From NCBI RefSeq assembly GCF_004339765.1, contig NZ_SMGO01000001.1, positions 124,001 to 188,000 of the forward strand: DNA of 64,000 bases, given 5' to 3'. This document shows positions 1 to 64,000 of the stretch, piece by piece. Position numbers and translations under genes: made by a program. Source of the DNA: Albibacterium bauzanense (GTDB lineage: Bacteria > Bacteroidota > Bacteroidia > Sphingobacteriales > Sphingobacteriaceae). The notes under the pieces are model-generated. The model made no database searches, had not been told where the DNA came from, and worked only from the letters and a program-made list of their open reading frames with translations. How positions within the stretch are numbered: the first letter of the stretch is position 1; each line of letters starts with the position of its first letter.

Positions 1-2
1 GT

Positions 3-680
3 TTAGGTAGTAATCAGGCTGGTATTGCCTCTTTGAAAAGGTCAGAATTAGCATTCGCATTTCAAGAACATAACTATTCAACTAACGTACGTAGTATTGC
101 TGCTTTTCTAGTATTTCCAAGTAATATTGGTGTATTCGGACTGTATGCAAATAATTATAGCTTAAGTCAGAACTTCAATGAACTTAGAACAGGTTTAACC
201 TTATCCCGTTTGTTGACATCAAAGCTTGCAATTTCCGGAACTCTGAATTATAATCAACTTTCAATTTCTGATTATGGTATAAATAGAACTTTATCATTTG
301 ATTTAGGTTTTCAATACCGATTATCTGAAGATTGGGTATTAGGAGTTCATCTTAACAATCCTGCGGCTTATGTGACCGTAAAGAAATCGTCTTATAACGT
401 TCCAGCTCAAATAAGATTGGGTACAAGTTATGTGTTAAGCGATCAAATTTTATTGGCAATAGATTCTGAATATGATTTGGATGACTACTTTGATTTTCGA
501 TTTGGATTGGAGTACTCTATTATCAATAGAGTGAATCTGAGAGGAGGGACATCTCTTTTGCCTTTTAAGCAATATATGGGTGCTGGTATAGACTTTAATA
601 AGATTAGTGTAGATGCGGCTTCATCATTTCATCCTCAATTAGGAATATCCTCACAACTCTCCTTAAATTATGCATTTTAG
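3..680 (+). CDS. Outer-membrane beta-barrel protein, PorV/PorQ-like (5' partial)
   Basis: The frame is open to the left edge, so the N-terminus is missing; the TTG at 33 is an internal Leu, not a start. About 225 residues are visible. The first residues, LGSNQAGIASL, resemble the 'GNQAG' segment near the N-terminus of many Bacteroidota outer-membrane barrels of the PorV/PorQ type. The rest alternates short amphipathic strands with polar turns and ends in NYAF, with the C-terminal Phe expected of an outer-membrane barrel. It overlaps the next gene by 11 bp, so the two are probably translationally coupled. The family assignment is by resemblance only; the cargo or partner is unknown. Confidence 0.6.
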   Translation, partial: LGSNQAGIASLKRSELAFAFQEHNYSTNVRSIAAFLVFPSNIGVFGLYANNYSLSQNFNELRTGLTLSRLLTSKLAISGTLNYNQLSISDYGINRTLSFDLGFQYRLSEDWVLGVHLNNPAAYVTVKKSSYNVPAQIRLGTSYVLSDQILLAIDSEYDLDDYFDFRFGLEYSIINRVNLRGGTSLLPFKQYMGAGIDFNKISVDAASSFHPQLGISSQLSLNYAF

Positions 681-2706
681 ATATATAATATATGCGTTTG
701 TATTAGGACAAATATCTGTGAAAGGTTCTTTTGCACAGCAGTTCTTTGATACTGAAACAATTGTTGAGAGTATTATTGGAGAGATGATTGAAGAGGCAGA
801 GGATGAGTTTGATTATTCAGATATTTCAGAGCGGTTAGAATTTTATATAAGAAATCCAATTGATTTGAATAAGACGGACGAAAAGGAGTTAACTGAACTT
901 TATTTTCTTTCATCTACTCAAATTAGTGAACTTTTGCTTCATAGAGAACTTAGCGGCAGCTTTATTTCGCTTTATGAATTACAGGCTATTGAAGGTTTTA
1001 GTGATCAAATTATTCAACGTTTATTACCTTTTGTAAGTATTCGGCAGAGTGTTGATCAATCTGCATTAAATTTTAAAGATGGTAAACACGATCTTATTCT
1101 CCGTTATGGCAGAGTCTTGGAAAAACAAAAAGGTTATTTAACTCCTGAAAGACCTGGTCAGTCACATTATCTTGGTACACCTGATCGTTTATTCGTTCGT
1201 TATCGATATCAGCTGGGAAACAAATTGCAGTTCGCTTTAAATATGAAGAAGGATGCTGGTGAAGATTTCTTTAAAGGAGATCAGCGATCTGGATTTGATT
1301 TCTACTCTGCCAGTTTTTTTATTAAAGATATTGGTAAAATCCAGAATTTAGCTTTAGGAGATTACTCCTTACAATTAGGGCAAGGTCTAAGCTTATGGAA
1401 TGGGTTTAGTTTTGGGAAAGGGTCGCTTGTTCAGCATGTTGCTCGACAAAATATTGGTTTACGACCTTATACATCTGCTAATGAATCTCAATACTTGAGA
1501 GGAGTAGCAGCTACTATCAAATTCGGACAAATAGAAATATTGCCTTTTGTGTCTTATAAGAAATTTGATGGTACATTATCTAGCGATTCATTAAGCTTCA
1601 GCTCGATAGGAATTTCAGGTTATCATCGTACACCTGCTGAAAATAAAAACCGGAATTCTGCTTCTCAATTGCTTTATGGATTAAATGTTTTTTATAATTC
1701 ACGTAATTTGAAGGTAGGTACCATGGCTTTTCAGACTGCATTTGATAAACCTATGTTGCCCAATCAACAGTTATATAATGCTTATGCATTTAGAGGAGAG
1801 CGATTAACAAATAGTAGTGTTTATTACCATTATACTTTTAGAAACATATATGCTTTTGGAGAAAGTGCTTATAGTTTTAATAGTGGTATAGGGTCAGTAA
1901 ATGGTTTAATTGCAAGTCTATCTCATCAACTATCGCTGGTACTGTTACATCGTTACTATCAGAAAGATTTTCATTCATTCTTTAGTCAGGGTTTCTCAGA
2001 GAACACGAAGACGATAAATGAAAATGGTTTATATACTGGTCTAATTTTGAATTTGAGTCCTAGAGTTGAATGGGTTGGATATGCCGATTATTTTAGGTTT
2101 CCTTGGATGAAATATCAAGTTGATGGACCTTCAAGCGGTTATGACTTGTTTTCACAATTCGTTTATTCACCACGAAAAACATTAAATATTACACTTCGTT
2201 ATCGATATCGGAATAAGGAGGAAAATGACGCTTTAAAAGGTCCAATTAATAAATTAGAGAACGTTGTTCGACAGCAAGCCAGAGTAGAAGTTAAATATGA
2301 TATTAACGATGTTATCCAGTTTAGGAACCGGTTAGAGTTAATAGATTATTCTAAAGGAGAGAATCTGAAAGAGAAAGGATATATGGCTTACCATGATATT
2401 GTTTTCAAGCCTTTAGAAAAAGCCATAAGCGGAAATGTTCGTATAGCAGCATTTAAAACGGATGGTTATAATTCTAGAATATATGCTTTTGAAAATGATG
2501 TCTTATATGGATACTCATCTCCGTCCTATCATAATACGGGGATTCGTTTATATACAAACATACGATATCGTTTACAAAGGAATTTAGATTTTTGGTTGCG
2601 CTATGCTTCGTTTTTATATGCAGATAGAGGAATTAGCTCTGGTTTGGACTATATCGAAGGTAATATAAAGTCGGATATTCGCTTACAATTGAGAATGCAA
2701 TTCTAG
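670..2706 (+). CDS. Helix-hairpin-helix (ComEA-like) protein with C-terminal outer-membrane barrel
   Basis: 678 residues. An N-terminal hydrophobic signal (about 1-22, ending near SFAQQ) is followed by an acidic stretch and a helix-hairpin-helix region at about 62-124 (IDLNKTDEKEL, then LYELQAIEGF), the DNA-binding motif seen in ComEA. From about 140 to the end the protein looks like a large beta barrel: many alternating aromatic/polar strands and a terminal MQF. Known: ComEA-type HhH domains bind incoming DNA in the periplasm. Inferred: this is a DNA-binding periplasmic domain tethered to an outer-membrane barrel. It starts inside the preceding barrel gene and is followed after 5 bp by comEC, which supports a DNA-uptake role but does not prove it. 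Confidence 0.7.
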   Translation: MHFRYIIYAFVLGQISVKGSFAQQFFDTETIVESIIGEMIEEAEDEFDYSDISERLEFYIRNPIDLNKTDEKELTELYFLSSTQISELLLHRELSGSFISLYELQAIEGFSDQIIQRLLPFVSIRQSVDQSALNFKDGKHDLILRYGRVLEKQKGYLTPERPGQSHYLGTPDRLFVRYRYQLGNKLQFALNMKKDAGEDFFKGDQRSGFDFYSASFFIKDIGKIQNLALGDYSLQLGQGLSLWNGFSFGKGSLVQHVARQNIGLRPYTSANESQYLRGVAATIKFGQIEILPFVSYKKFDGTLSSDSLSFSSIGISGYHRTPAENKNRNSASQLLYGLNVFYNSRNLKVGTMAFQTAFDKPMLPNQQLYNAYAFRGERLTNSSVYYHYTFRNIYAFGESAYSFNSGIGSVNGLIASLSHQLSLVLLHRYYQKDFHSFFSQGFSENTKTINENGLYTGLILNLSPRVEWVGYADYFRFPWMKYQVDGPSSGYDLFSQFVYSPRKTLNITLRYRYRNKEENDALKGPINKLENVVRQQARVEVKYDINDVIQFRNRLELIDYSKGENLKEKGYMAYHDIVFKPLEKAISGNVRIAAFKTDGYNSRIYAFENDVLYGYSSPSYHNTGIRLYTNIRYRLQRNLDFWLRYASFLYADRGISSGLDYIEGNIKSDIRLQLRMQF

Positions 2707-2711
2707 AGCAA

Positions 2712-4814
2712 ATGGGTAGCCCAGTCATTCAATTTGGAACAGCTCCATTTGTCCGATTGCTGTTAGTTTATCTCCTTGGTATTGGAATAGGATATCGTTT
2801 TGATCCTAATGCCTATGTTTATCTTTGGTTAAATGCAATATCTATTGTATGTATTAGTTCTTTCTTTCTTATTGCTTTAATAAAGCGATTTGAGAATTTC
2901 AGACTATACAAATATCTTAGTGTTCTTTTTTATCTGTTTCTGGTTTTTCTTGGATGGAGCTCAGTATGGAAATTACAGCCTAGTATCCTCGCAACTCATT
3001 TTTCAAATCAGCAACCGCAAGCTTTAGTTGGCTACATAGATGATGAACCTAAAATAACAAAAACAACAGTCCGTTTTCCATTAAAGATTACTCAAATAAT
3101 TAAAGATGGCACAAGTTCCGAAAGTGCAGGGAACTTGCTAATAAACATTAGGCTTGATACGCTTTCAGCTAAAATAGTTTCTGAATTTAAATATGGAGAC
3201 GAGTTTTTGATCCCGTCTAATTATTCATTGATTAATCCTCCCTATAATCCAAACGAGTTTGACTATCAATCCTATTTGGCTAAGCATCTAATCTGGCACC
3301 AGGCAAATTTATTTGCCGATGATCTTATCCAGACGGGATCTGGAAGAGGGAGTTTTCTTATAAGCCATGCTTTGCTATTTCGTCAATTAATGATAGAAAA
3401 GCTTAGACAATCTTTTACCAATTCAGATGCTTTAGCTATTGTATCTGCATTAGTTTTAGGTTATAGAAATGAGCTTGATCAGGAAATTATCAATACCTTT
3501 TCTGCGACTGGTACTATTCATGTTTTATCAGTTTCCGGACTTCATGTAGGGATCATATTTTATGTTTTTTCAACATTGTTATTTTGGATGAAGAAAGGTT
3601 CCTGGAAAATAGTAAGAACGCTTATCTTGATTCTTCTAATATGGATCTACGCTTTTGTTACTGGTTTGCCGCCTTCTGTTTTACGTGCATCTATTATGAT
3701 AAGTTTTGGAATAATTGCATTAACGGTTGCCAGAAGAAATAATATCTATAATACCATTTCTTCATCTGCTTTTTTCTTACTGCTTTATAACCCTAATTTT
3801 ATTGCCGATATCGGTTTTCAATTATCTTATTTAGCCGTTTTAGGTATTGTCTATCTCTACCCCAAGTTAAATGCATTGGTGATTACTAAGAATAAAATAC
3901 TTTCAGTGTTATGGTCTTACGCTGCCATCTCAATTTCAGCTCAGCTAGCAACTTTCCCCTTAGTTTTATTTTACTTTCATATTTTTCCCGTTTATTTTTT
4001 GCCGGCTAATATTCTAATAATACTACCAGCCACTTGGGTACTTTATTTAGGCATACTCGTATTGTTGTTACCTTTTGGCATAGTTCATTCCTGGTTTTCC
4101 TGGATACTTGAAAACTTAATTATGTTAATGAATAAAATACTTCTTGTATTTGAGAAGTTACCATACGCCATTTTAAAAGGAATATGGATAGCGCCATGGC
4201 AATATTTAGTAATATATGTTCTGTTATTTTGCTGCATCTCATTTCTATTCTACAAAAAGAGAAATACTATGTACTTCTTTGTTGGTTGTTTGCTTCTCTT
4301 AGTATGCAGTAGGGTCATTAAAATAATGGAAAATCAATCTTTGAGTGAAATCAGGATCTATAATGTATATAGAAATCTAGCTATTGGATTTTTCGATCAC
4401 AGTGGAGTTGTTCTCTTTACAGATTCTCTAACCGAAAATAATAGTCGTTTTCAATATTCAGTAATGCCCAATATAGATAGTTTTTCACATTCATCGATGA
4501 AGATCGTAAATCAAGGAGATACGTTCATAGAGAATAATTTGTTAATAGCCGATAATATAATTCAATTTAACAATAAGAGTCTGTTGATTTACTCCGAAGA
4601 CCAATTGTTGGTAGATTCTATTTTTATTGATTTACTCTATATAAGAAATAATCCCAAAATAAAGCTTCAGCAAGTGATAAAGAGTATCCAATTTAGGAAG
4701 ATCATTTTGGATGCCAGTAATAATGATTGGTATATAAAAGAAATAGAAAAGGAAGCGGCAATCATAGGTATTCCGGTATATATTCTAAAAAATAATTTTG
4801 CTTATGTTTGGTAA
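2712..4814 (+). CDS. comEC: ComEC/Rec2-family inner-membrane DNA channel
   Basis: 700 residues, strongly hydrophobic. N-terminal membrane helices and a soluble DUF4131-like segment precede the Competence domain, whose hallmark HVLSVSGLHVG lies around residue 270, followed by several transmembrane helices to about residue 525. Known role: passage of single-stranded DNA across the inner membrane during natural transformation. The last 160 residues are soluble but contain no HxHxDH motif, so the metallo-beta-lactamase domain found at the end of many ComEC proteins is absent or degenerate. It lies 5 bp after the HhH-barrel gene and 22 bp before recQ, suggesting one transcript for uptake and processing. 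Confidence 0.9.
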   Translation: MGSPVIQFGTAPFVRLLLVYLLGIGIGYRFDPNAYVYLWLNAISIVCISSFFLIALIKRFENFRLYKYLSVLFYLFLVFLGWSSVWKLQPSILATHFSNQQPQALVGYIDDEPKITKTTVRFPLKITQIIKDGTSSESAGNLLINIRLDTLSAKIVSEFKYGDEFLIPSNYSLINPPYNPNEFDYQSYLAKHLIWHQANLFADDLIQTGSGRGSFLISHALLFRQLMIEKLRQSFTNSDALAIVSALVLGYRNELDQEIINTFSATGTIHVLSVSGLHVGIIFYVFSTLLFWMKKGSWKIVRTLILILLIWIYAFVTGLPPSVLRASIMISFGIIALTVARRNNIYNTISSSAFFLLLYNPNFIADIGFQLSYLAVLGIVYLYPKLNALVITKNKILSVLWSYAAISISAQLATFPLVLFYFHIFPVYFLPANILIILPATWVLYLGILVLLLPFGIVHSWFSWILENLIMLMNKILLVFEKLPYAILKGIWIAPWQYLVIYVLLFCCISFLFYKKRNTMYFFVGCLLLLVCSRVIKIMENQSLSEIRIYNVYRNLAIGFFDHSGVVLFTDSLTENNSRFQYSVMPNIDSFSHSSMKIVNQGDTFIENNLLIADNIIQFNNKSLLIYSEDQLLVDSIFIDLLYIRNNPKIKLQQVIKSIQFRKIILDASNNDWYIKEIEKEAAIIGIPVYILKNNFAYVW

Positions 4815-4836
4815 GTCAATTGAGGCATAAGTATCC

Positions 4837-6732
4837 ATGACTATTCATCAGATTTTACAGAAGTATTGGCACTTTTCTGCATTTAGGCCATTACAAGAAG
4901 ATATCATCAATTTTGTCCTAGCTGGCAATGATGCTCTTGCATTATTGCCTACAGGAGGTGGTAAATCTATATGTTTCCAAGTTCCTGCCATGGCTAAACC
5001 CGGAATTTGTATTGTAGTAACTCCACTTATTGCTTTGATGAATGATCAGGTCGATGATTTAAAGAAGAGAGGGATTAAAGCAATTTCTATATTCTCTGGA
5101 ATGAGCAAACGAGAAGTAGATATTGCTTTAGATAATTGTATTTACGGCGATGTGAAATTCCTTTATTTGTCGCCAGAGCGTTTGCGAAGTGAGCTGGTAC
5201 AAGAGCGCATTCGATACATGAATGTGAACCTGTATGCTGTTGATGAAGCTCATTGTATTTCTCATTGGGGATATGATTTCAGACCTGCGTATTTACATGT
5301 TAGGGTTCTTAGGTCAATTCATCCTAAGGTTCCAATAATTGCATTAACAGCAACAGCGGTAGGCCGTGTTATAGTAGGTATTCAGGAAAAATTAGAGTTT
5401 AGGGTAAAAGGAAGCCAGGTTTTTAAAAAGAGTTTCTTTAGAGAAAACTTGAGCTATATGGTGCTGTTTGAGGAGAATAAAATGGGGAGGCTGCTAAAAA
5501 TAATTCAGAGAGTTAAGGGTTCAGGCATTGTATATGTGCGAAATCGTAGAGAATCTCAAGAAGTATCCCGCTATCTGCTATTAAATCAAATAAGTGCTGA
5601 TTATTATCATGCTGGTTTAAAAACTCCGGATAGAATAGAAAAACAGCGTAAGTGGATGAAAGGAGAAACATCTGTTATGGTTTCGACAAATGCCTTTGGT
5701 ATGGGAATCGATAAACCAGATGTTCGCTTTGTTATTCATTTAGATTTACCAGATTCTCTGGAAGCTTATTTTCAAGAAGCCGGAAGAGCCGGACGAGATG
5801 GCAAAAAGTCTTTCGCTGTTTTGCTCTATCATGAAGCTGATAGGATTAAATTGGAGAAAACTTATAGTATGAGTTTCCCTACCTTAGAGGAAATTGCGCA
5901 AATCTATTTTCATTTAGGGAATTACTATCAGCTTGCTTATGGTGCAGGAGAAGGCTTGATAGTTGATTTTGATATAGGTGATTTTTGTAATCGATTCCAA
6001 TTAAACGCACTTAAAGTGATAGCAGCATTAAAGTTTTTAGAGAATGATGAATGGATAACATTATCGGAGAGTGTGTTTCTTCCTTCCAGAATTCGGTTTG
6101 AAATAAATGCAAGTGAATTATATCGCTTTCAAGTTGAGCAAGCAAATATGGATGTTTTAATAAAAACAATCCTCAGAACTTATGGTGCAGCTTTTGATTA
6201 TTATGTGAATATAGAAGAGACTGATTTAGCTCGGAAACTAAACGTTTCTATGTATCATATAATTACTCTCTTGCAAAAAATGGAAGAGTTGAATGTTATT
6301 TCATATTTGCAAAGGACAGATAGTCCTCAAATTCAATTTTTAAGGCCAAGGAGTGATAGTAATCACTTACAGATCGATCACAAATATATTGCTGAACGTA
6401 AAGGAATAATGAGACAGCAGTTGGACGGTATCTTTGAATATTTAGTGGATGATCAATGTCGTAGTCGAAAATTATTAGCGTATTTTGGTGAGCTGGATTC
6501 AAATGATTGTTTGATCTGCGATTATTGTATAAATGCAAGAAAGCAAGAAAACCTGAGAGATGCTCATATAATAATGAATACAGAAATAAAGAATCTGCTT
6601 TTAAATGGTCCTTTGACCATAGATGAATTAGTAAATGGGTTAAGCATAGGAGAGGAGAAAGATAGATTAGATTATATTCGCAAATTAATAGATTCAGGAG
6701 AGATAAAAATGAACAATGGGAAATATTATTAA
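4837..6732 (+). CDS. recQ: ATP-dependent DNA helicase RecQ
   Basis: 631 residues, usual for RecQ of this phylum. Walker A is LLPTGGGKS at about 36-44; the Walker B/DEAH box appears as AVDEAHCISHWG, followed by the RecQ-typical aromatic-rich loop; motif V/VI is seen as STNAFGMGIDKPDVR and QEAGRAGRDG. The RecQ zinc cluster is present: C541, C558, C561, C564 (CX16CX2CX2C). The C-terminal 130 residues carry winged-helix sequence; no clear HRDC domain is evident. It unwinds DNA 3'-5' in recombination and repair. The stop overlaps the start of the next gene by 17 bp. Confidence 0.95.
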   Translation: MTIHQILQKYWHFSAFRPLQEDIINFVLAGNDALALLPTGGGKSICFQVPAMAKPGICIVVTPLIALMNDQVDDLKKRGIKAISIFSGMSKREVDIALDNCIYGDVKFLYLSPERLRSELVQERIRYMNVNLYAVDEAHCISHWGYDFRPAYLHVRVLRSIHPKVPIIALTATAVGRVIVGIQEKLEFRVKGSQVFKKSFFRENLSYMVLFEENKMGRLLKIIQRVKGSGIVYVRNRRESQEVSRYLLLNQISADYYHAGLKTPDRIEKQRKWMKGETSVMVSTNAFGMGIDKPDVRFVIHLDLPDSLEAYFQEAGRAGRDGKKSFAVLLYHEADRIKLEKTYSMSFPTLEEIAQIYFHLGNYYQLAYGAGEGLIVDFDIGDFCNRFQLNALKVIAALKFLENDEWITLSESVFLPSRIRFEINASELYRFQVEQANMDVLIKTILRTYGAAFDYYVNIEETDLARKLNVSMYHIITLLQKMEELNVISYLQRTDSPQIQFLRPRSDSNHLQIDHKYIAERKGIMRQQLDGIFEYLVDDQCRSRKLLAYFGELDSNDCLICDYCINARKQENLRDAHIIMNTEIKNLLLNGPLTIDELVNGLSIGEEKDRLDYIRKLIDSGEIKMNNGKYY

Positions 6733-8035
6733 AAACGACAAGCCAACAATCAGGGCTTGGGCAATGTTTGATTGGGCCAATTCAGCATATAATCTTGTTA
6801 TAACCTCTACTATTTTCCCTGCTTATTATACCATTATTACTTTAACCGAAGAATATGGAGATCAAGTTAACTTCTTTGGCTTTTCTTTTATTAATACGGC
6901 ATTAGCTAACTATTCTTTAGCTTTTTCCTATTTAGTTATGGTAATTCTTTTACCTATATTTTCTGCAATTGCAGATTATAAGGGAAATAGAAAAAGCATG
7001 ATGAAAGTATTCACCTATATTGGTGGTATTGCTTGTATGGGCTTGTATTTCTTTAAACTAGAAACGCTTGAATGGGGTATTATTTGCTCAAGTTTAGCCG
7101 CAATGGGTTATATTGGAGGGGTATTATTTAATAATTCCTATCTTCCTGAAATTGCGACAGTTGACCAGCAAGATGCAGTTAGTGCCAAGGGTTTTGCTTA
7201 CGGGTATATTGGAAGTGTCGTTTTACAATTGATTTGCTTTTTGTTTGTACTTAAACCAGAATGGTTTGGCATCGAGGATCCATCTTTTCCTGCAAGGTTA
7301 TCATTTCTATTGGTTGGAATATGGTGGATTCTTTTCTCGCAGATATCTTTTAGAAAACTGCCGAATAAACCTAGAAATCAAAACAAACTGAACCACCACA
7401 TTATTAAAAAAGGCTTCAATGAGCTTAAGAAAGTATGGTTTCAAATAAAGATACTCCCTTCTTTAAAAGGTTTCTTATTTGCTTTCTTTTTTTATGCAAT
7501 GGGTGTGCAAACTATCATGCTTGTTGCAGCTGCTTTTGGCGAAAAGGTTTTACACCTGGGTGCTTCAAAATTGATTATAACTATCCTATTAATACAAATA
7601 GTTGCCATTGCAGGTGCCTATCTAATGTCTTGGTTAGCAAGCAAGATAGGTAATGTTAGAGTATTAATGATTGTAGTTACTCTCTGGATTGTAATTTGTA
7701 TCTCTGCCTTTTTTATTAGTAATGAAATGCAATTTTATATATTGGCTATGTTGGTTGGCCTGGTAATGGGAGGAACACAATCTATCTCTAGATCAACATT
7801 TTCTAAATTGATACCCATAAATACAGAAGATAATGCATCGTTCTTTAGCTTTTATGATGTTACAGAAAAGATTGCGATTGTGATCGGTTTATTTTCCTTT
7901 GGGTTTATAGAAGAGCTCACTCATAATATTCGTTTATCTGCTCTGTTTCTTGTTTTATTCTTTTTAATTGGGTTAATATTATTATTCCGTATGCCCAAAG
8001 CTATTGTTCTTCAACAGAATGATATTCCTGGTTAA
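6716..8035 (+). CDS. MFS transporter, UMF1/Atg22-like family
   Basis: 439 residues with about 12 transmembrane helices. The N-terminus IRAWAMFDWANSAYNLV is the signature of the UMF1 (vacuolar effluxer Atg22-like) family of the major facilitator superfamily, and the late segment GGTQSISRSTFSKLIP is the matching second-half motif. Family members in Bacteroidota are common but their substrate is not established. It starts inside recQ (17 bp overlap), so it is read in the same operon. Nothing suggests a link to the helicase beyond co-transcription. Confidence 0.85.
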   Translation: MGNIIKNDKPTIRAWAMFDWANSAYNLVITSTIFPAYYTIITLTEEYGDQVNFFGFSFINTALANYSLAFSYLVMVILLPIFSAIADYKGNRKSMMKVFTYIGGIACMGLYFFKLETLEWGIICSSLAAMGYIGGVLFNNSYLPEIATVDQQDAVSAKGFAYGYIGSVVLQLICFLFVLKPEWFGIEDPSFPARLSFLLVGIWWILFSQISFRKLPNKPRNQNKLNHHIIKKGFNELKKVWFQIKILPSLKGFLFAFFFYAMGVQTIMLVAAAFGEKVLHLGASKLIITILLIQIVAIAGAYLMSWLASKIGNVRVLMIVVTLWIVICISAFFISNEMQFYILAMLVGLVMGGTQSISRSTFSKLIPINTEDNASFFSFYDVTEKIAIVIGLFSFGFIEELTHNIRLSALFLVLFFLIGLILLFRMPKAIVLQQNDIPG

Positions 8036-8075
8036 TACAAAAACTATTTTCTGTAATGTATATTAATTATTATTT

Positions 8076-8083
8076 TAACTTTG
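8076..8083 (+). promoter_or_regulatory. Candidate -7 promoter box for the LutA-like gene
   Basis: TAACTTTG matches the Bacteroidota -7 consensus TAnnTTTG exactly. The A of the ATG is only 8 bases beyond its last base, which would give a nearly leaderless mRNA. No TTG is visible at the -33 position. Confidence 0.4.
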
Positions 8084-8090
8084 TTTATCT

Positions 8091-8831
8091 ATGATTAAGA
8101 GCAATACAGTAGAGCTTTTTATACCTTGTTTTATCGATCAGCTATATCCGCAAACTGCGTTTAATACCATTCGGATCCTTGAAAAAGCAGGTTGTAAGGT
8201 TATTTATAATCCGGAGCAAACTTGTTGTGGACAACCTGCTTATAATGCAGGTTTCTTTGATGAAGCGAAAACTGTAGGATCAAAATTTCTAAGTGATTTT
8301 TCAGGAGATCACCCAATTGTATCACCTTCAGCATCTTGTACCGGGATGATTAAGCATGGCTATAATGAATTGTTTACAAATACGATGGTTCATAACCATT
8401 GTAGGTCTATTCAGGGTAATATTTTTGAGTTGACCGATTTTCTGGTAAACGTTTTAAAAAAAGATTACTTTGGAGCAGAGTTAGAAGGTAAAGCTGTTTA
8501 TCATGATTCATGTTCAGGTTTGCGTGATTGTCATATTAAAGATGAACCTCGGCAACTTTTAGCAAATGTAGACGGATTGGAGCTGGTTGAAATGAAAGAC
8601 ACAGATGTTTGTTGTGGTTTTGGAGGGACTTTTGCTGTTAAATTCAGTGGTATATCTTCTGCTATGGCAGAACAAAAAGTTAATAATGCTCTTGAAATGA
8701 ATGCAGATTATATAATATCAACCGATTCATCCTGTTTATTGCATCTGCAAGGATACATAGATCAACATAAATTACCATTAAAAACGATGCATATTGTAGA
8801 TGTCCTTACCCATGGTTGGGCAAATATTTGA
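8091..8831 (+). CDS. lutA: (Fe-S)-binding cysteine-rich protein, LutA/YkgE family
   Basis: 246 residues made of two cysteine-rich CCG repeats: FIPCFIDQLYP with TCCGQPAYNAG in the first half, and HDSCSGLRDC with DVCCGFGGTFA in the second. This is the heterodisulfide-reductase-like CCG domain architecture of LutA, one of three subunits of the LutABC L-lactate utilisation complex (LutA also resembles the glycolate oxidase iron-sulfur subunit). No lutB or lutC lies beside it; the neighbours are a transporter and thrS. It could therefore be a stand-alone LutA-like protein or have partners elsewhere. Confidence 0.85.
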   Translation: MIKSNTVELFIPCFIDQLYPQTAFNTIRILEKAGCKVIYNPEQTCCGQPAYNAGFFDEAKTVGSKFLSDFSGDHPIVSPSASCTGMIKHGYNELFTNTMVHNHCRSIQGNIFELTDFLVNVLKKDYFGAELEGKAVYHDSCSGLRDCHIKDEPRQLLANVDGLELVEMKDTDVCCGFGGTFAVKFSGISSAMAEQKVNNALEMNADYIISTDSSCLLHLQGYIDQHKLPLKTMHIVDVLTHGWANI

Positions 8832-8874
8832 AACGTTCAGTCGGTCGTCTCTGCTTATATCAATGCTTTTTCCT

Positions 8875-8882
8875 TATATTTG
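8875..8882 (+). promoter_or_regulatory. Candidate -7 box for the thrS-infC-rpmI-rplT operon
   Basis: TATATTTG fits TAnnTTTG, 33 bases before the thrS ATG. No TTG is found 19-20 bases upstream, so the call rests on the -7 element and position alone. Confidence 0.4.
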
Positions 8883-8915
8883 TATTATTAAAAACTAAAC
8901 AAATCATATTTATTA

Positions 8916-10841
8916 ATGATTGAAATAACTCTTCCTGATGGTTCTATAAAAGAATTTCCTAAGGGAACCAATGCATATCAGATTGCTTTATCAATTTCAG
9001 AGGGCTTAGCCCGAAACGTTTTAGCCGCCGAGGTTAATGGTCAGGTGTGGGATGCTAGTCGCCCAATAGAAAACAATGCTCATGTAAAGCTTTTAACATG
9101 GAATGACACGCATGGGAAATCTGCTTTTTGGCATTCTTCTGCACATTTAATGGCCGAAGCATTGGAGGCTCTTTATCCAGGAGTAAAGTTAGGAATCGGT
9201 CCGGCAATAGAAACAGGTTTTTATTATGATGTCGATTTCGGTGATTATGAGTTCTCTTCAGATGAGCTACCGAGTATTGAAAATAAAATGCTCGAACTTG
9301 CCAGAACTAAATCAGAATACATCAGAGAGTCAGTAAGTAAGGCAGATGCTGAAGCTTATTTTACTAATAAAGGAGATGAGTACAAGCTTGACCTAATCAA
9401 AGATCTTGAAGATGGAACAATAACTTTCTATAAACAAGGTAATTTTACCGATTTATGCCGTGGCCCACATATACCCAATACTGGTTTTATTAAAGCCATT
9501 AAATTAACAAATGTAGCTGGTGCATATTGGAGAGGTGATGAAAGCAGAAAACAACTTACCCGCATCTATGGGGTTAGTTTTCCAAAGCAAGGAGAGCTTG
9601 TAGAATACCTTAAGATGATTGAGGAAGCAAAGAAAAGAGATCATCGTAAGTTAGGAAAGGAATTAGAGCTATTTGCGTTTTCTGAAAAGGTAGGAATGGG
9701 TTTGCCTTTGTGGTTACCAAAAGGTGCGATCTTGCGTCAAAAACTGATCGACTTTTTACAGCGTGCACAAATAAAAGCCGGATATGAGCCTGTAGTTACA
9801 CCTCATATAGGACATAAAAATTTATATGTAACTTCTGGTCATTACGAAAAATACGGAGCTGATTCATTTCAACCTATAAAAACTCCACAAGAAGGAGAGG
9901 AGTTCTTATTAAAACCGATGAACTGTCCGCATCATTGTGAGATATACAAGGTTAAACCTCGATCTTATAAAGATTTACCGGTTCGATTTGCAGAATTCGG
10001 AACTGTATATCGTTATGAACAAAGTGGAGAACTCCATGGATTGACACGTGTTAGAGGATTTACGCAAGATGATGCTCATTTGTTTTGCCGTCCTGATCAG
10101 GTTAAAGAAGAGTTTAAGAAAGTTATAGACTTAGTTCTATACGTCTTCGGAGCTTTAGGTTTTGATGATTACACTGCACAGATATCTTTACGTGATCCGG
10201 AAAATAAAAGTAAGTATATTGGTTCTGATGAAAATTGGAGTCTTGCAGAAACAGCAATCATTGAATCTGCAGCCGAAAAAGGATTGAAAACTGTAGTAGA
10301 ATTAGGTGAGGCCGCTTTTTATGGCCCTAAGCTTGACTTTATGGTGAAAGATGCCCTAGGTAGAAAATGGCAGCTTGGAACTATTCAGGTTGATTATAAT
10401 TTGCCTGAGCGATTTGAATTGGAATATACTGGAAGTGATAATATGAAACATCGCCCGGTAATGATTCATCGTGCACCGTTTGGTTCACTAGAACGTTTTA
10501 TCGCAGTTTTGATTGAGCACTGTGCTGGTAAATTTCCATTATGGCTTGCGCCTGAGCAATTTATCATTCTTCCAGTATCAGAAAAATACGAAGAATATGC
10601 GAAAAAACTTTTGGAATCACTGAATAATAGCGATATTCGCGGATTAATTGATTTGCGTGATGAGAAAGTGGGGCGGAAAATTCGCGATGCTGAGCTCAAA
10701 AAAATCCCTTATATGATTATAATAGGGGAAAAAGAAGTAGAAACTGACACTTTATCAGTGCGTAAGCATGGCGATGGTGATTTAGGTACTATGAGTAAGC
10801 ATGCTTTTAGCGAACAATTAACAAAAGAAATAACTGTTTAA
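8916..10841 (+). CDS. thrS: Threonine--tRNA ligase
   Basis: 641 residues, full length. N-terminal TGS domain (about 1-60), then the editing domain with the [11 protein letters not shown] zinc-type motif, then the class II catalytic core with motif 2 ([16 protein letters not shown]) and NCPHHCEIY around residue 335, and the C-terminal anticodon-binding domain ([13 protein letters not shown] onward). It charges tRNA-Thr with ATP and edits Ser-tRNA. It is the first gene of a thrS-infC-rpmI-rplT cluster, a widely conserved translation operon. I find no T-box or Thr-codon leader in the 84 bases before it. Confidence 0.97.
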
Positions 10842-10852
10842 AAATAAATAAT

Positions 10853-11422
10853 TTGGCATTAAAAAGACCAGGATCCAGGGGCCCAAGGCCACCTTTTAAA
10901 AAGAAAGAACCCGATCATAGGATTAATAACCTTATACGAGCTACTGAAGTTCGCTTAGTCGGTGACAACATAGAACAAGGAATATACCCAACGCGGGAAG
11001 CTATAGCAATGGCTGATGAGCTTGACCTTGATCTGGTTGAAATTTCACCCAATGCTGTTCCTCCAGTATGTAAGATAGTTGACTACAGCAAGTTTGTTTA
11101 CGAGCAAAAGAAAAAGCTTAAGGAAATTAAATCGAATGCAAAGCAAACGGTTATAAAAGAGATTCGTTTTGGTCCTAATACAAATGACCATGATTTTGAT
11201 TTTAAACTTAAGCATGCTCAGAAGTTTTTAGAGTCGGGCGAAAAAGTTCGTGCTTATGTTCACTTTAAAGGCCGTGCTATTGTATATAAGGAACAAGGAG
11301 AGATTCTGTTATTAAGGTTTGCACAAGCCTTAGAAGACTATGGAAAGGTAGAATTACTTCCTAAATTGGAAGGTAAACGAATGTTCATTACGCTTTCTCC
11401 AAAAAATTCTCCAAAGAAATAA
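10853..11422 (+). CDS. infC: Translation initiation factor IF-3 (non-AUG start)
   Basis: 189 residues if started at the TTG at 10853. The protein has the IF-3 N-domain ([19 protein letters not shown]), linker and C-domain ([14 protein letters not shown], then MPKLEGKRM-like [10 protein letters not shown]). No ATG exists in frame upstream; in-frame alternatives are ATA at 10844 and the TTG used here. A rare start codon is characteristic of infC, because IF-3 rejects non-AUG starts and so represses its own synthesis. The C-terminus is followed by a few extra residues (SPKNSPKK). It lies 11 bp after thrS. Confidence 0.95.
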
Positions 11423-11423
11423 T

Positions 11424-11439
11424 ATTACCTTCTGGTAAT
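11424..11439 (+). other. Small hairpin between infC and rpmI
   Basis: ATTACC-TTCT-GGTAAT forms a 6-bp stem with a 4-base loop two bases after the infC stop. There is no following T tract, so it is more likely a processing or stability element than a terminator. Confidence 0.35.
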
Positions 11440-11476
11440 TAATAAAGAAAATAGATAGATAAAAATAAATAGAATT

Positions 11477-11677
11477 ATGCCAAAAATGAAAACCACTTCC
11501 AGTGCTAAAAAGCGCTTTAAGCTTACTGGAACAGGTAAAATAAAAAGAAAAAATGCCTACAAAAGCCACATCTTAACTAAGATGTCAACAAAACGTAAAC
11601 GTGCTCTTGGTCAAACCAGCTTAGTTTCAGATGGTGACATGGGTAACGTTAAACGTATGCTTACAATAGGAAAATAA
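11477..11677 (+). CDS. rpmI: 50S ribosomal protein L35
   Basis: 66 residues, very basic. [15 protein letters not shown] and the [11 protein letters not shown] segment are diagnostic of bL35. It is in the conserved infC-rpmI-rplT order. The ATG is preceded by an A-rich stretch rather than a Shine-Dalgarno sequence, as usual in this phylum. Confidence 0.97.
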
Positions 11678-11691
11678 TTAACAAAAATTAG

Positions 11692-11742
11692 AAACCAGGT
11701 AGAGGGTAGTAAGCCCGTTGTGAAACACGGCACCTAGTACCA
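11692..11742 (+). promoter_or_regulatory. Structured leader before rplT, possible L20-binding element
   Basis: The 79-base rpmI-rplT gap is unusually GC-rich for this genome in its centre. A stem CCG(T)TGT/ACACGG with a GAA loop lies at about 11714-11730. AGGT (about 11697) can pair with ACCT (about 11732), and GGTA (about 11705) with TACC (about 11738); these two pairings cross, i.e. a pseudoknot-like arrangement. L20 is known in other bacteria to repress its operon by binding a leader that mimics 23S rRNA. The functional assignment is inference. Confidence 0.4.
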
Positions 11743-11756
11743 AAATAATTAACATT

Positions 11757-12101
11757 ATGCCACGTTCGGTAAACGCAGTTGCTTCGAGAAGAAGAAGAAA
11801 AAAGATTCTTAAATTAGCCAAAGGCTATTATGGATCACGCGGTAAGGTTTATACCATCGCAAAGAATACATTAGAAAAAGGTTTACAGTATGCTTATCGC
11901 GACCGTAAAACCAAAAAAAGAGAGTTTAGGGCACTATGGATTCAACGTATTAACGCAGGTGCACGTCAACACGGAATTTCATATTCTCAATTGATGGGTA
12001 AATTGTCTAAAAGCAATATCGGCTTAAACCGTAAGGTTCTTGCAGATTTAGCGATGAACCAACCAGAAGCTTTTAAAGCTGTTATAGACGCTGTAAAATA
12101 A
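11757..12101 (+). CDS. rplT: 50S ribosomal protein L20
   Basis: 114 residues, basic, full length for bL20. The N-terminal [19 protein letters not shown] and the helix [16 protein letters not shown] are characteristic. It binds 23S rRNA early in large-subunit assembly and in several bacteria also represses its own operon. It is the last gene of the thrS operon; a strong hairpin follows 23 bp after the stop. Confidence 0.97.
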
Positions 12102-12124
12102 ATTGAATTTAATCTATCTATTAT

Positions 12125-12156
12125 AAAAAGGGGGAAACGATTGTTTCCCCCTTTTT
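12125..12156. terminator. Bidirectional intrinsic terminator (rplT / ferredoxin)
   Basis: A perfect 14-bp stem, AAAAAGGGGGAAAC and its complement, with a GATT loop. The A/T ends give a T run on both strands, suited to the convergent rplT and ferredoxin genes. Confidence 0.93.
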
Positions 12157-12184
12157 ATTTGTTGTATAGTGTTTTAAATAAACC

Positions 12185-12511
12185 CTATTCAGCACCAATG
12201 ATTTTAATTCGCATACCTTGTAACGCAGGAGTAATACGGATCTGGCATGATAACCTGCTATCTGATTGTGCATTATGCAGCGTATCTAACATATCTGCCT
12301 CATCGTCTCCAGGCTCAGGTAATTCAAAATCATCCAATACTTGAATGTGGCAGGTAGCACATAATGCCATACCTCCACATGTTGCCAAGATATCATATTC
12401 AGAGGCTTTTAAAACCTCCATTAGGCTTAAGCTTATATCGGTAGGGATTTCTAAATCACGTACAGTTCCTTCTTGATCTTCTACCGTAATGTTTATTAAA
12501 TCGTTTTCCAT
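12185..12511 (-). CDS. 2Fe-2S ferredoxin, adrenodoxin type
   Basis: 108 residues. Cluster ligands are C45, C51, C54 and C89, i.e. CX5CX2C plus a distant Cys, the adrenodoxin/ISC-ferredoxin spacing, within ILATCGGMALCATC and SRLSCQIRI. An acidic surface patch (ELPEPGDDEADML) is the usual partner-docking region of this family. It is a soluble one-electron carrier. The gene starts 3 bp after the stop of the reductase gene, so the pair most likely works as reductase plus ferredoxin, perhaps for Fe-S assembly or a monooxygenase encoded elsewhere. Confidence 0.92.
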   Translation of the reverse strand: MENDLINITVEDQEGTVRDLEIPTDISLSLMEVLKASEYDILATCGGMALCATCHIQVLDDFELPEPGDDEADMLDTLHNAQSDSRLSCQIRITPALQGMRIKIIGAE

Positions 12512-12514
12512 TTA

Positions 12515-13519
12515 TTAAAATTCGTTGATACCGTTTACTGTGGTGTATTTAAAACTTAATTTTTGATCAGGGAATACATATTTAAAAGCACTTTGAGCCA
12601 TCAATGCAGCCTCATGGTAGCCACAAAGAATTAACTTAAGCTTGCCTGGGTAAGTATTGATATCGCCAATAGCAAAAATACCTTCTACATTCGTGCTGAA
12701 ATCAAAAGTATCGACTTCAATAGCAGATTTATCGATGCTTAATCCCCAGTCAGCAATAGGGCCTAATTTGGGGCTTAAACCGAATAACGGAATCAATGAG
12801 TCTGCCTCGATAAATGTTTCAATTTTACTTTTATCAAGAACACCTACTTTATTGATATTCCCATTTCCGTGTACAGAATTCAGATTACACTGTAAAAGTA
12901 AACGAATCTTTCCTTGGCTTGCAAGGTTAAATACCTTTTCAGCTGAATCCGGAGCTCCTCTAAAGCTATCGCTACGGTGAATCAGAGTAACTTCTTTGGC
13001 TATATCAGCCAGGAATATAGTCCAGTCAAGGGCAGAGTCACCACCACCAGCTAATACTACTCTCTGATCACGATAGGCTTCCGGATTTTTGATCATATAG
13101 CTTACTCCCTTTCCTTCGAAATCTTCTAAACCAATAACAGCAGGTTTTCTTGGTTCAAAAGAACCTAAACCGCCTGCAATTACTACTACCTTACAAGCAA
13201 TTACGGTACCTTCATTACTTGTAAGTATAAATGAGCCATCTTCCAGTTTTTCTAGTTTCTCAACACGCTCACCCAATGTAAATGTAGGATGGAAAGGAGC
13301 AATTTGCTCCATCTGGTTATCAATTAACTCTTGCGCTTTAATTGTTGGATAGCCAGGGATATCATAAATTGGTTTATGAGGATAAATCTCAGAAAGTTGT
13401 CCACCTATCTGAGGAAGCGCATCAATTAAATGACAGCGCATCTTTAATAAACCAGTTTCAAAAACAGCAAACAAACCAACGGGGCCAGCACCAATGATGC
13501 AGATATCAGTATTAATCAT
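12515..13519 (-). CDS. Ferredoxin--NAD(P)+ reductase, thioredoxin-reductase-like
   Basis: 334 residues. An FAD-binding Rossmann motif at the N-terminus (IIGAGPVGLFAVFETG), the IGGQLSEIYP segment, an NAD(P)-binding motif in the middle (VLAGGGDSALDWT) and a late FAD motif (IFAIGDINTYPGK). There is no CXXC redox pair between the domains, which separates it from thioredoxin reductase and fits the YumC-type ferredoxin-NADP reductase. It neighbours a 2Fe-2S ferredoxin downstream and overlaps the MarR gene upstream by 8 bp, so the three form an operon. Confidence 0.88.
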   Translation of the reverse strand: MINTDICIIGAGPVGLFAVFETGLLKMRCHLIDALPQIGGQLSEIYPHKPIYDIPGYPTIKAQELIDNQMEQIAPFHPTFTLGERVEKLEKLEDGSFILTSNEGTVIACKVVVIAGGLGSFEPRKPAVIGLEDFEGKGVSYMIKNPEAYRDQRVVLAGGGDSALDWTIFLADIAKEVTLIHRSDSFRGAPDSAEKVFNLASQGKIRLLLQCNLNSVHGNGNINKVGVLDKSKIETFIEADSLIPLFGLSPKLGPIADWGLSIDKSAIEVDTFDFSTNVEGIFAIGDINTYPGKLKLILCGYHEAALMAQSAFKYVFPDQKLSFKYTTVNGINEF

Positions 13520-13958
13520 TATTGTTTAATTCTAAATTTTTATAAATAGTATTTAATATGCGCTGTAGATCTTCAAAATCATTTTCATCAAGATTCTCCC
13601 AAGCCTTCATTCTTATTTCACGAACATTCGGCTCTAATTCAGAGACTTTATTCCGGCCTTCTTCGCTTAATTGCACAATAAAAGAACGTCTGTCGTTTTT
13701 ATGGATGGTACGTTCCACAAAGCCTTTCTTCACTAACAGATCAAGAATACGTGTTAATGTAGGCTGATCTTTCCCACAAAGTTTAGCTAATTCTTTTTGA
13801 GATATATTAGCTGTATTATTTAAGTTTTTTAAAACCGCCCATTGATCAACTGTAACTCCGTAGTTGCCCAAATTAAATTGAACTTGTGCGTATTGTTTAA
13901 CGCGTCTTGCGGTACAGTCTAACAATAATGAATAACGATTAAAAGATTCTTTATGCAT
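13512..13958 (-). CDS. MarR-family transcriptional regulator
   Basis: 148 residues. A winged helix-turn-helix occupies about 45-110: ISQKELAKLCGKDQPTLTR is the recognition helix region and VERTIHKNDRRSFIVQL the wing with the DxRs motif. Flanking helices would form the dimer interface. It is the first gene of a minus-strand operon with a ferredoxin reductase and ferredoxin, so autoregulation and control of that redox pair are likely (inference). The ligand is unknown. Confidence 0.85.
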   Translation of the reverse strand: MHKESFNRYSLLLDCTARRVKQYAQVQFNLGNYGVTVDQWAVLKNLNNTANISQKELAKLCGKDQPTLTRILDLLVKKGFVERTIHKNDRRSFIVQLSEEGRNKVSELEPNVREIRMKAWENLDENDFEDLQRILNTIYKNLELNNND

Positions 13959-13975
13959 AGCAATAATTAGTGTGA

Positions 13976-13983
13976 CAAATATA
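13976..13983 (-). promoter_or_regulatory. Candidate -7 box for the MarR-reductase-ferredoxin operon
   Basis: On the minus strand TATATTTG, an exact TAnnTTTG match, ends 17 bases before the MarR start codon. No TTG is seen at -33. Confidence 0.4.
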
Positions 13984-14037
13984 TAAGTTTTTCTTTAATT
14001 ATTGTTTAGAAGAATCTAATAAAAAACGCAAAAACAA

Positions 14038-14063
14038 AAAGGATAGTCAATTGACTATCCTTT
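14038..14063 (-). terminator. Intrinsic terminator of secDF
   Basis: A perfect palindrome, AAAGGATAGTC-AATT-GACTATCCTTT, 22 bp after the secDF stop. On the minus strand it runs into TTTTTGTTTTTG, a good U tract. Confidence 0.88.
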
Positions 14064-14085
14064 AAAATTATCAAATATTATATAA

Positions 14086-17085
14086 CTAAGCTTTTACAAC
14101 TTTTGCTTTTTCTGCTACTACCTTAACTTCGTCTTCTTCATCCTTAGTTAAATCTCCAACAATAGGAGCTGCAGTAAAGATTGAAGAATAAGTTCCTATA
14201 AACAATCCTATAAGGATCGCAAATGAGAAGGATCTGATTACTTCACCACCGAATATAAATAAAACACCGATAACGAATATTACTGTTAATGATGTTATAA
14301 TAGTTCTACTCAGAGTACTATTGATGGCCTCATTAATAATTTCTCCATGATCTTTTTTGCGGTTAGAAGGAATGTTTAAGTATTCACGCATACGGTCAAA
14401 TACAACCACCGTATCATTTATTGAATAGCCCAGTACGGTTAATATTGCTGCAATAAAGTTTTGATCCATATCCAGCGAGAAAGGTAATATTCCATCAAAT
14501 ATGGAGAAAATACCCAATAGTATAATTGCATCATGCAATAACGAAGCAGCAGAAGCTAAACTGTACTGCCATTTACGGAAACGAATCAATACATAGATTC
14601 CAATACCTATGATCGCAAATATCATAGAATAAACAGCTGAAGTCTTGATATCATTAGCAATTGTAGGCCCCACTTTTTGTGAACTAACAATCTCATGAGG
14701 ATTATTTTGAACCTGGCTAAGACCTTCGTTTAATTTAGCTAATACTTCATCATCAGCAGTATCGTTTGTTTCGTCTACTAAATAAGAGGTTGTTATTCTT
14801 AATTTGTCGTTTCCACCGTAGGTTTTAACTTCTGTTTCTTGTCCGAATGAAGTATTTAGATAATCACGAACTTCTTCTAAATTTACCGAATTTTCAAAGT
14901 CAGCTACATAAGTTCTACCTCCTTTAAAGTCAACACCTAAGTTAAATCCTTTGGTGAAAATGAAGATAAGACTGATAACAATAGCAATAGTGGAAATTGT
15001 ATAAGATATCTTTCTATTCTTGTAGAACTTGTAATTCGCACCTAAGAAAGTATGACTGCTCCAAGGATAGGATACACTGATCTTCCAATCTTTTTCTAAC
15101 ATCCATTCGAATATTATTCTTGATATAAAGATTGAGGTAAACAGTGAAGAAATAATACCAATCATTAAGGTTGTTGCGAAACCTGCAATCGGTCCAGAAC
15201 CAAAGATGAATAGAATAAGACCTACCAGGAATGTTGTTATCTGTGAATCCAGAATAGATGGCATGGCATGTTTGTAACCATCTGCCAGTGCTTGCCTAAT
15301 CGATTTACCTAATCGCAGTTCCTCTCTAATCCTTTCATAGATCAGTACGTTTGCATCTACCGCAGTACCCATTGTTAACACAATACCGGCAATACCGGGT
15401 AATGTGAGTACGGCCCCCAGAGATGCCAGTATTCCCATAATAAAGAATACGTTAAACAATACAGCAATATTTGCAACAATACCAGCCTTGTTATAATAGC
15501 ATATCATAAATACTAATACTACTATTAAACCAATTACAGATGAATTGATACCAGCATCAATTGCGGCTTGTCCAAGAGTTGGACCAATAATAGCTTCTTC
15601 AACAATTTTAGCTGGAGCAGGTAAACGACCAGCCTTTAATACGTTTGCTAAATCTTGTGTGTCTTGAATCTGGAAGTTTCCCGAGATAGATGAGTTACCA
15701 CTTGGAATTTCATCCTGAACAGTAGGAGCAGAGTAAACCACATTATCTAAAACAATAGCAATTGCTTTCTTATTGTTTGGATCAGCAGAGGCCGCTGCTG
15801 TAATTCTTCTCCAGTCACGCGCACCTTCAGTATTCATCATCATGAATACTTGTGGGTTACCTTGTTGGTCAAAGTCTGCACGGGCGTCAGCAATTACGCT
15901 ACCACCTAAAGCAGCCTGCCCATCAGAAGTAGATGGCTTCAATGCATATAATTCAAGTCTTTTATCTTCCTTACTGATAACTTTTACACTCCATGCTAAT
16001 TTAACATTAGAAGGAATAATTGATTTTACACTTGGGTTTTGTAAGTAAGAATTTACCAGTGCTGTATCTTTTTGAGCTACATAGCCGATTACTGGTCCGG
16101 GTCTAAGAACTGTTTGGCCACCTTCATCTAATCCTACAGAAGGCTGTACAACATTAAAGAAAGGGTTGTTTTGTGCATCCTGTGTTACAGCCGCACTATC
16201 ATTGCTTAAAGAATCAGTGCTTCCACCAGTAAGAGCTGCTAGCTGACTTTGTTCTGTACTGACTGCAGTAGTATCAGCAACAGCATTAGTGGTTGTTGCT
16301 TTTTGATTTTTTAAAGCACTTGCAAGAGTTGCATTAATATTTTCTAAAAGAGAGAAAATCTCTGTATTATCATAAGTTTCCCAGAATTCTAATTTTGCAG
16401 AGCCCTGTAATAAATTACGGACACGTTGTTCGTCTGTTACTCCGGGTAATTCAATTAGAATACGATTTGTTCCTTGTTGTTTCTGAATATTTGGGGCAGA
16501 AACACCAAATTTATCAATACGAGTACGTAAAATATTAAACGAGCGATCGATAGCACTGTTTGCTTCGGCTCTTAAAAAATCTAAGACCTCTGCATCACTT
16601 GACTGCGCATTAATGGTAGCAACATTATCTTTAGTAGCAAAGAAGGAAGCGAAAGAAACATTAGGGCTAAGTTTTTTGAATTCTTCTCCAAATAGAGTAA
16701 CGAAATCAGTTTGGCTTTCTTTCGTACGGATCTCCGCATTTCTCAAAGCCTCGTCAAAATTTGTATCCTTAGGATTACCAGCTAGGTTACGGATCAATTC
16801 CTGTAAAGAAATTTCCATTGTAACGTTCATTCCACCCTTTAAGTCAAGACCAAGGGCAATTTCACGTTCTTTTGCTTCTTGATAAGTGTATTTTGCAAAG
16901 CCAAGATTAAACGCGGTTAAGTCAGCAACAGAGTCTAGGTAGGCTCTTTCTTTTTGCATATCACCATTAGCATATGCGGCCGCATCCTTTTCCACACTGC
17001 GAGCCACAAATGTGAATGATATAGAATACACACACGCAAGTGTTACTACTCCTATAAAAAATTGAATTATACCTTTCCCTTGCAT
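14086..17085 (-). CDS. secDF: Protein translocase subunit SecDF (fused)
   Basis: 999 residues. The SecD half has an N-terminal membrane helix, the periplasmic P1 domain (about 50-500, with LGLDLKGGMNVTMEI) and six-helix core ending with GTAVDANVLIYERIREE. The SecF half starts near residue 690 (FNLGVDFKGGRTY) and contains the matching NDTVVVFDRMRE motif. Both halves carry the conserved Asp of the proton path. It uses the proton gradient to pull proteins after SecA/SecYEG translocation. The P1 region holds a long Ala/Thr/Ser-rich insert (about 265-310), a common feature of Bacteroidota SecDF. It is monocistronic, with a -7-like box upstream and a terminator downstream. Confidence 0.97.
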   Translation of the reverse strand: MQGKGIIQFFIGVVTLACVYSISFTFVARSVEKDAAAYANGDMQKERAYLDSVADLTAFNLGFAKYTYQEAKEREIALGLDLKGGMNVTMEISLQELIRNLAGNPKDTNFDEALRNAEIRTKESQTDFVTLFGEEFKKLSPNVSFASFFATKDNVATINAQSSDAEVLDFLRAEANSAIDRSFNILRTRIDKFGVSAPNIQKQQGTNRILIELPGVTDEQRVRNLLQGSAKLEFWETYDNTEIFSLLENINATLASALKNQKATTTNAVADTTAVSTEQSQLAALTGGSTDSLSNDSAAVTQDAQNNPFFNVVQPSVGLDEGGQTVLRPGPVIGYVAQKDTALVNSYLQNPSVKSIIPSNVKLAWSVKVISKEDKRLELYALKPSTSDGQAALGGSVIADARADFDQQGNPQVFMMMNTEGARDWRRITAAASADPNNKKAIAIVLDNVVYSAPTVQDEIPSGNSSISGNFQIQDTQDLANVLKAGRLPAPAKIVEEAIIGPTLGQAAIDAGINSSVIGLIVVLVFMICYYNKAGIVANIAVLFNVFFIMGILASLGAVLTLPGIAGIVLTMGTAVDANVLIYERIREELRLGKSIRQALADGYKHAMPSILDSQITTFLVGLILFIFGSGPIAGFATTLMIGIISSLFTSIFISRIIFEWMLEKDWKISVSYPWSSHTFLGANYKFYKNRKISYTISTIAIVISLIFIFTKGFNLGVDFKGGRTYVADFENSVNLEEVRDYLNTSFGQETEVKTYGGNDKLRITTSYLVDETNDTADDEVLAKLNEGLSQVQNNPHEIVSSQKVGPTIANDIKTSAVYSMIFAIIGIGIYVLIRFRKWQYSLASAASLLHDAIILLGIFSIFDGILPFSLDMDQNFIAAILTVLGYSINDTVVVFDRMREYLNIPSNRKKDHGEIINEAINSTLSRTIITSLTVIFVIGVLFIFGGEVIRSFSFAILIGLFIGTYSSIFTAAPIVGDLTKDEEDEVKVVAEKAKVVKA

Positions 17086-17130
17086 CGTTTTTTAATTGTA
17101 AAAATTGTTGTATATAGTTTGTTAAGTCGG

Positions 17131-17138
17131 CAAATCTA
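17131..17138 (-). promoter_or_regulatory. Candidate -7 box for secDF
   Basis: Minus-strand TAGATTTG matches TAnnTTTG and lies 45 bases before the secDF ATG. No convincing -33 TTG. Confidence 0.35.
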
Positions 17139-17177
17139 TGAAAAATTTGAATAATGATAAGTTTTATTTTTGGAATG

Positions 17178-17675
17178 TCATAATTTATGTTTCTTCTTTC
17201 TTTCGTAGATCATAAAATTATAATCGAATGGGTTTTTTTCATCGGCTTCATGGTAAGATTCTGAAGTTAATTGCCAGAATTCTTGCAATATAGGTGGAAA
17301 AAAGGTGTCAGCCTCAAATTCTCCATAAATTAATGTCAAATAAATACGATCACATTGATCTATACTTAAAGAATATATTTCAGCACCACCTACAATAAAG
17401 CTCTCTTCTTCGGGATTGCAGAGGCCTAATGCATCTTGAAGCGAATGAACTACTTCAGCACCTTCCACTTGATAGTCAGGTTTTCGGGTAATGATGATAT
17501 TTCTACGGTTGGGTAATGGTTTACCGACAGATTCGAATGTTTTTCGGCCCATTATTACAGTATGCCCACTTGTTGTTTCTTTAAAAAACTTTAAGTCGGC
17601 TGGCATATGCCACAGTAATTTATTATTATTACCTATCGCATTATTCTGTGCCGCTGCAACTATTATAGAAATCAT
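17178..17675 (-). CDS. folA: Dihydrofolate reductase
   Basis: 165 residues from the chosen ATG at 17675, giving the classic start MISIIVAAAQNNAIG; a longer frame from 17696 would overlap thyA and add seven residues that do not belong to the fold. Conserved elements: LLWHMPADLKFFK, GRKTFESVGKPLPNRRNIIITR and SFIVGGAEIYSL. It reduces dihydrofolate to tetrahydrofolate with NADPH, regenerating the cofactor oxidised by ThyA, which is encoded 10 bp upstream in the same operon. Confidence 0.95.
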   Translation of the reverse strand: MISIIVAAAQNNAIGNNNKLLWHMPADLKFFKETTSGHTVIMGRKTFESVGKPLPNRRNIIITRKPDYQVEGAEVVHSLQDALGLCNPEEESFIVGGAEIYSLSIDQCDRIYLTLIYGEFEADTFFPPILQEFWQLTSESYHEADEKNPFDYNFMIYERKKKHKL

Positions 17676-17685
17676 ATTGGTTTTT

Positions 17686-18507
17686 TTAAACAGCAACAGG
17701 TGCTTTAATATGTGGATGGTATTGATAGTTCTCTAATTCGAAATCCTCAAATTTAAATCCGAAAATATCTTTTACCTCTGGATTTATCTTCATGGTTGGA
17801 AGAGGGTAGGGCGTTCTCAAAAGTTGAGTCCTTGTTTGTTCCAGATGATTGCTATATAAATGAGCATCACCCAATGTGTGAACAAAATCAGCAGCTTCCA
17901 TATCGCAAACCTGAGCTATCATCATGGTTAATAAAGCATAGGAGGCAATATTAAAAGGTACACCTAAAAATATATCTGCACTTCGTTGGTAGAGCTGACA
18001 AGAGAGTTGTGCTTTTTTCTGTCCTTTAGCTGGATCTGCAGGAGCCACATAAAACTGAAAAAAAGCATGACAAGGAGGAAGTGCCATTTTATCTATCTCA
18101 GAGACATTCCATGCCGAAACAATAATCCTTCTTGAATCAGGGTTGGTTTTTAATTGATGGATTACTTGTGCAATCTGATCAATATTATCTCCATGAGGGT
18201 TTGGCCAGGAGCGCCATTGAGAGCCATAAACAGGTCCTAAATCGCCATTTGCATCTGCCCATTCATCCCAAATACGAACATCGTTATCCTTTAGGTATTT
18301 AATATTGGTATCTCCCTTCAAAAACCAGATAAGTTCATGAATGATGGATCTTAAATGAAGTCTTTTAGTAGTAATTAATGGAAATCCTTCTTTTAAATCA
18401 AAACGCATCTGATAACCAAAAATACTTTTTGTTCCCGTTCCCGTACGATCAAGCTTTTCAGTTCCTTCTTCGTACACCTTTCTCATTAGATCAAGATATT
18501 GCTGCAT
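17686..18507 (-). CDS. thyA: Thymidylate synthase
   Basis: 273 residues, close to the usual 264. Visible motifs: [11 protein letters not shown] (phosphate loop), the catalytic cysteine in [13 protein letters not shown], and [20 protein letters not shown]. It methylates dUMP to dTMP using methylene-tetrahydrofolate. A short insert around [13 protein letters not shown] after the catalytic loop separates it from the E. coli form. The thyA-folA order is a common pairing. Confidence 0.97.
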
Positions 18508-18538
18508 TTTGAATTTAAAATTTTATAAAATCTAAGTG

Positions 18539-18570
18539 TAAATGTAAGAATAATTAAACATTCTATCCAA
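18539..18570 (-). promoter_or_regulatory. Candidate promoter of thyA-folA
   Basis: Minus strand: TTG (18570-18568), 21-base spacer, TACATTTA (7 of 8 to TAnnTTTG), with the ATG about 30 bases further on. Confidence 0.4.
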
Positions 18571-18600
18571 TTGAGCTGTTATTAATTAAAAATAAAGGTT

Positions 18601-18777
18601 ATGGCAAAGTACTCAAAAAAGGCTGGCGAGAAGGTAGAGAAAACCATGCATGAAATGAAAGAGGGGAAATTGAAGTCAGGCAGTGGAGACAAAGTTACCT
18701 CAAAAAAGCAAGCTGTCGCAATCGGTCTATCAGAAGCTAGGAAAGAAGGAGCTAAGGTTCCTAAAAAGAAGAAATAG
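18601..18777 (+). CDS. Small Lys-rich protein, DUF6496-like
   Basis: 58 residues, start ATG at 18601 and TAG at 18775. The sequence begins MAKYSKKAGEKVEKTMHEMK, continues with a Gly/Ser/Lys linker and ends with a helix (QAVAIGLSEARKEGA) and a VPKKKK tail. It resembles the short DUF6496 proteins, whose function is unknown; the basic, repeat-like composition would suit nucleic-acid binding. It is divergent from thyA and convergent with the hom operon, with its own A-rich upstream region. Codon use and the clean Met start argue that it is real. Confidence 0.8.
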   Translation: MAKYSKKAGEKVEKTMHEMKEGKLKSGSGDKVTSKKQAVAIGLSEARKEGAKVPKKKK

Positions 18778-18779
18778 AA

Positions 18780-18835
18780 AGAATGTTTTATTATAACCTT
18801 CTAATTTAAAACCTGAAGATTATATAAAACATTCT
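18780..18835. terminator. Long AT-rich inverted repeat, putative bidirectional terminator
   Basis: AGAATGTTTTAT (18780-18791) is complementary to 18824-18835, with an inner CTTC/GAAG pairing in the loop. It lies between the convergent small gene and hom. There is no strong T run, so termination is inferred from position and structure. Confidence 0.5.
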
Positions 18836-18851
18836 TATTGTATATTATAGA

Positions 18852-18871
18852 TGTCTTATTTTTTTAAGACA
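18852..18871 (-). terminator. Hairpin after hom, putative terminator
   Basis: TGTCTTA-TTTTTT-TAAGACA forms a 7-bp stem 11 bp beyond the hom stop. It could end the metY-metX-hom transcript together with the longer inverted repeat next to it. Confidence 0.45.
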
Positions 18872-18882
18872 AAAGGAAGCTT

Positions 18883-20073
18883 TTAATCTTTCTCAGCGAT
18901 GAAAACACCTTCTTGATTTAAAATTTCCCTATTCTCAATTAATTTAGAAAGGTTAATTGTACCAATTACATATTTGAAGTTATCTGCTTCATAGCGTTCG
19001 CTTATTGATTTAAAGCCAAGCTTTTCAATCAAATTATTATCTTCATAACGTAAATATACATTTAGATCCCAGTTAGAGCTATAGCCTTCTAAGTCTGAAT
19101 CATCCGTTGTTAAATGCTTTTTATATTCGTAACGGTAATCATAGCGTAAAGCAGCAATATCTGAAAGTACAGCAGAGCCAGTAGGATGACCACCTGCACC
19201 TTTACCATAGAAAAATTGTTGATCAGCAAATGCTGCTTGAACCACCACACCATTATATTCATTCTCTACCTGATAGAGGATATTTTCCTTGTCTACCAAT
19301 TTAGGAAGAACATACAAAATTACTTGTTTATCGTTTATTTTACGGGCAGTAGGAACTAATTTAATCTTTAAGTTTTTCTCCTTCGCAAAACGTACGTCCT
19401 TATCATTTAAGGTTTCAATTCCTATGTTTAAAACCTCTTCCGGATCAATAAACAAACCATAAGCATGTGATGCAGCAATTACCAATTTGTATTTAGCATC
19501 AAATCCTCCTACATCCAATACCGGATTAGATTCAGCGAAACCTAAGTCTTGAGCTTGTTTTAATGCAACAGCATACTCCAGGTTTTCATTAAATATTTTA
19601 GAAAGAATATAGTTAGAAGAGCCATTGAAAATACCACTTATTGAATGGAGTAATTCATTGTCATAATATTCTTCCAGATTACGAATAATAGGTATACTGC
19701 CACATACTGCTCCTTCGTATAAAAGAGAAACATTATTTGCCTGTTGCAGCTCAACTAATTCTTTCAAATGAGAGCCAATCATTTTCTTATTGGCAGAAAC
19801 AACATTTTTCCCATTTTGTAGAGCTTTCGAAACAATTTCAAATGCTACTTCAGCATCATCTATTAATTCGATAACTGTATTTATTTCAGGGTCTTCAAGA
19901 ATGTCGTTGGGGTTGGTATGAAACAGTTCCTGAGGCAGGGTTCTTTTCTTTTCCGGATGTTTAATAACGAATTTTTTTATTTCGAGATTAAGTTGTTTTG
20001 TTTTGATGATATCATAAAGTCCTTGACCGACTACACCGAAACCAAAGATACCTAGTCTTAACCGTTTTTCCAT
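18883..20073 (-). CDS. hom: Homoserine dehydrogenase
   Basis: 396 residues. An N-terminal NAD(P)-binding motif (GIFGFGVVGQGLYDI), the catalytic-domain signature (GIFNGSSNYILSKI with the AQDLGFAE region and a conserved DVGGFDAKYKL) and no separate C-terminal ACT domain of usual size. It makes homoserine from aspartate semialdehyde. The gene abuts metX with no spacer and is the third gene of metY-metX-hom, so homoserine is produced next to the enzymes that acetylate and sulfhydrylate it. A stand-alone hom without fused aspartokinase is found here. Confidence 0.93.
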   Translation of the reverse strand: MEKRLRLGIFGFGVVGQGLYDIIKTKQLNLEIKKFVIKHPEKKRTLPQELFHTNPNDILEDPEINTVIELIDDAEVAFEIVSKALQNGKNVVSANKKMIGSHLKELVELQQANNVSLLYEGAVCGSIPIIRNLEEYYDNELLHSISGIFNGSSNYILSKIFNENLEYAVALKQAQDLGFAESNPVLDVGGFDAKYKLVIAASHAYGLFIDPEEVLNIGIETLNDKDVRFAKEKNLKIKLVPTARKINDKQVILYVLPKLVDKENILYQVENEYNGVVVQAAFADQQFFYGKGAGGHPTGSAVLSDIAALRYDYRYEYKKHLTTDDSDLEGYSSNWDLNVYLRYEDNNLIEKLGFKSISERYEADNFKYVIGTINLSKLIENREILNQEGVFIAEKD

Positions 20074-22510
<2,437 letters not shown>

Positions 22511-22546
22511 AAATTAACTTTTCTATTGAATTTGCTTTGGGATGGC

Positions 22547-22591
22547 TTAACAGCAACAACAACCATCAAGGCATATACACATCTGAGGCAT
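22547..22591 (-). CDS. Cys-codon leader peptide upstream of metY
   Basis: A 14-codon ORF reads MPQMCICLDGCCCC and stop: six Cys codons, four of them consecutive directly before TAA. A second in-frame ATG would give the 11-residue MCICLDGCCCC. On the transcript, GATGG (22567-22563) and CCATC (22545-22541) can pair so that the Cys codons sit in the loop. The ORF lies between the SAM aptamer and metY. By analogy with amino-acid attenuators it would report on charged tRNA-Cys. The reading frame is seen directly; translation and function are inferred. Confidence 0.6.
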   Translation of the reverse strand: MPQMCICLDGCCCC

Positions 22592-22677
22592 TCGAGGAAT
22601 AACGAACGCAAAAGGAGATGTAGATTTAGCTTGTATGCTAAGTTTGGTTTGGTAGATATTGTTTTTTGTTTGCATGT

Positions 22678-22790
22678 CTTTAAAATTTATATGCTCCCAT
22701 TAATTTGGGACAGGAATTGGCACCTTTTCTTTTCGGATGGTTGCCAGTGGTTCATCGAGCCAGTCTCTCGCCACTTCTTTATAAATCAAG
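22678..22790 (-). ncRNA. SAM-I (S-box) riboswitch aptamer
   Basis: The minus strand carries the S-box core in order: AAGAAGTGGCGAGAGACTGG, then CTCGATGAACCACTGGCAACC, a variable P3 loop (CATCCGAAAAGAAAAGG), GGTGCCAATTCCTG and a P4-like stem. The P1 arms GATTTAT and ATAAATT pair, extended by CTT/AAG with a bulge. These are the conserved SAM-I elements, including the kink-turn GATGA and the GGCAACC/GGTGCC segments. It stands in front of metY-metX-hom, where high SAM should lower methionine synthesis. The downstream expression platform is not a plain terminator. Confidence 0.92.
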
Positions 22791-22834
22791 ACTCTTGAAG
22801 AGTAATGATCAATACATCTTTTGAATGTACTTCG

Positions 22835-22866
22835 CAAATATACAATCCATTCTTGGATTTGCAAAA
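22835..22866 (-). promoter_or_regulatory. Promoter of the metY-metX-hom operon
   Basis: Minus strand: TTTTG (-33; TTG at 22864-22862), 19-base spacer, TATATTTG (-7, 22842-22835). This is a complete Bacteroidota promoter. The expected start near 22827 places the whole SAM aptamer in the transcript. Confidence 0.75.
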
Positions 22867-22911
22867 GAGTTTATGTAAAAAACGATTTCTTACATAGATA
22901 TTACAGGCTTA

Positions 22912-23502
22912 TTAAAGGAATTGCTGACTTAACCGTTCTAAATCAGAGATGATTTCTTGCAGGCGTTGTTCTTCTTTTTTATTGAATTGCTTCATGAAAA
23001 CAAATTGACAAAGAAAAATCCAAACTATGCTCATTACGATGTAAAATATCAATAGAGAGAGGGGGAGAATGTAATACATTTCGAATGCGAGCAGAACGAG
23101 CGCTATGCCAATGAAGATGACATATATCTGATAGGATTGTGTATTTAATTTAAACCTCGATTTTTTATAATCTTTTAGGTAAGCAATATATTCGTCAGGT
23201 TTTTTAAAGATAAAGGCAGTTTTATTTATTTTTAGATAATCCTCTAATTGGATACAGAAATAGTAAATTAAGCATCCCATAACAATAACCACAGCTAAAT
23301 GGGATGTCCATGTAATAAAAGTAGCTGTTAGCCAAACCATAAAAATAAGAAATAAAGCGATAGCCACTATTATTGTTTGTTTTAATAGCTTACGAGCATA
23401 ACCCCGCTTTTCTTCGTTTATTCTGGTAAATACATCTTCGATACTAACCGGCTCGGTGGGTTGTACTTGCCACAGTCGTTTTATCGCCTCAAAGTCTTTC
23501 AT
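22912..23502 (-). CDS. Four-helix membrane protein paired with the ECF sigma factor
   Basis: 196 residues. A cytoplasmic N-terminus (MKDFEAIKRLWQVQP) leads to two closely spaced helices (about 42-84), a charged loop, two more helices (about 126-170) and a charged, coiled C-terminus. The start overlaps the sigma gene by 14 bp, the usual position of an anti-sigma factor, but no zinc-binding anti-sigma motif or FecR-like periplasmic domain is visible. It may be an atypical membrane anti-sigma factor; that is inference from linkage. No enzyme motif is recognised. Confidence 0.65.
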   Translation of the reverse strand: MKDFEAIKRLWQVQPTEPVSIEDVFTRINEEKRGYARKLLKQTIIVAIALFLIFMVWLTATFITWTSHLAVVIVMGCLIYYFCIQLEDYLKINKTAFIFKKPDEYIAYLKDYKKSRFKLNTQSYQIYVIFIGIALVLLAFEMYYILPLSLLIFYIVMSIVWIFLCQFVFMKQFNKKEEQRLQEIISDLERLSQQFL

Positions 23503-23986
23503 ATCGATTATAAATATCTGTTAACCTATGCTTGATACGATGAATTTTTACACGTAAGTTTCCTTCAGAAATTCCAGATATTTCTGCAATCTCAGGATAA
23601 GGCACTTCATCCAGAACCAGTGTAATAATAATACGTTCGTTTTCTTCTAATTGAGATATGCACTTATATAATAATGATACCTGTTCTTCTTTTTCCGATA
23701 TGGGTTCTGCCGTGTTTTCTAATATAAAATCACTAATTTCATCGGTTACTTTTCGTTTTTCAACCCTTAAATAAGAAAGACAGGTATTAATAGCAATGCG
23801 ATAAATCCAGGTAGAAATTTGCGATTGATTTCGAAATCCATCCAGATTCTGCCAAACCTTAATAAATGTCTCTTGCATTAAATCATTCGCAGAATCGCTG
23901 TCACCCGTATAACCATAACATAAATGATATATGATCTTCGAGTTTTTATCAAACAATTCCTTAAATTGGGTTTCTTTAGTATCCAT
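23489..23986 (-). CDS. ECF RNA polymerase sigma factor
   Basis: 165 residues. Region 2 (DLMQETFIKVWQNLDGFRNQ, then STWIYRIAINTCLSYLR) and region 4 (EENERIIITLVLDEVPYPEIAEISG, then GNLRVKIHRIKHRL) are clear, with a short acidic linker between them. It is the first gene of a two-gene unit with a membrane protein. The regulon is not visible here; the adjoining 530-base region upstream contains several repeats that might be part of its control. No SusC/FecR pair is adjacent. Confidence 0.92.
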   Translation of the reverse strand: MDTKETQFKELFDKNSKIIYHLCYGYTGDSDSANDLMQETFIKVWQNLDGFRNQSQISTWIYRIAINTCLSYLRVEKRKVTDEISDFILENTAEPISEKEEQVSLLYKCISQLEENERIIITLVLDEVPYPEIAEISGISEGNLRVKIHRIKHRLTDIYNRYERL

Positions 23987-24301
23987 TTATCTAAAGACTT
24001 TGACAGTTGAAAGCTCTTTTTGTTACATGCAATGTTTTTAATAGGGCAGGGTTAAAGAAGAAAGGCTCCCAAACGGGGAGAATGGGAACCTTTACTAACC
24101 AATTATAAACCTACTAGACAATTGTCAATAACTGTGCCAAACTTATTTTTAGTTGATTGTAATTCTTTTTTATGTACAAGGGAGCCGATTTTGGCTAAAT
24201 TGAAACTATATTGAAATAGTTTCACTCACTTTCTTACGCATCAATTTGTTTAGAAAAGTCCTTAGTTTACATATTAAGTAAATTATTGAACCATTCTTCT
24301 A

Positions 24302-24341
24302 TTGTGTCTGCGTTGTTTTGACCAAAACAACGCAGACACAA
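24302..24341. repeat. 19-bp perfect inverted repeat with 2-base centre
   Basis: TTGTGTCTGCGTTGTTTTG (24302-24320), centre AC, and its exact complement (24323-24341). CAACGCAG recurs at once at 24339-24346, forming a direct repeat with the 3' arm. Confidence 0.9.
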
Positions 24342-24421
24342 CGCAGGGATTACCCGCTAACGACACACATATGTAAAGCAAGGTATAACCTGCCATACAG
24401 TCGCAGATGTATAATTTAATA

Positions 24422-24454
24422 GACTATTTTGCAGGACATAGGACTATTTTGCAG
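24422..24454. repeat. 13-base direct repeat, 20-base period
   Basis: GACTATTTTGCAG occurs at 24422-24434 and 24442-24454, start to start 20 bases, i.e. about two helical turns. Confidence 0.85.
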
Positions 24455-24516
24455 TCTTTTAGAAACAGCTGAGTGATCAGCCAGATTGTTTGCCTAATAT
24501 GTGTGCTTAATTTGCA

Positions 24517-25167
24517 CTAAGGTGATACTCTATAAATATCCCAGGAAGAATCTCTCTTTTCATATACAACCCGATCGTGCAATCGTTGAGCGCCACCTTG
24601 CCAGAATTCCAAATAATGTGGTGTTAATCGATAGCCTCCCCAGTAATCGGGTAAAGGAATTTCAATATCCTTGAATTTTTCCGTTAAGCGATCTAAATTT
24701 TCTTCGATCACAGTTCTGCTTTCAATTTTAGCACTTTGATGCGATGCTAAAGCGCCCAGCTGACTGCCGATAGGCCTGGAATGAAAGTATTCTTCAGATT
24801 CCTGGTAAGATGTTTTCTCTACGGTTCCTAAAATACGTACTTGTCTCTCAAGTTCGGGCCAGAAGAACAAAAGGGCGATCTTATTATTTTCTGCTATTTC
24901 TTCTCCTTTTCTGCTGGTATAGTTGGTAAAGAATACAAATCCTTTTTCATCTACATACTTAAGCAATACGATTCGGGCATTTGCTTGTCCGCTGGCAGAA
25001 GTGGTAGCCAGAGTCATTGCATTGGGTTCCATAACCTTAGCGTGAATAGCTTCTGAAAACCAATTTGAGAATTGTTCTATCGGATTCTTTTCTACATTTT
25101 CTTCGTGTAAATGTGCTTTTATATATTCTGTACGGATATCATGAAGATGAGAAAGATCTTTTTCCAT
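24517..25167 (-). CDS. pdxH: Pyridoxamine 5'-phosphate oxidase
   Basis: 216 residues, full length. FMN-binding-fold markers: ANARIVLLKYVDEKGFVFFTNY, GEEIAENNKIALLFFW, and the C-terminal dimer/active region PDYWGGYRLTPHYLEFWQGG followed by RLHDRVVYE. It oxidises PNP or PMP to pyridoxal phosphate with FMN. The gene stands alone; the region downstream on its strand is the repeat-rich gap. Confidence 0.95.
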   Translation of the reverse strand: MEKDLSHLHDIRTEYIKAHLHEENVEKNPIEQFSNWFSEAIHAKVMEPNAMTLATTSASGQANARIVLLKYVDEKGFVFFTNYTSRKGEEIAENNKIALLFFWPELERQVRILGTVEKTSYQESEEYFHSRPIGSQLGALASHQSAKIESRTVIEENLDRLTEKFKDIEIPLPDYWGGYRLTPHYLEFWQGGAQRLHDRVVYEKRDSSWDIYRVSP

Positions 25168-25294
25168 GGACTTGTAGATTTAGATAAAGTGATGTAAAGG
25201 TAAAGAAAAAACAAATTATAATTATGAATATGGGCTTGATAAGCAGGTAAATCAAAATGTCGTTTTTTTCCTATACCAAACAATGGGAGCTAGT

Positions 25295-25302
25295 TATCTT
25301 TG
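25295..25302 (+). promoter_or_regulatory. Candidate -7 box for the lipoprotein gene
   Basis: TATCTTTG matches TAnnTTTG; the start codon is 62 bases further on, giving a leader of about 55 bases. No -33 TTG. Confidence 0.4.
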
Positions 25303-25364
25303 TTTAAATATTAATTTATGGTTTATTATATTAAGTTAAACAAAAATTTATAAAAATTATTTTT

Positions 25365-26195
25365 ATGAAAAAAGTATTACTATTTCTATCTGTCGTATTA
25401 CTATCTGTATCCTGTAGTAAAAATACTGTTGATCCAGATCCACCAATAGGGCCTCTGTCTCCGCCTTTACCGCCTGCAACAGAATCTAATACATTACCTG
25501 TAAAGGTAGTGTTGGAGCTAGAGGGAAAAACAAAAACGTATAATTTTAGCTATGTTTCAAATACAAAGAAGCTTGAGAAAATAACAACCAGCGAAGAAAG
25601 AATTGAGTCTTATGAATATGAAGGTGACTTGATTACTAAAATACAATACAGAGAGGGTGATTATAACACATATGAATATGAAAACAGCATTCTTGTTAGG
25701 GAATTTGAATATCGGGGGAGTAAACAAATTAGCAAGCTGGAGTTTGGATATTTAAACAACAATGCCTTTACAATTAAGCCATATGCAAACAAAGATGGAG
25801 AATGGATACTGGATAATAGTGAAGGAGGAGATGTTTCTGTGGAATTTGATAGCAATGGTAATCTGCTAAAAGGAGAAACTGAACTCGGGGATATGGGGCA
25901 TCTTAAAATCAATGTAACCTATGATGATAAAAATTCGCCGATTGTAAATATACCAGGATGGTCTAAAATAAATATATTGGGTGGTGTTCCCTTGGGTGAT
26001 AATATTGATTTCGTAGATATTATTGGCAGAAGAAATAACCCTTCTAAAGTTACCATCACTTCAGAAGGAGGAAATATGGATTTTACGTACACTTATGAAT
26101 TTAATGACACAGATAATCCAAAATTCCCGACAAAGATTAGTGGGAAACAAAATAACGTAACATTATTTTCAGCAACAATTACTTATAAAAAGTAA
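25365..26195 (+). CDS. Lipoprotein with YD/RHS-like strand repeats
   Basis: 276 residues. A lipobox at the end of the signal peptide (LLSVSCSKN, Cys17) marks an acylated envelope protein, followed by a Pro-rich linker (DPDPPIGPLSPPLPP). The mature part consists of short beta-strand repeats rich in Tyr/Glu/Lys such as YEYEGDLITKIQYR and YEYENSILVREFEY, similar to the DUF4595-type or YD-repeat lipoproteins of Bacteroidota. No catalytic motif is seen. It is monocistronic with a hairpin terminator. Function unknown. Confidence 0.75.
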   Translation: MKKVLLFLSVVLLSVSCSKNTVDPDPPIGPLSPPLPPATESNTLPVKVVLELEGKTKTYNFSYVSNTKKLEKITTSEERIESYEYEGDLITKIQYREGDYNTYEYENSILVREFEYRGSKQISKLEFGYLNNNAFTIKPYANKDGEWILDNSEGGDVSVEFDSNGNLLKGETELGDMGHLKINVTYDDKNSPIVNIPGWSKINILGGVPLGDNIDFVDIIGRRNNPSKVTITSEGGNMDFTYTYEFNDTDNPKFPTKISGKQNNVTLFSATITYKK

Positions 26196-26209
26196 GAGAC
26201 TGATTGTGG

Positions 26210-26247
26210 GCAGCCTTGTTGTTCTGAATACAGAATAGCAAGGCTGC
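26210..26247 (+). terminator. Hairpin terminator after the lipoprotein gene
   Basis: GCAGCCTTG / CAAGGCTGC stem with inner TTCTG / CAGAA and an AATA loop, 15 bases after the stop. The following T tract is weak. Confidence 0.7.
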
Positions 26248-26322
26248 TCTGTTTATGTAATATTATCTTTTAAATTATTATCTTTAAATAAAAGTTAAAC
26301 TAAACATGAAATGTTAACATAG

Positions 26323-27141
26323 ATGAATGCGTCATTTTTTCAATATGTAGCAAAATATCCGCATCCAGCTTTAAGCGGAATTGTGACGCATTATCGATTG
26401 AAAAGTGTAAAGCTTTCTACTCCGATAGTTTTCCCAAACCATTCTCCCATTTTTCAAGGTCTTATTTTTAATGTTGATGAAATGGAAGATATTGTTTTCA
26501 AAAAAAGAGAACACAGTCAGCTGAAACATAAAGTTTACTATGTAGGCCAGGCGGTATCACCAAGCTATTTATTTAGCAGTTCAATGCATATGAATTTAAT
26601 AGCCGTGAACTTTACGCCGACAGGATTGCATCAACTTACTGGAATGGATTTACATTACCTTACTGATAGAATTGTTGATGCACAAGTCATTTTTGGAAAT
26701 GAGATCAATGTGTTATATGATAAAATAATGCATTCAAAATCGCCAGAGAAAGTAATTGAGCTGATAGAATATTTCTTGATTCGTAAGGCCCAGGAAATAA
26801 AAAAACAAAATAGGTCTTGTGTCTCAACTTCATTAGATATTCTAAATAATAGTGCTGGAGAAATGACTATCAAAAAGCTTCAGCATTTAACGAGTACCAG
26901 CCCAAAAACGTTGGAGAGAGCATTTAAAAGCGAAATCGGTATGACCCCGAAAATGTTTCAGCGTTTACTTCGCTATAATCAAGCCAAGTACTTTATTAAA
27001 GAAAATCCCGGAATAGATTGGTTGGAAATGGTTATACGATTCGGCTTTTATGATCAATCCCATTTTATCAGTGAATTCCGAAATTTTTCCGGATTAACTC
27101 CTGTGGAATATAAGGAAACATTAGAATTCATTGAATCTTAG
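26323..27141 (+). CDS. AraC-family transcriptional regulator
   Basis: 272 residues. The C-terminal 100 residues contain two helix-turn-helix units: MTIKKLQHLTSTSPKTLERAFKSEIG and IDWLEMVIRFGFYDQSHFISEFRNFSGLTPVEY, the AraC signature. The N-terminal 170 residues resemble the DUF6597 sensor-like half found in many Bacteroidota AraC proteins (starting with a YPHPALSGIVTHY-like segment). The effector and the targets are not evident. It is not obviously linked to the neighbouring lipoprotein or racemase genes. Confidence 0.88.
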   Translation: MNASFFQYVAKYPHPALSGIVTHYRLKSVKLSTPIVFPNHSPIFQGLIFNVDEMEDIVFKKREHSQLKHKVYYVGQAVSPSYLFSSSMHMNLIAVNFTPTGLHQLTGMDLHYLTDRIVDAQVIFGNEINVLYDKIMHSKSPEKVIELIEYFLIRKAQEIKKQNRSCVSTSLDILNNSAGEMTIKKLQHLTSTSPKTLERAFKSEIGMTPKMFQRLLRYNQAKYFIKENPGIDWLEMVIRFGFYDQSHFISEFRNFSGLTPVEYKETLEFIES

Positions 27142-27153
27142 AAAAATTTCTCT

Positions 27154-28260
27154 TTAGTTTTGATAAGCTAATTGGAAAACATTGACTTCATCTTCAAACA
27201 TCTTCTCAATATAAGTTGAATTCATTAATCGCAGAAGCCCCATATAATCTACTTTAAATTCGATTGTGTCGCCAACTTTGTGTTGTTGCAAATTATCTCC
27301 TAAGTCAATAATTGTCATGTCAGAGCTTGCTCCAACTATCTCCATGGTTGAGTCAACCGGGCTAAGATGGTTGACCTCTACATCCAATATACCTATATCT
27401 ACAATAGCTCTATAAGAATTGATTCCTGCATTCTTTTGGTCGAATACAGGGGTTTCGCCCGTAAGGTTAAGTCCGAATTCCCCGGTAGGAATCATTGGTT
27501 TTTCCGTAAGCTCAATGATATCAGCGCAAAGCTTAAATACATCGTTATGCATTGACTCAAGAACTGTATTATGATAAACATCAGTCCCTAAATAAAGAGT
27601 TTCTCCCACACGGAAATGATTGATCCCATTAGGTAATAAACCTTTCTTTATGAGGGGAATCGTAACTGATGTTCCTCCCGAAACGTAAGCTATTTTACGT
27701 TTGAATTTAGCTTCTACCAATTCCTTATACAAACAAAGTTGAATGAGCTTATCTTGATTTGGCAGAACTCCATATAAACAGGTAAGATTGGCGCCTATGC
27801 CTACAACTTCAATATTGGGTAGCTGAAAGACTTTAGAATAAAAGTCTACAAATTGTTCTCGCATTACACCCTCTCTTAACTCTCCAAGTTCAACCATAAC
27901 TACGATCTTATGCGTTTTATTCACTTCTTTGGCTGCAAGCGATAGCAGTTTGATGGTTTCGAATTCTGTATTAAAGCTGATGTCAGCAAATTCAACAATC
28001 CGGGTAATATTTGCTTTAGCAGGAGGCTTGATGTAAATGGTTTCTATTGCTGGATCTATCGATTTAATCATCTCCAGATTGCTTAAACGAGAGTCACAAA
28101 TTTGTTTGACTCCTAAACCAATAAGCTGTTCCAGGTATTTCTGATTCCCACAAAGTACTTTTGCTACTACAGACCATGAGATATCATTTTTTACAAAAAA
28201 CCGATCAAGCTTTTGGTAATTATATTTTAGCTTTTCTTTATTTAAGGTTAAATATGCCAT
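27154..28260 (-). CDS. Alanine/ornithine racemase family PLP enzyme
   Basis: 368 residues. The PLP lysine is in SWSVVAKVLCGN near residue 34, in the first strand of a TIM-barrel, and a C-terminal beta domain follows from about residue 240. The sequence pattern (CDSRLSNLEMIK, then YVSGGTSVTIPLI, then GEFGLNLTGETP) resembles ornithine racemase and YhfX-like proteins more than the biosynthetic alanine racemase. It probably racemises an amino acid in the cytoplasm; the substrate is unclear. Its start overlaps the stop of the GNAT gene by one base, so they form an operon. Confidence 0.75.
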   Translation of the reverse strand: MAYLTLNKEKLKYNYQKLDRFFVKNDISWSVVAKVLCGNQKYLEQLIGLGVKQICDSRLSNLEMIKSIDPAIETIYIKPPAKANITRIVEFADISFNTEFETIKLLSLAAKEVNKTHKIVVMVELGELREGVMREQFVDFYSKVFQLPNIEVVGIGANLTCLYGVLPNQDKLIQLCLYKELVEAKFKRKIAYVSGGTSVTIPLIKKGLLPNGINHFRVGETLYLGTDVYHNTVLESMHNDVFKLCADIIELTEKPMIPTGEFGLNLTGETPVFDQKNAGINSYRAIVDIGILDVEVNHLSPVDSTMEIVGASSDMTIIDLGDNLQQHKVGDTIEFKVDYMGLLRLMNSTYIEKMFEDEVNVFQLAYQN

Positions 28261-28709
28261 TATATAACCTCCTTTATTAAACGCATTTCTAAATATTTAT
28301 TAGTAAAGCCTAATTTTTCATAGAGCTTCTTTGCAGGATTATTGGGTTCAACATGAAGAGCTATATCTCCTTCTACATTTTCAATGACTTTTTTCATAAT
28401 GTTTTTTCCAATTCCTTTCCCTCTGAAGTTTTTATGGGTAGCTATATAGACTAATATATTTGCAGGGATATAATCATTCATCCCTGTTTTATTGATGACT
28501 ACAGCACCTATTAATTCATTCTGCTCTTCGGCGATAAAAACGTGACCGCCCAGGCTATCATTTTTTCCCAGGGCATAGTCAATTGCTTTTTCGATGGCGG
28601 CTTGAGGGTCACCGTATTCATCTAAATGCTGATAAAGAAAGGATGAGATTTTAAGTTTTTCTGATGTGGGTAATTGATTGTTTTTATTGAATTCTTTTAT
28701 TTCAATCAT
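28260..28709 (-). CDS. GNAT-family N-acetyltransferase
   Basis: 149 residues from the ATG at 28709 (MIEIKEFNKNNQ); the open frame continues to 28859, but the extra residues are non-globular and lie across a leader hairpin, so the shorter start is preferred. The acetyl-CoA loop is HKNFRGKGIGKNIMKKVIE and the final strand region is PAKKLYEKLGF, both typical of GNAT. The acceptor is unknown. The racemase immediately downstream suggests an amino-acid or amine substrate (inference). Confidence 0.8.
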   Translation of the reverse strand: MIEIKEFNKNNQLPTSEKLKISSFLYQHLDEYGDPQAAIEKAIDYALGKNDSLGGHVFIAEEQNELIGAVVINKTGMNDYIPANILVYIATHKNFRGKGIGKNIMKKVIENVEGDIALHVEPNNPAKKLYEKLGFTNKYLEMRLIKEVI

Positions 28710-28825
28710 CTTGTAAGTTTGCTCCCAATGGGGAATTAAAAAATACCTACCAAGGAGATTAATCCGATAACAAAAATGCAAGATAAAATACGCGTGATAT
28801 ACGCAAGAATCAGGCTTTTGAAATT

Positions 28826-28868
28826 CCAATTTTAAAGTGAAATGTATATTTCTATACATTAGAATTGG
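28826..28868 (-). promoter_or_regulatory. Nested hairpin in the leader of the GNAT-racemase operon
   Basis: An inner perfect stem AATGTATA/TATACATT with a TTTC loop (28841-28860) is enclosed by CCAATT/AATTGG (28826-28831 and 28863-28868). A TAAATTTG -7 box on the minus strand at 28901-28894 would place it near the 5' end of a leader of about 180 bases. Confidence 0.4.
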
Positions 28869-28980
28869 ATCAACGTCCTTGATAGAAGATTTGCAAATTT
28901 AAGAAAAATAGGGCTAAAAACAGCAGTTTTATGCGATTTTTAACGAAAAACAGCATCAAATCAGGTAAAAACGTGAAAAT

Positions 28981-31221
28981 CTATTTTTGATATCGCCTAT
29001 ACATTTTAGAAATGCGGAGCATTACTGCTAAAATATCCCGACTCTGTAAAAAGATATTAGTTTGTAAAATAGCTTGTTTTGTACTGAGATTTCTTTGTTG
29101 AATTTCTGAAATCTGACGATCTAAATGAGAGTTAATAAATTCTCTTAGTTCATCTCTGCTTTTTCTAACAACATCGTAGTCGATGGCTTGCGGATTACTT
29201 AAGCTTTCTATGATCAACTTAAAGAAGACTTCCATTTTACTATTTAGCTTCTCCACTGTTTTTATAAAGCTTTTTTGTGGTGCTTGATGCAGGTTATTAA
29301 TGTATTCAAGGCTTTCTTCACTTAAGAATTTAGCCGATTGAATCATGTCTTGCAATAAATCAGTGCTATAAAGAATTACTTCAGCAGTTTCTTTGTCGGT
29401 TGTCTGAAGTTCTTTAATGTATTTTATACTTTTTGTACGTATTTTAAAACCGTATTGCACCATCTCATCCATATCGGCATTTACCTTTTTTAATTGAGAG
29501 GTATTATTCGCATTAAGCGATGTAATGGTGCTATGATAGTTTTGATAAACTTCAATTAATACATTGTTTACCATCCGTTTATTTCTTTCAAATAAGTCTA
29601 AATCGGATGCTTCAAGTACGGTGAATTTCCCTTTTAATTTTTGGGCTTTCTTTTCCTTTTGTGCAAACTTAATGTGAGAAAATATAATGTAAACTAAGGT
29701 AATCAAGATTAAAATAAATGTACCCGTTATCTCTCCTTTATATAGAATTAAAGCAAATAAACCAGCAACTACAAAGGCAATAACGGCTGTGATAAACCAG
29801 CCCCCAATAACACTCAATACTCCGGCAACACGGTATACGGCAGATTCTCTACCCCATGCACGATCGGCTAGAGAACTTCCCATTGCTACCATAAAAGTTA
29901 CATAGGTGGTTGATAGAGGAAGTTTCATGGAGGTTGCCCATGCAATAATAATACTTGCTATAATTAGATTAGAGGAGGCTCTTACTAAATCAAATGCAGC
30001 TGAATCTTCTCCCTGTACATTGGTAGCTTTTTGAATTTTACTTTTCTCAAGATTTAAGCGGTAGTTTTTATAGGTATTGCGCGGTAAGAATACAGATACC
30101 AGGTTTCCGAGCATAATAGAAGATTTTACAATGCTTCTTGAAACTGCATTTGCTTTAAATCGTTCTTCGCCTTCATCTTGTCTTCCTAAATTAACCTCTG
30201 TTTCTGTTACTTTTTTAGCTTTCGCATTGAACCAGATCGTTAAAGACATAATTACTCCTGCAAGGAGCAGCATAAAATTAGGTACTATAACATCGTCGCT
30301 GGCTAAATAGGTTTGGTAGAGTTCGTTAGCAGGAACACCACTCGCTGCCCAGTTCTGGAAGGCTAAATAACCTGTAATAGGAACCCCGATAAAATTAACC
30401 AGATCATTTCCTGCAAAAGCCATCGCTAGTGCAAATGTTCCTGCCAAAACTACAATCTTTAATGGGTTTACCTTAGCATAATGTTGTAATAAGAAGCAAA
30501 TTAAAACAATTATTATAAATATAATAGCTAAGAGGAAGGCAATGTTATCATTTACCCATGTAACGCTATCGGGACTAAAGAGAGTTGTGCCTTTTAATCC
30601 TTTTATTAATAAAAAGTAAACGATGGATGTGATTCCGAAGCCTGCGAAAAGTGCTCCGAATTGTTTTAAACGATTGGCATATTCGAATGTAAATAGCTGT
30701 CGGAATAGATATTGAAATACAACACCACAGGTAAAAGCAATAAATACCGATAGAAATATCCCTGTTATAATGGAGATGGTACTTTCGAAGTTAATGTATT
30801 TGAAAGCATCTGCTATATTGTCATTTTGCTCGATAGAGAATAGGATACCTACTACAGTGGCTGCACCCAATAATTCGAAAACAATGGAAACGGTAGTAGA
30901 AGTTGGAAGGCCGAGTGAATTAAAGATATCTAATAAGATAATATCAGTTAGCATAACAGCTAGAAATACCCACATAATCTTATCGAAAGTGAAATATTCC
31001 GGATGAAATATCCCTTTTCGGGCAATTTCCATAATTCCACTCGAGAAAAAGGAGCCTAGTAAGATACCGACAATGGCAGTTATAATAATTACACGATAAG
31101 GAGCGGCTTTTGAACCAATAGCAGAGTTTAAGAAGTTAACTGCGTCATTACTTACTCCAACAATTAAATCTGAAATAGCAAGTATGAATAGGATAACTAC
31201 TAGAAATATTATAAAAGTCAT
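28981..31221 (-). CDS. Inorganic phosphate transporter, PiT family with PhoU-like tail
   Basis: 746 residues. The first half and middle contain about 12 hydrophobic helices with the two PiT repeats: GVSNDAVNFLNSAIGSKAA and a second half motif FAGNDLVNFIGVPI, each with the conserved GxNDxxN-type core. From about residue 540 a soluble helical domain (HSTITSLNANNTSQLKKVN and following) resembles PhoU-type helical bundles. It should import phosphate with a cation. A TACCTTTG -7 box is seen upstream on the minus strand. Long PiT proteins with such tails are usual in Bacteroidota. Confidence 0.9.
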   Translation of the reverse strand: MTFIIFLVVILFILAISDLIVGVSNDAVNFLNSAIGSKAAPYRVIIITAIVGILLGSFFSSGIMEIARKGIFHPEYFTFDKIMWVFLAVMLTDIILLDIFNSLGLPTSTTVSIVFELLGAATVVGILFSIEQNDNIADAFKYINFESTISIITGIFLSVFIAFTCGVVFQYLFRQLFTFEYANRLKQFGALFAGFGITSIVYFLLIKGLKGTTLFSPDSVTWVNDNIAFLLAIIFIIIVLICFLLQHYAKVNPLKIVVLAGTFALAMAFAGNDLVNFIGVPITGYLAFQNWAASGVPANELYQTYLASDDVIVPNFMLLLAGVIMSLTIWFNAKAKKVTETEVNLGRQDEGEERFKANAVSRSIVKSSIMLGNLVSVFLPRNTYKNYRLNLEKSKIQKATNVQGEDSAAFDLVRASSNLIIASIIIAWATSMKLPLSTTYVTFMVAMGSSLADRAWGRESAVYRVAGVLSVIGGWFITAVIAFVVAGLFALILYKGEITGTFILILITLVYIIFSHIKFAQKEKKAQKLKGKFTVLEASDLDLFERNKRMVNNVLIEVYQNYHSTITSLNANNTSQLKKVNADMDEMVQYGFKIRTKSIKYIKELQTTDKETAEVILYSTDLLQDMIQSAKFLSEESLEYINNLHQAPQKSFIKTVEKLNSKMEVFFKLIIESLSNPQAIDYDVVRKSRDELREFINSHLDRQISEIQQRNLSTKQAILQTNIFLQSRDILAVMLRISKMYRRYQK

Positions 31222-31316
31222 TCGGTGTGATTTTGTTTACAGAGAAGCTTGAAAAATATTAAATGATTATAGAGTTATAAAGTTAATTTAATATTAGATG
31301 ACCATTATTATCGCGA

Positions 31317-31324
31317 CAAAGGTA
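31317..31324 (-). promoter_or_regulatory. Candidate -7 box for the PiT gene
   Basis: Minus-strand TACCTTTG matches TAnnTTTG, 95 bases before the ATG. No -33 TTG identified. Confidence 0.4.
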
Positions 31325-31360
31325 GTTAATTGAATTGTATTTGAATAAAAGTTATTTAGG

Positions 31361-32074
31361 TTAAATCAGTTGTAAAACGAATTGAAATAACAATGCAATG
31401 GAAATGGCTGTGCCAAAGCTAATAAGTGTGCCGATAAGGACATATTCTGTGAGCTTTCGCTCCTTAGATGCCTTTAAATCACCAAACCGGAAAACCGATT
31501 TAGCAGTTATTAAGAAACCAACGGCTTCCCAATGATTGGTAATAATGAATGTAAATACCAACAGGCGCTCCAGGTACCCAATGTATTGACCGGCATCTTC
31601 TAATGAATCATTTTCTTTATCCTCGGTATTGGGTGTCCATTTTGAAATAAATATTTTAATGGCGATCGATAATGGCTGAGTAAGTATAAACAGGGTAGTG
31701 GCCCAAAGCAATATGTAATTCGGATTGATTGAAATTACATTCAGAGGATGTATTTCATAATAATACCAAACAATAAACAGAACTAAAAGATGTAAGAACT
31801 GATCGGCAAAGAAAAGAAGTCGTTTGTATTTTTGCTGCTGTAAATAAAGCTTAATGCTATCTATTAGCAGGTGGCTGGCTGTAATGGCTGTTGCCCAAGG
31901 CCAAAAACTCCAATCCCAGATTAAGAGCATGGTTAGAGCAAAATGGATAAAAACATGGAGATAAAGTTGATAGGCTTTCGCCTTTCCAAGTTCCTTTGCT
32001 TTGACCCATTTGCTTGATTGGAATAGGAAATCGCCCAAAAAGTGAGCAAGTATCAATTTGAGAAGTAATGTCAT
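31361..32074 (-). CDS. DUF3307 membrane protein, partner of SatD
   Basis: 237 residues with about seven hydrophobic segments. His and Asp residues recur inside or at the ends of the helices: LILAHFLGDFLFQ, LHVFIHFAL, ASHLLIDSIK and FFADQFLHLL, a pattern suggesting a membrane-embedded metal site (inference). This is the DUF3307 family, whose activity is not established. The start overlaps the SatD-like gene by 4 bp. The obligatory-looking pairing with SatD is recurrent in bacteria as far as I recall, and suggests a regulator/effector unit. Confidence 0.8.
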   Translation of the reverse strand: MTLLLKLILAHFLGDFLFQSSKWVKAKELGKAKAYQLYLHVFIHFALTMLLIWDWSFWPWATAITASHLLIDSIKLYLQQQKYKRLLFFADQFLHLLVLFIVWYYYEIHPLNVISINPNYILLWATTLFILTQPLSIAIKIFISKWTPNTEDKENDSLEDAGQYIGYLERLLVFTFIITNHWEAVGFLITAKSVFRFGDLKASKERKLTEYVLIGTLISFGTAISIALLFQFVLQLI

Positions 32075-32682
32075 AAATTTCTTTTTAATTTAAGCTGATA
32101 TACTTGAATCATTTCTGATATCTCCTCGAAAGCAGCTCGCTTTAAACGACTGCTAACGGCATTTTGTTTAATTCCAATAATACTGCCTAGTTCTGATTGT
32201 GCTTTATTGGGGTTCTCTAAAGAGGTTTTAATCATTTCTGCAGCGCTTTCTGTCCAATGATCCATAATTAACAGAGCAAGTTTTAAAAACAGATTAACAT
32301 CTAGGTCGAATTGGGGCCAATCTGACCGGAGTGCAAGATTTAGCTTTTCCTTTTTTAATCCTTCAAATCTTTCTCCTGAGTAAATAAAGGCAGTACCGTT
32401 TGCTTCAGTAACATTATTGGACGCATGCTTTACGTTACCTATGCCAATAGCCATGCGTACATCCAGCGATTTGATGGTTTTAATTGCTGCCTTAATTTGA
32501 ATGGCGATGGTTAAAGCAAGGAGAGGGTCTTTTATAAATAGCTGGAAGCTATCTCCTCTGTATATTTCCCATTCTTTGGGCGTTGAACCTGCTTTATTTA
32601 AAACGTCTTTTAAAACGGGAAGCCAGATTTTAGGATCCACTTTTGTGGAATTAATGATGTCACCGGTTATTACTGCATGCAT
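32071..32682 (-). CDS. SatD-family protein, class III cyclase-like N-domain plus HTH
   Basis: 203 residues. The N-terminal domain starts MHAVITGDIINST with Asp8 and has a second Asp (D44) in IYRGDSFQLFI, positions that by eye match the two metal-binding Asp residues of class III nucleotide cyclases; a late ...SGERFEGL segment could be the Arg of the usual NxxxR pair, but the Asn is not evident. Residues about 155-195 form a helix-turn-helix (AQSELGSIIGIKQNAVSSRLKRA). SatD proteins are named from streptococcal acid tolerance; biochemical activity is unknown. The cyclase resemblance is my inference. Confidence 0.75.
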   Translation of the reverse strand: MHAVITGDIINSTKVDPKIWLPVLKDVLNKAGSTPKEWEIYRGDSFQLFIKDPLLALTIAIQIKAAIKTIKSLDVRMAIGIGNVKHASNNVTEANGTAFIYSGERFEGLKKEKLNLALRSDWPQFDLDVNLFLKLALLIMDHWTESAAEMIKTSLENPNKAQSELGSIIGIKQNAVSSRLKRAAFEEISEMIQVYQLKLKRNL

Positions 32683-32783
32683 CTTAATAAAATTTTATAT
32701 AAATATATCACATTTTTAAATGATAATTCAAAATATCACACATTTTGTGGATAATTATTTAGTTGAAAGATAAATAATGCTAT

Positions 32784-32814
32784 TTGTATTTATTAAAATT
32801 ATTCTTCATATTTG
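32784..32814 (+). promoter_or_regulatory. Promoter of the trp operon
   Basis: TTG (32784-32786), 20-base spacer, CATATTTG (32807-32814; 7 of 8 to TAnnTTTG). Expected start near 32820, only a few bases before the leader-peptide ATG. Confidence 0.6.
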
Positions 32815-32825
32815 ACATGAATTAA

Positions 32826-32873
32826 ATGAATAGAAAATTATCATATTTCAGCTGGTGGTGGCACAAAGGATAA
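32826..32873 (+). CDS. trpL: trp operon leader peptide
   Basis: A 15-codon ORF encoding MNRKLSYFSWWWHKG, with three consecutive Trp codons (32853-32861) followed by four codons and TAA. CACAAAGG (32862-32869) can pair with CCTCTGTG (32874-32881), and CCTC (32874-32877) alternatively with GAGG (32919-32922), which is part of the terminator stem. These are the 1:2, 2:3 and 3:4 elements of classical attenuation: stalling on Trp codons would free segment 2 and stop the terminator from forming. The frame is directly visible; the mechanism is by analogy with enterobacterial trpL. Confidence 0.85.
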   Translation: MNRKLSYFSWWWHKG

Positions 32874-32919
32874 CCTCTGTGGCATGACTCGTATATAAAA
32901 TATTTTTTAACAATAATTG

Positions 32920-32949
32920 AGGCTTGTCTATAAAAGACAAGCCTTTTTT
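32920..32949 (+). terminator. trp attenuator (intrinsic terminator)
   Basis: AGGCTTGTCT-ATAAA-AGACAAGCCT, a perfect 10-bp stem running into six T's, ending 11 bases before the trpD ATG and after trpL. Confidence 0.92.
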
Positions 32950-32960
32950 CGTAATTTGAA

Positions 32961-33950
32961 ATGAAGAAAATCTTATCACACCTTTTTGAGCATAAAAGCT
33001 TTACACGTAAAGAAGCTCATGAAATACTGACAAATATTGCGACTGGCAAGTATAATAGTTCGCAGATTGCGTCTTTTATGACAGCTTACAGTATGCGTGC
33101 AATTCGTGAAGAAGAGCTGGAGGGCTTTCGTGACTCAATGTTTGATTTGAGTGTAAAGCGTGATTATCGTGATTATAAACTGATTGATTTGTGCGGTACA
33201 GGAGGGGATGGGAAAAATACATTCAACATATCAACATTGGCTTCATTTATTGTTGCTGGTGCTGGACATAAGGTTGCGAAACATGGTAATTATGGTGTGT
33301 CATCAGGATGTGGATCTTCTAATGTGATGGAATACCTGGGTTATCAGTTTAGTAATGATCAGGATGAGATTTATCGCTCCTTGGATGAAGCAAATATTTG
33401 TTTTCTTCATGCACCTCTTTTCCATCCGGCTATGAAAACAGTAGCTCCAATTCGTCGTGAATTAGGAATTAAAACATTCTTCAATATGCTGGGTCCGCTA
33501 ATTAACCCTGCAAATCCTCATTATCAATCTGTAGGAGTATTCAGTCTGGAGTTAGCACGTTTATACGCCTATATTTATCAAAAAACAGATAAGCAATTCA
33601 GCATTATTCATGCTTTAGATGGCTATGATGAAGTTTCTTTAACAGGTAGCTTTAAAGTTATTAATAACGGTGCTGAACAAATAACGACCTTAAAAGAGCT
33701 TGGTTTTGAAGCAATCAATCCCAAAGATATTAGAGGTGGTGATACAGTGGAAGAGGCCGCTGGTATATTTAAAACAATCTTACATAATGAAGGGAATGAT
33801 GTGCAAAATAGGGTAGTATTAGCAAATGCAGCCATCGCTATTCATACTATTAAACCTGAAGCATCGTTTCACGAATGTTTCCTTGAGGCTGAAGAATCTC
33901 TGTTAAGCGGAATGGCTTTAAAAAGCTTTAAGACTTTATTGAAATTATGA
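32961..33950 (+). CDS. trpD: Anthranilate phosphoribosyltransferase
   Basis: 329 residues. The PRPP/metal motif GTGGDGKNTFNIST around residue 80 and the glycine-rich AKHGNYGVSSGCGSSNVMEYLG are diagnostic; a later block FFNMLGPLINPA completes the family pattern. It transfers phosphoribosyl to anthranilate. It is the first structural gene behind the trp attenuator; trpE and trpG, usually upstream, are absent here. The stop overlaps the trpF start by 4 bp. Confidence 0.96.
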   Translation: MKKILSHLFEHKSFTRKEAHEILTNIATGKYNSSQIASFMTAYSMRAIREEELEGFRDSMFDLSVKRDYRDYKLIDLCGTGGDGKNTFNISTLASFIVAGAGHKVAKHGNYGVSSGCGSSNVMEYLGYQFSNDQDEIYRSLDEANICFLHAPLFHPAMKTVAPIRRELGIKTFFNMLGPLINPANPHYQSVGVFSLELARLYAYIYQKTDKQFSIIHALDGYDEVSLTGSFKVINNGAEQITTLKELGFEAINPKDIRGGDTVEEAAGIFKTILHNEGNDVQNRVVLANAAIAIHTIKPEASFHECFLEAEESLLSGMALKSFKTLLKL

Positions 33951-34570
33951 GACCGTTACCAGTCATAAAGATATGTGGATTGAGGGAGCCTTCTAATATT
34001 AAAGAAGTTCTTTCATTGGATCCTCAATATATAGGCTTTGTTTTTTATCCTTCTTCTTCAAGGTTTGTTGGAGAATTGGATATTGAATATATTAAAGGGT
34101 TAAAAGACGTTAAGAAGACCGCAGTATTTGTAAATGCATCTCTAGAAGAAATTGTTACGGTCGTTAATAAATATCAATTTGATGCGATTCAATTGCATGG
34201 GCATGAGAGTGTAGCATTTTGTAAAGATGTAAAAGAGAGTACAGGCTTAGAGATTATTAAAGCTTTTGGAATAGACTCTGAATTTGATTTTAATCAATTA
34301 GAGCCTTATTTGTTGGTTGCAGATTATTTCTTATTTGATACAAAAACATCCATATATGGTGGTTCAGGACGTGTGTTTAACTGGGATGTTCTGAAAAGAT
34401 ACCCATTTGATAAGCGCTATTTCTTAAGTGGTGGTATTGATCTTGATAATTTTCAGGATGCATATACATTTGAAGATGAGCGCTTATATGCAATCGACTT
34501 AAACTCTCGCTTTGAGTCTTCTCCAGGAATTAAAAATATACTATTATTAAAACAAGCATTAAAAAAATAA
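33947..34570 (+). CDS. trpF: Phosphoribosylanthranilate isomerase
   Basis: 207 residues. TIM-barrel with VIKICGLREPSNI at the N-terminus (catalytic Cys), FDAIQLHGHE in the middle and the C-terminal phosphate site with FLSGGIDLDN and AIDLNSRFESSPGIK, where the usual VDVSSGVE is replaced by a similar segment. It acts after TrpD. A separate trpF, not fused to trpC, is found here, and no trpC is nearby. Confidence 0.93.
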   Translation: MRPLPVIKICGLREPSNIKEVLSLDPQYIGFVFYPSSSRFVGELDIEYIKGLKDVKKTAVFVNASLEEIVTVVNKYQFDAIQLHGHESVAFCKDVKESTGLEIIKAFGIDSEFDFNQLEPYLLVADYFLFDTKTSIYGGSGRVFNWDVLKRYPFDKRYFLSGGIDLDNFQDAYTFEDERLYAIDLNSRFESSPGIKNILLLKQALKK

Positions 34571-34573
34571 ATA

Positions 34574-35755
34574 ATGAGTAAATATCAAGTAAATGAAAAG
34601 GGTTATTATGGCAAATTTGGAGGTGCCTATATTCCTGAAATGCTTTATCCGAATGTTGAAGAGCTAAGACAAGAATATTTGAAGATCATGAATGATCCTG
34701 ATTTTCAAGCCGAATTTGATCAGCTGATGCGTGATTATGTGGGCAGGCCTTCACCTTTGTATTTGGCCGAACGTTTATCTGAACGATATGGTGCAAATGT
34801 TTATCTTAAACGAGAGGACTTAAACCATACTGGTGCACATAAAATCAATAATACAATTGGCCAGATTCTATTGGCTCAGCGTCTTGGAAAGAAGAGAATT
34901 ATTGCTGAAACTGGTGCTGGGCAACATGGTGTAGCAACAGCAACTGTTTGTGCCTTAAAAGGCTTGGAATGTGTGGTTTACATGGGTGCCATAGATATTA
35001 AGCGACAAGCTCCTAATGTGGCAAGAATGAAAATGATGGGTGCCACGGTAGTTGCTGCAGAATCAGGAAGTAAAACCTTAAAAGATGCTACAAATGAGGC
35101 CTTACGTGATTGGATCAATAATCCGGTTGATACTCATTATATTATAGGATCTGTAGTCGGACCGCATCCTTATCCGGATATGGTAGCTCGATTCCAGTCC
35201 ATTATATCTTCTGAAGCGAAACAACAATTATTGGATAAGAAAGGTAAATTACCAGATTATGTAATGGCTTGTGTGGGTGGTGGCAGTAATGCTATTGGTA
35301 TGTTTTATCATTTCCTGGAAGATGAAAGTGTTCAATTAATTGCTGCTGAAGCTGCTGGTAAGGGAATTCGCAGTGGTCATTCGGCCGCAACTTCGGTTTT
35401 AGGTAAAGAAGGTGTATTGCATGGAAGTCGTACCATATTAATGCAAACTCCCGATGGTCAGGTTATCGAGCCTTATTCTATCTCGGCAGGCTTAGATTAT
35501 CCTGGTATAGGTCCACAGCACGCTTTTTTGCATGAAAACAAGCGTGTAAAATATGTGAGTATTACTGATGATGAAGCCATGCAGGCAGGTTTATTATTAA
35601 CACGCCTGGAGGGAATTATTCCTGCTATAGAGAGTGCACATGCTTTAGCCCAATTGGAGAAAATGAAATTTGAAAAGGATGATGATATTATTCTTTGTCT
35701 TTCTGGACGTGGGGATAAGGATTTGGATAATTATATGAATTACTTTTCTTTTTAA
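34574..35755 (+). CDS. trpB: Tryptophan synthase beta chain
   Basis: 393 residues. The PLP lysine is in [27 protein letters not shown] and the phosphate loop [10 protein letters not shown] follow, all canonical. It condenses indole with serine and forms the alpha2beta2 complex with TrpA, encoded 22 bp downstream. It follows trpF after 3 bp. Confidence 0.97.
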
Positions 35756-35777
35756 TTTATTATAGCTTAACAATAAC

Positions 35778-36554
35778 ATGAATAGATTAGCACAATTATT
35801 TAATAATAAGAAAGATAAAAATATATTATCGATATATTTTACGGCAGGATATCCTCATTTGAACAATACGCTTGACATAGCAGAAGGACTTGAAAAGGCA
35901 GGAGCCGACTTTTTGGAAATAGGATTTCCTTATTCAGATCCTTTGGCTGATGGCCCTGTAATTCAACATAGTTCTCAAGTTGCTCTACAAAACGGAATGA
36001 CCTTAGAAGTTCTTTTTGAGCAATTGAAAGAACTTCGTAAACGTGTTTCTATCCCTGTTTATCTGATGGGTTATTTCAATACTGTTTATCAATATGGGGT
36101 AGAGCGTTTTTGCAAATCATGTGCTGAAGTAGGAGTAGATGGTGCAATTATTCCAGATTTGCCGATGTATGAGTATGAGGAATTATACGAGGATATTTTT
36201 AAAAGCAATGGAATCAGTAATGTTTTTCTGGTAAGCCCTCAAACTACTGATGATCGGGTTCGTAAGATCGACTCTTTGAGTACAGACTTCATTTACTTAT
36301 TGTCTTCTTCAGCAACAACAGGAAAAGATTTAAAAGTTTCTGACGAGCGCTTGAGTTATTTTCAGCGTATAAAGGCATTAAACTTAAATAACCGTATTGT
36401 TATTGGCTTTGGTATTTCCAATCATGATAACTTTAAACAAGCTGCAGGAGCTGCTGATGCGGCTATTATTGGAAGTGCGTTTGTAAGACAGTTAGAAAGT
36501 GATGATTATTTGCAGCGTATACCAGAGTTTATACGCAGTATTAAAGAAGGATAA
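35778..36554 (+). CDS. trpA: Tryptophan synthase alpha chain
   Basis: 258 residues. TIM barrel with the catalytic Glu in LEIGFPYSDPLADGP and the catalytic Asp in the same stretch, then IPDLPMYEYEE (where PDLP is usual), VSPQTTDDR and GFGISNHDN. It cleaves indole-glycerol phosphate to indole. It is the last gene of trpDFBA, followed by a strong hairpin. Confidence 0.96.
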   Translation: MNRLAQLFNNKKDKNILSIYFTAGYPHLNNTLDIAEGLEKAGADFLEIGFPYSDPLADGPVIQHSSQVALQNGMTLEVLFEQLKELRKRVSIPVYLMGYFNTVYQYGVERFCKSCAEVGVDGAIIPDLPMYEYEELYEDIFKSNGISNVFLVSPQTTDDRVRKIDSLSTDFIYLLSSSATTGKDLKVSDERLSYFQRIKALNLNNRIVIGFGISNHDNFKQAAGAADAAIIGSAFVRQLESDDYLQRIPEFIRSIKEG

Positions 36555-36558
36555 ATAA

Positions 36559-36593
36559 TATAAGCAAAGGTTCTTATTTAACCTTTGCTTATA
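36559..36593. terminator. Bidirectional terminator (trpA / TsaC)
   Basis: A perfect 14-bp stem TATAAGCAAAGGTT with its complement and a CTTATTT loop, between the convergent trpA and YrdC-family genes. Confidence 0.85.
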
Positions 36594-36602
36594 TATTGAA
36601 CT

Positions 36603-37223
36603 TTATAAATATAAGGCCAGATCACCTTCGCCTTGACGTATTACTTCGAATTCTCCGGTTGTACAATCAACTACAGTAGAGGGAATATTGTCTCCATAGC
36701 CTCCATCAATAACAACATCAACCAGGTCACTGTATTTCTCGTAGATCAATTCCGGATCTGTTGAATATTCAACAAGTTCATCATCGTCATGTATTGAGGC
36801 AGAAACAATAGGGTTTCCTAATTCTCTTACTATTTCACGAGCAATATTATTATCTGGAACACGGATACCTACTGTCTTTTTCTTTGAACTTAATAGCTTA
36901 GGTACTTGTCCGCTTGCATTGAATATAAAAGTAAATGGCCCAGGTAGTGATTTCTTTAACAAACGGAAGGTCACATTATCGAGGGGCTTGGTATATAAAG
37001 AAATAGAAGTTAAATCATTGCAAATAAAAGACAGGTTTGCTTTTTCAGGTTTTAACCCTCTAATCTGACAAACACGCTCTATTGCTTTCGGATTTGTTAT
37101 ATCGCATCCTATTCCATAAATAGTATCTGTAGGATAAATAATCACCCCACCTTTTCTTAAAATATCCACCACCTGAGATATGCTCTTCGGATTTGGATTT
37201 TCTTCGTAAATTTTAATAAACAT
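36603..37223 (-). CDS. L-threonylcarbamoyladenylate synthase (Sua5/YciO/YrdC family)
   Basis: 206 residues. The YrdC-type core is clear: GGVIIYPTDTIYGIGCD, then LKPEKANLSFICNDL, PGPFTFIF and VGIRVPDNNIAREI. It would make threonylcarbamoyl-AMP for the t6A37 modification of ANN-decoding tRNAs. The length fits a YrdC-only enzyme; a YciO-type paralogue of other function cannot be excluded. Single gene, convergent with trpA. Confidence 0.85.
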   Translation of the reverse strand: MFIKIYEENPNPKSISQVVDILRKGGVIIYPTDTIYGIGCDITNPKAIERVCQIRGLKPEKANLSFICNDLTSISLYTKPLDNVTFRLLKKSLPGPFTFIFNASGQVPKLLSSKKKTVGIRVPDNNIAREIVRELGNPIVSASIHDDDELVEYSTDPELIYEKYSDLVDVVIDGGYGDNIPSTVVDCTTGEFEVIRQGEGDLALYL

Positions 37224-37336
37224 TTTTATATATTTTACTATTACTCTAATGAATAACAGAGGGATATTAGTTTTGATTTCATTTATAAGAAATAATTCTG
37301 ATTAAGAACCTTTAAATGAAATGCTTTGTGCTGTGT

Positions 37337-38782
37337 TTAAAACTCAGCATTGTTCGGATAACGAGGGAAAGGAATCACATCGCGAATATTTCCCATACCG
37401 GTTACAAATAATACCAGCCTTTCAAAACCCAATCCGAATCCAGCATGCGGAGCAGTTCCAAATCGGCGTGTATCTAAAAACCATTCCATTTCTTTTGTCG
37501 GAATGTTCATCTCAGCCATGCGTTGCGTTAACACATCATATCGCTCTTCACGTTGTGAACCTCCAACGATTTCACCAATCCCTGGAAAAAGAATATCCAT
37601 TGCTGCAACAGTCTTTCTTCCATTCTCATCCACTTCGTTCTGACGCATGTAGAATGCTTTAATATCTGCCGGATAATCAATTAAGATAACAGGCTTTTTA
37701 AAGTGTTTTTCTACTAAATAGCGCTCATGTTCTGATTGCAGATCAATTCCCCAATCGTCAACAAGATATTTAAACTGTTTCTTTTGATTTGGTTTTGAGC
37801 GTTTTAATATATCAACGGCTTCTGTATAGGTAACTCGTTCAAAATCATTTTCTAATATAAACTTAAGTTTTTCTACTAAATCCATTTCAGAACGATCTGC
37901 CTGAGGTTTTTGTTTATCTTCTTCAAGCAACCTGTTTCTTAAGAATTCAATTTCATCCGGACAACGATCCAGTGCCTGACGAATTACATATTTCAATAAC
38001 TCTTCCGCTAGATCCATGTTGTCATGAATATCGTAGAATGCCATTTCAGGTTCAATCATCCAGAATTCTGCCAAATGGCGCGTAGTGTTCGAGTTCTCAG
38101 CTCTGAAAGTAGGACCAAAGGTATAGATGTTCCCCAATGCCATTGCAGCAAGCTCACCCTCTAATTGTCCGGAAACAGTTAAATTGGTTTCTTTGCCAAA
38201 GAAATCTTCCTTATAATCAATCTTACCGGCTTCATTTCTTGGTAAACTATCTAAATCCAGGTTCGTTACTTGAAACATTTCACCAGCACCTTCGGCATCA
38301 GATCCTGTAATGATTGGCGTATGTATATAAACGAATCCGCGTTCATTAAAGAATTGGTGAACAGCGAAAGCGAGTGCGTTTCGAACTTTAAAAATAGCAT
38401 TGAAAGTATTGGTCCGGAAACGCAAATGCGCAATCTCACGTAAGAACTCCAGGCTATGTTTTTTAGGTTGTAAAGGGAATTTATCAGGATCACTTTCTCC
38501 CAGAACCTCCAGCTCAACTGCTTTTAATTCAACACGCTGACCTTTACCTTGCGATTCAATTAAAGTACCCTTTACAGAAACAGATGCTCCTGTATGAAGT
38601 TTCTTGATTACTTTTTCATCAAATACATTAAGACCTATTACAACTTGTAGATTACCCAGGCAAGAGCCATCATTAATGGCAAGAAACTGGTTGTTTCTAA
38701 ATGTTCTTATCCATCCTTTGGCAATAAACTCCTTTCCAAAGTCTGTTGAATTTAATAGGTCTTTTATTCTTGTATGTGTCAT
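37337..38782 (-). CDS. asnS: Asparagine--tRNA ligase
   Basis: 481 residues. N-terminal OB-fold anticodon-binding domain ([18 protein letters not shown]), then a class IIb core with motif 2 ([24 protein letters not shown]) and motif 3 ([15 protein letters not shown]). The AEFWMIEPE signature and the absence of an Asp-type insertion favour asparagine over aspartate. It is preceded on the same strand by sucC, with a hairpin between them. Confidence 0.96.
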
Positions 38783-38812
38783 GATTGAAAAATATGTAGT
38801 ATTATTTTAGAA

Positions 38813-38843
38813 CAAATAAACCTCCGAAGTGGAGGTTTATTTG
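38813..38843 (-). terminator. Terminator-like hairpin between sucC and asnS
   Basis: A 13-bp perfect stem CAAATAAACCTCC with its complement, GAAGT loop, about 30 bases after the sucC stop. The U tract is weak, so readthrough to asnS is possible. Confidence 0.75.
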
Positions 38844-38875
38844 GTTAATTATTTTGGTAAAGTTGCTTCTGCTTA

Positions 38876-40066
38876 TTAAGAAAGTACTTTTGTAACTAAG
38901 TCAGCAGCTTCTTTTAATTGAATGGCTGAGAAAACCTTAAGCCCAGACTCATCAATTAGTTTTTTAGCTTCTTCGGCATTGGTACCTTGTAAGCGAACAA
39001 TGATCGGAACAGGAATATTACCGATTTCTTTGTAAGCATCAATAACACCTTGTGCTACACGATCGCAACGAACAATACCTCCGAAGATGTTAATTAAGAT
39101 TGCTTTTACGTTTGGATCTTGTAAGATGATATTAAATCCTGCTTTAACAGTTTCTGCATTTGCAGTACCACCTACGTCCAGGAAGTTTGCAGGCTCACCA
39201 CCAGCAATTTTAATGATATCCATCGTAGCCATTGCTAGTCCGGCACCATTTACCATACAACCTACGTTACCATCTAGTTTTACGTAGTTTAGGTTAGATT
39301 TTCCTGCTTCAACTTCAGTTGGATCTTCTTCAGCAAAATCGCGCATTTCTAAATAGTCTTTATGACGGTATAATGCATTTTCGTCTAAATCAACTTTAGC
39401 ATCAACAGCTAATATTTTATTATCAGAAGTTTTTAGAACCGGGTTAATTTCAAACATTGAAGAATCGGTTGTGTCGTATGCCTTGTATAAAGCGGCAACA
39501 AACTTCACCATTTCTTTATTTGCTTCTCCGGTTAAGCCTAAATTGAAAGCAATCTTTCTTGCTTGAAAGCCTTGCAAACCAACTTTAGGATCAATTTCTT
39601 CTTTAAAGATCAATTCAGGTGTTTTTTCTGCAACCTCTTCAATATCCATCCCGCCTTCGGTTGAATACATAATGATGTTACGTCCTTTAGCGCGATCTAA
39701 AAGTACGCTCATGTATATTTCTTTCGTTTCACTTTCTCCCGGATAGTAAACATCCTGAGCAATTAAAACTTTGCCAACTTTCTTTCCTTCAGGACCGGTC
39801 TGCGGAGTAACCAATTGCATTCCGATAATATCTGAAGCTCTTTGTTTAACCTCATCCAAGTTCTTAGCTAATTTTACTCCTCCACCTTTTCCACGGCCAC
39901 CGGCATGGATTTGAGCTTTTACAACAACCCAATCAGAATTAAAATCTGCTTTTAACTGTTTGGCTGCTTCAACAGCTTGTTCAGGAGTTTCGGCAACAAT
40001 ACCTTCTTGGATACGTACGCCAAAACTTTTTAAAATTGCTTTACCTTGATATTCGTGAATATTCAT
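38876..40066 (-). CDS. sucC: Succinate--CoA ligase, ADP-forming, beta subunit
   Basis: 396 residues. ATP-grasp N-terminal half ([33 protein letters not shown]) and the C-terminal ligase half ([33 protein letters not shown]). It forms succinyl-CoA/succinate interconversion complex with SucD, which is not encoded nearby. A TTG-N20-TACTTTTA promoter is visible upstream. The TCA-cycle role is standard. Confidence 0.97.
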
Positions 40067-40083
40067 GCTTTAAAAATTTGCCG

Positions 40084-40114
40084 TAAAAGTAATTCTTTTA
40101 ATCCATTTTATCAA
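40084..40114 (-). promoter_or_regulatory. Candidate promoter of sucC
   Basis: Minus strand: TTG (40114-40112), 20-base spacer, TACTTTTA (7 of 8 to TAnnTTTG), about 17 bases before the sucC ATG. Confidence 0.5.
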
Positions 40115-40177
40115 CGTTGTACATGCTTATTTTGTGGGAATCTGCGCTAAAAAAGAAATTAGTATTATCTTCGCATT

Positions 40178-40876
40178 ATGTTAAGTGCAAGGAATATTTA
40201 TAAATCATACGGGAAACTCCCAATCCTAAAAGGTGTGGATCTGGAAGTAAATCGAGGAGAAATAGTAAGTATTGTTGGTGCTTCCGGAGCAGGGAAAAGT
40301 ACGCTGCTTCATATTATTGGTTCTCTGGCTTTGCCTGATCAAGGCACTGTTGTAATTAACGGTGTTGAGATCAATAACTTATCGCCAAAGAAATTAAGCG
40401 AGTTTCGAAACAAGAACATCGGTTTTATTTTTCAGTTCCATCATTTACTTCCAGAGTTTAGTGCATTAGAAAATGTATGTATGCCTGCTTTCATAGCTAA
40501 AAAGGGGAAAAAGGAAAGTGAAATAAAAGCAGAAGAGACTTTAGAAATGCTCGGTTTGAGCCATCGCTTGCATCATAAACCTTCAGAACTCTCAGGTGGC
40601 GAACAACAGCGCGTTGCTGTAGCACGTGCGCTAATTAACAATCCATCGATTATTTTAGCTGATGAACCATCAGGTAACCTGGATTCAGATAATGCACAGG
40701 CACTTAATCAGTTATTTATAGAATTGAGAGATAAGCTCAATCAAACTTTTATCATTGTTACCCATAATGAAGATCTTGCATTGATATCTGATCGCAGCAT
40801 TCATATGAAAGATGGAAAGATTGTAAATGGAGAACAGCTAACAGAGCATATTTCAAATGGAACAGCCGTTGAGTAA
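40178..40876 (+). CDS. ABC transporter ATPase, LolD-like
   Basis: 232 residues. Walker [18 protein letters not shown]-loop [18 protein letters not shown], signature [16 protein letters not shown], Walker [14 protein letters not shown], and the switch His in IVTHNEDL. The ELSGGEQQR and FHHLLPEF features match the LolD/MacB subfamily that extracts lipoproteins or acts in envelope transport. No permease gene lies beside it, so the partner is elsewhere. The end overlaps the next ORF by 20 bp. Confidence 0.9.
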
Positions 40877-41168
40877 TACAATTATTATAACCCAGGGTAC
40901 GAGTGCCAGTGCGCAAAAGCGCGCCAAAGACTATTCAATAGATCATGTGTTCTTTGCTGATTCTGTACCGGTTCCAAAACCTTTATTAAACTCAGGTAAG
41001 TTTATTCAGCTTCCTCCGGTTTATGCACAGACTTTCATTCATGAACTTTTAAAAGCTTGCCTTGATAAGAATGCAAACACTTTATTGCTTCTATCTGAGT
41101 CTGAAATTGAGCTTGTACTCCCTGAAAAGTTTCTGTTTGAAGAATATGATATTGAAGTAATATGTTAA
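40857..41168 (+). CDS. Uncharacterised 103-residue protein in the LolD operon
   Basis: 103 residues, start ATG at 40857 inside the LolD gene, stop overlapping the next start by 7 bp. The sequence ([24 protein letters not shown], then [23 protein letters not shown]) looks like a small alpha/beta domain with a Rossmann-like strand order. No motif is recognised. Two overlaps at its ends indicate translational coupling with LolD and the HAD-like gene. Confidence 0.6.
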
Positions 41169-41779
41169 GTTATTCAGACATCGATACGAACAAAAATGTT
41201 TTTATTTTTGAATTAGATGATGTTTTATACCCGCAGCAAGATTATATCTTACAGGTTTATTACCTCTTTGCTAATTTCCTTGAATATACGGAGAGCTTTC
41301 CACCAGCAGCAGAGCTCACAGAATTTCTAAAGAAATCTTATTTGCAGCATGGTTCTGAAGGTGTTTTTAAAAAAGCTTCGGCAGTCTTTGGAATTGATAC
41401 AAAGTATGAAGAGAATTTCAACAGACTTCATAGCAGTGCGCAATTGCCTCTTAAGCTTTTGCTATATCCTTCTGTTTTAGAGCTATTAAAATCACTTTTT
41501 TCAGATCAAAAATCTGTTTATATTTTCACAAAAGGCAATCCGTTAATTCAATTGAATAAATTAAAGCATTTGGATTGGCAAGGTCTTGATCGTAAGCTAA
41601 AAGTGTATTTTTATGATGAACTAAAACTGCTCCCAGATATTGATCCATTGGATTATATTATCAACGAGAATGGCTTAAAAGCAAGTGAAGTGGTTTTGAT
41701 CGGAAGAGTCGAAAGTGATCGCAGGGAAGGAGAGCAGAGAGGTATAAGCTATCTGAATGTTTCTAATTTTCTGGAATGA
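41162..41779 (+). CDS. HAD-superfamily protein with altered active site
   Basis: 205 residues. The overall HAD pattern is present: FIFELDDVLYPQQDY at the N-terminus, a helical cap, the VYIFTKGNP motif II region and VVLIGRVESDRREGEQRG in the motif IV position. However, the nucleophile position of the usual DxDxT is Glu (ELDDV) and the motif IV GD is GR. Both changes should remove or greatly reduce phosphatase activity. It may be a pseudo-enzyme or binding protein. It is the third gene after LolD. Confidence 0.75.
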   Translation: MLSYSDIDTNKNVFIFELDDVLYPQQDYILQVYYLFANFLEYTESFPPAAELTEFLKKSYLQHGSEGVFKKASAVFGIDTKYEENFNRLHSSAQLPLKLLLYPSVLELLKSLFSDQKSVYIFTKGNPLIQLNKLKHLDWQGLDRKLKVYFYDELKLLPDIDPLDYIINENGLKASEVVLIGRVESDRREGEQRGISYLNVSNFLE

Positions 41780-41861
41780 AATAAGGCTTGTTAGCCAAGC
41801 AAACCCATGCCTTCATTAAATATTTATTATCTTGTAGCAGATTATAAGCGAATAGTAAAGA

Positions 41862-42893
41862 ATGAAACAGGGGCAAATACCAACTTTAAAGCAAATAGCC
41901 AAAAGGCTGAAACTATCTACTTCTACAGTTTCCCGAGCATTAAAAGATCATCCCAGTATTGGGTTGGTTACTACAATGCGAGTTAAAAAACTGGCTGCTG
42001 AACTAAATTATGAACCCGATAATCGGGCTATCTTTTTTAAGCAGCAAAAAACCTTTACAATTGGTGTTGTTTTACCTAATCTTTCCGAAGCCTTCTTTTC
42101 TACAGCAATCAGTGCTATAGAAGATATGGCCACTGCTCATAATTACACAGTAATTCTTGGACAATCTCTGGATGATGAGGCTCGGGAATTAAAAATACTG
42201 GAGTCTTTTAAAAAACATCGGGTAGATGGAATTATTGTATCGCTAAGTAAGAACACCAACAACTTTGATTTTATTGAAACCTTTCAAAAGATGAATATCC
42301 CTGTTGTATTCTTTGATTGTGTTCCTGATAGGGAAGATGTATACCGTATTGTTTCTGATTTGGAAACAGGTATGATAGAGGCAATTAATACTTTTGTAAG
42401 CTGCGGTCACAATCGGATAGCATTGATCAACGGACCAGAAAGCCTGCTAGCTAGTAAACAACGGGAAGAGGGATTTATTAAAGGCTTAAAATCAAATGAT
42501 ATTAATGTAAATAGAGATTATATATTCCACACTAACCTTTCGGAAAAGGGTAACCAAGAAGCTGTAGAAGAACTTTTATCTTTAGTAGACCGGCCTTCTG
42601 CAGTAATCTGCTTTAGTGACTACGTTACGCTTGATGCCATGAAATTGGTTCGGGAAAAAGGCCTGGTCATTAATCAGGACATTTTCTTTATCAGCTTTGC
42701 TAATTTTCCAATCTGGAATCATATTGAAAATAAGCCCATGGCTTCTATTGAACAATTTCCTGGTAAGCAAGCTGAGAAAGCTGCTGAAATTCTTTTCGAT
42801 CTTATTAAAGAAGACGAAACAAATAAAGGCAATCACATTATTTACCCTTCAAGGCTTATCCATTTAGATAGCTCTAAACAGACAAGCCTCTAA
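41862..42893 (+). CDS. LacI-family transcriptional regulator
   Basis: 343 residues. The N-terminal HTH is TLKQIAKRLKLSTSTVSRAL followed by the hinge-helix region AAELNYEPDNRA; the rest is a periplasmic-binding-protein-like effector domain (FTIGVVLPNLSEAFF, ALINGPESLLASKQREEGF). It stands directly upstream (7 bp, convergent) of a GH109-like gene and near a NahK-like kinase. Two LacI-type operators lie between those two genes, so it is their likely regulator. The inducer would be a sugar or sugar phosphate, probably an amino sugar (inference). Confidence 0.9.
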   Translation: MKQGQIPTLKQIAKRLKLSTSTVSRALKDHPSIGLVTTMRVKKLAAELNYEPDNRAIFFKQQKTFTIGVVLPNLSEAFFSTAISAIEDMATAHNYTVILGQSLDDEARELKILESFKKHRVDGIIVSLSKNTNNFDFIETFQKMNIPVVFFDCVPDREDVYRIVSDLETGMIEAINTFVSCGHNRIALINGPESLLASKQREEGFIKGLKSNDINVNRDYIFHTNLSEKGNQEAVEELLSLVDRPSAVICFSDYVTLDAMKLVREKGLVINQDIFFISFANFPIWNHIENKPMASIEQFPGKQAEKAAEILFDLIKEDETNKGNHIIYPSRLIHLDSSKQTSL

Positions 42894-42900
42894 AATTTCT

Positions 42901-44250
42901 CTAAAAACCGCTATCGTCCAGAGCAAATTTCGGTTTCTGTGTTTTCCATTTTCCTCCGGTAAAGTCAGGAAACTCTAAAGTTTTATTACCTTCCTTAATT
43001 GATTGAATAGACAGGGGAAATAATGCGCTCATGGTTACTGAATCATAAACGTCTATCGGGGTTTGAACACCTTGTTTTACTGATTCAAAAAAGGCATTAT
43101 CAACAAACCAGTCCATCCCACCATGACCAGCACCGGTAGCCTTATCTTCGTATTTTTTCCAAAGCGGATGGTCGTATTTTTTAATCCATTCATCAGCCTT
43201 ATCCCATTGATGGCTTTTAGCTGATTGACCTTCTATATACATGCCATTATTTACATCCATCCAGATACCATTCGTTCCTTGCACACGTAGCCCAATTGAG
43301 TATGGACGAGGCAAATGCACATCGTGTTTAATTTCCAAAACCTCTCCATTAGCACAAGACATTAAGGAAGTTGTGACATCCCCACCTTTGAAATTTATTT
43401 TTGTGTTGGGGTGCCCTGGTGCATTTGAATTAAGGTAATGAGATAAACCAATGGCTTTGCTTGAAAAAGATACAATGTTGGTTATTCTGTTTCCATGATT
43501 GATATCTGCATAATGCATTACTGGGCCTAAACCGTGTGTAGGATACAGGTCTCCATCATAGTCAATGTTAAACTGTGTCCTCCACTGTGCTTCGCTATAG
43601 CCCTTTTCACCGAATTCAAAACCGCCCCCGTAAGGTTGTTTTCCATTATTAAATAAAACCTCACGTAAATCGTGTTGATAACCTCCTTCTAAATGTACAA
43701 GTTCACCTAACAAACCTTGACGAACCATATTCAATACTGCCATCACATCTCTGCGGTAAGCAACATTTTCTAAACACATGTAAGGAATGCCTGTACTTTC
43801 TGAGGTTTTTACCAGGTCCCAATGCTCTTCTAAAGTCAAGCCCGCAATTACCTCGCAACCAACATATACACCGGCTTTCATAGAATCTATCGCTTGTTGA
43901 TGATGAAACTGCCAAGGAGTAGCTATAATTACTGCATCCAATTTTTCAGCGTCCAGCATCTTTTTATAAGCGTCTACATTTCCAGTATATTCTTTAGGTG
44001 CATTTTTATTTGAATCTTTAAATTGTTTACGGCAGCGAGCCAATGAGTCTTCTTGTGTATCACAAATTGCAACCACATCTACATCACTACGCTCTAAAGC
44101 AATCGCTACATGATTTCTTCCACGCATACCCATACCAATAAATCCTAAACGAATTACGCTTTTCTCTTTTGCGAATAATTTATTACTATCAAGCACAGTA
44201 GTACTGGCTGCAGCAATTGAACTTGTTTTTAAAAAATTTCTTCTGTCCAT
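42901..44250 (-). CDS. Secreted Gfo/Idh/MocA-fold glycosidase, GH109-like
   Basis: 449 residues. A Tat-type signal begins MDRRNFLKTSSIAAAS. The NAD-binding motif is GFIGMGMRGRNHVAIAL; the sequence blocks EVIAGLTLEEHWDLV, MCLENVAYRRDVMAVLNMV and GGYQHDLREV match the GH109 subgroup, whose founding members are NAD-dependent alpha-N-acetylgalactosaminidases. A plain oxidoreductase is the alternative. It should act in the periplasm on terminal GalNAc. The promoter region is shared with the divergent NahK-like kinase and holds twin palindromic operators. Confidence 0.85.
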   Translation of the reverse strand: MDRRNFLKTSSIAAASTTVLDSNKLFAKEKSVIRLGFIGMGMRGRNHVAIALERSDVDVVAICDTQEDSLARCRKQFKDSNKNAPKEYTGNVDAYKKMLDAEKLDAVIIATPWQFHHQQAIDSMKAGVYVGCEVIAGLTLEEHWDLVKTSESTGIPYMCLENVAYRRDVMAVLNMVRQGLLGELVHLEGGYQHDLREVLFNNGKQPYGGGFEFGEKGYSEAQWRTQFNIDYDGDLYPTHGLGPVMHYADINHGNRITNIVSFSSKAIGLSHYLNSNAPGHPNTKINFKGGDVTTSLMSCANGEVLEIKHDVHLPRPYSIGLRVQGTNGIWMDVNNGMYIEGQSAKSHQWDKADEWIKKYDHPLWKKYEDKATGAGHGGMDWFVDNAFFESVKQGVQTPIDVYDSVTMSALFPLSIQSIKEGNKTLEFPDFTGGKWKTQKPKFALDDSGF

Positions 44251-44277
44251 TGGTTTTTATTAACGAGTCATTTATAA

Positions 44278-44285
44278 CAAACCTA
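44278..44285 (-). promoter_or_regulatory. Candidate -7 box for the GH109-like gene
   Basis: Minus-strand TAGGTTTG matches TAnnTTTG; the left operator (44312-44321) covers the expected -33 region. Confidence 0.45.
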
Positions 44286-44311
44286 TTAAAAACAAATTAT
44301 TAATAAGTACG

Positions 44312-44321
44312 CAATCGATTG
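44312..44321. promoter_or_regulatory. LacI-type operator, left copy
   Basis: CAATCGATTG, a perfect palindrome with central CG typical of LacI-family sites, flanked by G on the left (GCAATCGATTG). Confidence 0.7.
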
Positions 44322-44342
44322 TCCAATTTTCAAAAAAGTAAA

Positions 44343-44352
44343 CAATCGATTG
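44343..44352. promoter_or_regulatory. LacI-type operator, right copy
   Basis: The same CAATCGATTG, followed by C, exactly 31 bases (three helical turns) from the left copy, adjoining the promoter of the NahK-like gene. Confidence 0.7.
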
Positions 44353-44408
44353 CGTTTGTTTCAGGATATGAAAATAGGTTTCAATTTATGATATTGCGTA
44401 AAATATTC

Positions 44409-44429
44409 CATCTTAATTATTTTAAGATG
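44409..44429 (+). other. Hairpin in the leader of the NahK-like gene
   Basis: CATCTTAA-TTATT-TTAAGATG forms an 8-bp stem 16 bases before the ATG. It may affect translation or mRNA stability. Confidence 0.4.
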
Positions 44430-44445
44430 ATTATAACGTGTAGAT

Positions 44446-45579
44446 ATGAGCCAACAAATGGATAGTTCTTTAGTTCTGAAAATAGCAGAGAAATTCTTTA
44501 TAAAAGGAAATCCAGTTACCGCAAAACGAGTTGGATCGGGCCATATTAATGATACTTTTCAAATCCTTACAGATAGTCTTAATGAACCTGACTATTTATT
44601 ACAAAGGATCAATCATTATGTTTTTAAAGATGTTGAAGCTTTAATGCAAAACATTCTGATTGTAACAGAACATATAAGAGCTAAGTTAATAAAAGAAGGA
44701 GCTGGTGATGTATATAAGAAAGTGCTGACTGTGGTGCCTGCTAAAGACAAGAAACTTTATTATATAGATGAAAACTCAGATTATTGGAGAGTGTATGTCC
44801 TGATTGATCCTACTCAAAGCTATGATGTGTTAGAAACAGAGCAGCAGGCCAGGGAAGGAGGCAGAGCTTTTGGCAGGTTTCAAGAACAGTTAACGGATTT
44901 AAATAGTAATAGCTTAAAATATACAATTCCCGACTTTTGTAATATCGATTTTCGACTTAAGAACTTTCATCAGGCTATGCAACGGAATGCAGCGCTTAGG
45001 AGAGATGAAGTGCAGAACGAAATTGAATATATTATACAACGTGAAGATCAAATGCGCAGCATATTGCAAATGGCAGAACGAGGAGAAATTCCCCTAAGAA
45101 TCACACATAATGATACGAAATTTAATAATGTTTTATTAGATAAAGGTGATAAGGCATTGTGTGTGATTGATTTAGATACTGTAATGCCAGGCTATGTGGC
45201 TTACGATTTTGGAGATGCCATCCGAACTATTATAAACCATGCAGCTGAAGATGAAGCCGATCTGACTAAGATCACACTAAATATTCCATTATTCTCAGCT
45301 TATACAGATGGATACTTTGAGAACGCACGTCATTTTCTAAGCCCTCACGAAATAGAATCTTTAATAGAAGGTGTATTGTTATTCCCTTACATGCAAGCTG
45401 TTCGGTTCTTAACAGATTATTTAGATGGAGATATTTATTATAAGGTTCATCATAAGGAACATAATCTTCAACGTACACGTGCTCAATTAAAATTAGCTTT
45501 TGAAGTAGAAACTCATCGTGAAGAGTTGAATAGTATTATTCATACGATGGCTAACAAGCATTTAATACATATTCAATGA
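44446..45579 (+). CDS. N-acetylhexosamine 1-kinase-like phosphotransferase
   Basis: 377 residues. Aminoglycoside-phosphotransferase fold with the Brenner loop ITHNDTKFNNVLLD, metal-binding VIDLDTVMPGY and YDFGDAIRTI. These, plus the N-terminal GSGHINDTFQI and the late FLTDYLDGDIYYKVHH and EHNLQRTRAQLKL segments, align by eye with bifidobacterial NahK, which phosphorylates GlcNAc/GalNAc at C1. The divergent GH109-like enzyme would supply GalNAc. Its stop overlaps the next gene by 4 bp. Choline kinase or APH alternatives are less likely. Confidence 0.8.
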   Translation: MSQQMDSSLVLKIAEKFFIKGNPVTAKRVGSGHINDTFQILTDSLNEPDYLLQRINHYVFKDVEALMQNILIVTEHIRAKLIKEGAGDVYKKVLTVVPAKDKKLYYIDENSDYWRVYVLIDPTQSYDVLETEQQAREGGRAFGRFQEQLTDLNSNSLKYTIPDFCNIDFRLKNFHQAMQRNAALRRDEVQNEIEYIIQREDQMRSILQMAERGEIPLRITHNDTKFNNVLLDKGDKALCVIDLDTVMPGYVAYDFGDAIRTIINHAAEDEADLTKITLNIPLFSAYTDGYFENARHFLSPHEIESLIEGVLLFPYMQAVRFLTDYLDGDIYYKVHHKEHNLQRTRAQLKLAFEVETHREELNSIIHTMANKHLIHIQ

Positions 45580-46223
45580 GAGGAAATGTTTTAGTAATTC
45601 CTTATTATAAGGATATAAAGGCTGATGAAAAGGAAATAAATATGCTGTTTGAAAGGTGTCCTGCTAATCATATTGGTCAGATTTCATGGAAAGATTATCC
45701 ATATAAACCTGAGGTGACTTTTAAAATAGCTTATAGTGATCAAGCTATTGTTTTAAAATTTGAAGTCAATGAGAGATACATTCGAATAAATACCTTTCAA
45801 ACAAATGGACCTGTCTGGGAAGATAGCTGTGTAGAGTTTTTTATATCGTTTCAAAATTCTTCTTACTATAACCTGGAGTTCAATGCTTTGGGTATTGCAT
45901 TAGTTGGTTATAGCTCTAGTGATCGAAGTTTAAAAAAACGTTTACCAGATGATATTGTAGAAAAGATAAAAAGCTTTTCTACAATTAAGAGCCCGATTGA
46001 TAAAGAAGGCGTAAATTGGTGTCTAACCCTGTATATCCCTCTGGAAGTTTTTAAATTTGAAACGTTCCAGTCCTTAAAGGGCTTAAGCTGTAAAGCCAAT
46101 TTTTATAAATGCGGCGATTTACTTCCTCAGCCGCATTATCTATCCTGGTTGCCTATTTCATCTCCTGAGCCCAATTTTCATTTACCAGAATTCTTTGGAA
46201 AGATAAAATTCGATGATAAATAG
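45576..46223 (+). CDS. Carbohydrate-binding family 9-like protein
   Basis: 215 residues without a signal peptide. The jelly-roll-like CBM9-type pattern is visible: TFKIAYSDQAIVLKFEVNE, GPVWEDSCVEFFISF (the DSCVEFF block is family-typical), YYNLEFNALGIAL and CKANFYKCGDLLP. In this family it is often a cytoplasmic or lipoprotein sugar-binding partner; here it is cytoplasmic by sequence. It is co-transcribed with the NahK-like kinase, so it probably belongs to the amino-sugar module. Confidence 0.75.
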   Translation: MRGNVLVIPYYKDIKADEKEINMLFERCPANHIGQISWKDYPYKPEVTFKIAYSDQAIVLKFEVNERYIRINTFQTNGPVWEDSCVEFFISFQNSSYYNLEFNALGIALVGYSSSDRSLKKRLPDDIVEKIKSFSTIKSPIDKEGVNWCLTLYIPLEVFKFETFQSLKGLSCKANFYKCGDLLPQPHYLSWLPISSPEPNFHLPEFFGKIKFDDK

Positions 46224-46239
46224 CTAAGGGCGCTCTAAA

Positions 46240-47064
46240 TTATTTCTTAAATACTAATAATGGAGTCTGACTTTTAAAGGAAAGACCTTCCGACATGCTG
46301 GATAAGAATAACCGCTCATAAAAGCTTCGTTTCTGATTGGTAAAAAGAATAACCAATGATGGTTTGATCTTCTCAATCTGTTGTTGAAGATTTTTACTCA
46401 TCGGATGAGTAATATCATTCTTCACGATACGAATGTTTAATGGATATCCGGCTTTACTTTCAAGTTCTTCTTTTTTCAGAGCTTTTTCCAGGTCTTGAGT
46501 TAAAGGCGAAGAGAAATGAAGAAGCTCTATCGATAAACCTCTAGGCTTTGCAAAGTCTAATACGCGTTGAAACTCCTGATCCAGATTTTCAAGATCGGTG
46601 GCATACAATACATTATGAAGTGGTTTATTTCGGTAATCTTTTGGTATAGCAATAACAGGGATAGGAGATTTTGTGATTAGATTACCAGTATTTGTACCTA
46701 AAATCTTATTTACAAAACTTCCTCCACGTGTACTGATGATGATTAGTTTAATATCTGGATGATTTTGGCAATAGTCAAGTAAGCTAATATCTGCCTTGAA
46801 TCCTTCTAATACTTCACAGGAATACTGACCCGGTTCAACTTTAAGCGAATTATATACTTTTCTTATAAATGCCTCTAGCTTCGATTGAGCCTTATCGGTA
46901 TGTTCTTTTCTTAAAGCATCTGCATCTCCTAAGTAAGGACGCTTCGGTTGAAAAATATGTACAAATACAAGCGGTGCTTTATTTCTGGCTGCTAAACGAA
47001 TCGCAAAACGAAGCCCTGGCTTAGAATTGTCTGAAAAATCGGTGGGTACTAATATTGCTTCCAT
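46240..47064 (-). CDS. Universal stress protein, tandem Usp domains
   Basis: 274 residues with two Usp domains: residues 1-145 (ILVPTDFSDNSKPGLRFAI and GTNTGNLITKSPIPVIAIP) and a more divergent second copy (VLYATDLENLDQEFQRVLDFA, then LVILFTNQKRSFYERL). The first carries the G2xG9G(S/T)-like ATP loop in shortened form. The role is a stress-related nucleotide-binding protein; the partner is unknown. It lies 23 bp after eboF on the same strand and may be co-transcribed with the ebo operon. Confidence 0.85.
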   Translation of the reverse strand: MEAILVPTDFSDNSKPGLRFAIRLAARNKAPLVFVHIFQPKRPYLGDADALRKEHTDKAQSKLEAFIRKVYNSLKVEPGQYSCEVLEGFKADISLLDYCQNHPDIKLIIISTRGGSFVNKILGTNTGNLITKSPIPVIAIPKDYRNKPLHNVLYATDLENLDQEFQRVLDFAKPRGLSIELLHFSSPLTQDLEKALKKEELESKAGYPLNIRIVKNDITHPMSKNLQQQIEKIKPSLVILFTNQKRSFYERLFLSSMSEGLSFKSQTPLLVFKK

Positions 47065-47086
47065 ATATAATTATATGCAAAATGTT

Positions 47087-48439
47087 CTAACTGTGCAAAT
47101 GCTCCCAAATGATATCATGAATTTCGATAGCAGAAACTGGCTTATCTCCATGCCCGTTTTCTGTTATCAGAACCGGATGGTACTCAGTCGGGGTATTAAT
47201 ACATCCATGAGAACCTTTAATTTGCTTTGCATCTAAAGGTACAATATCCAGTACATATCTGAAACCTAATTTCTTTCTAAGAAGTTTATAAGCAGCCCTT
47301 AGTTTTGATGTCATGAAAACTTCCATTGGATCATACCCTGGTTTCTTATGAATATCAACGCAACGCGCATAATCAGGTGCAACAGCATCATCAAGCCAGA
47401 AATAGTAGGTAAACCAACTATCTTTATCAGCCATTAAAACAAGTTCTCCTGACCGTTCATGATCAATGTGATATTTCTTTTGCTCTTCCCGGTCTAATAT
47501 TAATTCAATCCCCGGCACGCCTTCTAAAAGCTGTTTAACCTTCTCTGTAACCGATTTATCATTAATATACACATGAGCTACCTGGTGGTCAGCAACAACA
47601 AATGCTTTTGATTCTCCCGCATCTAAAATTTCAAGTCCTCTTTCTACACGGATTTGCAAAAGGCCTGCCTTACGGAAAAGTCGATTAAGATGAACCGGTC
47701 TACTTACAGGTGCAATACCATATTCAGACAATAAAATGATCTTCGCATTCTTCTTCTCATAGAACTCAACCAAATCTTTAATTACTGCATCAATTTCGTT
47801 TAATTCGCTTGCTATTTCACTAAGACCCGGACCAACACGTTGTTGGCAGTAATCTAAATGAGGAAGATAAATTAATGTAAGAGTAGGATCGTATTTATCA
47901 TCAGTTAGTTTAGATGCATCAGCAATCCACTGCGATGATTTAATATTTGCTCCTGCACCCCAAAATTGAAATAATGGAAACTGACCTAGTTTTTCTTGTA
48001 ATTCATCACGCAATTCTCCGGGACGTGTATAACAGTCGGGAATTTTTCTACCATCTGCCAGGTAATTCGGGCGAGGGGTAGCTGTATAATCAGCTGTGGT
48101 GTACATATTATACCACCAAAACATTTGCGAAACTGTAAAGCTTGGGTCTTCACGTTTTGCTTTATCCCAAATGCTTTCTGCTTGTACTAATTTATTCGAC
48201 TGCTTCCAGAATTTTACTTCACTATCTACACGATCATACCAGCCGTTTGCTACAATCCCATGCTCTGATGGCCATTTTCCGGTTAAATAGGTTGATTGTA
48301 CTGCGGTGGTTACTGCAGGAAGCATAGGTTCAATAGTTTGTAACTTTCGTCTTTTGATATAAGAGGTCAAAAACGGAGTATGTTCACTAATTAAAGATGA
48401 TGATAATCCAACAATATTCAGTACAACGGTTTTTTGCAT
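47087..48439 (-). CDS. eboF: EboF-like alkaline phosphatase/phosphodiesterase-fold protein
   Basis: 450 residues. Alkaline-phosphatase-superfamily (type I phosphodiesterase/nucleotide pyrophosphatase) features: an N-terminal nucleophile region with AVTTAVQSTYLTGKWPSEHG, metal-site segments IYLPHLDYCQQRVGP and ILLSEYGIAPV, and a final GSHGCINTPTEYHPVLI. The absence of a signal peptide indicates a cytoplasmic enzyme. It is the last gene of the eboA-F operon and by position and family is EboF. The substrate is unknown. Confidence 0.85.
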   Translation of the reverse strand: MQKTVVLNIVGLSSSLISEHTPFLTSYIKRRKLQTIEPMLPAVTTAVQSTYLTGKWPSEHGIVANGWYDRVDSEVKFWKQSNKLVQAESIWDKAKREDPSFTVSQMFWWYNMYTTADYTATPRPNYLADGRKIPDCYTRPGELRDELQEKLGQFPLFQFWGAGANIKSSQWIADASKLTDDKYDPTLTLIYLPHLDYCQQRVGPGLSEIASELNEIDAVIKDLVEFYEKKNAKIILLSEYGIAPVSRPVHLNRLFRKAGLLQIRVERGLEILDAGESKAFVVADHQVAHVYINDKSVTEKVKQLLEGVPGIELILDREEQKKYHIDHERSGELVLMADKDSWFTYYFWLDDAVAPDYARCVDIHKKPGYDPMEVFMTSKLRAAYKLLRKKLGFRYVLDIVPLDAKQIKGSHGCINTPTEYHPVLITENGHGDKPVSAIEIHDIIWEHLHS

Positions 48440-48496
48440 TTCTTTCTATTTAAATTCTTTATTCACACATTCACATACAATTGCCTGTTATTCAAT

Positions 48497-49714
48497 TCAA
48501 AAGGCTTTATCTAAAAGCGGTTGAACCCATAAGAGTTCACGACTGATAGAAGAGGGTAGTGCTAATTTCAATTCAGGCGATAGTACTCCCCAGGTATAGG
48601 TTTCTACCTCAAAATGCTGACATAACTGTAGTTCTTCTTGTAATTTTAAAACTTCAAGTATATCAGATTGAGTTGATTGCAATAAGCCAAAATTGCTTTC
48701 AAAGATAGGCACATGAAAATGAGCGCGCCATTCTTTTACATCTGTATCATTTGTATCAGCTAAAGCAGGAGGTAAATCACGGTAGCGCAATAAGCTTTCA
48801 TCATTTTTCTGTGCAATTACCTGATGCAAATAAGTTGCTTCATTAAACTCTGCAAAGGCAGCCTTTATAGAAGCCCGATCTTTTTGATCTTCCGGAAGAC
48901 TTGCTTTTAAGGCAGCGCTAATTTGAAATTTACCTATTTTGATTCCATTCTCTTTTAACTGCTGTACAACTTCAGAGTGATTTTCATAACCTAAAGCGAA
49001 ATGACAAACATCATAACAAAGTCGTACATGTTCTTTGAGTATTGCTTCTGACTCTTCATCAGACAAATTCAGCGTTTCAGAAAAATATTTTTTACCCAAA
49101 GGTAGAAGGTAATCATTATACCAGTTTAAAAACTCAGGCCCGGTTTCTAACATACCATCAGGTTCCGGTTCAATATCCAAATGTAAAACCTTAGCTGTTT
49201 CCAGCTTTTGTTTATACATATGTTCAACTACTGCAATAATATTTTGGGTAGCTGATATTGTAGCCTTCTCTTTTGCCTCTTCGGTATCAAACCAATAGCG
49301 ATAGCTAAGAGGAGAAGTAGATATTCCTCCATCCATTCCTTCCGGAAGGAGTTTTAATAAAATATCTGCTAATCTTAAAGTATACGATAAGCGTTCAGGT
49401 GTGGTCCAATCAGGCGTATGTACCTGGTCTTTGACAACTGTATTATGAAATTCTCCATAAGGAAATCCATTCATTGTAAAAACATAGGCATCCTCTTGCG
49501 CCAACCAACGCTTAAATTCTTCAAATTTTTGCGAGTCAGCTAATGCAACGCTGGCTTCATTAGATAAGCGTAATCCGATTGCCATTGAAGCATTTGGAGA
49601 AATGTCATTCTTTATTAATGGAAAGTTCTCTTTTAAGCTTGCAAAATGATCTGGCCAATCATTACCTGCATGAATGTTTGTACAATAAGTTAAATGGCCT
49701 TCACTTGTTAGCAT
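48497..49714 (-). CDS. eboE: Metabolite traffic protein EboE
   Basis: 405 residues, TIM-barrel of the sugar-isomerase/epimerase type. The start MLTSEGHLTYCTNIHAGNDW is typical of EboE; LHLDIEPEPDGMLET, YDVCHFALGYENH and FHVPIFESNFG provide the metal-ligand carboxylates and His. The function is proposed to be handling of a precursor for export, but no reaction is proven. It overlaps eboD by 7 bp. Confidence 0.88.
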   Translation of the reverse strand: MLTSEGHLTYCTNIHAGNDWPDHFASLKENFPLIKNDISPNASMAIGLRLSNEASVALADSQKFEEFKRWLAQEDAYVFTMNGFPYGEFHNTVVKDQVHTPDWTTPERLSYTLRLADILLKLLPEGMDGGISTSPLSYRYWFDTEEAKEKATISATQNIIAVVEHMYKQKLETAKVLHLDIEPEPDGMLETGPEFLNWYNDYLLPLGKKYFSETLNLSDEESEAILKEHVRLCYDVCHFALGYENHSEVVQQLKENGIKIGKFQISAALKASLPEDQKDRASIKAAFAEFNEATYLHQVIAQKNDESLLRYRDLPPALADTNDTDVKEWRAHFHVPIFESNFGLLQSTQSDILEVLKLQEELQLCQHFEVETYTWGVLSPELKLALPSSISRELLWVQPLLDKAF

Positions 49715-50886
49715 TGTGCAGAAAGTTTTAAATCTGATTGATTAAAGTTCTGTAGCTTTTGTGCTGCTTGCATCATTAATTCTAAATCAAGCGCATGTAC
49801 TTCATAACCTACTCCAATCTCTTTTAACAACATAATGGTTAACTGTCCACCTAAGTGTTCTCTAAATTCTTGCAATCCTAAGAAGATAGGATGATCTATC
49901 CGGTCCAGGTGCATTAATTCATGTGTAACCGGTAATCCCATTTTTAATAGAAGCCTAACAATTTTATCCGCATCTTCTTGTGGCAACAGACCCGCTAAGG
50001 CAGAATATAGACTGTCAAGGGCAATACCCATAGACACAGCTTCACCGTGTAAAACATCGAAGTTACTTAGCTGCTCTAATTTGTGAGCACTCCAGTGACC
50101 AAAATCCAGGGGTCTGGAAGAGCCGAACTCAAAAGGATCGCCACCGCCAATGTGCTCTACATGAAGTTCGGCACATCTTTTTATCAAATACTCCATACTT
50201 GATTTATCGCGGTTCACTAAATCTTCAGCATGGTCTTCAAGCCATTGGTAGAAACCTTCGTCTTTTATAAGAGCTACCTTAACTGCTTCCGAAATGCCTG
50301 ATCTCCAATCACGATCATCCAATGTTGTTAAAAACTCATAGTCATTAAATACAGCAAAAGGAGGAGCAAAGGTTCCCAAAAAGTTCTTCTTTCCTTTATA
50401 GTTCACACCATTTTTTACTCCTACACCCGAATCATTTTGTGATAAGACAGTTGTTGGGATACGAATAACTTTAATTCCACGGTGAGAAATTGCTGCAGCA
50501 TAGCCTGTTAAGTCAAGCACAGATCCACCACCAATTCCTACGATATAAGAATGGCGGTCAATGCGATTACGATTTACAGCATCAATTACTTTTTCTAAAT
50601 ATTGACCATCATTTTTAGAGATCTCTCCGCCGGCAACAATAATCTTTTCTTTGATTAATTGTACATATTCATTTCCAGCAAAATAATCATCGATTTGTTT
50701 ATCAAGATCCGGGAAATGCTGGATGATCTTATCATCAATTACAAATAATATTTTCTTAGAATAATTTTCTTGATGGTCTTCCTTTAATACCTCATTAAAA
50801 ATCGGGTTCCTAGAACTGAAAAGTCCTTCTGTAAAGAATACTTTGTATTCGAAACTAACTTTAAAACGCTGTTGTATATAGTTCAT
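49708..50886 (-). CDS. eboD: EboD, 3-dehydroquinate synthase-like enzyme
   Basis: 392 residues from the ATG at 50886 (MNYIQQRFKVSFEYKV); a longer frame to 50979 would run into eboC and lacks family sequence. NAD-binding and metal motifs of the sugar-phosphate cyclase superfamily are visible: GGGSVLDLTGYAAAISHRG, PTTVLSQNDSGVGVKNGVNY (where canonical AroB has a similar block), and FGHWSAHKLEQLS. The substrate is unknown; EboD is distinct from the housekeeping AroB. It follows eboC by 17 bp. Confidence 0.87.
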   Translation of the reverse strand: MNYIQQRFKVSFEYKVFFTEGLFSSRNPIFNEVLKEDHQENYSKKILFVIDDKIIQHFPDLDKQIDDYFAGNEYVQLIKEKIIVAGGEISKNDGQYLEKVIDAVNRNRIDRHSYIVGIGGGSVLDLTGYAAAISHRGIKVIRIPTTVLSQNDSGVGVKNGVNYKGKKNFLGTFAPPFAVFNDYEFLTTLDDRDWRSGISEAVKVALIKDEGFYQWLEDHAEDLVNRDKSSMEYLIKRCAELHVEHIGGGDPFEFGSSRPLDFGHWSAHKLEQLSNFDVLHGEAVSMGIALDSLYSALAGLLPQEDADKIVRLLLKMGLPVTHELMHLDRIDHPIFLGLQEFREHLGGQLTIMLLKEIGVGYEVHALDLELMMQAAQKLQNFNQSDLKLSAQC

Positions 50887-50903
50887 GATATAAATTTCAA
50901 ATC

Positions 50904-51794
50904 TTAGGTCACTGCGAATCTTCGAGACAACCAAAGAGATAGAGGTAATAAAAATACAATTAATATCGCCAAGCTCCAAGCCCCTGTTGAAGCGGCCCAG
51001 GCTGAATTCATTAAGATCAAAGCCATCACACCTGCTTTCACAGATCTTCCTATCGCGGGTCCGGTTGGTGTTTTAATAGCTTTAATCAATGGCTTGAAAA
51101 TCATAAAGGCAAAAGTAACCAGAAACGGAATAACAAAAAGTATCATATCTCTGTTCCATGCAAAAGCCAGAATCATCAATATTACCAAGCTATATAATGC
51201 AACGGCACCATATAATGGCTTTTTGCTGCTTCCATGAACTTCGCCACGACTAATCATTGTAATGGCAGAAATATAAAGAATTGGAACCACAGCAACATAC
51301 CAAATTCCATTCAAAGCTGCTGGCAAAATACTTACTCCTAATAGCAAATTCAAACCTCTGCATAGTCCCATATTAGGAGGTCCTAATAAAGAATGATGTT
51401 TTCCCCATTTATTATAAACGAGAGCAGAAATAGAGATAAATATTGCAAACCAGGCGGCTGTTATGTTTACCAATAAAGCCATGATAATTCCAAAAGCTAA
51501 TAGGGAAGAGCCTAGAGTACTTGCTCCTTTTAATGATAATTGGCCACTCGGTATTACTCGTTCAGGCCGTTCAACCCGATCAAGTTCATAGTCAAAAACA
51601 TCATTAAATACAATCCCTCCGCCATATAAACCAATGGTTGCCAGGCATAATAGTACTATATTTCCTATTGTTGCACTAGTAAGGCTTTCTTGTAAAAAGA
51701 TTCCTGAGATTGCTATTCCTGCTAATACATCTGCGACCGAAGTGACAATATTAGCTGGACGCATTAACAGTAGATAAACACGCAGTCGTTTCAA
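50904..51794 (-). CDS. eboC: EboC, UbiA-type prenyltransferase
   Basis: 296 residues with about nine membrane helices. The UbiA signature is intact: VFNDVFDYELDRVERPERVIP, i.e. NDxxDxxxD and a RPxRxIPSG block. A second, more divergent Asp/Arg region is at ISRGEVHGSSKK. It is a membrane-bound prenyl or polyprenyl transferase of unknown acceptor. It lies between eboB (20 bp) and eboD, in the standard ebo order. Confidence 0.88.
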   Translation of the reverse strand: MKRLRVYLLLMRPANIVTSVADVLAGIAISGIFLQESLTSATIGNIVLLCLATIGLYGGGIVFNDVFDYELDRVERPERVIPSGQLSLKGASTLGSSLLAFGIIMALLVNITAAWFAIFISISALVYNKWGKHHSLLGPPNMGLCRGLNLLLGVSILPAALNGIWYVAVVPILYISAITMISRGEVHGSSKKPLYGAVALYSLVILMILAFAWNRDMILFVIPFLVTFAFMIFKPLIKAIKTPTGPAIGRSVKAGVMALILMNSAWAASTGAWSLAILIVFLLPLSLWLSRRFAVT

Positions 51795-51814
51795 ATCGCT
51801 AAGCTTAAATTTTC

Positions 51815-52801
51815 TTATTTAATAATAATAGAAGATTTATCTACTCTCGGCTGCTGTCCACCTCTCAAAATGGTATTTCCTTCAAATTTCTGACTTTGAT
51901 CAATTTGTGTTGATGCCACAAAATCATTTTCATCAATTTGTCCACTTTGGGCAAAGGCTGTAATTGCATTGCGATAAGATACCAATTCAATATCCTTTTG
52001 GTCAATTCCCATAGCCTTCATAAGAGCAGCAGTTTTTGGCACTGCCAAAGGATCACTTATACCCCAATCAGCTGCAGAGTTAATCATGATGCGTTCTGAA
52101 CCATATTGTTTCACAACTTCTACCATGCGTTCATTCCCCATTTTGGTAAATGGATAAATAGTAAATGCAGCCCAGAAACCACGGTCTAATACCTCTTTAA
52201 CCGTCTCTTCGTTGTTATGATCAATAATTACGCTGTAAGGATCTAATCCATGTTCTATGGCTATATCCATACTTCTTGAAGTTCCTTGTTTTTTATCACG
52301 GTGTGGAGTATGAACCTGTACAGGTAAAGAGGCTGTTTTTGCCAATTCTAATTGTGCACGATAGTATTTATCTTCAGCAGGTGTTTGATCATCAAAACCA
52401 ATTTCACCAATACCAACAACGCCTTCTTTATAGATAAAAGCAGGAAGAAGCTCCATCACCTGTTCTGCCAATTCTATGTTATTGGCTTCACGAGAGTTTA
52501 ATCCAATTGTACAATAATGTTTAATCCCAAACTGAGAAGAACGAAAGCGTTCCCAACCAATTAAACTGTTGTAATAATCTCTGTAACTAGACAGGCCGCT
52601 ACGAGGTTGGCCAAGCCAAAAGGCAGGCTCAATAATTGCAACAATACCAGCATCAACCATCGCTTGATAGTCGTCTGTAGTACGCGAAGTCATATGAATA
52701 TGCGGGTCAAAAAAATGCATACCCTGAATATCGTCTAAGTTCAACGGCATATTATCGCCAAAACTCTTTTTATCCCTATCTATTGAATGACTAGAACACA
52801 T
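51815..52801 (-). CDS. eboB: EboB, TatD-family hydrolase
   Basis: 328 residues. Amidohydrolase/TatD metal ligands: FFDPHIHMTSR (HxH), GEIGFDD (Glu), VQVHTPHRDKKQGT (His) and a late HNNE segment. The DNase-type TatD fold is probably adapted to another phosphoester. Residues 1-17 (MCSSHSIDRDKKSFGD) may be an extension, the alternative start being MPLNLDDIQG at residue 18. It overlaps nothing and follows eboA by 12 bp. Confidence 0.86.
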   Translation of the reverse strand: MCSSHSIDRDKKSFGDNMPLNLDDIQGMHFFDPHIHMTSRTTDDYQAMVDAGIVAIIEPAFWLGQPRSGLSSYRDYYNSLIGWERFRSSQFGIKHYCTIGLNSREANNIELAEQVMELLPAFIYKEGVVGIGEIGFDDQTPAEDKYYRAQLELAKTASLPVQVHTPHRDKKQGTSRSMDIAIEHGLDPYSVIIDHNNEETVKEVLDRGFWAAFTIYPFTKMGNERMVEVVKQYGSERIMINSAADWGISDPLAVPKTAALMKAMGIDQKDIELVSYRNAITAFAQSGQIDENDFVASTQIDQSQKFEGNTILRGGQQPRVDKSSIIIK

Positions 52802-52813
52802 GGTCTTCTTTAT

Positions 52814-53524
52814 TTAGTTTTTAATTTTTTTCTGTTCAAATAAATCCACAATTTCCCATAATTCAGGATTTATTGTTCGTCCTGCAGCTTTGCGTTCATC
52901 AGCATAATCACGCAATGCTTTTACCAGGTTTTCATTTACTCTTTTTTCCAGGCCGATGATTCTTGATATATCTTTATCTGTAAAGATAGCTTTCAGAATG
53001 AGTTGATTCCAGGCCTCCTCATTTAAATACTCGGCCGGATATGGATTGTCCATAATAACCGCGTCTAATACATAACCTATATTGCTTCGAATACCAACCG
53101 CACACTGTTTTTCCCAATGCTCCGGATACGCAAGTATAGGTAATGCTGCATACAGAGTTGCCAGCTCGTTCATATCGGCATCTCGAAATAATTCTTCGAT
53201 CTTACTGATATAAGAAGCCTCATCGCTTGAATCAATTTGCATAATCAGCCAAACGCGACATACTTTCTTAAGACTCCATTTAGAAATGGAAAAATGAGGT
53301 ATTACTCCATTTATTGTGTCTGCGTCTTTATCACTTAGCTTCACTTCCTCTTTTGGAACCTTACGGGAAACAATAGAGAATGCAATGATAAATTTACTGA
53401 AAGGTTCATTTCCATTTGCTAAATCAGCTTTTTCCTGAAGCCATATAAGAGTTTCAGGATCTACACTGGATTGAATAATAGAATGAAATAGGTTATTTAA
53501 AATATTGAAATTATAGTTAAACAT
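52814..53524 (-). CDS. eboA: EboA domain protein
   Basis: 236 residues from the ATG at 53524 (MFNYNFNILNNLF); the open frame begins at 53548 with eight further residues. All-helical, with WLQEKADLANGNEPFSKFIIAFS and LATLYAALPILAYPEHW, the EboA-type pattern. There is no enzymatic motif. It is the first gene of eboABCDEF and is preceded by a small membrane protein gene that may belong to the operon. Confidence 0.82.
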   Translation of the reverse strand: MFNYNFNILNNLFHSIIQSSVDPETLIWLQEKADLANGNEPFSKFIIAFSIVSRKVPKEEVKLSDKDADTINGVIPHFSISKWSLKKVCRVWLIMQIDSSDEASYISKIEELFRDADMNELATLYAALPILAYPEHWEKQCAVGIRSNIGYVLDAVIMDNPYPAEYLNEEAWNQLILKAIFTDKDISRIIGLEKRVNENLVKALRDYADERKAAGRTINPELWEIVDLFEQKKIKN

Positions 53525-53550
53525 GGTTGTTGAAATTATACAGCACAAAA

Positions 53551-53919
53551 TTACATGGCAGCAAAGTAATTGATAGCGATTGCGCCCGTGGCAATTAAGA
53601 GTCCGAAGAACTCTCTGGTTTGCTCAATATAAGGTTTTGTAGCTTGCATACTTTGTACGAGACTCTGACTTTTATATTTAGTCATCCAGTCCCAAACTCC
53701 GTCTTTTGCAACAAAAAGAATGACAGCATAGACCAGGTAAAGAGCCATGATAACCAGGTATATCGTTGGATATACCATTCCGAATGGAACCAGACCACAT
53801 AATATAGCTGCGATCACATAAATTGGCACCCAAAGCCAAGAATCTTTATCATTTAAATTTAAGTATCCAAATACAAGGAAACTTAGAAAAAACACAACGT
53901 TTAAAATTGTTAGTATCAT
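53551..53919 (-). CDS. Transmembrane family 220 protein
   Basis: 122 residues with three or four membrane helices: an N-terminal MILTILNVVFFLSFLVFGYL, then LWVPIYVIAAILCGL, and later FFGLLIATGAIAINYF. The family pattern (FGYLNLNDKDSWLWVPIY) fits TMEM220-like proteins of bacteria. Function unknown. It lies 26 bp before eboA's start and may be part of the operon. Confidence 0.7.
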   Translation of the reverse strand: MILTILNVVFFLSFLVFGYLNLNDKDSWLWVPIYVIAAILCGLVPFGMVYPTIYLVIMALYLVYAVILFVAKDGVWDWMTKYKSQSLVQSMQATKPYIEQTREFFGLLIATGAIAINYFAAM

Positions 53920-53945
53920 AAAAACAAATATACAAATTTATAGAT

Positions 53946-55619
53946 TTAATCGAATAGCAAACCAATATAATAATTGTAAGTATCTACCTGAATATTATCG
54001 GGATTTACACCCTCCAGGTCGATTTCTTCAAAATGCGTGGACAACTTAAAGAAATTATATTCTTTATCCAAAAAACCAATCTTTATTGGCATATTAAAAT
54101 TTGCTACATCTGCAATCCATCGCCCGTAAAGCTTTCCATTTTCCCATTTGAGCTCTAATGTTGGTATGTTAGTATGTTGAATATATTGAGAAAATATTTT
54201 ACTAAGATCGATGCCTGATTGTTTTGAGATATAACTCTCAATATCATTATAATCCACTGTTTTATGGTAAAATTCTGCGTTTAAACCTCGCAATATTGCA
54301 CGCCATTTAACGTCATCATTAATGATGGTTCGAAGCATGTTCAAAAACACGCCTCCTTTCAAATACATATCGCCTGATCCTTCTTTATTTACACCAAAAG
54401 GGCCTTGCAATGGCTTGTCGTTTAAAATACCTTTCCGATCACCATGTATGTATTCTTGTCCAGCCTCTTTGCCATAAAGATATTCTATATAAAGAGATTC
54501 CGAATAATTCGTGAAAGCCTCGTGTATCCACATATCCCCCAGGTCTTTAGCTGTTATGCTATTTCCAAACCACTCGTGGCCGCTTTCATGAATAATAATG
54601 AAATCCCATTTCAAACCCCATCCTGTTCCAGAAGCATCTCTTCCTAAATAACCGTTTTCATATTTATTTCCATAAGTAACAGCGCTTTGATGCTCCATGC
54701 CAACATAAGGCGCATCTATTAATTTATAGCCATCTTCATAAAAAGGATAAGGGCCAAACCAATATTCAAAGGCTTTCAGCATTGATTTTACATTTTTAGG
54801 GAAATGCTTCTCTGCCTTTTCTTTATTCTCTTTTAATACCCAATAACTAATATCCAGCAAACCTTTTTCTCCTTGCAAACTGTCCTTAATCAAGGTATAG
54901 TTGCCAATGTTCATGGATATACTGTAATTGTTAATAGGTTGACTTACAAACCAATCATAGCGCGTATAACCATTTTCAAGTTTAACCGTATTGCGAAGTC
55001 GGCCATTTGATATATCCATTAAACCATTTGGAACCTGAACACTAATAAGTACACTGTCGGGCTCATCCGATTGATGGTCCTTGTTGGGCCACCAGCTACT
55101 GGCTCCTAATCCTTGATTTGCAGTAGCTATCCAGGGATTACCCAAAGAATCTTTTGAAAAAACAAAACCGCCATCCCAAGGAGCACGTTTTGCTATAATA
55201 GGATTTCCTGAATAGAAAACGCGGAAGGAATCAATCGCACCCTTTTTAATTCCCTTTGGAAAATCAACAAATACCGCATTAAATTCACGTTCAAATTTTA
55301 ATTTTGCTCCTTTGTATATTACCTTTTCAACTGTCAGGTTACTAAAAAGATCAAACTGTAAACGATTAAAATCCGCTGTTGCTTTAAACCTGAATAAGTT
55401 GGAGCCACTGATAAACTTATTTTCTATATCCACCTTTACATCTAAGTGGTAATAAAGAATATCATAAGCCGTACGATAGGGGCTAAGGCTGCCTCTTAAT
55501 GAATCGGCCCGTGTAAAAGTATTAGTGTCTGTTAGTAATTGTGCATTTGCTTTAAAAGGTATCAAGTGAAGTGATAGAACTCCTATAAACACTAATACTA
55601 CACGGTAAGCTAATTTCAT
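53946..55619 (-). CDS. M1-family aminopeptidase (secreted)
   Basis: 557 residues with an N-terminal signal peptide (LVFIGVLSLHLIPFKANA). The N-terminal beta-rich domain is followed by the catalytic centre: substrate motif GMEHQSAVTYG (usual GxMEN), zinc site HESGHEWFGN and the distal Glu in WIHEAFTNYSE. It should remove N-terminal residues from peptides in the periplasm or outside the cell. It is shorter than classical APN because the C-terminal helical domain is missing. Single gene, 23 bp from the TM220 gene, with a divergent lipoprotein upstream. Confidence 0.92.
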   Translation of the reverse strand: MKLAYRVVLVFIGVLSLHLIPFKANAQLLTDTNTFTRADSLRGSLSPYRTAYDILYYHLDVKVDIENKFISGSNLFRFKATADFNRLQFDLFSNLTVEKVIYKGAKLKFEREFNAVFVDFPKGIKKGAIDSFRVFYSGNPIIAKRAPWDGGFVFSKDSLGNPWIATANQGLGASSWWPNKDHQSDEPDSVLISVQVPNGLMDISNGRLRNTVKLENGYTRYDWFVSQPINNYSISMNIGNYTLIKDSLQGEKGLLDISYWVLKENKEKAEKHFPKNVKSMLKAFEYWFGPYPFYEDGYKLIDAPYVGMEHQSAVTYGNKYENGYLGRDASGTGWGLKWDFIIIHESGHEWFGNSITAKDLGDMWIHEAFTNYSESLYIEYLYGKEAGQEYIHGDRKGILNDKPLQGPFGVNKEGSGDMYLKGGVFLNMLRTIINDDVKWRAILRGLNAEFYHKTVDYNDIESYISKQSGIDLSKIFSQYIQHTNIPTLELKWENGKLYGRWIADVANFNMPIKIGFLDKEYNFFKLSTHFEEIDLEGVNPDNIQVDTYNYYIGLLFD

Positions 55620-55704
55620 TCTTCAAAAATCGCAATTTAATTCGGTTAATAAAAAGGCAGGTCTGCTTATTTACTAATATCATTAGAAGCTGATTAACAG
55701 TTAT

Positions 55705-55733
55705 TTGAATCGTGGCTATATTCTTAATATTTG
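55705..55733 (+). promoter_or_regulatory. Candidate promoter of the FimB/Mfa2-like lipoprotein
   Basis: TTG (55705-55707), 18-base spacer, AATATTTG (7 of 8 to TAnnTTTG), about 22 bases before the ATG at 55756. Confidence 0.45.
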
Positions 55734-55755
55734 TTTTGTATTAAAAGTAAAAGCC

Positions 55756-56751
55756 ATGATTAGAAATCTTATTCCTTCCTTTATTTTCTTGCTGTTGATT
55801 AGCGCATGCTCCAAAGATCCTTTAACACCTCATGAACCAGGCAATGAAGAAAAACAACTTCTATCTTTAACGGTGGATGGGTTTTCACAAAGTCTATTGC
55901 CCTTTGCCGACAGAATTCAGGCAGCTAATTTGAGTGCATCTCTTCTTCCTGTTGCTCTTTCTTCTTCAGGCACCAATTTAAGTGAGTATATTAATACATT
56001 GGAGTTTAAGGTTTATCATAAAGGAAATCTTGTTGATAGTCTTCGTCAATATGATGGTGATCCTGAATTTGGAAAATACGAAAACTATCTTCCACCAGAC
56101 GGAATGCCATATAGTGTGTTTGTTACCGGCGCCATGTTAGATTTAGATAATGAAGATGATATTGAATTAAAAAGAGGAGTAAATACAGATCTAACCAGTT
56201 TGAGAATTTTACCAGATCCAATTGATGCCTTTTTCTTTTTTAATTCTTACACCATGGGCATTGATCCTCAAACGGAAAGTATTCAATTAAAGCGCTTTGT
56301 TGGTCGCTTAGAAATCGATCTTATAGAAGAAATACCTAATGATGCTCATCGTCTTGAGGTTACAGTTCATAACACAGCAAAATATTTCATGCCAGTTTCT
56401 GAACGTGGCTATCATCTCAGTACTAAGGAAGGAGAAGATTTAACTCCATACAACACGTTTAAAACTATTTTAATTAAGCCCGAAGATCGAGGACGTACAG
56501 ATTATTCTTTTAATATGTATTTCGTCTTAAAGAGTAAACTGGGGAGCGAAGCGGAAATTACAAATGTTACTATAAAAGCGTTTGATACGCTAAATAAAGA
56601 AGTTGCTATCCGTGAAATTAACGACGTAATCCTTCAGGTCAATAAACGTACAAAGTTAACAGGGATAATATTCAGCCATCATCCTAACAGAACGTTTGAT
56701 ATTGAGCTCGATAGCGACTGGGATTCCGAAGTTCCTGAATTCAGATTTTAA
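55756..56751 (+). CDS. FimB/Mfa2-like lipoprotein
   Basis: 331 residues from the ATG at 55756, giving a proper lipoprotein signal (MIRNLIPSFIFLLLISACSKD); the frame extends upstream to a TTG at 55705 that is better read as a -33 box. Two beta domains are suggested: an N-terminal one with LEFKVYHKGNLVDSLRQYD and a C-terminal one with LKRFVGRLEIDLIEEI, LEVTVHNTAKYFM. The pattern fits FimB/Mfa2-type proteins that anchor or cap Bacteroidota fimbriae, but no major pilin gene is visible here. Function unproven. Confidence 0.6.
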   Translation: MIRNLIPSFIFLLLISACSKDPLTPHEPGNEEKQLLSLTVDGFSQSLLPFADRIQAANLSASLLPVALSSSGTNLSEYINTLEFKVYHKGNLVDSLRQYDGDPEFGKYENYLPPDGMPYSVFVTGAMLDLDNEDDIELKRGVNTDLTSLRILPDPIDAFFFFNSYTMGIDPQTESIQLKRFVGRLEIDLIEEIPNDAHRLEVTVHNTAKYFMPVSERGYHLSTKEGEDLTPYNTFKTILIKPEDRGRTDYSFNMYFVLKSKLGSEAEITNVTIKAFDTLNKEVAIREINDVILQVNKRTKLTGIIFSHHPNRTFDIELDSDWDSEVPEFRF

Positions 56752-56781
56752 TAAAATTTTATTAATCCCATACTAAAGCTA

Positions 56782-56789
56782 TACATTTG
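56782..56789 (+). promoter_or_regulatory. Candidate -7 box for the YwqE-receptor operon
   Basis: TACATTTG fits TAnnTTTG; the expected start, near 56796, abuts a perfect palindrome. No -33 TTG. Confidence 0.45.
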
Positions 56790-56796
56790 TTGACAA

Positions 56797-56820
56797 ATTG
56801 CAATAACAATTTATTGCAAT
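56797..56820. promoter_or_regulatory. 10-bp perfect palindrome at the expected transcription start
   Basis: ATTGCAATAA-CAAT-TTATTGCAAT, 8 bases after the -7 box of the YwqE-receptor operon. It may be an operator or a 5'-end hairpin of the mRNA. Confidence 0.55.
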
Positions 56821-56835
56821 ATTAGCAGTTAACAG

Positions 56836-57570
56836 ATGTTTTCGATATTCAATAAAAAAGAAAGTTTCCGTATAGGAGAGATCCTTCAGGTTGATATGCA
56901 TTCGCATATTCTTCCCGGGATTGATGATGGCGCAGCTGATGTGGAAACTTCCTTGCGTTTAATAGACGGATTAATAGCAATGGGTTATAAAAAACTGATT
57001 GCTACACCGCATATCATAAGTGATATCCACCCTAATACGCCAGAAACAATTGAGGCTGCCAAACAGTTATTGCAAACTGAGCTTGATAAAAAAGGTTATA
57101 CCATCCCTGTATCTTATGCCGCAGAATACATGTTGGATGAGAACTTCCTTCCATTACTTAAGGCAGGGGATTTATTAACCTTTGGAAATAAAATTATCTT
57201 AGTTGAAACCATGTTTTTGGATCTGCCACCAAATCTGGAAGAGATCCTTTTTCAATTGCAGACTCATGGTTATCAGCCATTATTAGCACATCCGGAACGT
57301 TACCATTATGTTGATAGAAATCTGACACGTTTAAGTCTCTTTCGAGATCGAAATTGTATGTTCCAATGCAATGCACTTTCGTTCACTGGCTATTATGGTA
57401 AAAGAGAGCAGGAAATTGCTTATCGTTTATTAGATGCTGGGTTAATTGATTTTATCGGTAGCGATATACACCACGATCGTCATTTAGAGCATTTGCAGCA
57501 TTTTACAGTTTCATCAAAAATAGCCAGACAATTAGAAAGCCTGAATTATAAGAACCTTGAATTACGTTAA
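56836..57570 (+). CDS. Tyrosine-protein phosphatase, YwqE/CpsB type (PHP domain)
   Basis: 244 residues. PHP-domain metal ligands: VDMHSHILPGIDDGA at the N-terminus, LIATPHIISDIHPN, then LLAHPERYHYV and GSDIHHDRHL. These match the CpsB/YwqE family, manganese-dependent phosphatases acting on tyrosine kinases of capsule synthesis. No kinase or capsule genes are beside it. Its end overlaps the 7TM receptor gene by 14 bp, so the two are probably co-translated and may act in one pathway (inference). Confidence 0.87.
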   Translation: MFSIFNKKESFRIGEILQVDMHSHILPGIDDGAADVETSLRLIDGLIAMGYKKLIATPHIISDIHPNTPETIEAAKQLLQTELDKKGYTIPVSYAAEYMLDENFLPLLKAGDLLTFGNKIILVETMFLDLPPNLEEILFQLQTHGYQPLLAHPERYHYVDRNLTRLSLFRDRNCMFQCNALSFTGYYGKREQEIAYRLLDAGLIDFIGSDIHHDRHLEHLQHFTVSSKIARQLESLNYKNLELR

Positions 57571-59431
57571 ATCCATAGCTCTTTACATTTTATTCCTTCT
57601 TCCGCTTGCAGCTAAAACGCAAGAGCCTGTGAAGATAGTGGATTCTATTGACCAGCATATTTTCTCTTATAAGGAAATCGGTGTATTGATGGATCCAGAT
57701 GAAGAATACTCATTTGATGCAATTAAAAGCGATGCTCTTCGTTCAAAGTTTCAACCCAGCGAAAGCAGTACTCCTCAAACCTTAGAGCTTAATACAACCT
57801 ACTGGTTTAAAATTCGTATCCAAAGACCGAACGATCTACAGAACAACTTTGTTCTTGAGTTCTTTGATCAAACAATTGACGAAATAACTGCCTATATTCC
57901 TTTAAAAGACGGGAGCTATCGTGTCATTAATTTGGGAGATCATAAGCCCTTTTCTGAACGTTTCTTCAAACACAAAAACTTTGAGATCCCCCTTGAATTT
58001 CAACACGATGCAAGCGATGGAATTTATTACTTTAAAGTAAAATCCTCTCAGATCGCAGATATCATCATTGTTTTAAGATCCGTAAAGTTCTTTGTTTCTT
58101 ATGCTTTAAGCGAGTATTTCTCATTCGGTATATTCTATGGAATGATCCTCGTTTTTAGTTTATACAATCTCATTCTGTTTATTGCTGTACGACAAAAGCA
58201 GTATCTTTTTTATGTATTGTATTTACTAAGTGTTAGTTTATATGAAATGAGCTCTGATGGTATTGCCTATCATTATCTCTGGCCAAATTCACCACAATGG
58301 AATCAATTAGCTTTTGCATTAACACTAATTTCAGCCAGCAGTTTTGTGCTTTTATTTACCCGGGCGCTGTTTAATTTCAAAGATCGTGCACCCTGGCTCG
58401 ATAAACTTATTCTCTACACACTCGTTATTCGGGCAGCTTTCTTCCTTTATAGTTTATTCTTTGATAGAAGCCTCTTTAATTATAAATTCATTGAGTTTGT
58501 TCCACTCAGTGTCGCTTTCTTTGCAGGTCTTTATATTTATTTTAGCGGCTACCGTGCAGCACGTTTCTTTGTAATTGGCTATGGGTTTGTTTTTATTGGC
58601 TTCATTTTCAAGCTGTTTATTATGCTCGGAATCTCAAGCCTTAATTTCGGGGTTATTAGTTATTATAGCTTAAGTTTCTGTTTCATACTTGAAATGATCT
58701 TCTTTTCATTAGCAATTGGTGATAACCTTCGAATATTAAAGAGAGAGCAAGAAAAAATGCAAAAGCAGGTTCTTAAACAAATGACCGAAAACGTAGCTCT
58801 AAAAGATATATTGAATAGAGAACTCAAGAGCGAAGTTAGAAAACGTAATCAGGAGTTAGAAGAGGCAAACATACTCTTACAAGAGCAGTCTGAAGAGATC
58901 TCCCGCATGAATGAACTTCTTCAAATCGATAATCAAGAACTGAAACACGACAAGCAGGAATTAATTACTAATGTGAAAAAGATCTCACGAGATCGGGCCT
59001 TGTCGGCAGAAGTTGATTTTGAAGAATTTAGTGCAGCTTACCCCAATGCAGATAATTGCTATGAATTCTTAGCCGAACTTAAATGGAAAGACGGTTATCA
59101 TTGTCGCAAATGTGCTAATGAGCATTATTTCAATGGGAATACACCCTTTAGCAGAAGATGTACTAAATGCGGTTATGATGAATCAGTAACTTCTTATACC
59201 ATATTTCATAATATGCGTATTCCGATCAATAAGGCTTTTTATATGATTTTCCTGGTGTATAGCACCAAAGGCAAGATATCTTCCCATAAGTTATCAGAGA
59301 TTGTAGCCATTCGTCAAAGCACTTGCTGGTCCTTTTCTAACCGAATCAAGAAAGTGATGGTAGAGAGGAAGGTTTTGAAATCGACTGATAAGCACGGATG
59401 GAGTCAGTTGGTTCTTGAAAACGATATTTAA
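57557..59431 (+). CDS. 7TM-DISM receptor with transposase-type zinc-ribbon output domain
   Basis: 625 codons from a TTG start (57557); no ATG exists before residue 44, and TGA at 57542 closes the frame. Order: signal peptide (VKSIALYILFLLPLAAKTQ), an extracellular 7TMR-DISMED2-like domain (about 30-180, TYWFKIRIQRP), seven membrane helices (about 185-385), a coiled coil (about 390-485), and a C-terminal domain with C516, C519, C535, C538 (CX2C-X15-CX2C) followed by TIFHNMRIPINKAFYMIFLVY and SSHKLSEIVAIRQSTCWSFSNRIKK. That end resembles the zinc-ribbon/helical N-part of IS1595/ISXO2 transposases, without their DDE catalytic domain. It is likely a membrane-bound DNA-binding regulator. The fusion is unusual. 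Confidence 0.8.
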   Translation: MNYVKSIALYILFLLPLAAKTQEPVKIVDSIDQHIFSYKEIGVLMDPDEEYSFDAIKSDALRSKFQPSESSTPQTLELNTTYWFKIRIQRPNDLQNNFVLEFFDQTIDEITAYIPLKDGSYRVINLGDHKPFSERFFKHKNFEIPLEFQHDASDGIYYFKVKSSQIADIIIVLRSVKFFVSYALSEYFSFGIFYGMILVFSLYNLILFIAVRQKQYLFYVLYLLSVSLYEMSSDGIAYHYLWPNSPQWNQLAFALTLISASSFVLLFTRALFNFKDRAPWLDKLILYTLVIRAAFFLYSLFFDRSLFNYKFIEFVPLSVAFFAGLYIYFSGYRAARFFVIGYGFVFIGFIFKLFIMLGISSLNFGVISYYSLSFCFILEMIFFSLAIGDNLRILKREQEKMQKQVLKQMTENVALKDILNRELKSEVRKRNQELEEANILLQEQSEEISRMNELLQIDNQELKHDKQELITNVKKISRDRALSAEVDFEEFSAAYPNADNCYEFLAELKWKDGYHCRKCANEHYFNGNTPFSRRCTKCGYDESVTSYTIFHNMRIPINKAFYMIFLVYSTKGKISSHKLSEIVAIRQSTCWSFSNRIKKVMVERKVLKSTDKHGWSQLVLENDI

Positions 59432-59495
59432 GCGTTTCTTATTAGTAAAACCCCTTCATACTATAGTAACATTCAATATCTCTTTGCCCCAATGA

Positions 59496-59556
59496 GTTTT
59501 TATTTATTTCAGAAACTTGTTTTTGGCTACAAAAACTCTTCTGAAATAAATAAAAC
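59496..59556. repeat. Long inverted repeat upstream of susC
   Basis: GTTTTTATTTATTTCAGAA (59496-59514) and TTCTGAAATAAATAAAAC (59539-59556) are complementary with one bulged T; an inner GTTTTT/AAAAAC pair continues the stem. Placed 64 bp after the receptor gene. T's are on the 5' arm on either strand, so it is not a typical terminator. Confidence 0.8.
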
Positions 59557-59727
59557 GAAACCGTGAATGAAGCGTATTAAAATCCCAATCCCTTTTTCCC
59601 TATTCTTTATTTAACGTCTTAATAATCAGTTAATAATGTCCGAATTATTCATGTTGCTGAACCGTATCATTTTCTATGTAACAAACTAATATACAGTACT
59701 TTACATAAAATTTATATTGCTAAATCC
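59557..59727. other. Non-coding part of the 416-base gap before susC
   Basis: The gap between the receptor gene and susC spans 59432-59847. Besides the inverted repeat and the susC promoter, I find no ORF or further strong structure in this AT-rich stretch. Confidence 0.5.
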
Positions 59728-59758
59728 TTGTTAAGGAAATAAAATTGAAATAACTTTG
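59728..59758 (+). promoter_or_regulatory. Promoter of the susC-susD pair
   Basis: TTG (59728-59730), 20-base spacer, TAACTTTG (exact TAnnTTTG), giving a leader of about 83 bases. The leader has no evident riboswitch. Confidence 0.7.
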
Positions 59759-59847
59759 GCTTAACAATTAAAACAATATGCACCTATACATGTATTCATG
59801 TAGCAGATCGCGTATCAATTATTATAAACGTTATTAATATTAAAAAC

Positions 59848-62763
59848 ATGAAAAGAATCTTAACTTTACTAATGATCCTTTCCTGTTACGGATTTTCCAG
59901 CACGTATGCTCAGAACATCAGCATTACCGGAACCGTAAAAGATGGAACAGGACTCACCTTGCCCGGAGTTTCCGTACAAGTCAAAAATTCAACACAGGGA
60001 AGCGCCGCTGACGCCAACGGTAACTACAGCATTAGTGCTCCCGCAAATGCCACGCTTGTATTCTCTTTCATTGGTTTTAAAACATTGGAAGAGCCGGTAA
60101 ATAACAGGCAAACAATTAACGTTACACTTACCGAAGACAACACTACTTTAAATGATGTAATTGTTATCGGTTATGGTTCACAAGCTAAAAAAGATATTAC
60201 TACAGCAGTAACCTCTATTTCAGCAGATGAAATTCAAAATCAACCGGTAACTAACCCATTGCAAGCAATTCAAGGTAAGGCTGCAGGTGTTCAAATTACT
60301 TCTCAATCAGGTAAACCAGGTTCAGGAGTAGCAGTAAGTATTCGTGGTAATACATCTATAACAGCATCAAACAGTCCTTTATATGTTATTGATGGAATTA
60401 CTTCACGTGATGCAAGTTTCCTTAATCCAAACGATATAGAAACCATTACAGTTTTGAAAGATGCTTCAGCTGCAGCAATCTACGGCTCAAGCGGTGCCAA
60501 CGGAGTTATTTTAATAACCACTAAAAAAGGTAAATTAGCAGGCAGACCTCAAATCGCTCTGAATGCTTTTACAGGTATTTCTAACCTTTGGCAAAAACAA
60601 GATGTTTTAGATCGTGATCAGTATCTTGATTTAATGACCGAACTTGGCTACACAGATCTAGGGGATGAAAATAGAGATTGGCAAGATGAAACTTTCGGAA
60701 CAGGAGTTCAACAAAACTATCAATTGTCTGTATCCGGTGCTACTAACACAGGCGGTAACTACTACATTTCAGGTGGTTATTTACAAGACAAAGGAATTGT
60801 TGCTCCAGCAGTATTAAATCGTTATACTCTTAATTTTAACGGTTCCCAAAGTGCAACAGACTGGTTACGTTTTACTGCTAATTTAGCTGTTACACGTAGC
60901 AATTCAGTAGATGTAAGCGATAACGCTGGTGTTGCCCGTGGCGGTACCATTCTTTCTGCTTTAACTACTCCTCCAACTATTGGAATCTTTGAGGAAGACG
61001 GTATAAGATATACTCAAAATCCTTATAAAGGTGGTTGGGAAAACCCAATTGCCAATGCATTCGCCGCTGAAAATTCTACCAAAAACACACGCTTCTTAGG
61101 AGCATTCTCTGCAGAAGTTGACTTTACCAAAGATTTATCTTTCAAATCAAGCATCAGTATTAACAAATCCAAAAATGATTACGATTATTGGATTGATCCG
61201 TTCTCAACCAATTATGGAAGAACACAAGAAGGTGTTGCCCGTACCAATCATACCGATGATCAAGTATGGTTAAACGAAAACTTATTAAACTATAATAAGA
61301 ATTTTGGAGATCATGCCTTTACTGCTACAGCAGGTATGACTTTGCAAGAATCTGATTGGAAATATAGAAATACAGAAGTAACCCGCTTCTTGGGTGAAGA
61401 TGGCGAACTATTAGAAGAAGGTACATCAGTTGTTCCAACTTTGCCTCAACGCGCTCAATGGTCTAAACGTTCTTATTTAGCAAGAGTAACTTATAACTAC
61501 CTTGGTAAATACCTGTTAAGCTCTAACTTCAGAGCAGATGGTTCATCACGTTTTGCACCTGACCAACGTTATGGTTATTTCCCATCAGTTTCCGCCGGAT
61601 GGCGTATTTCAAGTGAAGATTTTATGTCAAATGCAGAAAATCTTGATGACTTAAAATTACGTGCCAGCTGGGGACAAGTCGGAAATGATGAAGGAATTGG
61701 TGATTACGCTTATTTAGCATTGTATAACTTAACCACACAAGGAAGTTATTCTTTTGCACAGTTAGCCAACCCTGATCTTACCTGGGAAAAAACTACACAA
61801 AGCAACTTAGGTTTAGACTTAACCATGTTCGATGGCCGCTTAGCCTTTACAGCAGATGCTTACATTAAGAAAACAGACAACCTATTGGTTAATGTACAAT
61901 TGCCACCATCTTCAGGTTTCCCTTCACAAGCTTTGAACGTAGGTTCAATGGAAAACAAGGGTTTTGAATTCTTATTAAGCACCCGTAATATCCAACGCGA
62001 TAAATTTACATGGAGCTCAGACATTAACTTAAGTATCAATAAAAACAAGGTAACCAGTTTAGGAAGCAGTACAGAATCATTAGATTTCGGCGGAATTTAC
62101 GAACGTACTTCTGTTATTAAAATTGAACCAGGTCGTCCGTTAGGATCCTTCTACGGTTATGTTTTCGAAGGTGTTAATCCTGAAACAGGTGATGCAGTTT
62201 ATAAAGATATCGACGGTGTTGATGGAATTACTCCAGATGATCGTACTTATATCGGTTCTGCCCAACCAAAATTCACTTATGGATTCAACAACACATTAAC
62301 TTACAACAACTGGGGATTATCTTTATTCTTCCAGGGTGTACAAGGAAATGATATGTTCAATGCTTCACGCATTGATTTAGAAAGCATGAACGATTCAAAA
62401 AATCAATCTTCAGCAGTATTAGACCGTTGGAAAAAACCAGGTGATATAACCAATATTCCAGGAGCTAAACTTAGCAATACAGACAACACGCTTACAAGCA
62501 GTCGTTTTGTGGAAAATGGTTCTTACTTGCGTCTTAAAACAGCAACCCTGTCTTATAATTTCGGAGATTCATTCTTAGCTAAAACAAAACTTAGCAAGTT
62601 TATGGTGTATGCCACCGGATACAATTTATTAACAGTTACAAACTATACAGGTTTTGATCCGGAAGTTAACCAGTACGGTGCAAACGGTCCTTCTATGGGT
62701 GTAGATTATGGAACTTATCCACAGTCGCGTACCTTCATGATTGGTATTAATGTTGGATTTTAA
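59848..62763 (+). CDS. SusC/RagA-family TonB-dependent transporter
   Basis: 971 residues. Signal peptide (LTLLMILSCYGFSSTYA), an N-terminal carboxypeptidase-D-like domain (VKDGTGLTLPGVSVQVKN to about 95), the TonB box region with VIGYGSQAKKDITTAVTSI, a plug domain (SGKPGSGVAVSIRGNTSI, ASAAAIYGSSGANGVILI) and a C-terminal barrel ending GINVGF. It imports glycan or peptide fragments with SusD as lid. It is immediately followed by a susD-like gene (11 bp) and preceded by a receptor that may regulate it. Substrate not predictable. Confidence 0.96.
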   Translation: MKRILTLLMILSCYGFSSTYAQNISITGTVKDGTGLTLPGVSVQVKNSTQGSAADANGNYSISAPANATLVFSFIGFKTLEEPVNNRQTINVTLTEDNTTLNDVIVIGYGSQAKKDITTAVTSISADEIQNQPVTNPLQAIQGKAAGVQITSQSGKPGSGVAVSIRGNTSITASNSPLYVIDGITSRDASFLNPNDIETITVLKDASAAAIYGSSGANGVILITTKKGKLAGRPQIALNAFTGISNLWQKQDVLDRDQYLDLMTELGYTDLGDENRDWQDETFGTGVQQNYQLSVSGATNTGGNYYISGGYLQDKGIVAPAVLNRYTLNFNGSQSATDWLRFTANLAVTRSNSVDVSDNAGVARGGTILSALTTPPTIGIFEEDGIRYTQNPYKGGWENPIANAFAAENSTKNTRFLGAFSAEVDFTKDLSFKSSISINKSKNDYDYWIDPFSTNYGRTQEGVARTNHTDDQVWLNENLLNYNKNFGDHAFTATAGMTLQESDWKYRNTEVTRFLGEDGELLEEGTSVVPTLPQRAQWSKRSYLARVTYNYLGKYLLSSNFRADGSSRFAPDQRYGYFPSVSAGWRISSEDFMSNAENLDDLKLRASWGQVGNDEGIGDYAYLALYNLTTQGSYSFAQLANPDLTWEKTTQSNLGLDLTMFDGRLAFTADAYIKKTDNLLVNVQLPPSSGFPSQALNVGSMENKGFEFLLSTRNIQRDKFTWSSDINLSINKNKVTSLGSSTESLDFGGIYERTSVIKIEPGRPLGSFYGYVFEGVNPETGDAVYKDIDGVDGITPDDRTYIGSAQPKFTYGFNNTLTYNNWGLSLFFQGVQGNDMFNASRIDLESMNDSKNQSSAVLDRWKKPGDITNIPGAKLSNTDNTLTSSRFVENGSYLRLKTATLSYNFGDSFLAKTKLSKFMVYATGYNLLTVTNYTGFDPEVNQYGANGPSMGVDYGTYPQSRTFMIGINVGF

Positions 62764-62774
62764 ATCTTAAGAAA

Positions 62775-64000
62775 ATGAAAATTAAATTAAATAATTATAT
62801 AGGAATGGCGGCAGTGCTTTTATTAAGCTTGCAGGCCTGTAAAAAGGATTTTCTCGATAAACAACCCATTACACAAGTAACTCCTGATAAGGCTTTTTCA
62901 GATGCAGAGGCAGCTGAAAAGTTAATCCAAGGTGTGTATGACGGTATGTATATAGATTATTTTATCTGGGATTATATGACCAATGGCGATGTTACATCTG
63001 ATAATGCTTATGCAGGTGGTGATAACTCAGCCAACTTTCAAATAAACGATTTTACCACAAACTCTACCAATGGTAACCTCGGACGTGACTGGTCAGGTTT
63101 ATATACTACCATTAAAAATGCTAACCTGGTACTTGATAACGTGCCTAATATTGAAGATCCGGCATTGGACGAAGGTAATCGCCGTAATCAAATTTTAGCA
63201 GAAGCAAGAGCTATCAGAGCTTACAGTTACTTTCATTTGGTTCGTTTGTGGGGGCCAGTTCCACTTGTTGTAAAGGTGCCTGCTAATATCAATGAAATGC
63301 AGCCAGCAAGAGCATCGGTTGATGAAGTATATGCACAAATCATTGAAGATCTTGATTTTGCAGTTGCCAATGCCCGTACCTCTGCACCTAATAAAGGCTT
63401 TATTACACAAGGTGTTGCTCATGCAATTTTAGCACAAGTATATGCTGCATTACCAACCCCTAACTGGGCTAAAGTTTTAGAAGAAACCAATGCAACTATA
63501 GCTAGCGGATATTCTTTATTCGGAAGCTATGATGGATTATTTCAAATGGCAAATGAGAACAACTCTGAGTCTATCTGGGAAATGCAATACGATGGATGGA
63601 GTGGTGCTCATGGAAACTGGATGCCTAGCGTTATTGTTGGTAGCGGTTGGAAAAAATTCAACACGCCTTCCGTAGACCTGGTAAAAGCTTTTGATAGTGA
63701 GGGCGATGATATTCGTAAAAACTCGTCTATCAAATTTATAGATGCCAGTACAGAAGCATGGTCAGATTCTTATTGGTCAAAGGATAGCTATCCATTTATC
63801 AATAAATACCGTTATGACGATAAAAACAATGCTTATTTTATTCGTTTAGCAGAAATTATCCTTCTAAAAGCTGAAGCTCTAAACGAGCTAAGTGCTACCG
63901 GATGGTTACAAGCAAAACCATTGGTTGATCAAATCCGTGGCCGTGTAAATTTATTAGGAACTACTGCTATTACTCAAGCAAGCATGCGCGCTGCTATTTT
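62775..64000 (+). CDS. SusD/RagB-family lipoprotein (3' partial)
   Basis: The frame starts at ATG 62775 and is open to the right edge; 408 codons are visible, so the C-terminus is missing. Lipobox LLSLQACKKD marks surface anchoring. The start DFLDKQPITQVTP, the ILAEARAIRAYSYFHLVRLWGPVPLV helix region and FIRLAEIILLKAEALNEL are SusD-typical. It is the glycan- or peptide-binding lid of the SusC pore encoded just upstream. No glycosidase is visible before the window ends. Confidence 0.95.
   Translation, partial: MKIKLNNYIGMAAVLLLSLQACKKDFLDKQPITQVTPDKAFSDAEAAEKLIQGVYDGMYIDYFIWDYMTNGDVTSDNAYAGGDNSANFQINDFTTNSTNGNLGRDWSGLYTTIKNANLVLDNVPNIEDPALDEGNRRNQILAEARAIRAYSYFHLVRLWGPVPLVVKVPANINEMQPARASVDEVYAQIIEDLDFAVANARTSAPNKGFITQGVAHAILAQVYAALPTPNWAKVLEETNATIASGYSLFGSYDGLFQMANENNSESIWEMQYDGWSGAHGNWMPSVIVGSGWKKFNTPSVDLVKAFDSEGDDIRKNSSIKFIDASTEAWSDSYWSKDSYPFINKYRYDDKNNAYFIRLAEIILLKAEALNELSATGWLQAKPLVDQIRGRVNLLGTTAITQASMRAAI

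Follow-up and report, generated by a model that had tools for sequence, protein, structure and literature searches.

Leader ORFs with runs of cysteine codons have been described from several bacterial groups. In the actinobacterial cys operons surveyed by Seliverstov (2005; PMC1262725), the Cys codons lie near the stop codon of the leader ORF, terminators are absent and, in the excerpt of that paper cited here, polyY motifs are suggested as possible Rho sites. Cys-responsive attenuation was shown experimentally in Mycobacterium (Canestrari 2020, as reported in the excerpts of PMC9031893 and PMC9094748). A second motif, uORFC-8-2, precedes cysS in Rhodobacterales, and ribosome-mediated attenuation was proposed for it (PMC8632094, excerpt). 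As for riboswitches with a further input, the SAM-I riboswitch of Xanthomonas also senses uncharged tRNA-fMet (PMC7270179, excerpt). In Bacteroidota, where leader-peptide control is poorly described, there are clues to such attenuation at amino-acid operons of F. psychrophilum, and the excerpted part of that paper (PMC9723704) names neither Cys nor metY. A literature search, in which subscription journals were thinly covered, returned no account of a leader with Cys codons that follows a SAM riboswitch or that belongs to a Bacteroidota metY gene.

The DNA analysed here (the window) is a stretch of 64,000 nt from Albibacterium bauzanense (assembly GCF_004339765.1, contig NZ_SMGO01000001.1, positions 124,001 – 188,000 of the forward strand). 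Coordinates below are relative to the window, and all features described lie on its minus strand. A SAM-I riboswitch aptamer is found at nt 22684 – 22787, where the full RF00162 model (1 – 108) is matched with 83 bits. This is above the gathering score of 44.4, as are the aptamers of relatives. Beginning 8 nt past the aptamer end is a leader ORF of 42 codons plus TAA (nt 22547 – 22675, MQTKNNIYQTKLSIQAKSTSPFAFVIPRMPQMCICLDGCCCC), which is thus located between the aptamer and the ORF of the presumed controlled gene, metY (nt 22424 down to 21123), encoding an O-acetylhomoserine/O-acetylserine sulfhydrylase (TIGR01326, 675 bits, cut-off 495). The presumed operon continues with a metX-like homoserine acyltransferase gene (nt 20074 – 21126; TIGR01392, 348 bits, below the cut-off of 500) and, as third gene, one for homoserine dehydrogenase (nt 18883 – 20073; PF00742, with PRK06349 over its cut-off). 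About 47 nt 5' of the aptamer, a fitting position, is a promoter-like site (nt 22835 – 22864) that matches TTG-N19-TAnnTTTG, the promoter consensus of the Bacteroidota type; with three matches in the window against 1.96 expected, the match alone is weak. With moderate confidence, this leader is read as a dual-input device, in which a sensor of charged Cys-tRNA (perhaps also Met-tRNA) would act in series with the SAM-I riboswitch.

The initial annotation had described a 14-codon ORF with six Cys codons ahead of metY and behind a SAM riboswitch. The six Cys codons are present upstream of the sulfhydrylase gene (nt 22547 – 22591, MPQMCICLDGCCCC followed by the stop), four of them consecutive and adjoining the TAA (nt 22550 – 22561), and the riboswitch is the RF00162 aptamer given above. 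The reading frame was also correct, while the extent was not: the frame is open upstream of nt 22591 to the ATG at nt 22675, giving MQTKNNIYQTKLSIQAKSTSPFAFVIPR-MPQMCICLDGCCCC, so that the 14 codons are the 3' end of the 42-codon ORF and the ATG originally chosen is probably internal. The 3.08 Mb genome contains five instances of four Cys codons directly before a stop, and the present site is the only one of the five that, judged by reading the contexts, belongs to an intergenic leader ORF. With regard to leader-peptide attenuators as a class, the locus has a short in-frame ORF ahead of the genes of a related biosynthetic pathway, and the cluster of codons for a related amino acid is kept across relatives as an enrichment, not position by position.

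This enrichment was determined from 164 metY leaders, 87 from the same family (30 returned loci plus 60 picked from the match table, less three that could not be oriented) and 77 others (out of 80 named loci, three of which had insufficient upstream DNA). Thirteen leaders did not carry the 3' aptamer motif as defined, leaving 148 unique leaders, and in 146 of these an ORF of 15 or more codons starts no more than 90 nt from the motif, the first ATG being taken mechanically. The loci entering several of the counts were picked by hand. In the 146 ORFs, the last 12 codons include at least two Cys in 117 cases, at least three in 105 and at least four in 94. After removal of similar leaders, 96 of 128 have at least three Cys in this position; the corresponding figures are 33 of 5120 for dinucleotide shuffles and 3 of 128 for reverse complements, in agreement with the earlier view that a CCCC terminus at the stop is unlikely to arise by chance. 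Cys accounts for 38.0% of the last ten residues and 2.1% of the remainder, and Met for 13.2% and 1.7%, respectively. Both Cys codons are in use (TGT 329, TGC 226), and 8-mers made of Cys codons, such as TGTTGCTG, were observed 45 times against 0.62 expected. A search of 201 family genomes for the motif Cys-Met-Cys-Cys-Cys gave 115 matches; 103 of these are in genomes for which the position of metY was recorded, and in 46 of the 103 cases metY follows on the same strand at a distance of no more than 350 nt.

The Cys codons do not keep their exact positions. In 33 close pairs of leaders, Cys codons show 25 changes to other residues versus 7 synonymous changes, and the nearest relative, which is also the only congener (L002), carries three Cys (RMCSPSTIFQGYCC). 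Conservation of Cys codons and frame, the check suggested at the outset, is therefore found across metY leaders as a class and as an enrichment, and is not found residue by residue. By the criterion of sequence comparison, a Cys-codon leader ORF behind a SAM riboswitch and before the sulfhydrylase gene is an element conserved as a class.

The riboswitch accompanies these ORFs closely. Of 20 metY loci from the family, 19 carry a SAM-I aptamer, and so do all members of a further set of 20 (19 metY loci and one cysH locus, L183). Counted from the aptamer ends given by Infernal, the leader ATG lies 6 – 10 nt 3' of the aptamer at 37 of 38 metY loci, the exception being L030 (15 nt), and in 35 of the 37 it is the first ATG. 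The spacing spans loci of Sphingobacteriaceae (Pedobacter, Mucilaginibacter, Sphingobacterium), Hymenobacter, Pontibacter, Chryseolinea and Lewinella. The first ATG falls at 6 – 10 nt in six of 60 other SAM riboswitches of the phylum, and at least two of these six are themselves metY leaders (L276, L279). As the ATG is locked near the aptamer, the 3' strand of P1 lies within the region needed for a ribosome to start on the leader ORF, and the spacing suggests that SAM would block this start.

SAM-I riboswitch matches are present in 167 of 198 phylum genomes, and 90 such regions were read, comprising the 30 best loci plus 60 selected from different families. A poly-Cys ORF that begins no more than 120 nt from the aptamer was seen in a single one of the 90, L269. 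None is found at the second SAM-I riboswitch of the A. bauzanense genome (L207, G000:C2:65718-65826), which is upstream of a metH-like gene that we take to be metH. Locus L269 is one and the same as L183; the gene behind its riboswitch and poly-Cys ORF is cysH (PF01507, with PRK02090 over its cut-off), and the ORF that follows is presumably a sulfite reductase gene. A search for cysH gave matches in 49 of 119 class genomes, and 4 of the 30 loci read have a poly-Cys ORF directly upstream of the gene (L330, L331, L332, L333), all in families other than that of A. bauzanense. A SAM riboswitch is present in L333 and absent in L330 – L332. The cysH of A. bauzanense itself (L334) has no poly-Cys leader.

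The separate occurrence of the two elements, with poly-Cys leaders lacking a SAM riboswitch at cysH (L330 – L332) and SAM riboswitches lacking such leaders in 89 of 90 regions, is what would be expected if the ORF were a Cys-tRNA attenuator independent of the riboswitch and the constant spacing reflected nothing beyond a shared A/U-rich start region. Such independence does not readily account for a 6 – 10 nt spacing that is kept across the genera named above and is mostly not seen at other SAM riboswitches, and it is considered unlikely, if still a credible alternative.

Similar ORFs were encountered before other genes. Of 30 loci inspected from a phylum search for Arg-Met-Cys-Cys-Cys, three are leader-like (L211, L212, L216), all of them preceding the same kind of dioxygenase gene, and the remaining loci overlapped genes on either strand or lacked the surroundings of a leader. 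A search for five Cys codons before a stop (30 loci, among them the cysH locus L183) mostly returned sites within or opposite genes, or without a start codon. Poly-Cys leader ORFs (e.g. MSNKRNMFNFFKGRMQANMRMCCCCCC before the stop) occur directly upstream of a PhyH-family gene at L190, L191, L194, L212 and L216, in two families; the assignment (PF05721) was obtained for L191, and a SAM riboswitch was not found at L191, L212 or L216. In three genomes of one genus (L360, L361, L362), short ORFs ending in CMCCC lie just upstream of a receptor-like gene that, by its look, we take to encode a TonB-dependent (SusC-type) receptor. At L318 and L320, within the first 460 nt of the oriented region, a SAM riboswitch is followed by a hairpin and then by a second leader ORF, which ends in RMCMELCCSS or RMCMPVNI and is upstream of a receptor-like gene.

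The Cys cluster is missing from some groups of metY leaders. Most of those from Sphingobacterium end in RMR directly before the stop, with CGAATGCG at the end. A near-invariant string, CGAATGCGNTAGTCGTC, with a matching GACGACC downstream, is also seen in leaders of this genus (e.g. L109, L116, L054). Several Cyclobacteriaceae leaders have kept an ATG near the usual place and show no Cys cluster, while at L103, L104 and L105 the cluster is replaced by several Met codons (MSMRMRMHMHLPTC before the stop), a possible switch to Met sensing. In view of these three groups, some lineages may have abandoned Cys sensing or substituted something else for it; alternatively, the end of the peptide may have a different role.

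One such role would be that of an arrest or effector-binding nascent peptide, in which a C-terminus rich in Cys, Met and Arg (RMC, RMR, CMCC) would arrest the ribosome chemically (through a thiol, a metal, or contact with SAM or Met) and not through a scarcity of tRNA. The recurrence of RMC and of RMR before the stop, the presence of CGAATG in 37 of 128 leaders against 5.8 expected, and the retention of the RMR end in clades without Cys would all suit a peptide of this kind, for which copper sensing provides a published precedent (PMC9973294, excerpt). Against this, the number, order and spacing of the Cys residues vary freely, and the targets, metY and cysH, are genes of sulfur assimilation. 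An arrest peptide is accordingly thought improbable, and the sensing of charged tRNA is retained as the preferred reading.

If a ribosome on the Cys codons is to influence metY, the RNA that follows is of importance. Relative to shuffled sequences, the 75 nt beginning at the leader stop fold most strongly (mean z -1.83, n = 114 leaders), the Cys end of the leaders does so to a lesser degree (z -1.14), and the 75 nt ahead of metY show no excess of structure (z -0.09, n = 117). In most of the listed Mucilaginibacter, Sphingobacterium and Pedobacter leaders the 5' arm of a hairpin is found not more than about 11 nt from the stop. The formal covariation test covers Mucilaginibacter only, using 20 of 24 leaders (L044, L048, L064 and L101, with no clear CACG stem, were omitted before the count); 93.3% of the cells are paired and the covariation score of 0.232 is reached by 0 of 500 shuffles, with both sides changing in only 2 of 6 pairs. 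In Sphingobacterium, a GTCGTC/GACGAC stem begins in the stop codon and shows matched changes in L115 and L124, while the Pedobacter stem is uninformative on covariation because its arms hardly vary. Clade-wise RNAalifold predictions gave no universal element, and for two genera (g18, g21) any structure was weak or absent. Four Cytophagales leaders (L131, L146, L155, L162) share a conserved-looking CTGCC-GTGAC-GG hairpin after the stop, and also carry a GCAACA able to pair with Cys codons.

This last pairing, downstream of the Cytophagales Cys codons, and the structure at the Cys ends, which exceeds that of shuffles, could be taken to mean that the TGTTGC repeats are an RNA-level element rather than codons. 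An element of that sort would not need an in-phase ATG at fixed spacing, the use of both TGT and TGC, or interspersed Met codons, and it is very improbable. Codons read by a ribosome remain the favored explanation.

At the A. bauzanense locus itself, the GATGG/CCATC hairpin that the initial annotation had drawn with the Cys codons in its loop can be discarded, as its pairing probability is 0.01 or less in four folds, which included free RNA and masked ribosome footprints; an alternative CATCC/GGATG pairing reaches at most 0.05. A different hairpin is predicted between the leader stop and metY (nt 22484 – 22521, minimum free energy structure, a thermodynamic prediction only), the inner CTGCTA:TAGCAG stem of which has modelled pairing probabilities of 0.97 – 0.99 in four folds. 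It begins about 25 nt after the leader stop, beyond the reach of a ribosome at the stop, so that occlusion is not obvious here.

No intrinsic terminator or terminator-like site was found at the locus, and an antiterminator/terminator pair with a U tract was seen neither there nor, by eye, in 28 folded leaders. At L318, from the same family, a hairpin with a U tract can be recognised by eye behind the SAM riboswitch, so that the absence of a terminator at the A. bauzanense locus is probably real. Rho is encoded in the genome. The sequence after the leader stops is mildly enriched in pyrimidines (C 27.7% and G 15.0% at 0 – 15 nt, T+C 63% at 15 – 30 nt). Of the features of mycobacterial-type Rho attenuators, there is a Cys run near the stop and no terminator; in the place of a rut-like region behind the ORF, the pyrimidine enrichment is only mild. 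Either Rho-dependent termination or the post-stop hairpin may provide the mechanism.

The remaining alternative, a chance ORF or a functional small protein, can be set aside as extremely improbable: the body of the ORF shows almost no codon-position bias (131/129/157 differences), as would a chance ORF, but this is also expected of a leader with a dispensable product, while such bias would be expected in the body of a functional protein, and a chance ORF does not explain 96 of 128 leaders against 33 of 5120 shuffles.

Under the dual-input reading, the first sensor would be the SAM-I riboswitch, with the 3' strand of P1 about 8 nt upstream of the leader ATG. Binding of SAM would stabilise P1 and, judging from the spacing, hinder ribosome loading on the leader ORF. 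The second sensor would be the cluster of Cys (and Met) codons adjoining the leader stop, where a ribosome would slow or stall when charged Cys-tRNA is scarce. Held at the end of the ORF, it would keep the post-stop RNA unfolded, shielded from Rho, or both, and transcription would continue into metY; with ample Cys the ribosome would depart and metY expression would be attenuated. The expected logic is that metY is on when both SAM and Cys are low. We infer translation of the leader, the sensing of charged tRNA, the termination mechanism and the direction of the response, the last (on at low Cys) by analogy with known leader peptides and from the occurrence of the module before cysH, which Cys shortage is expected to induce. 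Gating of leader translation by the riboswitch, in series, is the least certain step of the mechanism and is given slightly less than an even chance. A wider formulation is put forward tentatively, with confidence a little short of even: that in Sphingobacteriales and Cytophagales SAM-I gates a Cys/Met-codon leader and not metY directly, so that attenuation operates only at low SAM, and that the module, with or without the riboswitch, has been reused at cysH and perhaps at other sulfur-related genes.

Should this be correct, a ligand riboswitch would be chained to a translated attenuator so that two sulfur metabolites would be the inputs to a logic operation carried out by one RNA leader, and a single mRNA could read both SAM and cysteine supply. 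The division of sulfide between Met and Cys in Bacteroidota would become testable, and a codon signature would be available for tracing other genes under Cys control (cysH and possibly receptor and lipid genes).

Compared with known systems, the poly-Cys leader is of a kind already described from Actinobacteria, while its coupling to a riboswitch, the gene and the phylum look new. As far as the excerpts of the published descriptions extend, the actinobacterial leaders likewise have Cys runs near the stop and no conserved terminator hairpin. The leaders described here differ from them in phylum, in preceding metY and not cys operons, in having a SAM-I riboswitch directly upstream, in their enrichment in Met codons, and in their ORFs of 19 – 54 codons that start beside the aptamer. 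The uORFC-8-2 motif is similar in having a uORF with tandem Cys codons, and is distinguished by an intrinsic terminator, two prominent stems, only two Cys codons, cysS as target, and no riboswitch in the excerpted description. With the SAM-I (S-box) riboswitch, RF00162, the locus shares an aptamer that fits the full model; unlike it, there is no terminator hairpin, and it is the leader ORF whose start codon is held at a fixed spacing. The Xanthomonas SAM-I element also combines SAM-I with an input from tRNA charging on a met operon. According to the excerpt, that RNA binds the tRNA directly and controls the SD, whereas the sensor proposed here is a translated ORF with Cys codons.

Follow-up and report, generated by a model that had tools for sequence, protein, structure and literature searches.

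A seven-helix membrane receptor with a transposase-type DNA-binding end as the very probable regulator of beta-glucan loci in Bacteroidota

A membrane receptor of soil-type Bacteroidota, encoded in the window (the whole stretch of 64,000 nucleotides of Albibacterium bauzanense DNA analysed here), very probably controls the neighbouring beta-glucan genes through a conserved pair of DNA sites, and would do so by means of a transposase-derived module. The reading that we prefer, at a probability of roughly 0.8, is that the receptor, as a single membrane-bound protein, regulates the transcription of a beta-glucan utilisation locus, activating it via the paired sites. We begin by considering the receptor itself, the 5' end of whose ORF overlaps the end of a CpsB/YwqE-like ORF by 14 nt:

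57557..59431, + strand: receptor gene, ORF of 624 aa with a TTG start and homologues in other genomes
57557..57619, + strand: N-terminal signal peptide, residues about 1-21 (from the sequence; AlphaFold2 helix 2-18)
57674..58075, + strand: 7TMR-DISMED2 periplasmic sensor domain, residues 40-173 (Pfam, 9.1e-28; AlphaFold2 beta domain)
58112..58723, + strand: 7TMR-DISM_7TM seven-helix membrane domain, residues 186-389 (Pfam, 1.2e-41; seven helices in AlphaFold2)
58724..58999, + strand: coiled coil, residues 390-481 (AlphaFold2 helices 366-448 and 453-481)
59048..59176, + strand: IS1595-type zinc ribbon, residues 498-540 (Pfam PF12760, Zn_ribbon_IS1595; cysteines invariant)
59102, 59111, 59159 and 59168, + strand: codons of the zinc-ribbon cysteines C516, C519, C535 and C538
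59225..59365, + strand: helix-turn-helix (HTH), residues 557-603 (NCBIfam transpos_IS1595 match; AlphaFold2 helices; weak HTH-type fold matches)

The matches to 7TMR-DISMED2, 7TMR-DISM_7TM and Zn_ribbon_IS1595 are each over the curated Pfam cut-off, the last with 1e-6 and 28.8 bits against a cut-off of 25.4. In the full-length AlphaFold2 model (pLDDT 85.7), an N-terminal helix and a beta domain are seen together with seven long helices, the last of which continues as a coil, and a C-terminal globule. An earlier note on this DNA, made from the letters, had read the protein as a signal peptide, an extracellular beta domain, seven helices, a coiled coil and a four-cysteine zinc ribbon of the IS1595 type without the DDE domain, and Pfam and AlphaFold2 bear out these parts, including the profile matches of sensor and ribbon that it had proposed to look for. 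The 7TMR-DISMED2 domain is probably the glycan-sensing part, and the coiled coil, to judge from the model, probably a dimer and signalling helix.

Residues 554-605 match positions 3-55 of the 215 positions of transpos_IS1595 (NCBIfam; 1e-5, under the model cut-off), and because the match is confined to the first 55 of these positions, the receptor has the ribbon and the HTH but lacks the catalytic part. Consistent with this, the Pfam search gives no match to the DDE domain (PF12762) in the receptor, and the ORF stops about 20 aa past the HTH, while most transposases run about 165-205 aa further. The same search finds none of the histidine kinase, receiver and AraC domains of a hybrid two-component system (HTCS). 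When the C-terminal domain is modelled alone (pLDDT 85.3, pTM 0.77), its recognition helix is probably formed by residues 587-603 with the motif RQSTCW. A sequence search of solved structures gives no significant match, Foldseek with the C-terminal model gives no E below 0.001 and only weak zinc-ribbon and HTH look-alikes, and VIA-align gives a Z of about 5 to the HTHs of homeodomain, TrpR and Lrp proteins, which is too weak for family proof.

The next question is "does the same join of sensor and zinc ribbon exist in other genomes?" Within the same family, four other genera have full-length relatives at 47-52% identity, and another family has them at 39%. Named genomes, when scanned, yield 80 full-length loci (Pedobacter, Mucilaginibacter, Chitinophaga, Dyadobacter, Siphonobacter, Olivibacter and others). 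For the family to which the window genome belongs, 151 genomes were surveyed, and 41 of them contain the fusion, counted as hits with an ORF above 600 aa. Since the identical join recurs in both sets, the fusion is not an assembly artefact, and the frameshift or assembly join at 58950-59050 that the earlier note had named as its own possible undoing is ruled out. The cysteines C516, C519, C535 and C538 are retained without exception in two alignments of full-length fusions, one of 6 and one of 41. The tail (SRRCxKCGYEES...RIPINKAFYMIFL...KISSHKLSE...RQSTCW) is strongly conserved, and the zinc-ribbon end belongs to the best conserved parts of the receptor across several Bacteroidota families. 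Receptor genes also occur as tandem pairs (G535:C12, G570:C127 and G578:C150), one of the G535 ORFs being 1101 aa long. One receptor from a contig labelled Beijerinckiaceae (L084) falls among Chitinophagaceae in the tree and probably comes from a mislabelled metagenome bin.

We turn our attention to the genes that follow the receptor:

59848..62763, + strand: susC-like transporter, the probable target gene (TIGR04056, over cut-off)
62775..63998, + strand: susD-like lipoprotein, cut by the window end (its true end in the genome is at window coordinate 64187)
64197-65636, beyond the window end: GH30 enzyme after susD, matching the model of the endo-1,6-beta-glucanase BT3312 (1e-123, under the model cut-off)

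The order receptor, susC, susD, GH30 of the window genome, in which 26 full susC genes are found in 3.08 Mb, is widely kept. In 71 of 97 loci, among which a few are the same species from two collections (L070, L153), susC is the next same-strand gene after the receptor, usually followed by susD and then by GH30 or GH3. The receptor of the remaining loci lies mostly beside GH30, GH16, GH5, GH3 or GH2, its neighbours in Mucilaginibacter being GH30, GH16, GH5 and GH3 genes. In loci of the Mucilaginibacter type, a multihaem cytochrome-like gene (L101 3279-4532 and relatives) is found repeatedly next to the receptor and GH5. The beta-1,6-glucan locus BT3309-3314 of B. thetaiotaomicron shows the same order, with the SusR-type regulator BT3309 in the place of the receptor, then a SusCD pair, GH30_3 and GH3 (PMC5481569). 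The likely substrate class is a beta-glucan, probably fungal or algal cell-wall material. The suggestion of nutrient sensing that the earlier note drew from the neighbours thus stands for the conserved susC-susD-GH30 side; the CpsB/YwqE gene, on which it also leaned, is not conserved at other receptor loci, is therefore uninformative on receptor function and was rejected as a functional partner.

The interval between the receptor and susC contains the following elements:

59499..59556, no strand assigned: inverted repeat after the receptor gene (the palindrome at 59496), seen in the sequence and not a conserved site
59563..59580, + strand: putative operator site 1, GTGAATGAAGCGTATTAA, second best match in the 64-kb window to a position weight matrix (PWM)
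59653..59670, + strand: putative operator site 2, GTTGCTGAACCGTATCAT, best PWM match in the window, 90 bp after site 1
59728..59758, + strand: promoter-like sequence of Bacteroidota type, TTGT-N19-TAACTTTG, before susC

The promoter-like sequence is called by the general Bacteroidota promoter consensus. The PWM was built without the window's own sites, and all positions on both strands were ranked. In receptor-susC intervals the motif GGTATTAAAGCGTATCA occurs as two copies in the same orientation, i.e., as direct repeats. Scanning both strands of the 97 loci for two cores 80-100 bp apart, we find 69 pairs, all in the sense orientation, with spacings of 86-94 bp; they lie upstream of susC (57), GH30 (10), GH3 (1) and GH2 (1). 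Pairs are present in 56 of 65 real main-type intervals and in none of 100 rounds of shuffled intervals, and 9 of the 65 are without a pair under the regular expression used. The motif was first recognised in some of the data that were later counted, so that the independent evidence consists of the GG of its left half (96-100%, though not included in the search pattern), the trans cases, the loci of the GH30 type and the genome survey described below. A third copy, GCGTATCA, is seen at about 59811 of the window, 37 bp before the susC start codon and downstream of the promoter-like sequence. The earlier note had offered the palindromes at 56797 and 59496 as binding sites; these were dropped once the direct repeat at 59563 and 59653 was found to be the conserved element; that at 56797 is discounted because it stands before the CpsB-like gene, a non-conserved neighbour.

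On these sequence grounds the GGTATTAAAGCGTATCA pair is the probable operator of the receptor. Because the sign of regulation is not readable from sequence, the receptor might bind the sites and yet mainly repress, or tether the locus to the membrane and release it on ligand. We consider this unlikely, since both sites precede the promoter-like sequence, the distance from the end of site 2 to the TTG at 59728 being about 58 bp, and this is the usual position of an activator. Moreover, the analogue SusR is thought to activate for starch.

The occurrence of the paired motif is strictly tied to promoters of glucan loci and to a receptor being present. A search for strict pairs in the 151 genomes gives 19 matches in 19 genomes (reversed control, 1): 18 of the 41 receptor genomes have a pair against 1 of the 110 without receptor (Fisher 3.5e-11, a value inflated by the relatedness of the genomes), so that 18 of the 19 strict-pair genomes carry the receptor. 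The sole pair in a receptor-less genome (G639, L261) is not upstream of a recognisable glucan gene. The 23 receptor genomes without a strict pair include the window's own, because its sites are degenerate, neither beginning with GGT. Pairs are also found away from the receptor gene: before GH30 on contigs other than the receptor's (G629, G582), before a susC-susD-GH16 operon 20 kb from the receptor gene (G529), and beside susC, on the susC side of an insertion that separates the receptor from susC (G562). That insertion (L260, 2905-4352) has two ORFs and is mobile-element-like. Pairs in such positions fit an action of the receptor in trans.

The receptor family itself provides natural controls. 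One relative (G002) has the same sensor and similar neighbours, but its C-terminal HTH is of the LuxR type (PF00196, 9e-5, narrowly under the cut-off), and the motif is not found at its locus. Receptors of this LuxR type (L008/L151 from G002, and L145), at least one of them beside susC-susD-GH16-GH30, represent a natural output swap. The pair before susC is absent for five further non-main-type receptors (L150, L155, L158, L159, L162), and the full motif is not found for receptors of the family f15 with an NTVW- or NTIW-type recognition helix (L214-L235). RQSTCW paralogues in the same f15 genomes have two sites each, with spacings of 78 and 124 bp. The f15-type susC intervals keep only the left half, TTAAAGCG, found with one mismatch or none in 16 of 21 (3.1 in shuffles), a correlation that fits a changed specificity of the recognition helix.

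The paired sites could instead belong to another transcription factor that travels with the receptor, the zinc-ribbon end having a different role such as protein contacts. Binding by the receptor is what we infer from co-occurrence, and some receptor genomes are without strict pairs, which leaves such a factor some room. However, the pairs, including those at loci remote from the gene, come with the receptor in 18 of 19 genomes, and the pair is missing where the receptor has a different recognition helix or a LuxR end. No other regulator gene recurs beside the receptor loci when these are compared across genera, an upstream response regulator and kinase being confined to one Pedobacter group, and we regard a co-travelling factor as quite improbable. 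As it follows the receptor gene in most loci, the motif might also be thought to act within the receptor transcript, as an RNA element or as a signal at the 3' end. This is hardly credible, as pairs before GH30 or susC on other contigs or past intervening genes or an insertion (L109; G629, G582, G529, G562) exclude it.

Where does the output domain come from? In a tree of the zinc-ribbon/HTH region, a branch (100/99) separates 72 fusion domains from 17 transposase domains. This fits a single recruitment, for a tree that is unrooted and short (141 columns). The window's own domain is outside the 72 rows and is 58-64% identical to four that are in the tree (G003, G005, G016, G020). The nearest transposases have RQKTCW where the main fusion type has RQSTCW, and in three of three tested DDE_Tnp_IS1595 follows the shared part, with one match below cut-off. 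In the window genome the receptor is the only IS1595-type zinc-ribbon protein over cut-off, and its gene has a conserved operon context. A divergent set of ten IS1595-type genes occurs in G362 (L163, L166-L173), where clear and consistent terminal repeats were not found. The profiles, the clade and the candidate operator support the central proposal of the earlier note, a transposase DNA-binding end serving as receptor output, with direct binding predicted from sequence. That the zinc-ribbon end is a functionless vestige of an insertion, as a transposase fragment without DDE might suggest, is practically negligible given its good conservation across several Bacteroidota families, its four invariant cysteines and its single old clade.

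For the sites, a PWM scan finds no strong match near the ends of the nearest IS1595 transposons; the terminal repeats of these elements are not clearly definable, and on this result a transposon-derived operator was set aside. A tentative and rather doubtful reading is that an end-reading module was captured whole, once, by the receptor and has gained new specificities since, and that the operator pair may stem from transposon ends. The main lineage would then have retained a recognition helix like that of the transposases (RQSTCW against RQKTCW) and read GGTATTAAAGCGTATCA, and the NTVW/NTIW lineage would have changed the right half of the site and kept the left.

According to the activator reading that we prefer, a glucan fragment, presumably a beta-1,6- or beta-1,3-glucan oligosaccharide, would bind the periplasmic 7TMR-DISMED2 domain, and the signal would travel through the seven helices and on along the coiled coil. 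In the cytoplasm, the zinc ribbon and HTH, of IS1595-transposase descent, would then bind, probably as a dimer, two GGTATTAAAGCGTATCA direct repeats that lie ahead of the susC (or GH30) promoter at a spacing of about 91 bp, and this promoter would be activated.

This arrangement resembles that of the SusR-type regulators of polysaccharide utilisation loci (SusR, BT3309/SusR3), a likeness that rests on layout, architecture description and site spacing. Both are membrane proteins with a periplasmic sensor and a cytoplasmic DNA-binding end, both are encoded beside susC-susD and glycosidases (as in the layout of BT3309-3314), and both have long-spaced direct repeats, 86-94 bp apart here and predicted at 67 or 77 bp for SusR-like sites (PMC3878776). 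SusR, however, is described with a C-terminal HTH unlike known DNA-binding domains, whereas the receptor has an IS1595 zinc ribbon and HTH. With the 7TMR-DISM receptors it shares 7TMR-DISMED2 and 7TMR-DISM_7TM over cut-off, and differs in having a transposase-derived DNA-binding module in place of a kinase, cyclase, GGDEF or phosphatase output. Such enzymes are the usual outputs, as the earlier note held, but not the only ones: the LuxR-type relative has a DNA-binding output, and a ChiS-family DNA-binding domain on a 7TMR-DISM protein is reported from Proteobacteria (PMC8092284), which is a precedent and, by its description, a separate domain from that of the receptor. The IS1595/ISXO2 transposases have the same four-cysteine ribbon followed by an HTH, with the recognition-helix motif RQxTCW common to the receptor and the nearest transposases, whereas the receptor is without DDE, fused to a sensor, present as a single genomic copy and conserved in operon position. 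The new element is that the DNA-binding domain has its origin in a transposase; the output and the operator are undescribed in the literature that we found, in which nothing connects an IS1595 zinc ribbon to 7TMR-DISM or 7TM, in a search mostly outside subscription journals.

How regulators in the membrane control polysaccharide loci is poorly understood, and many of them have no known operator. A conserved family whose probable operator, target operons and likely class of substrate are in hand makes one-protein transmembrane signalling from ligand to promoter directly testable, with the natural output swaps and the two specificity types as built-in controls. If binding is confirmed, bacteria would offer here a clear example of a receptor that has taken its output from the DNA-binding domain of a transposase.
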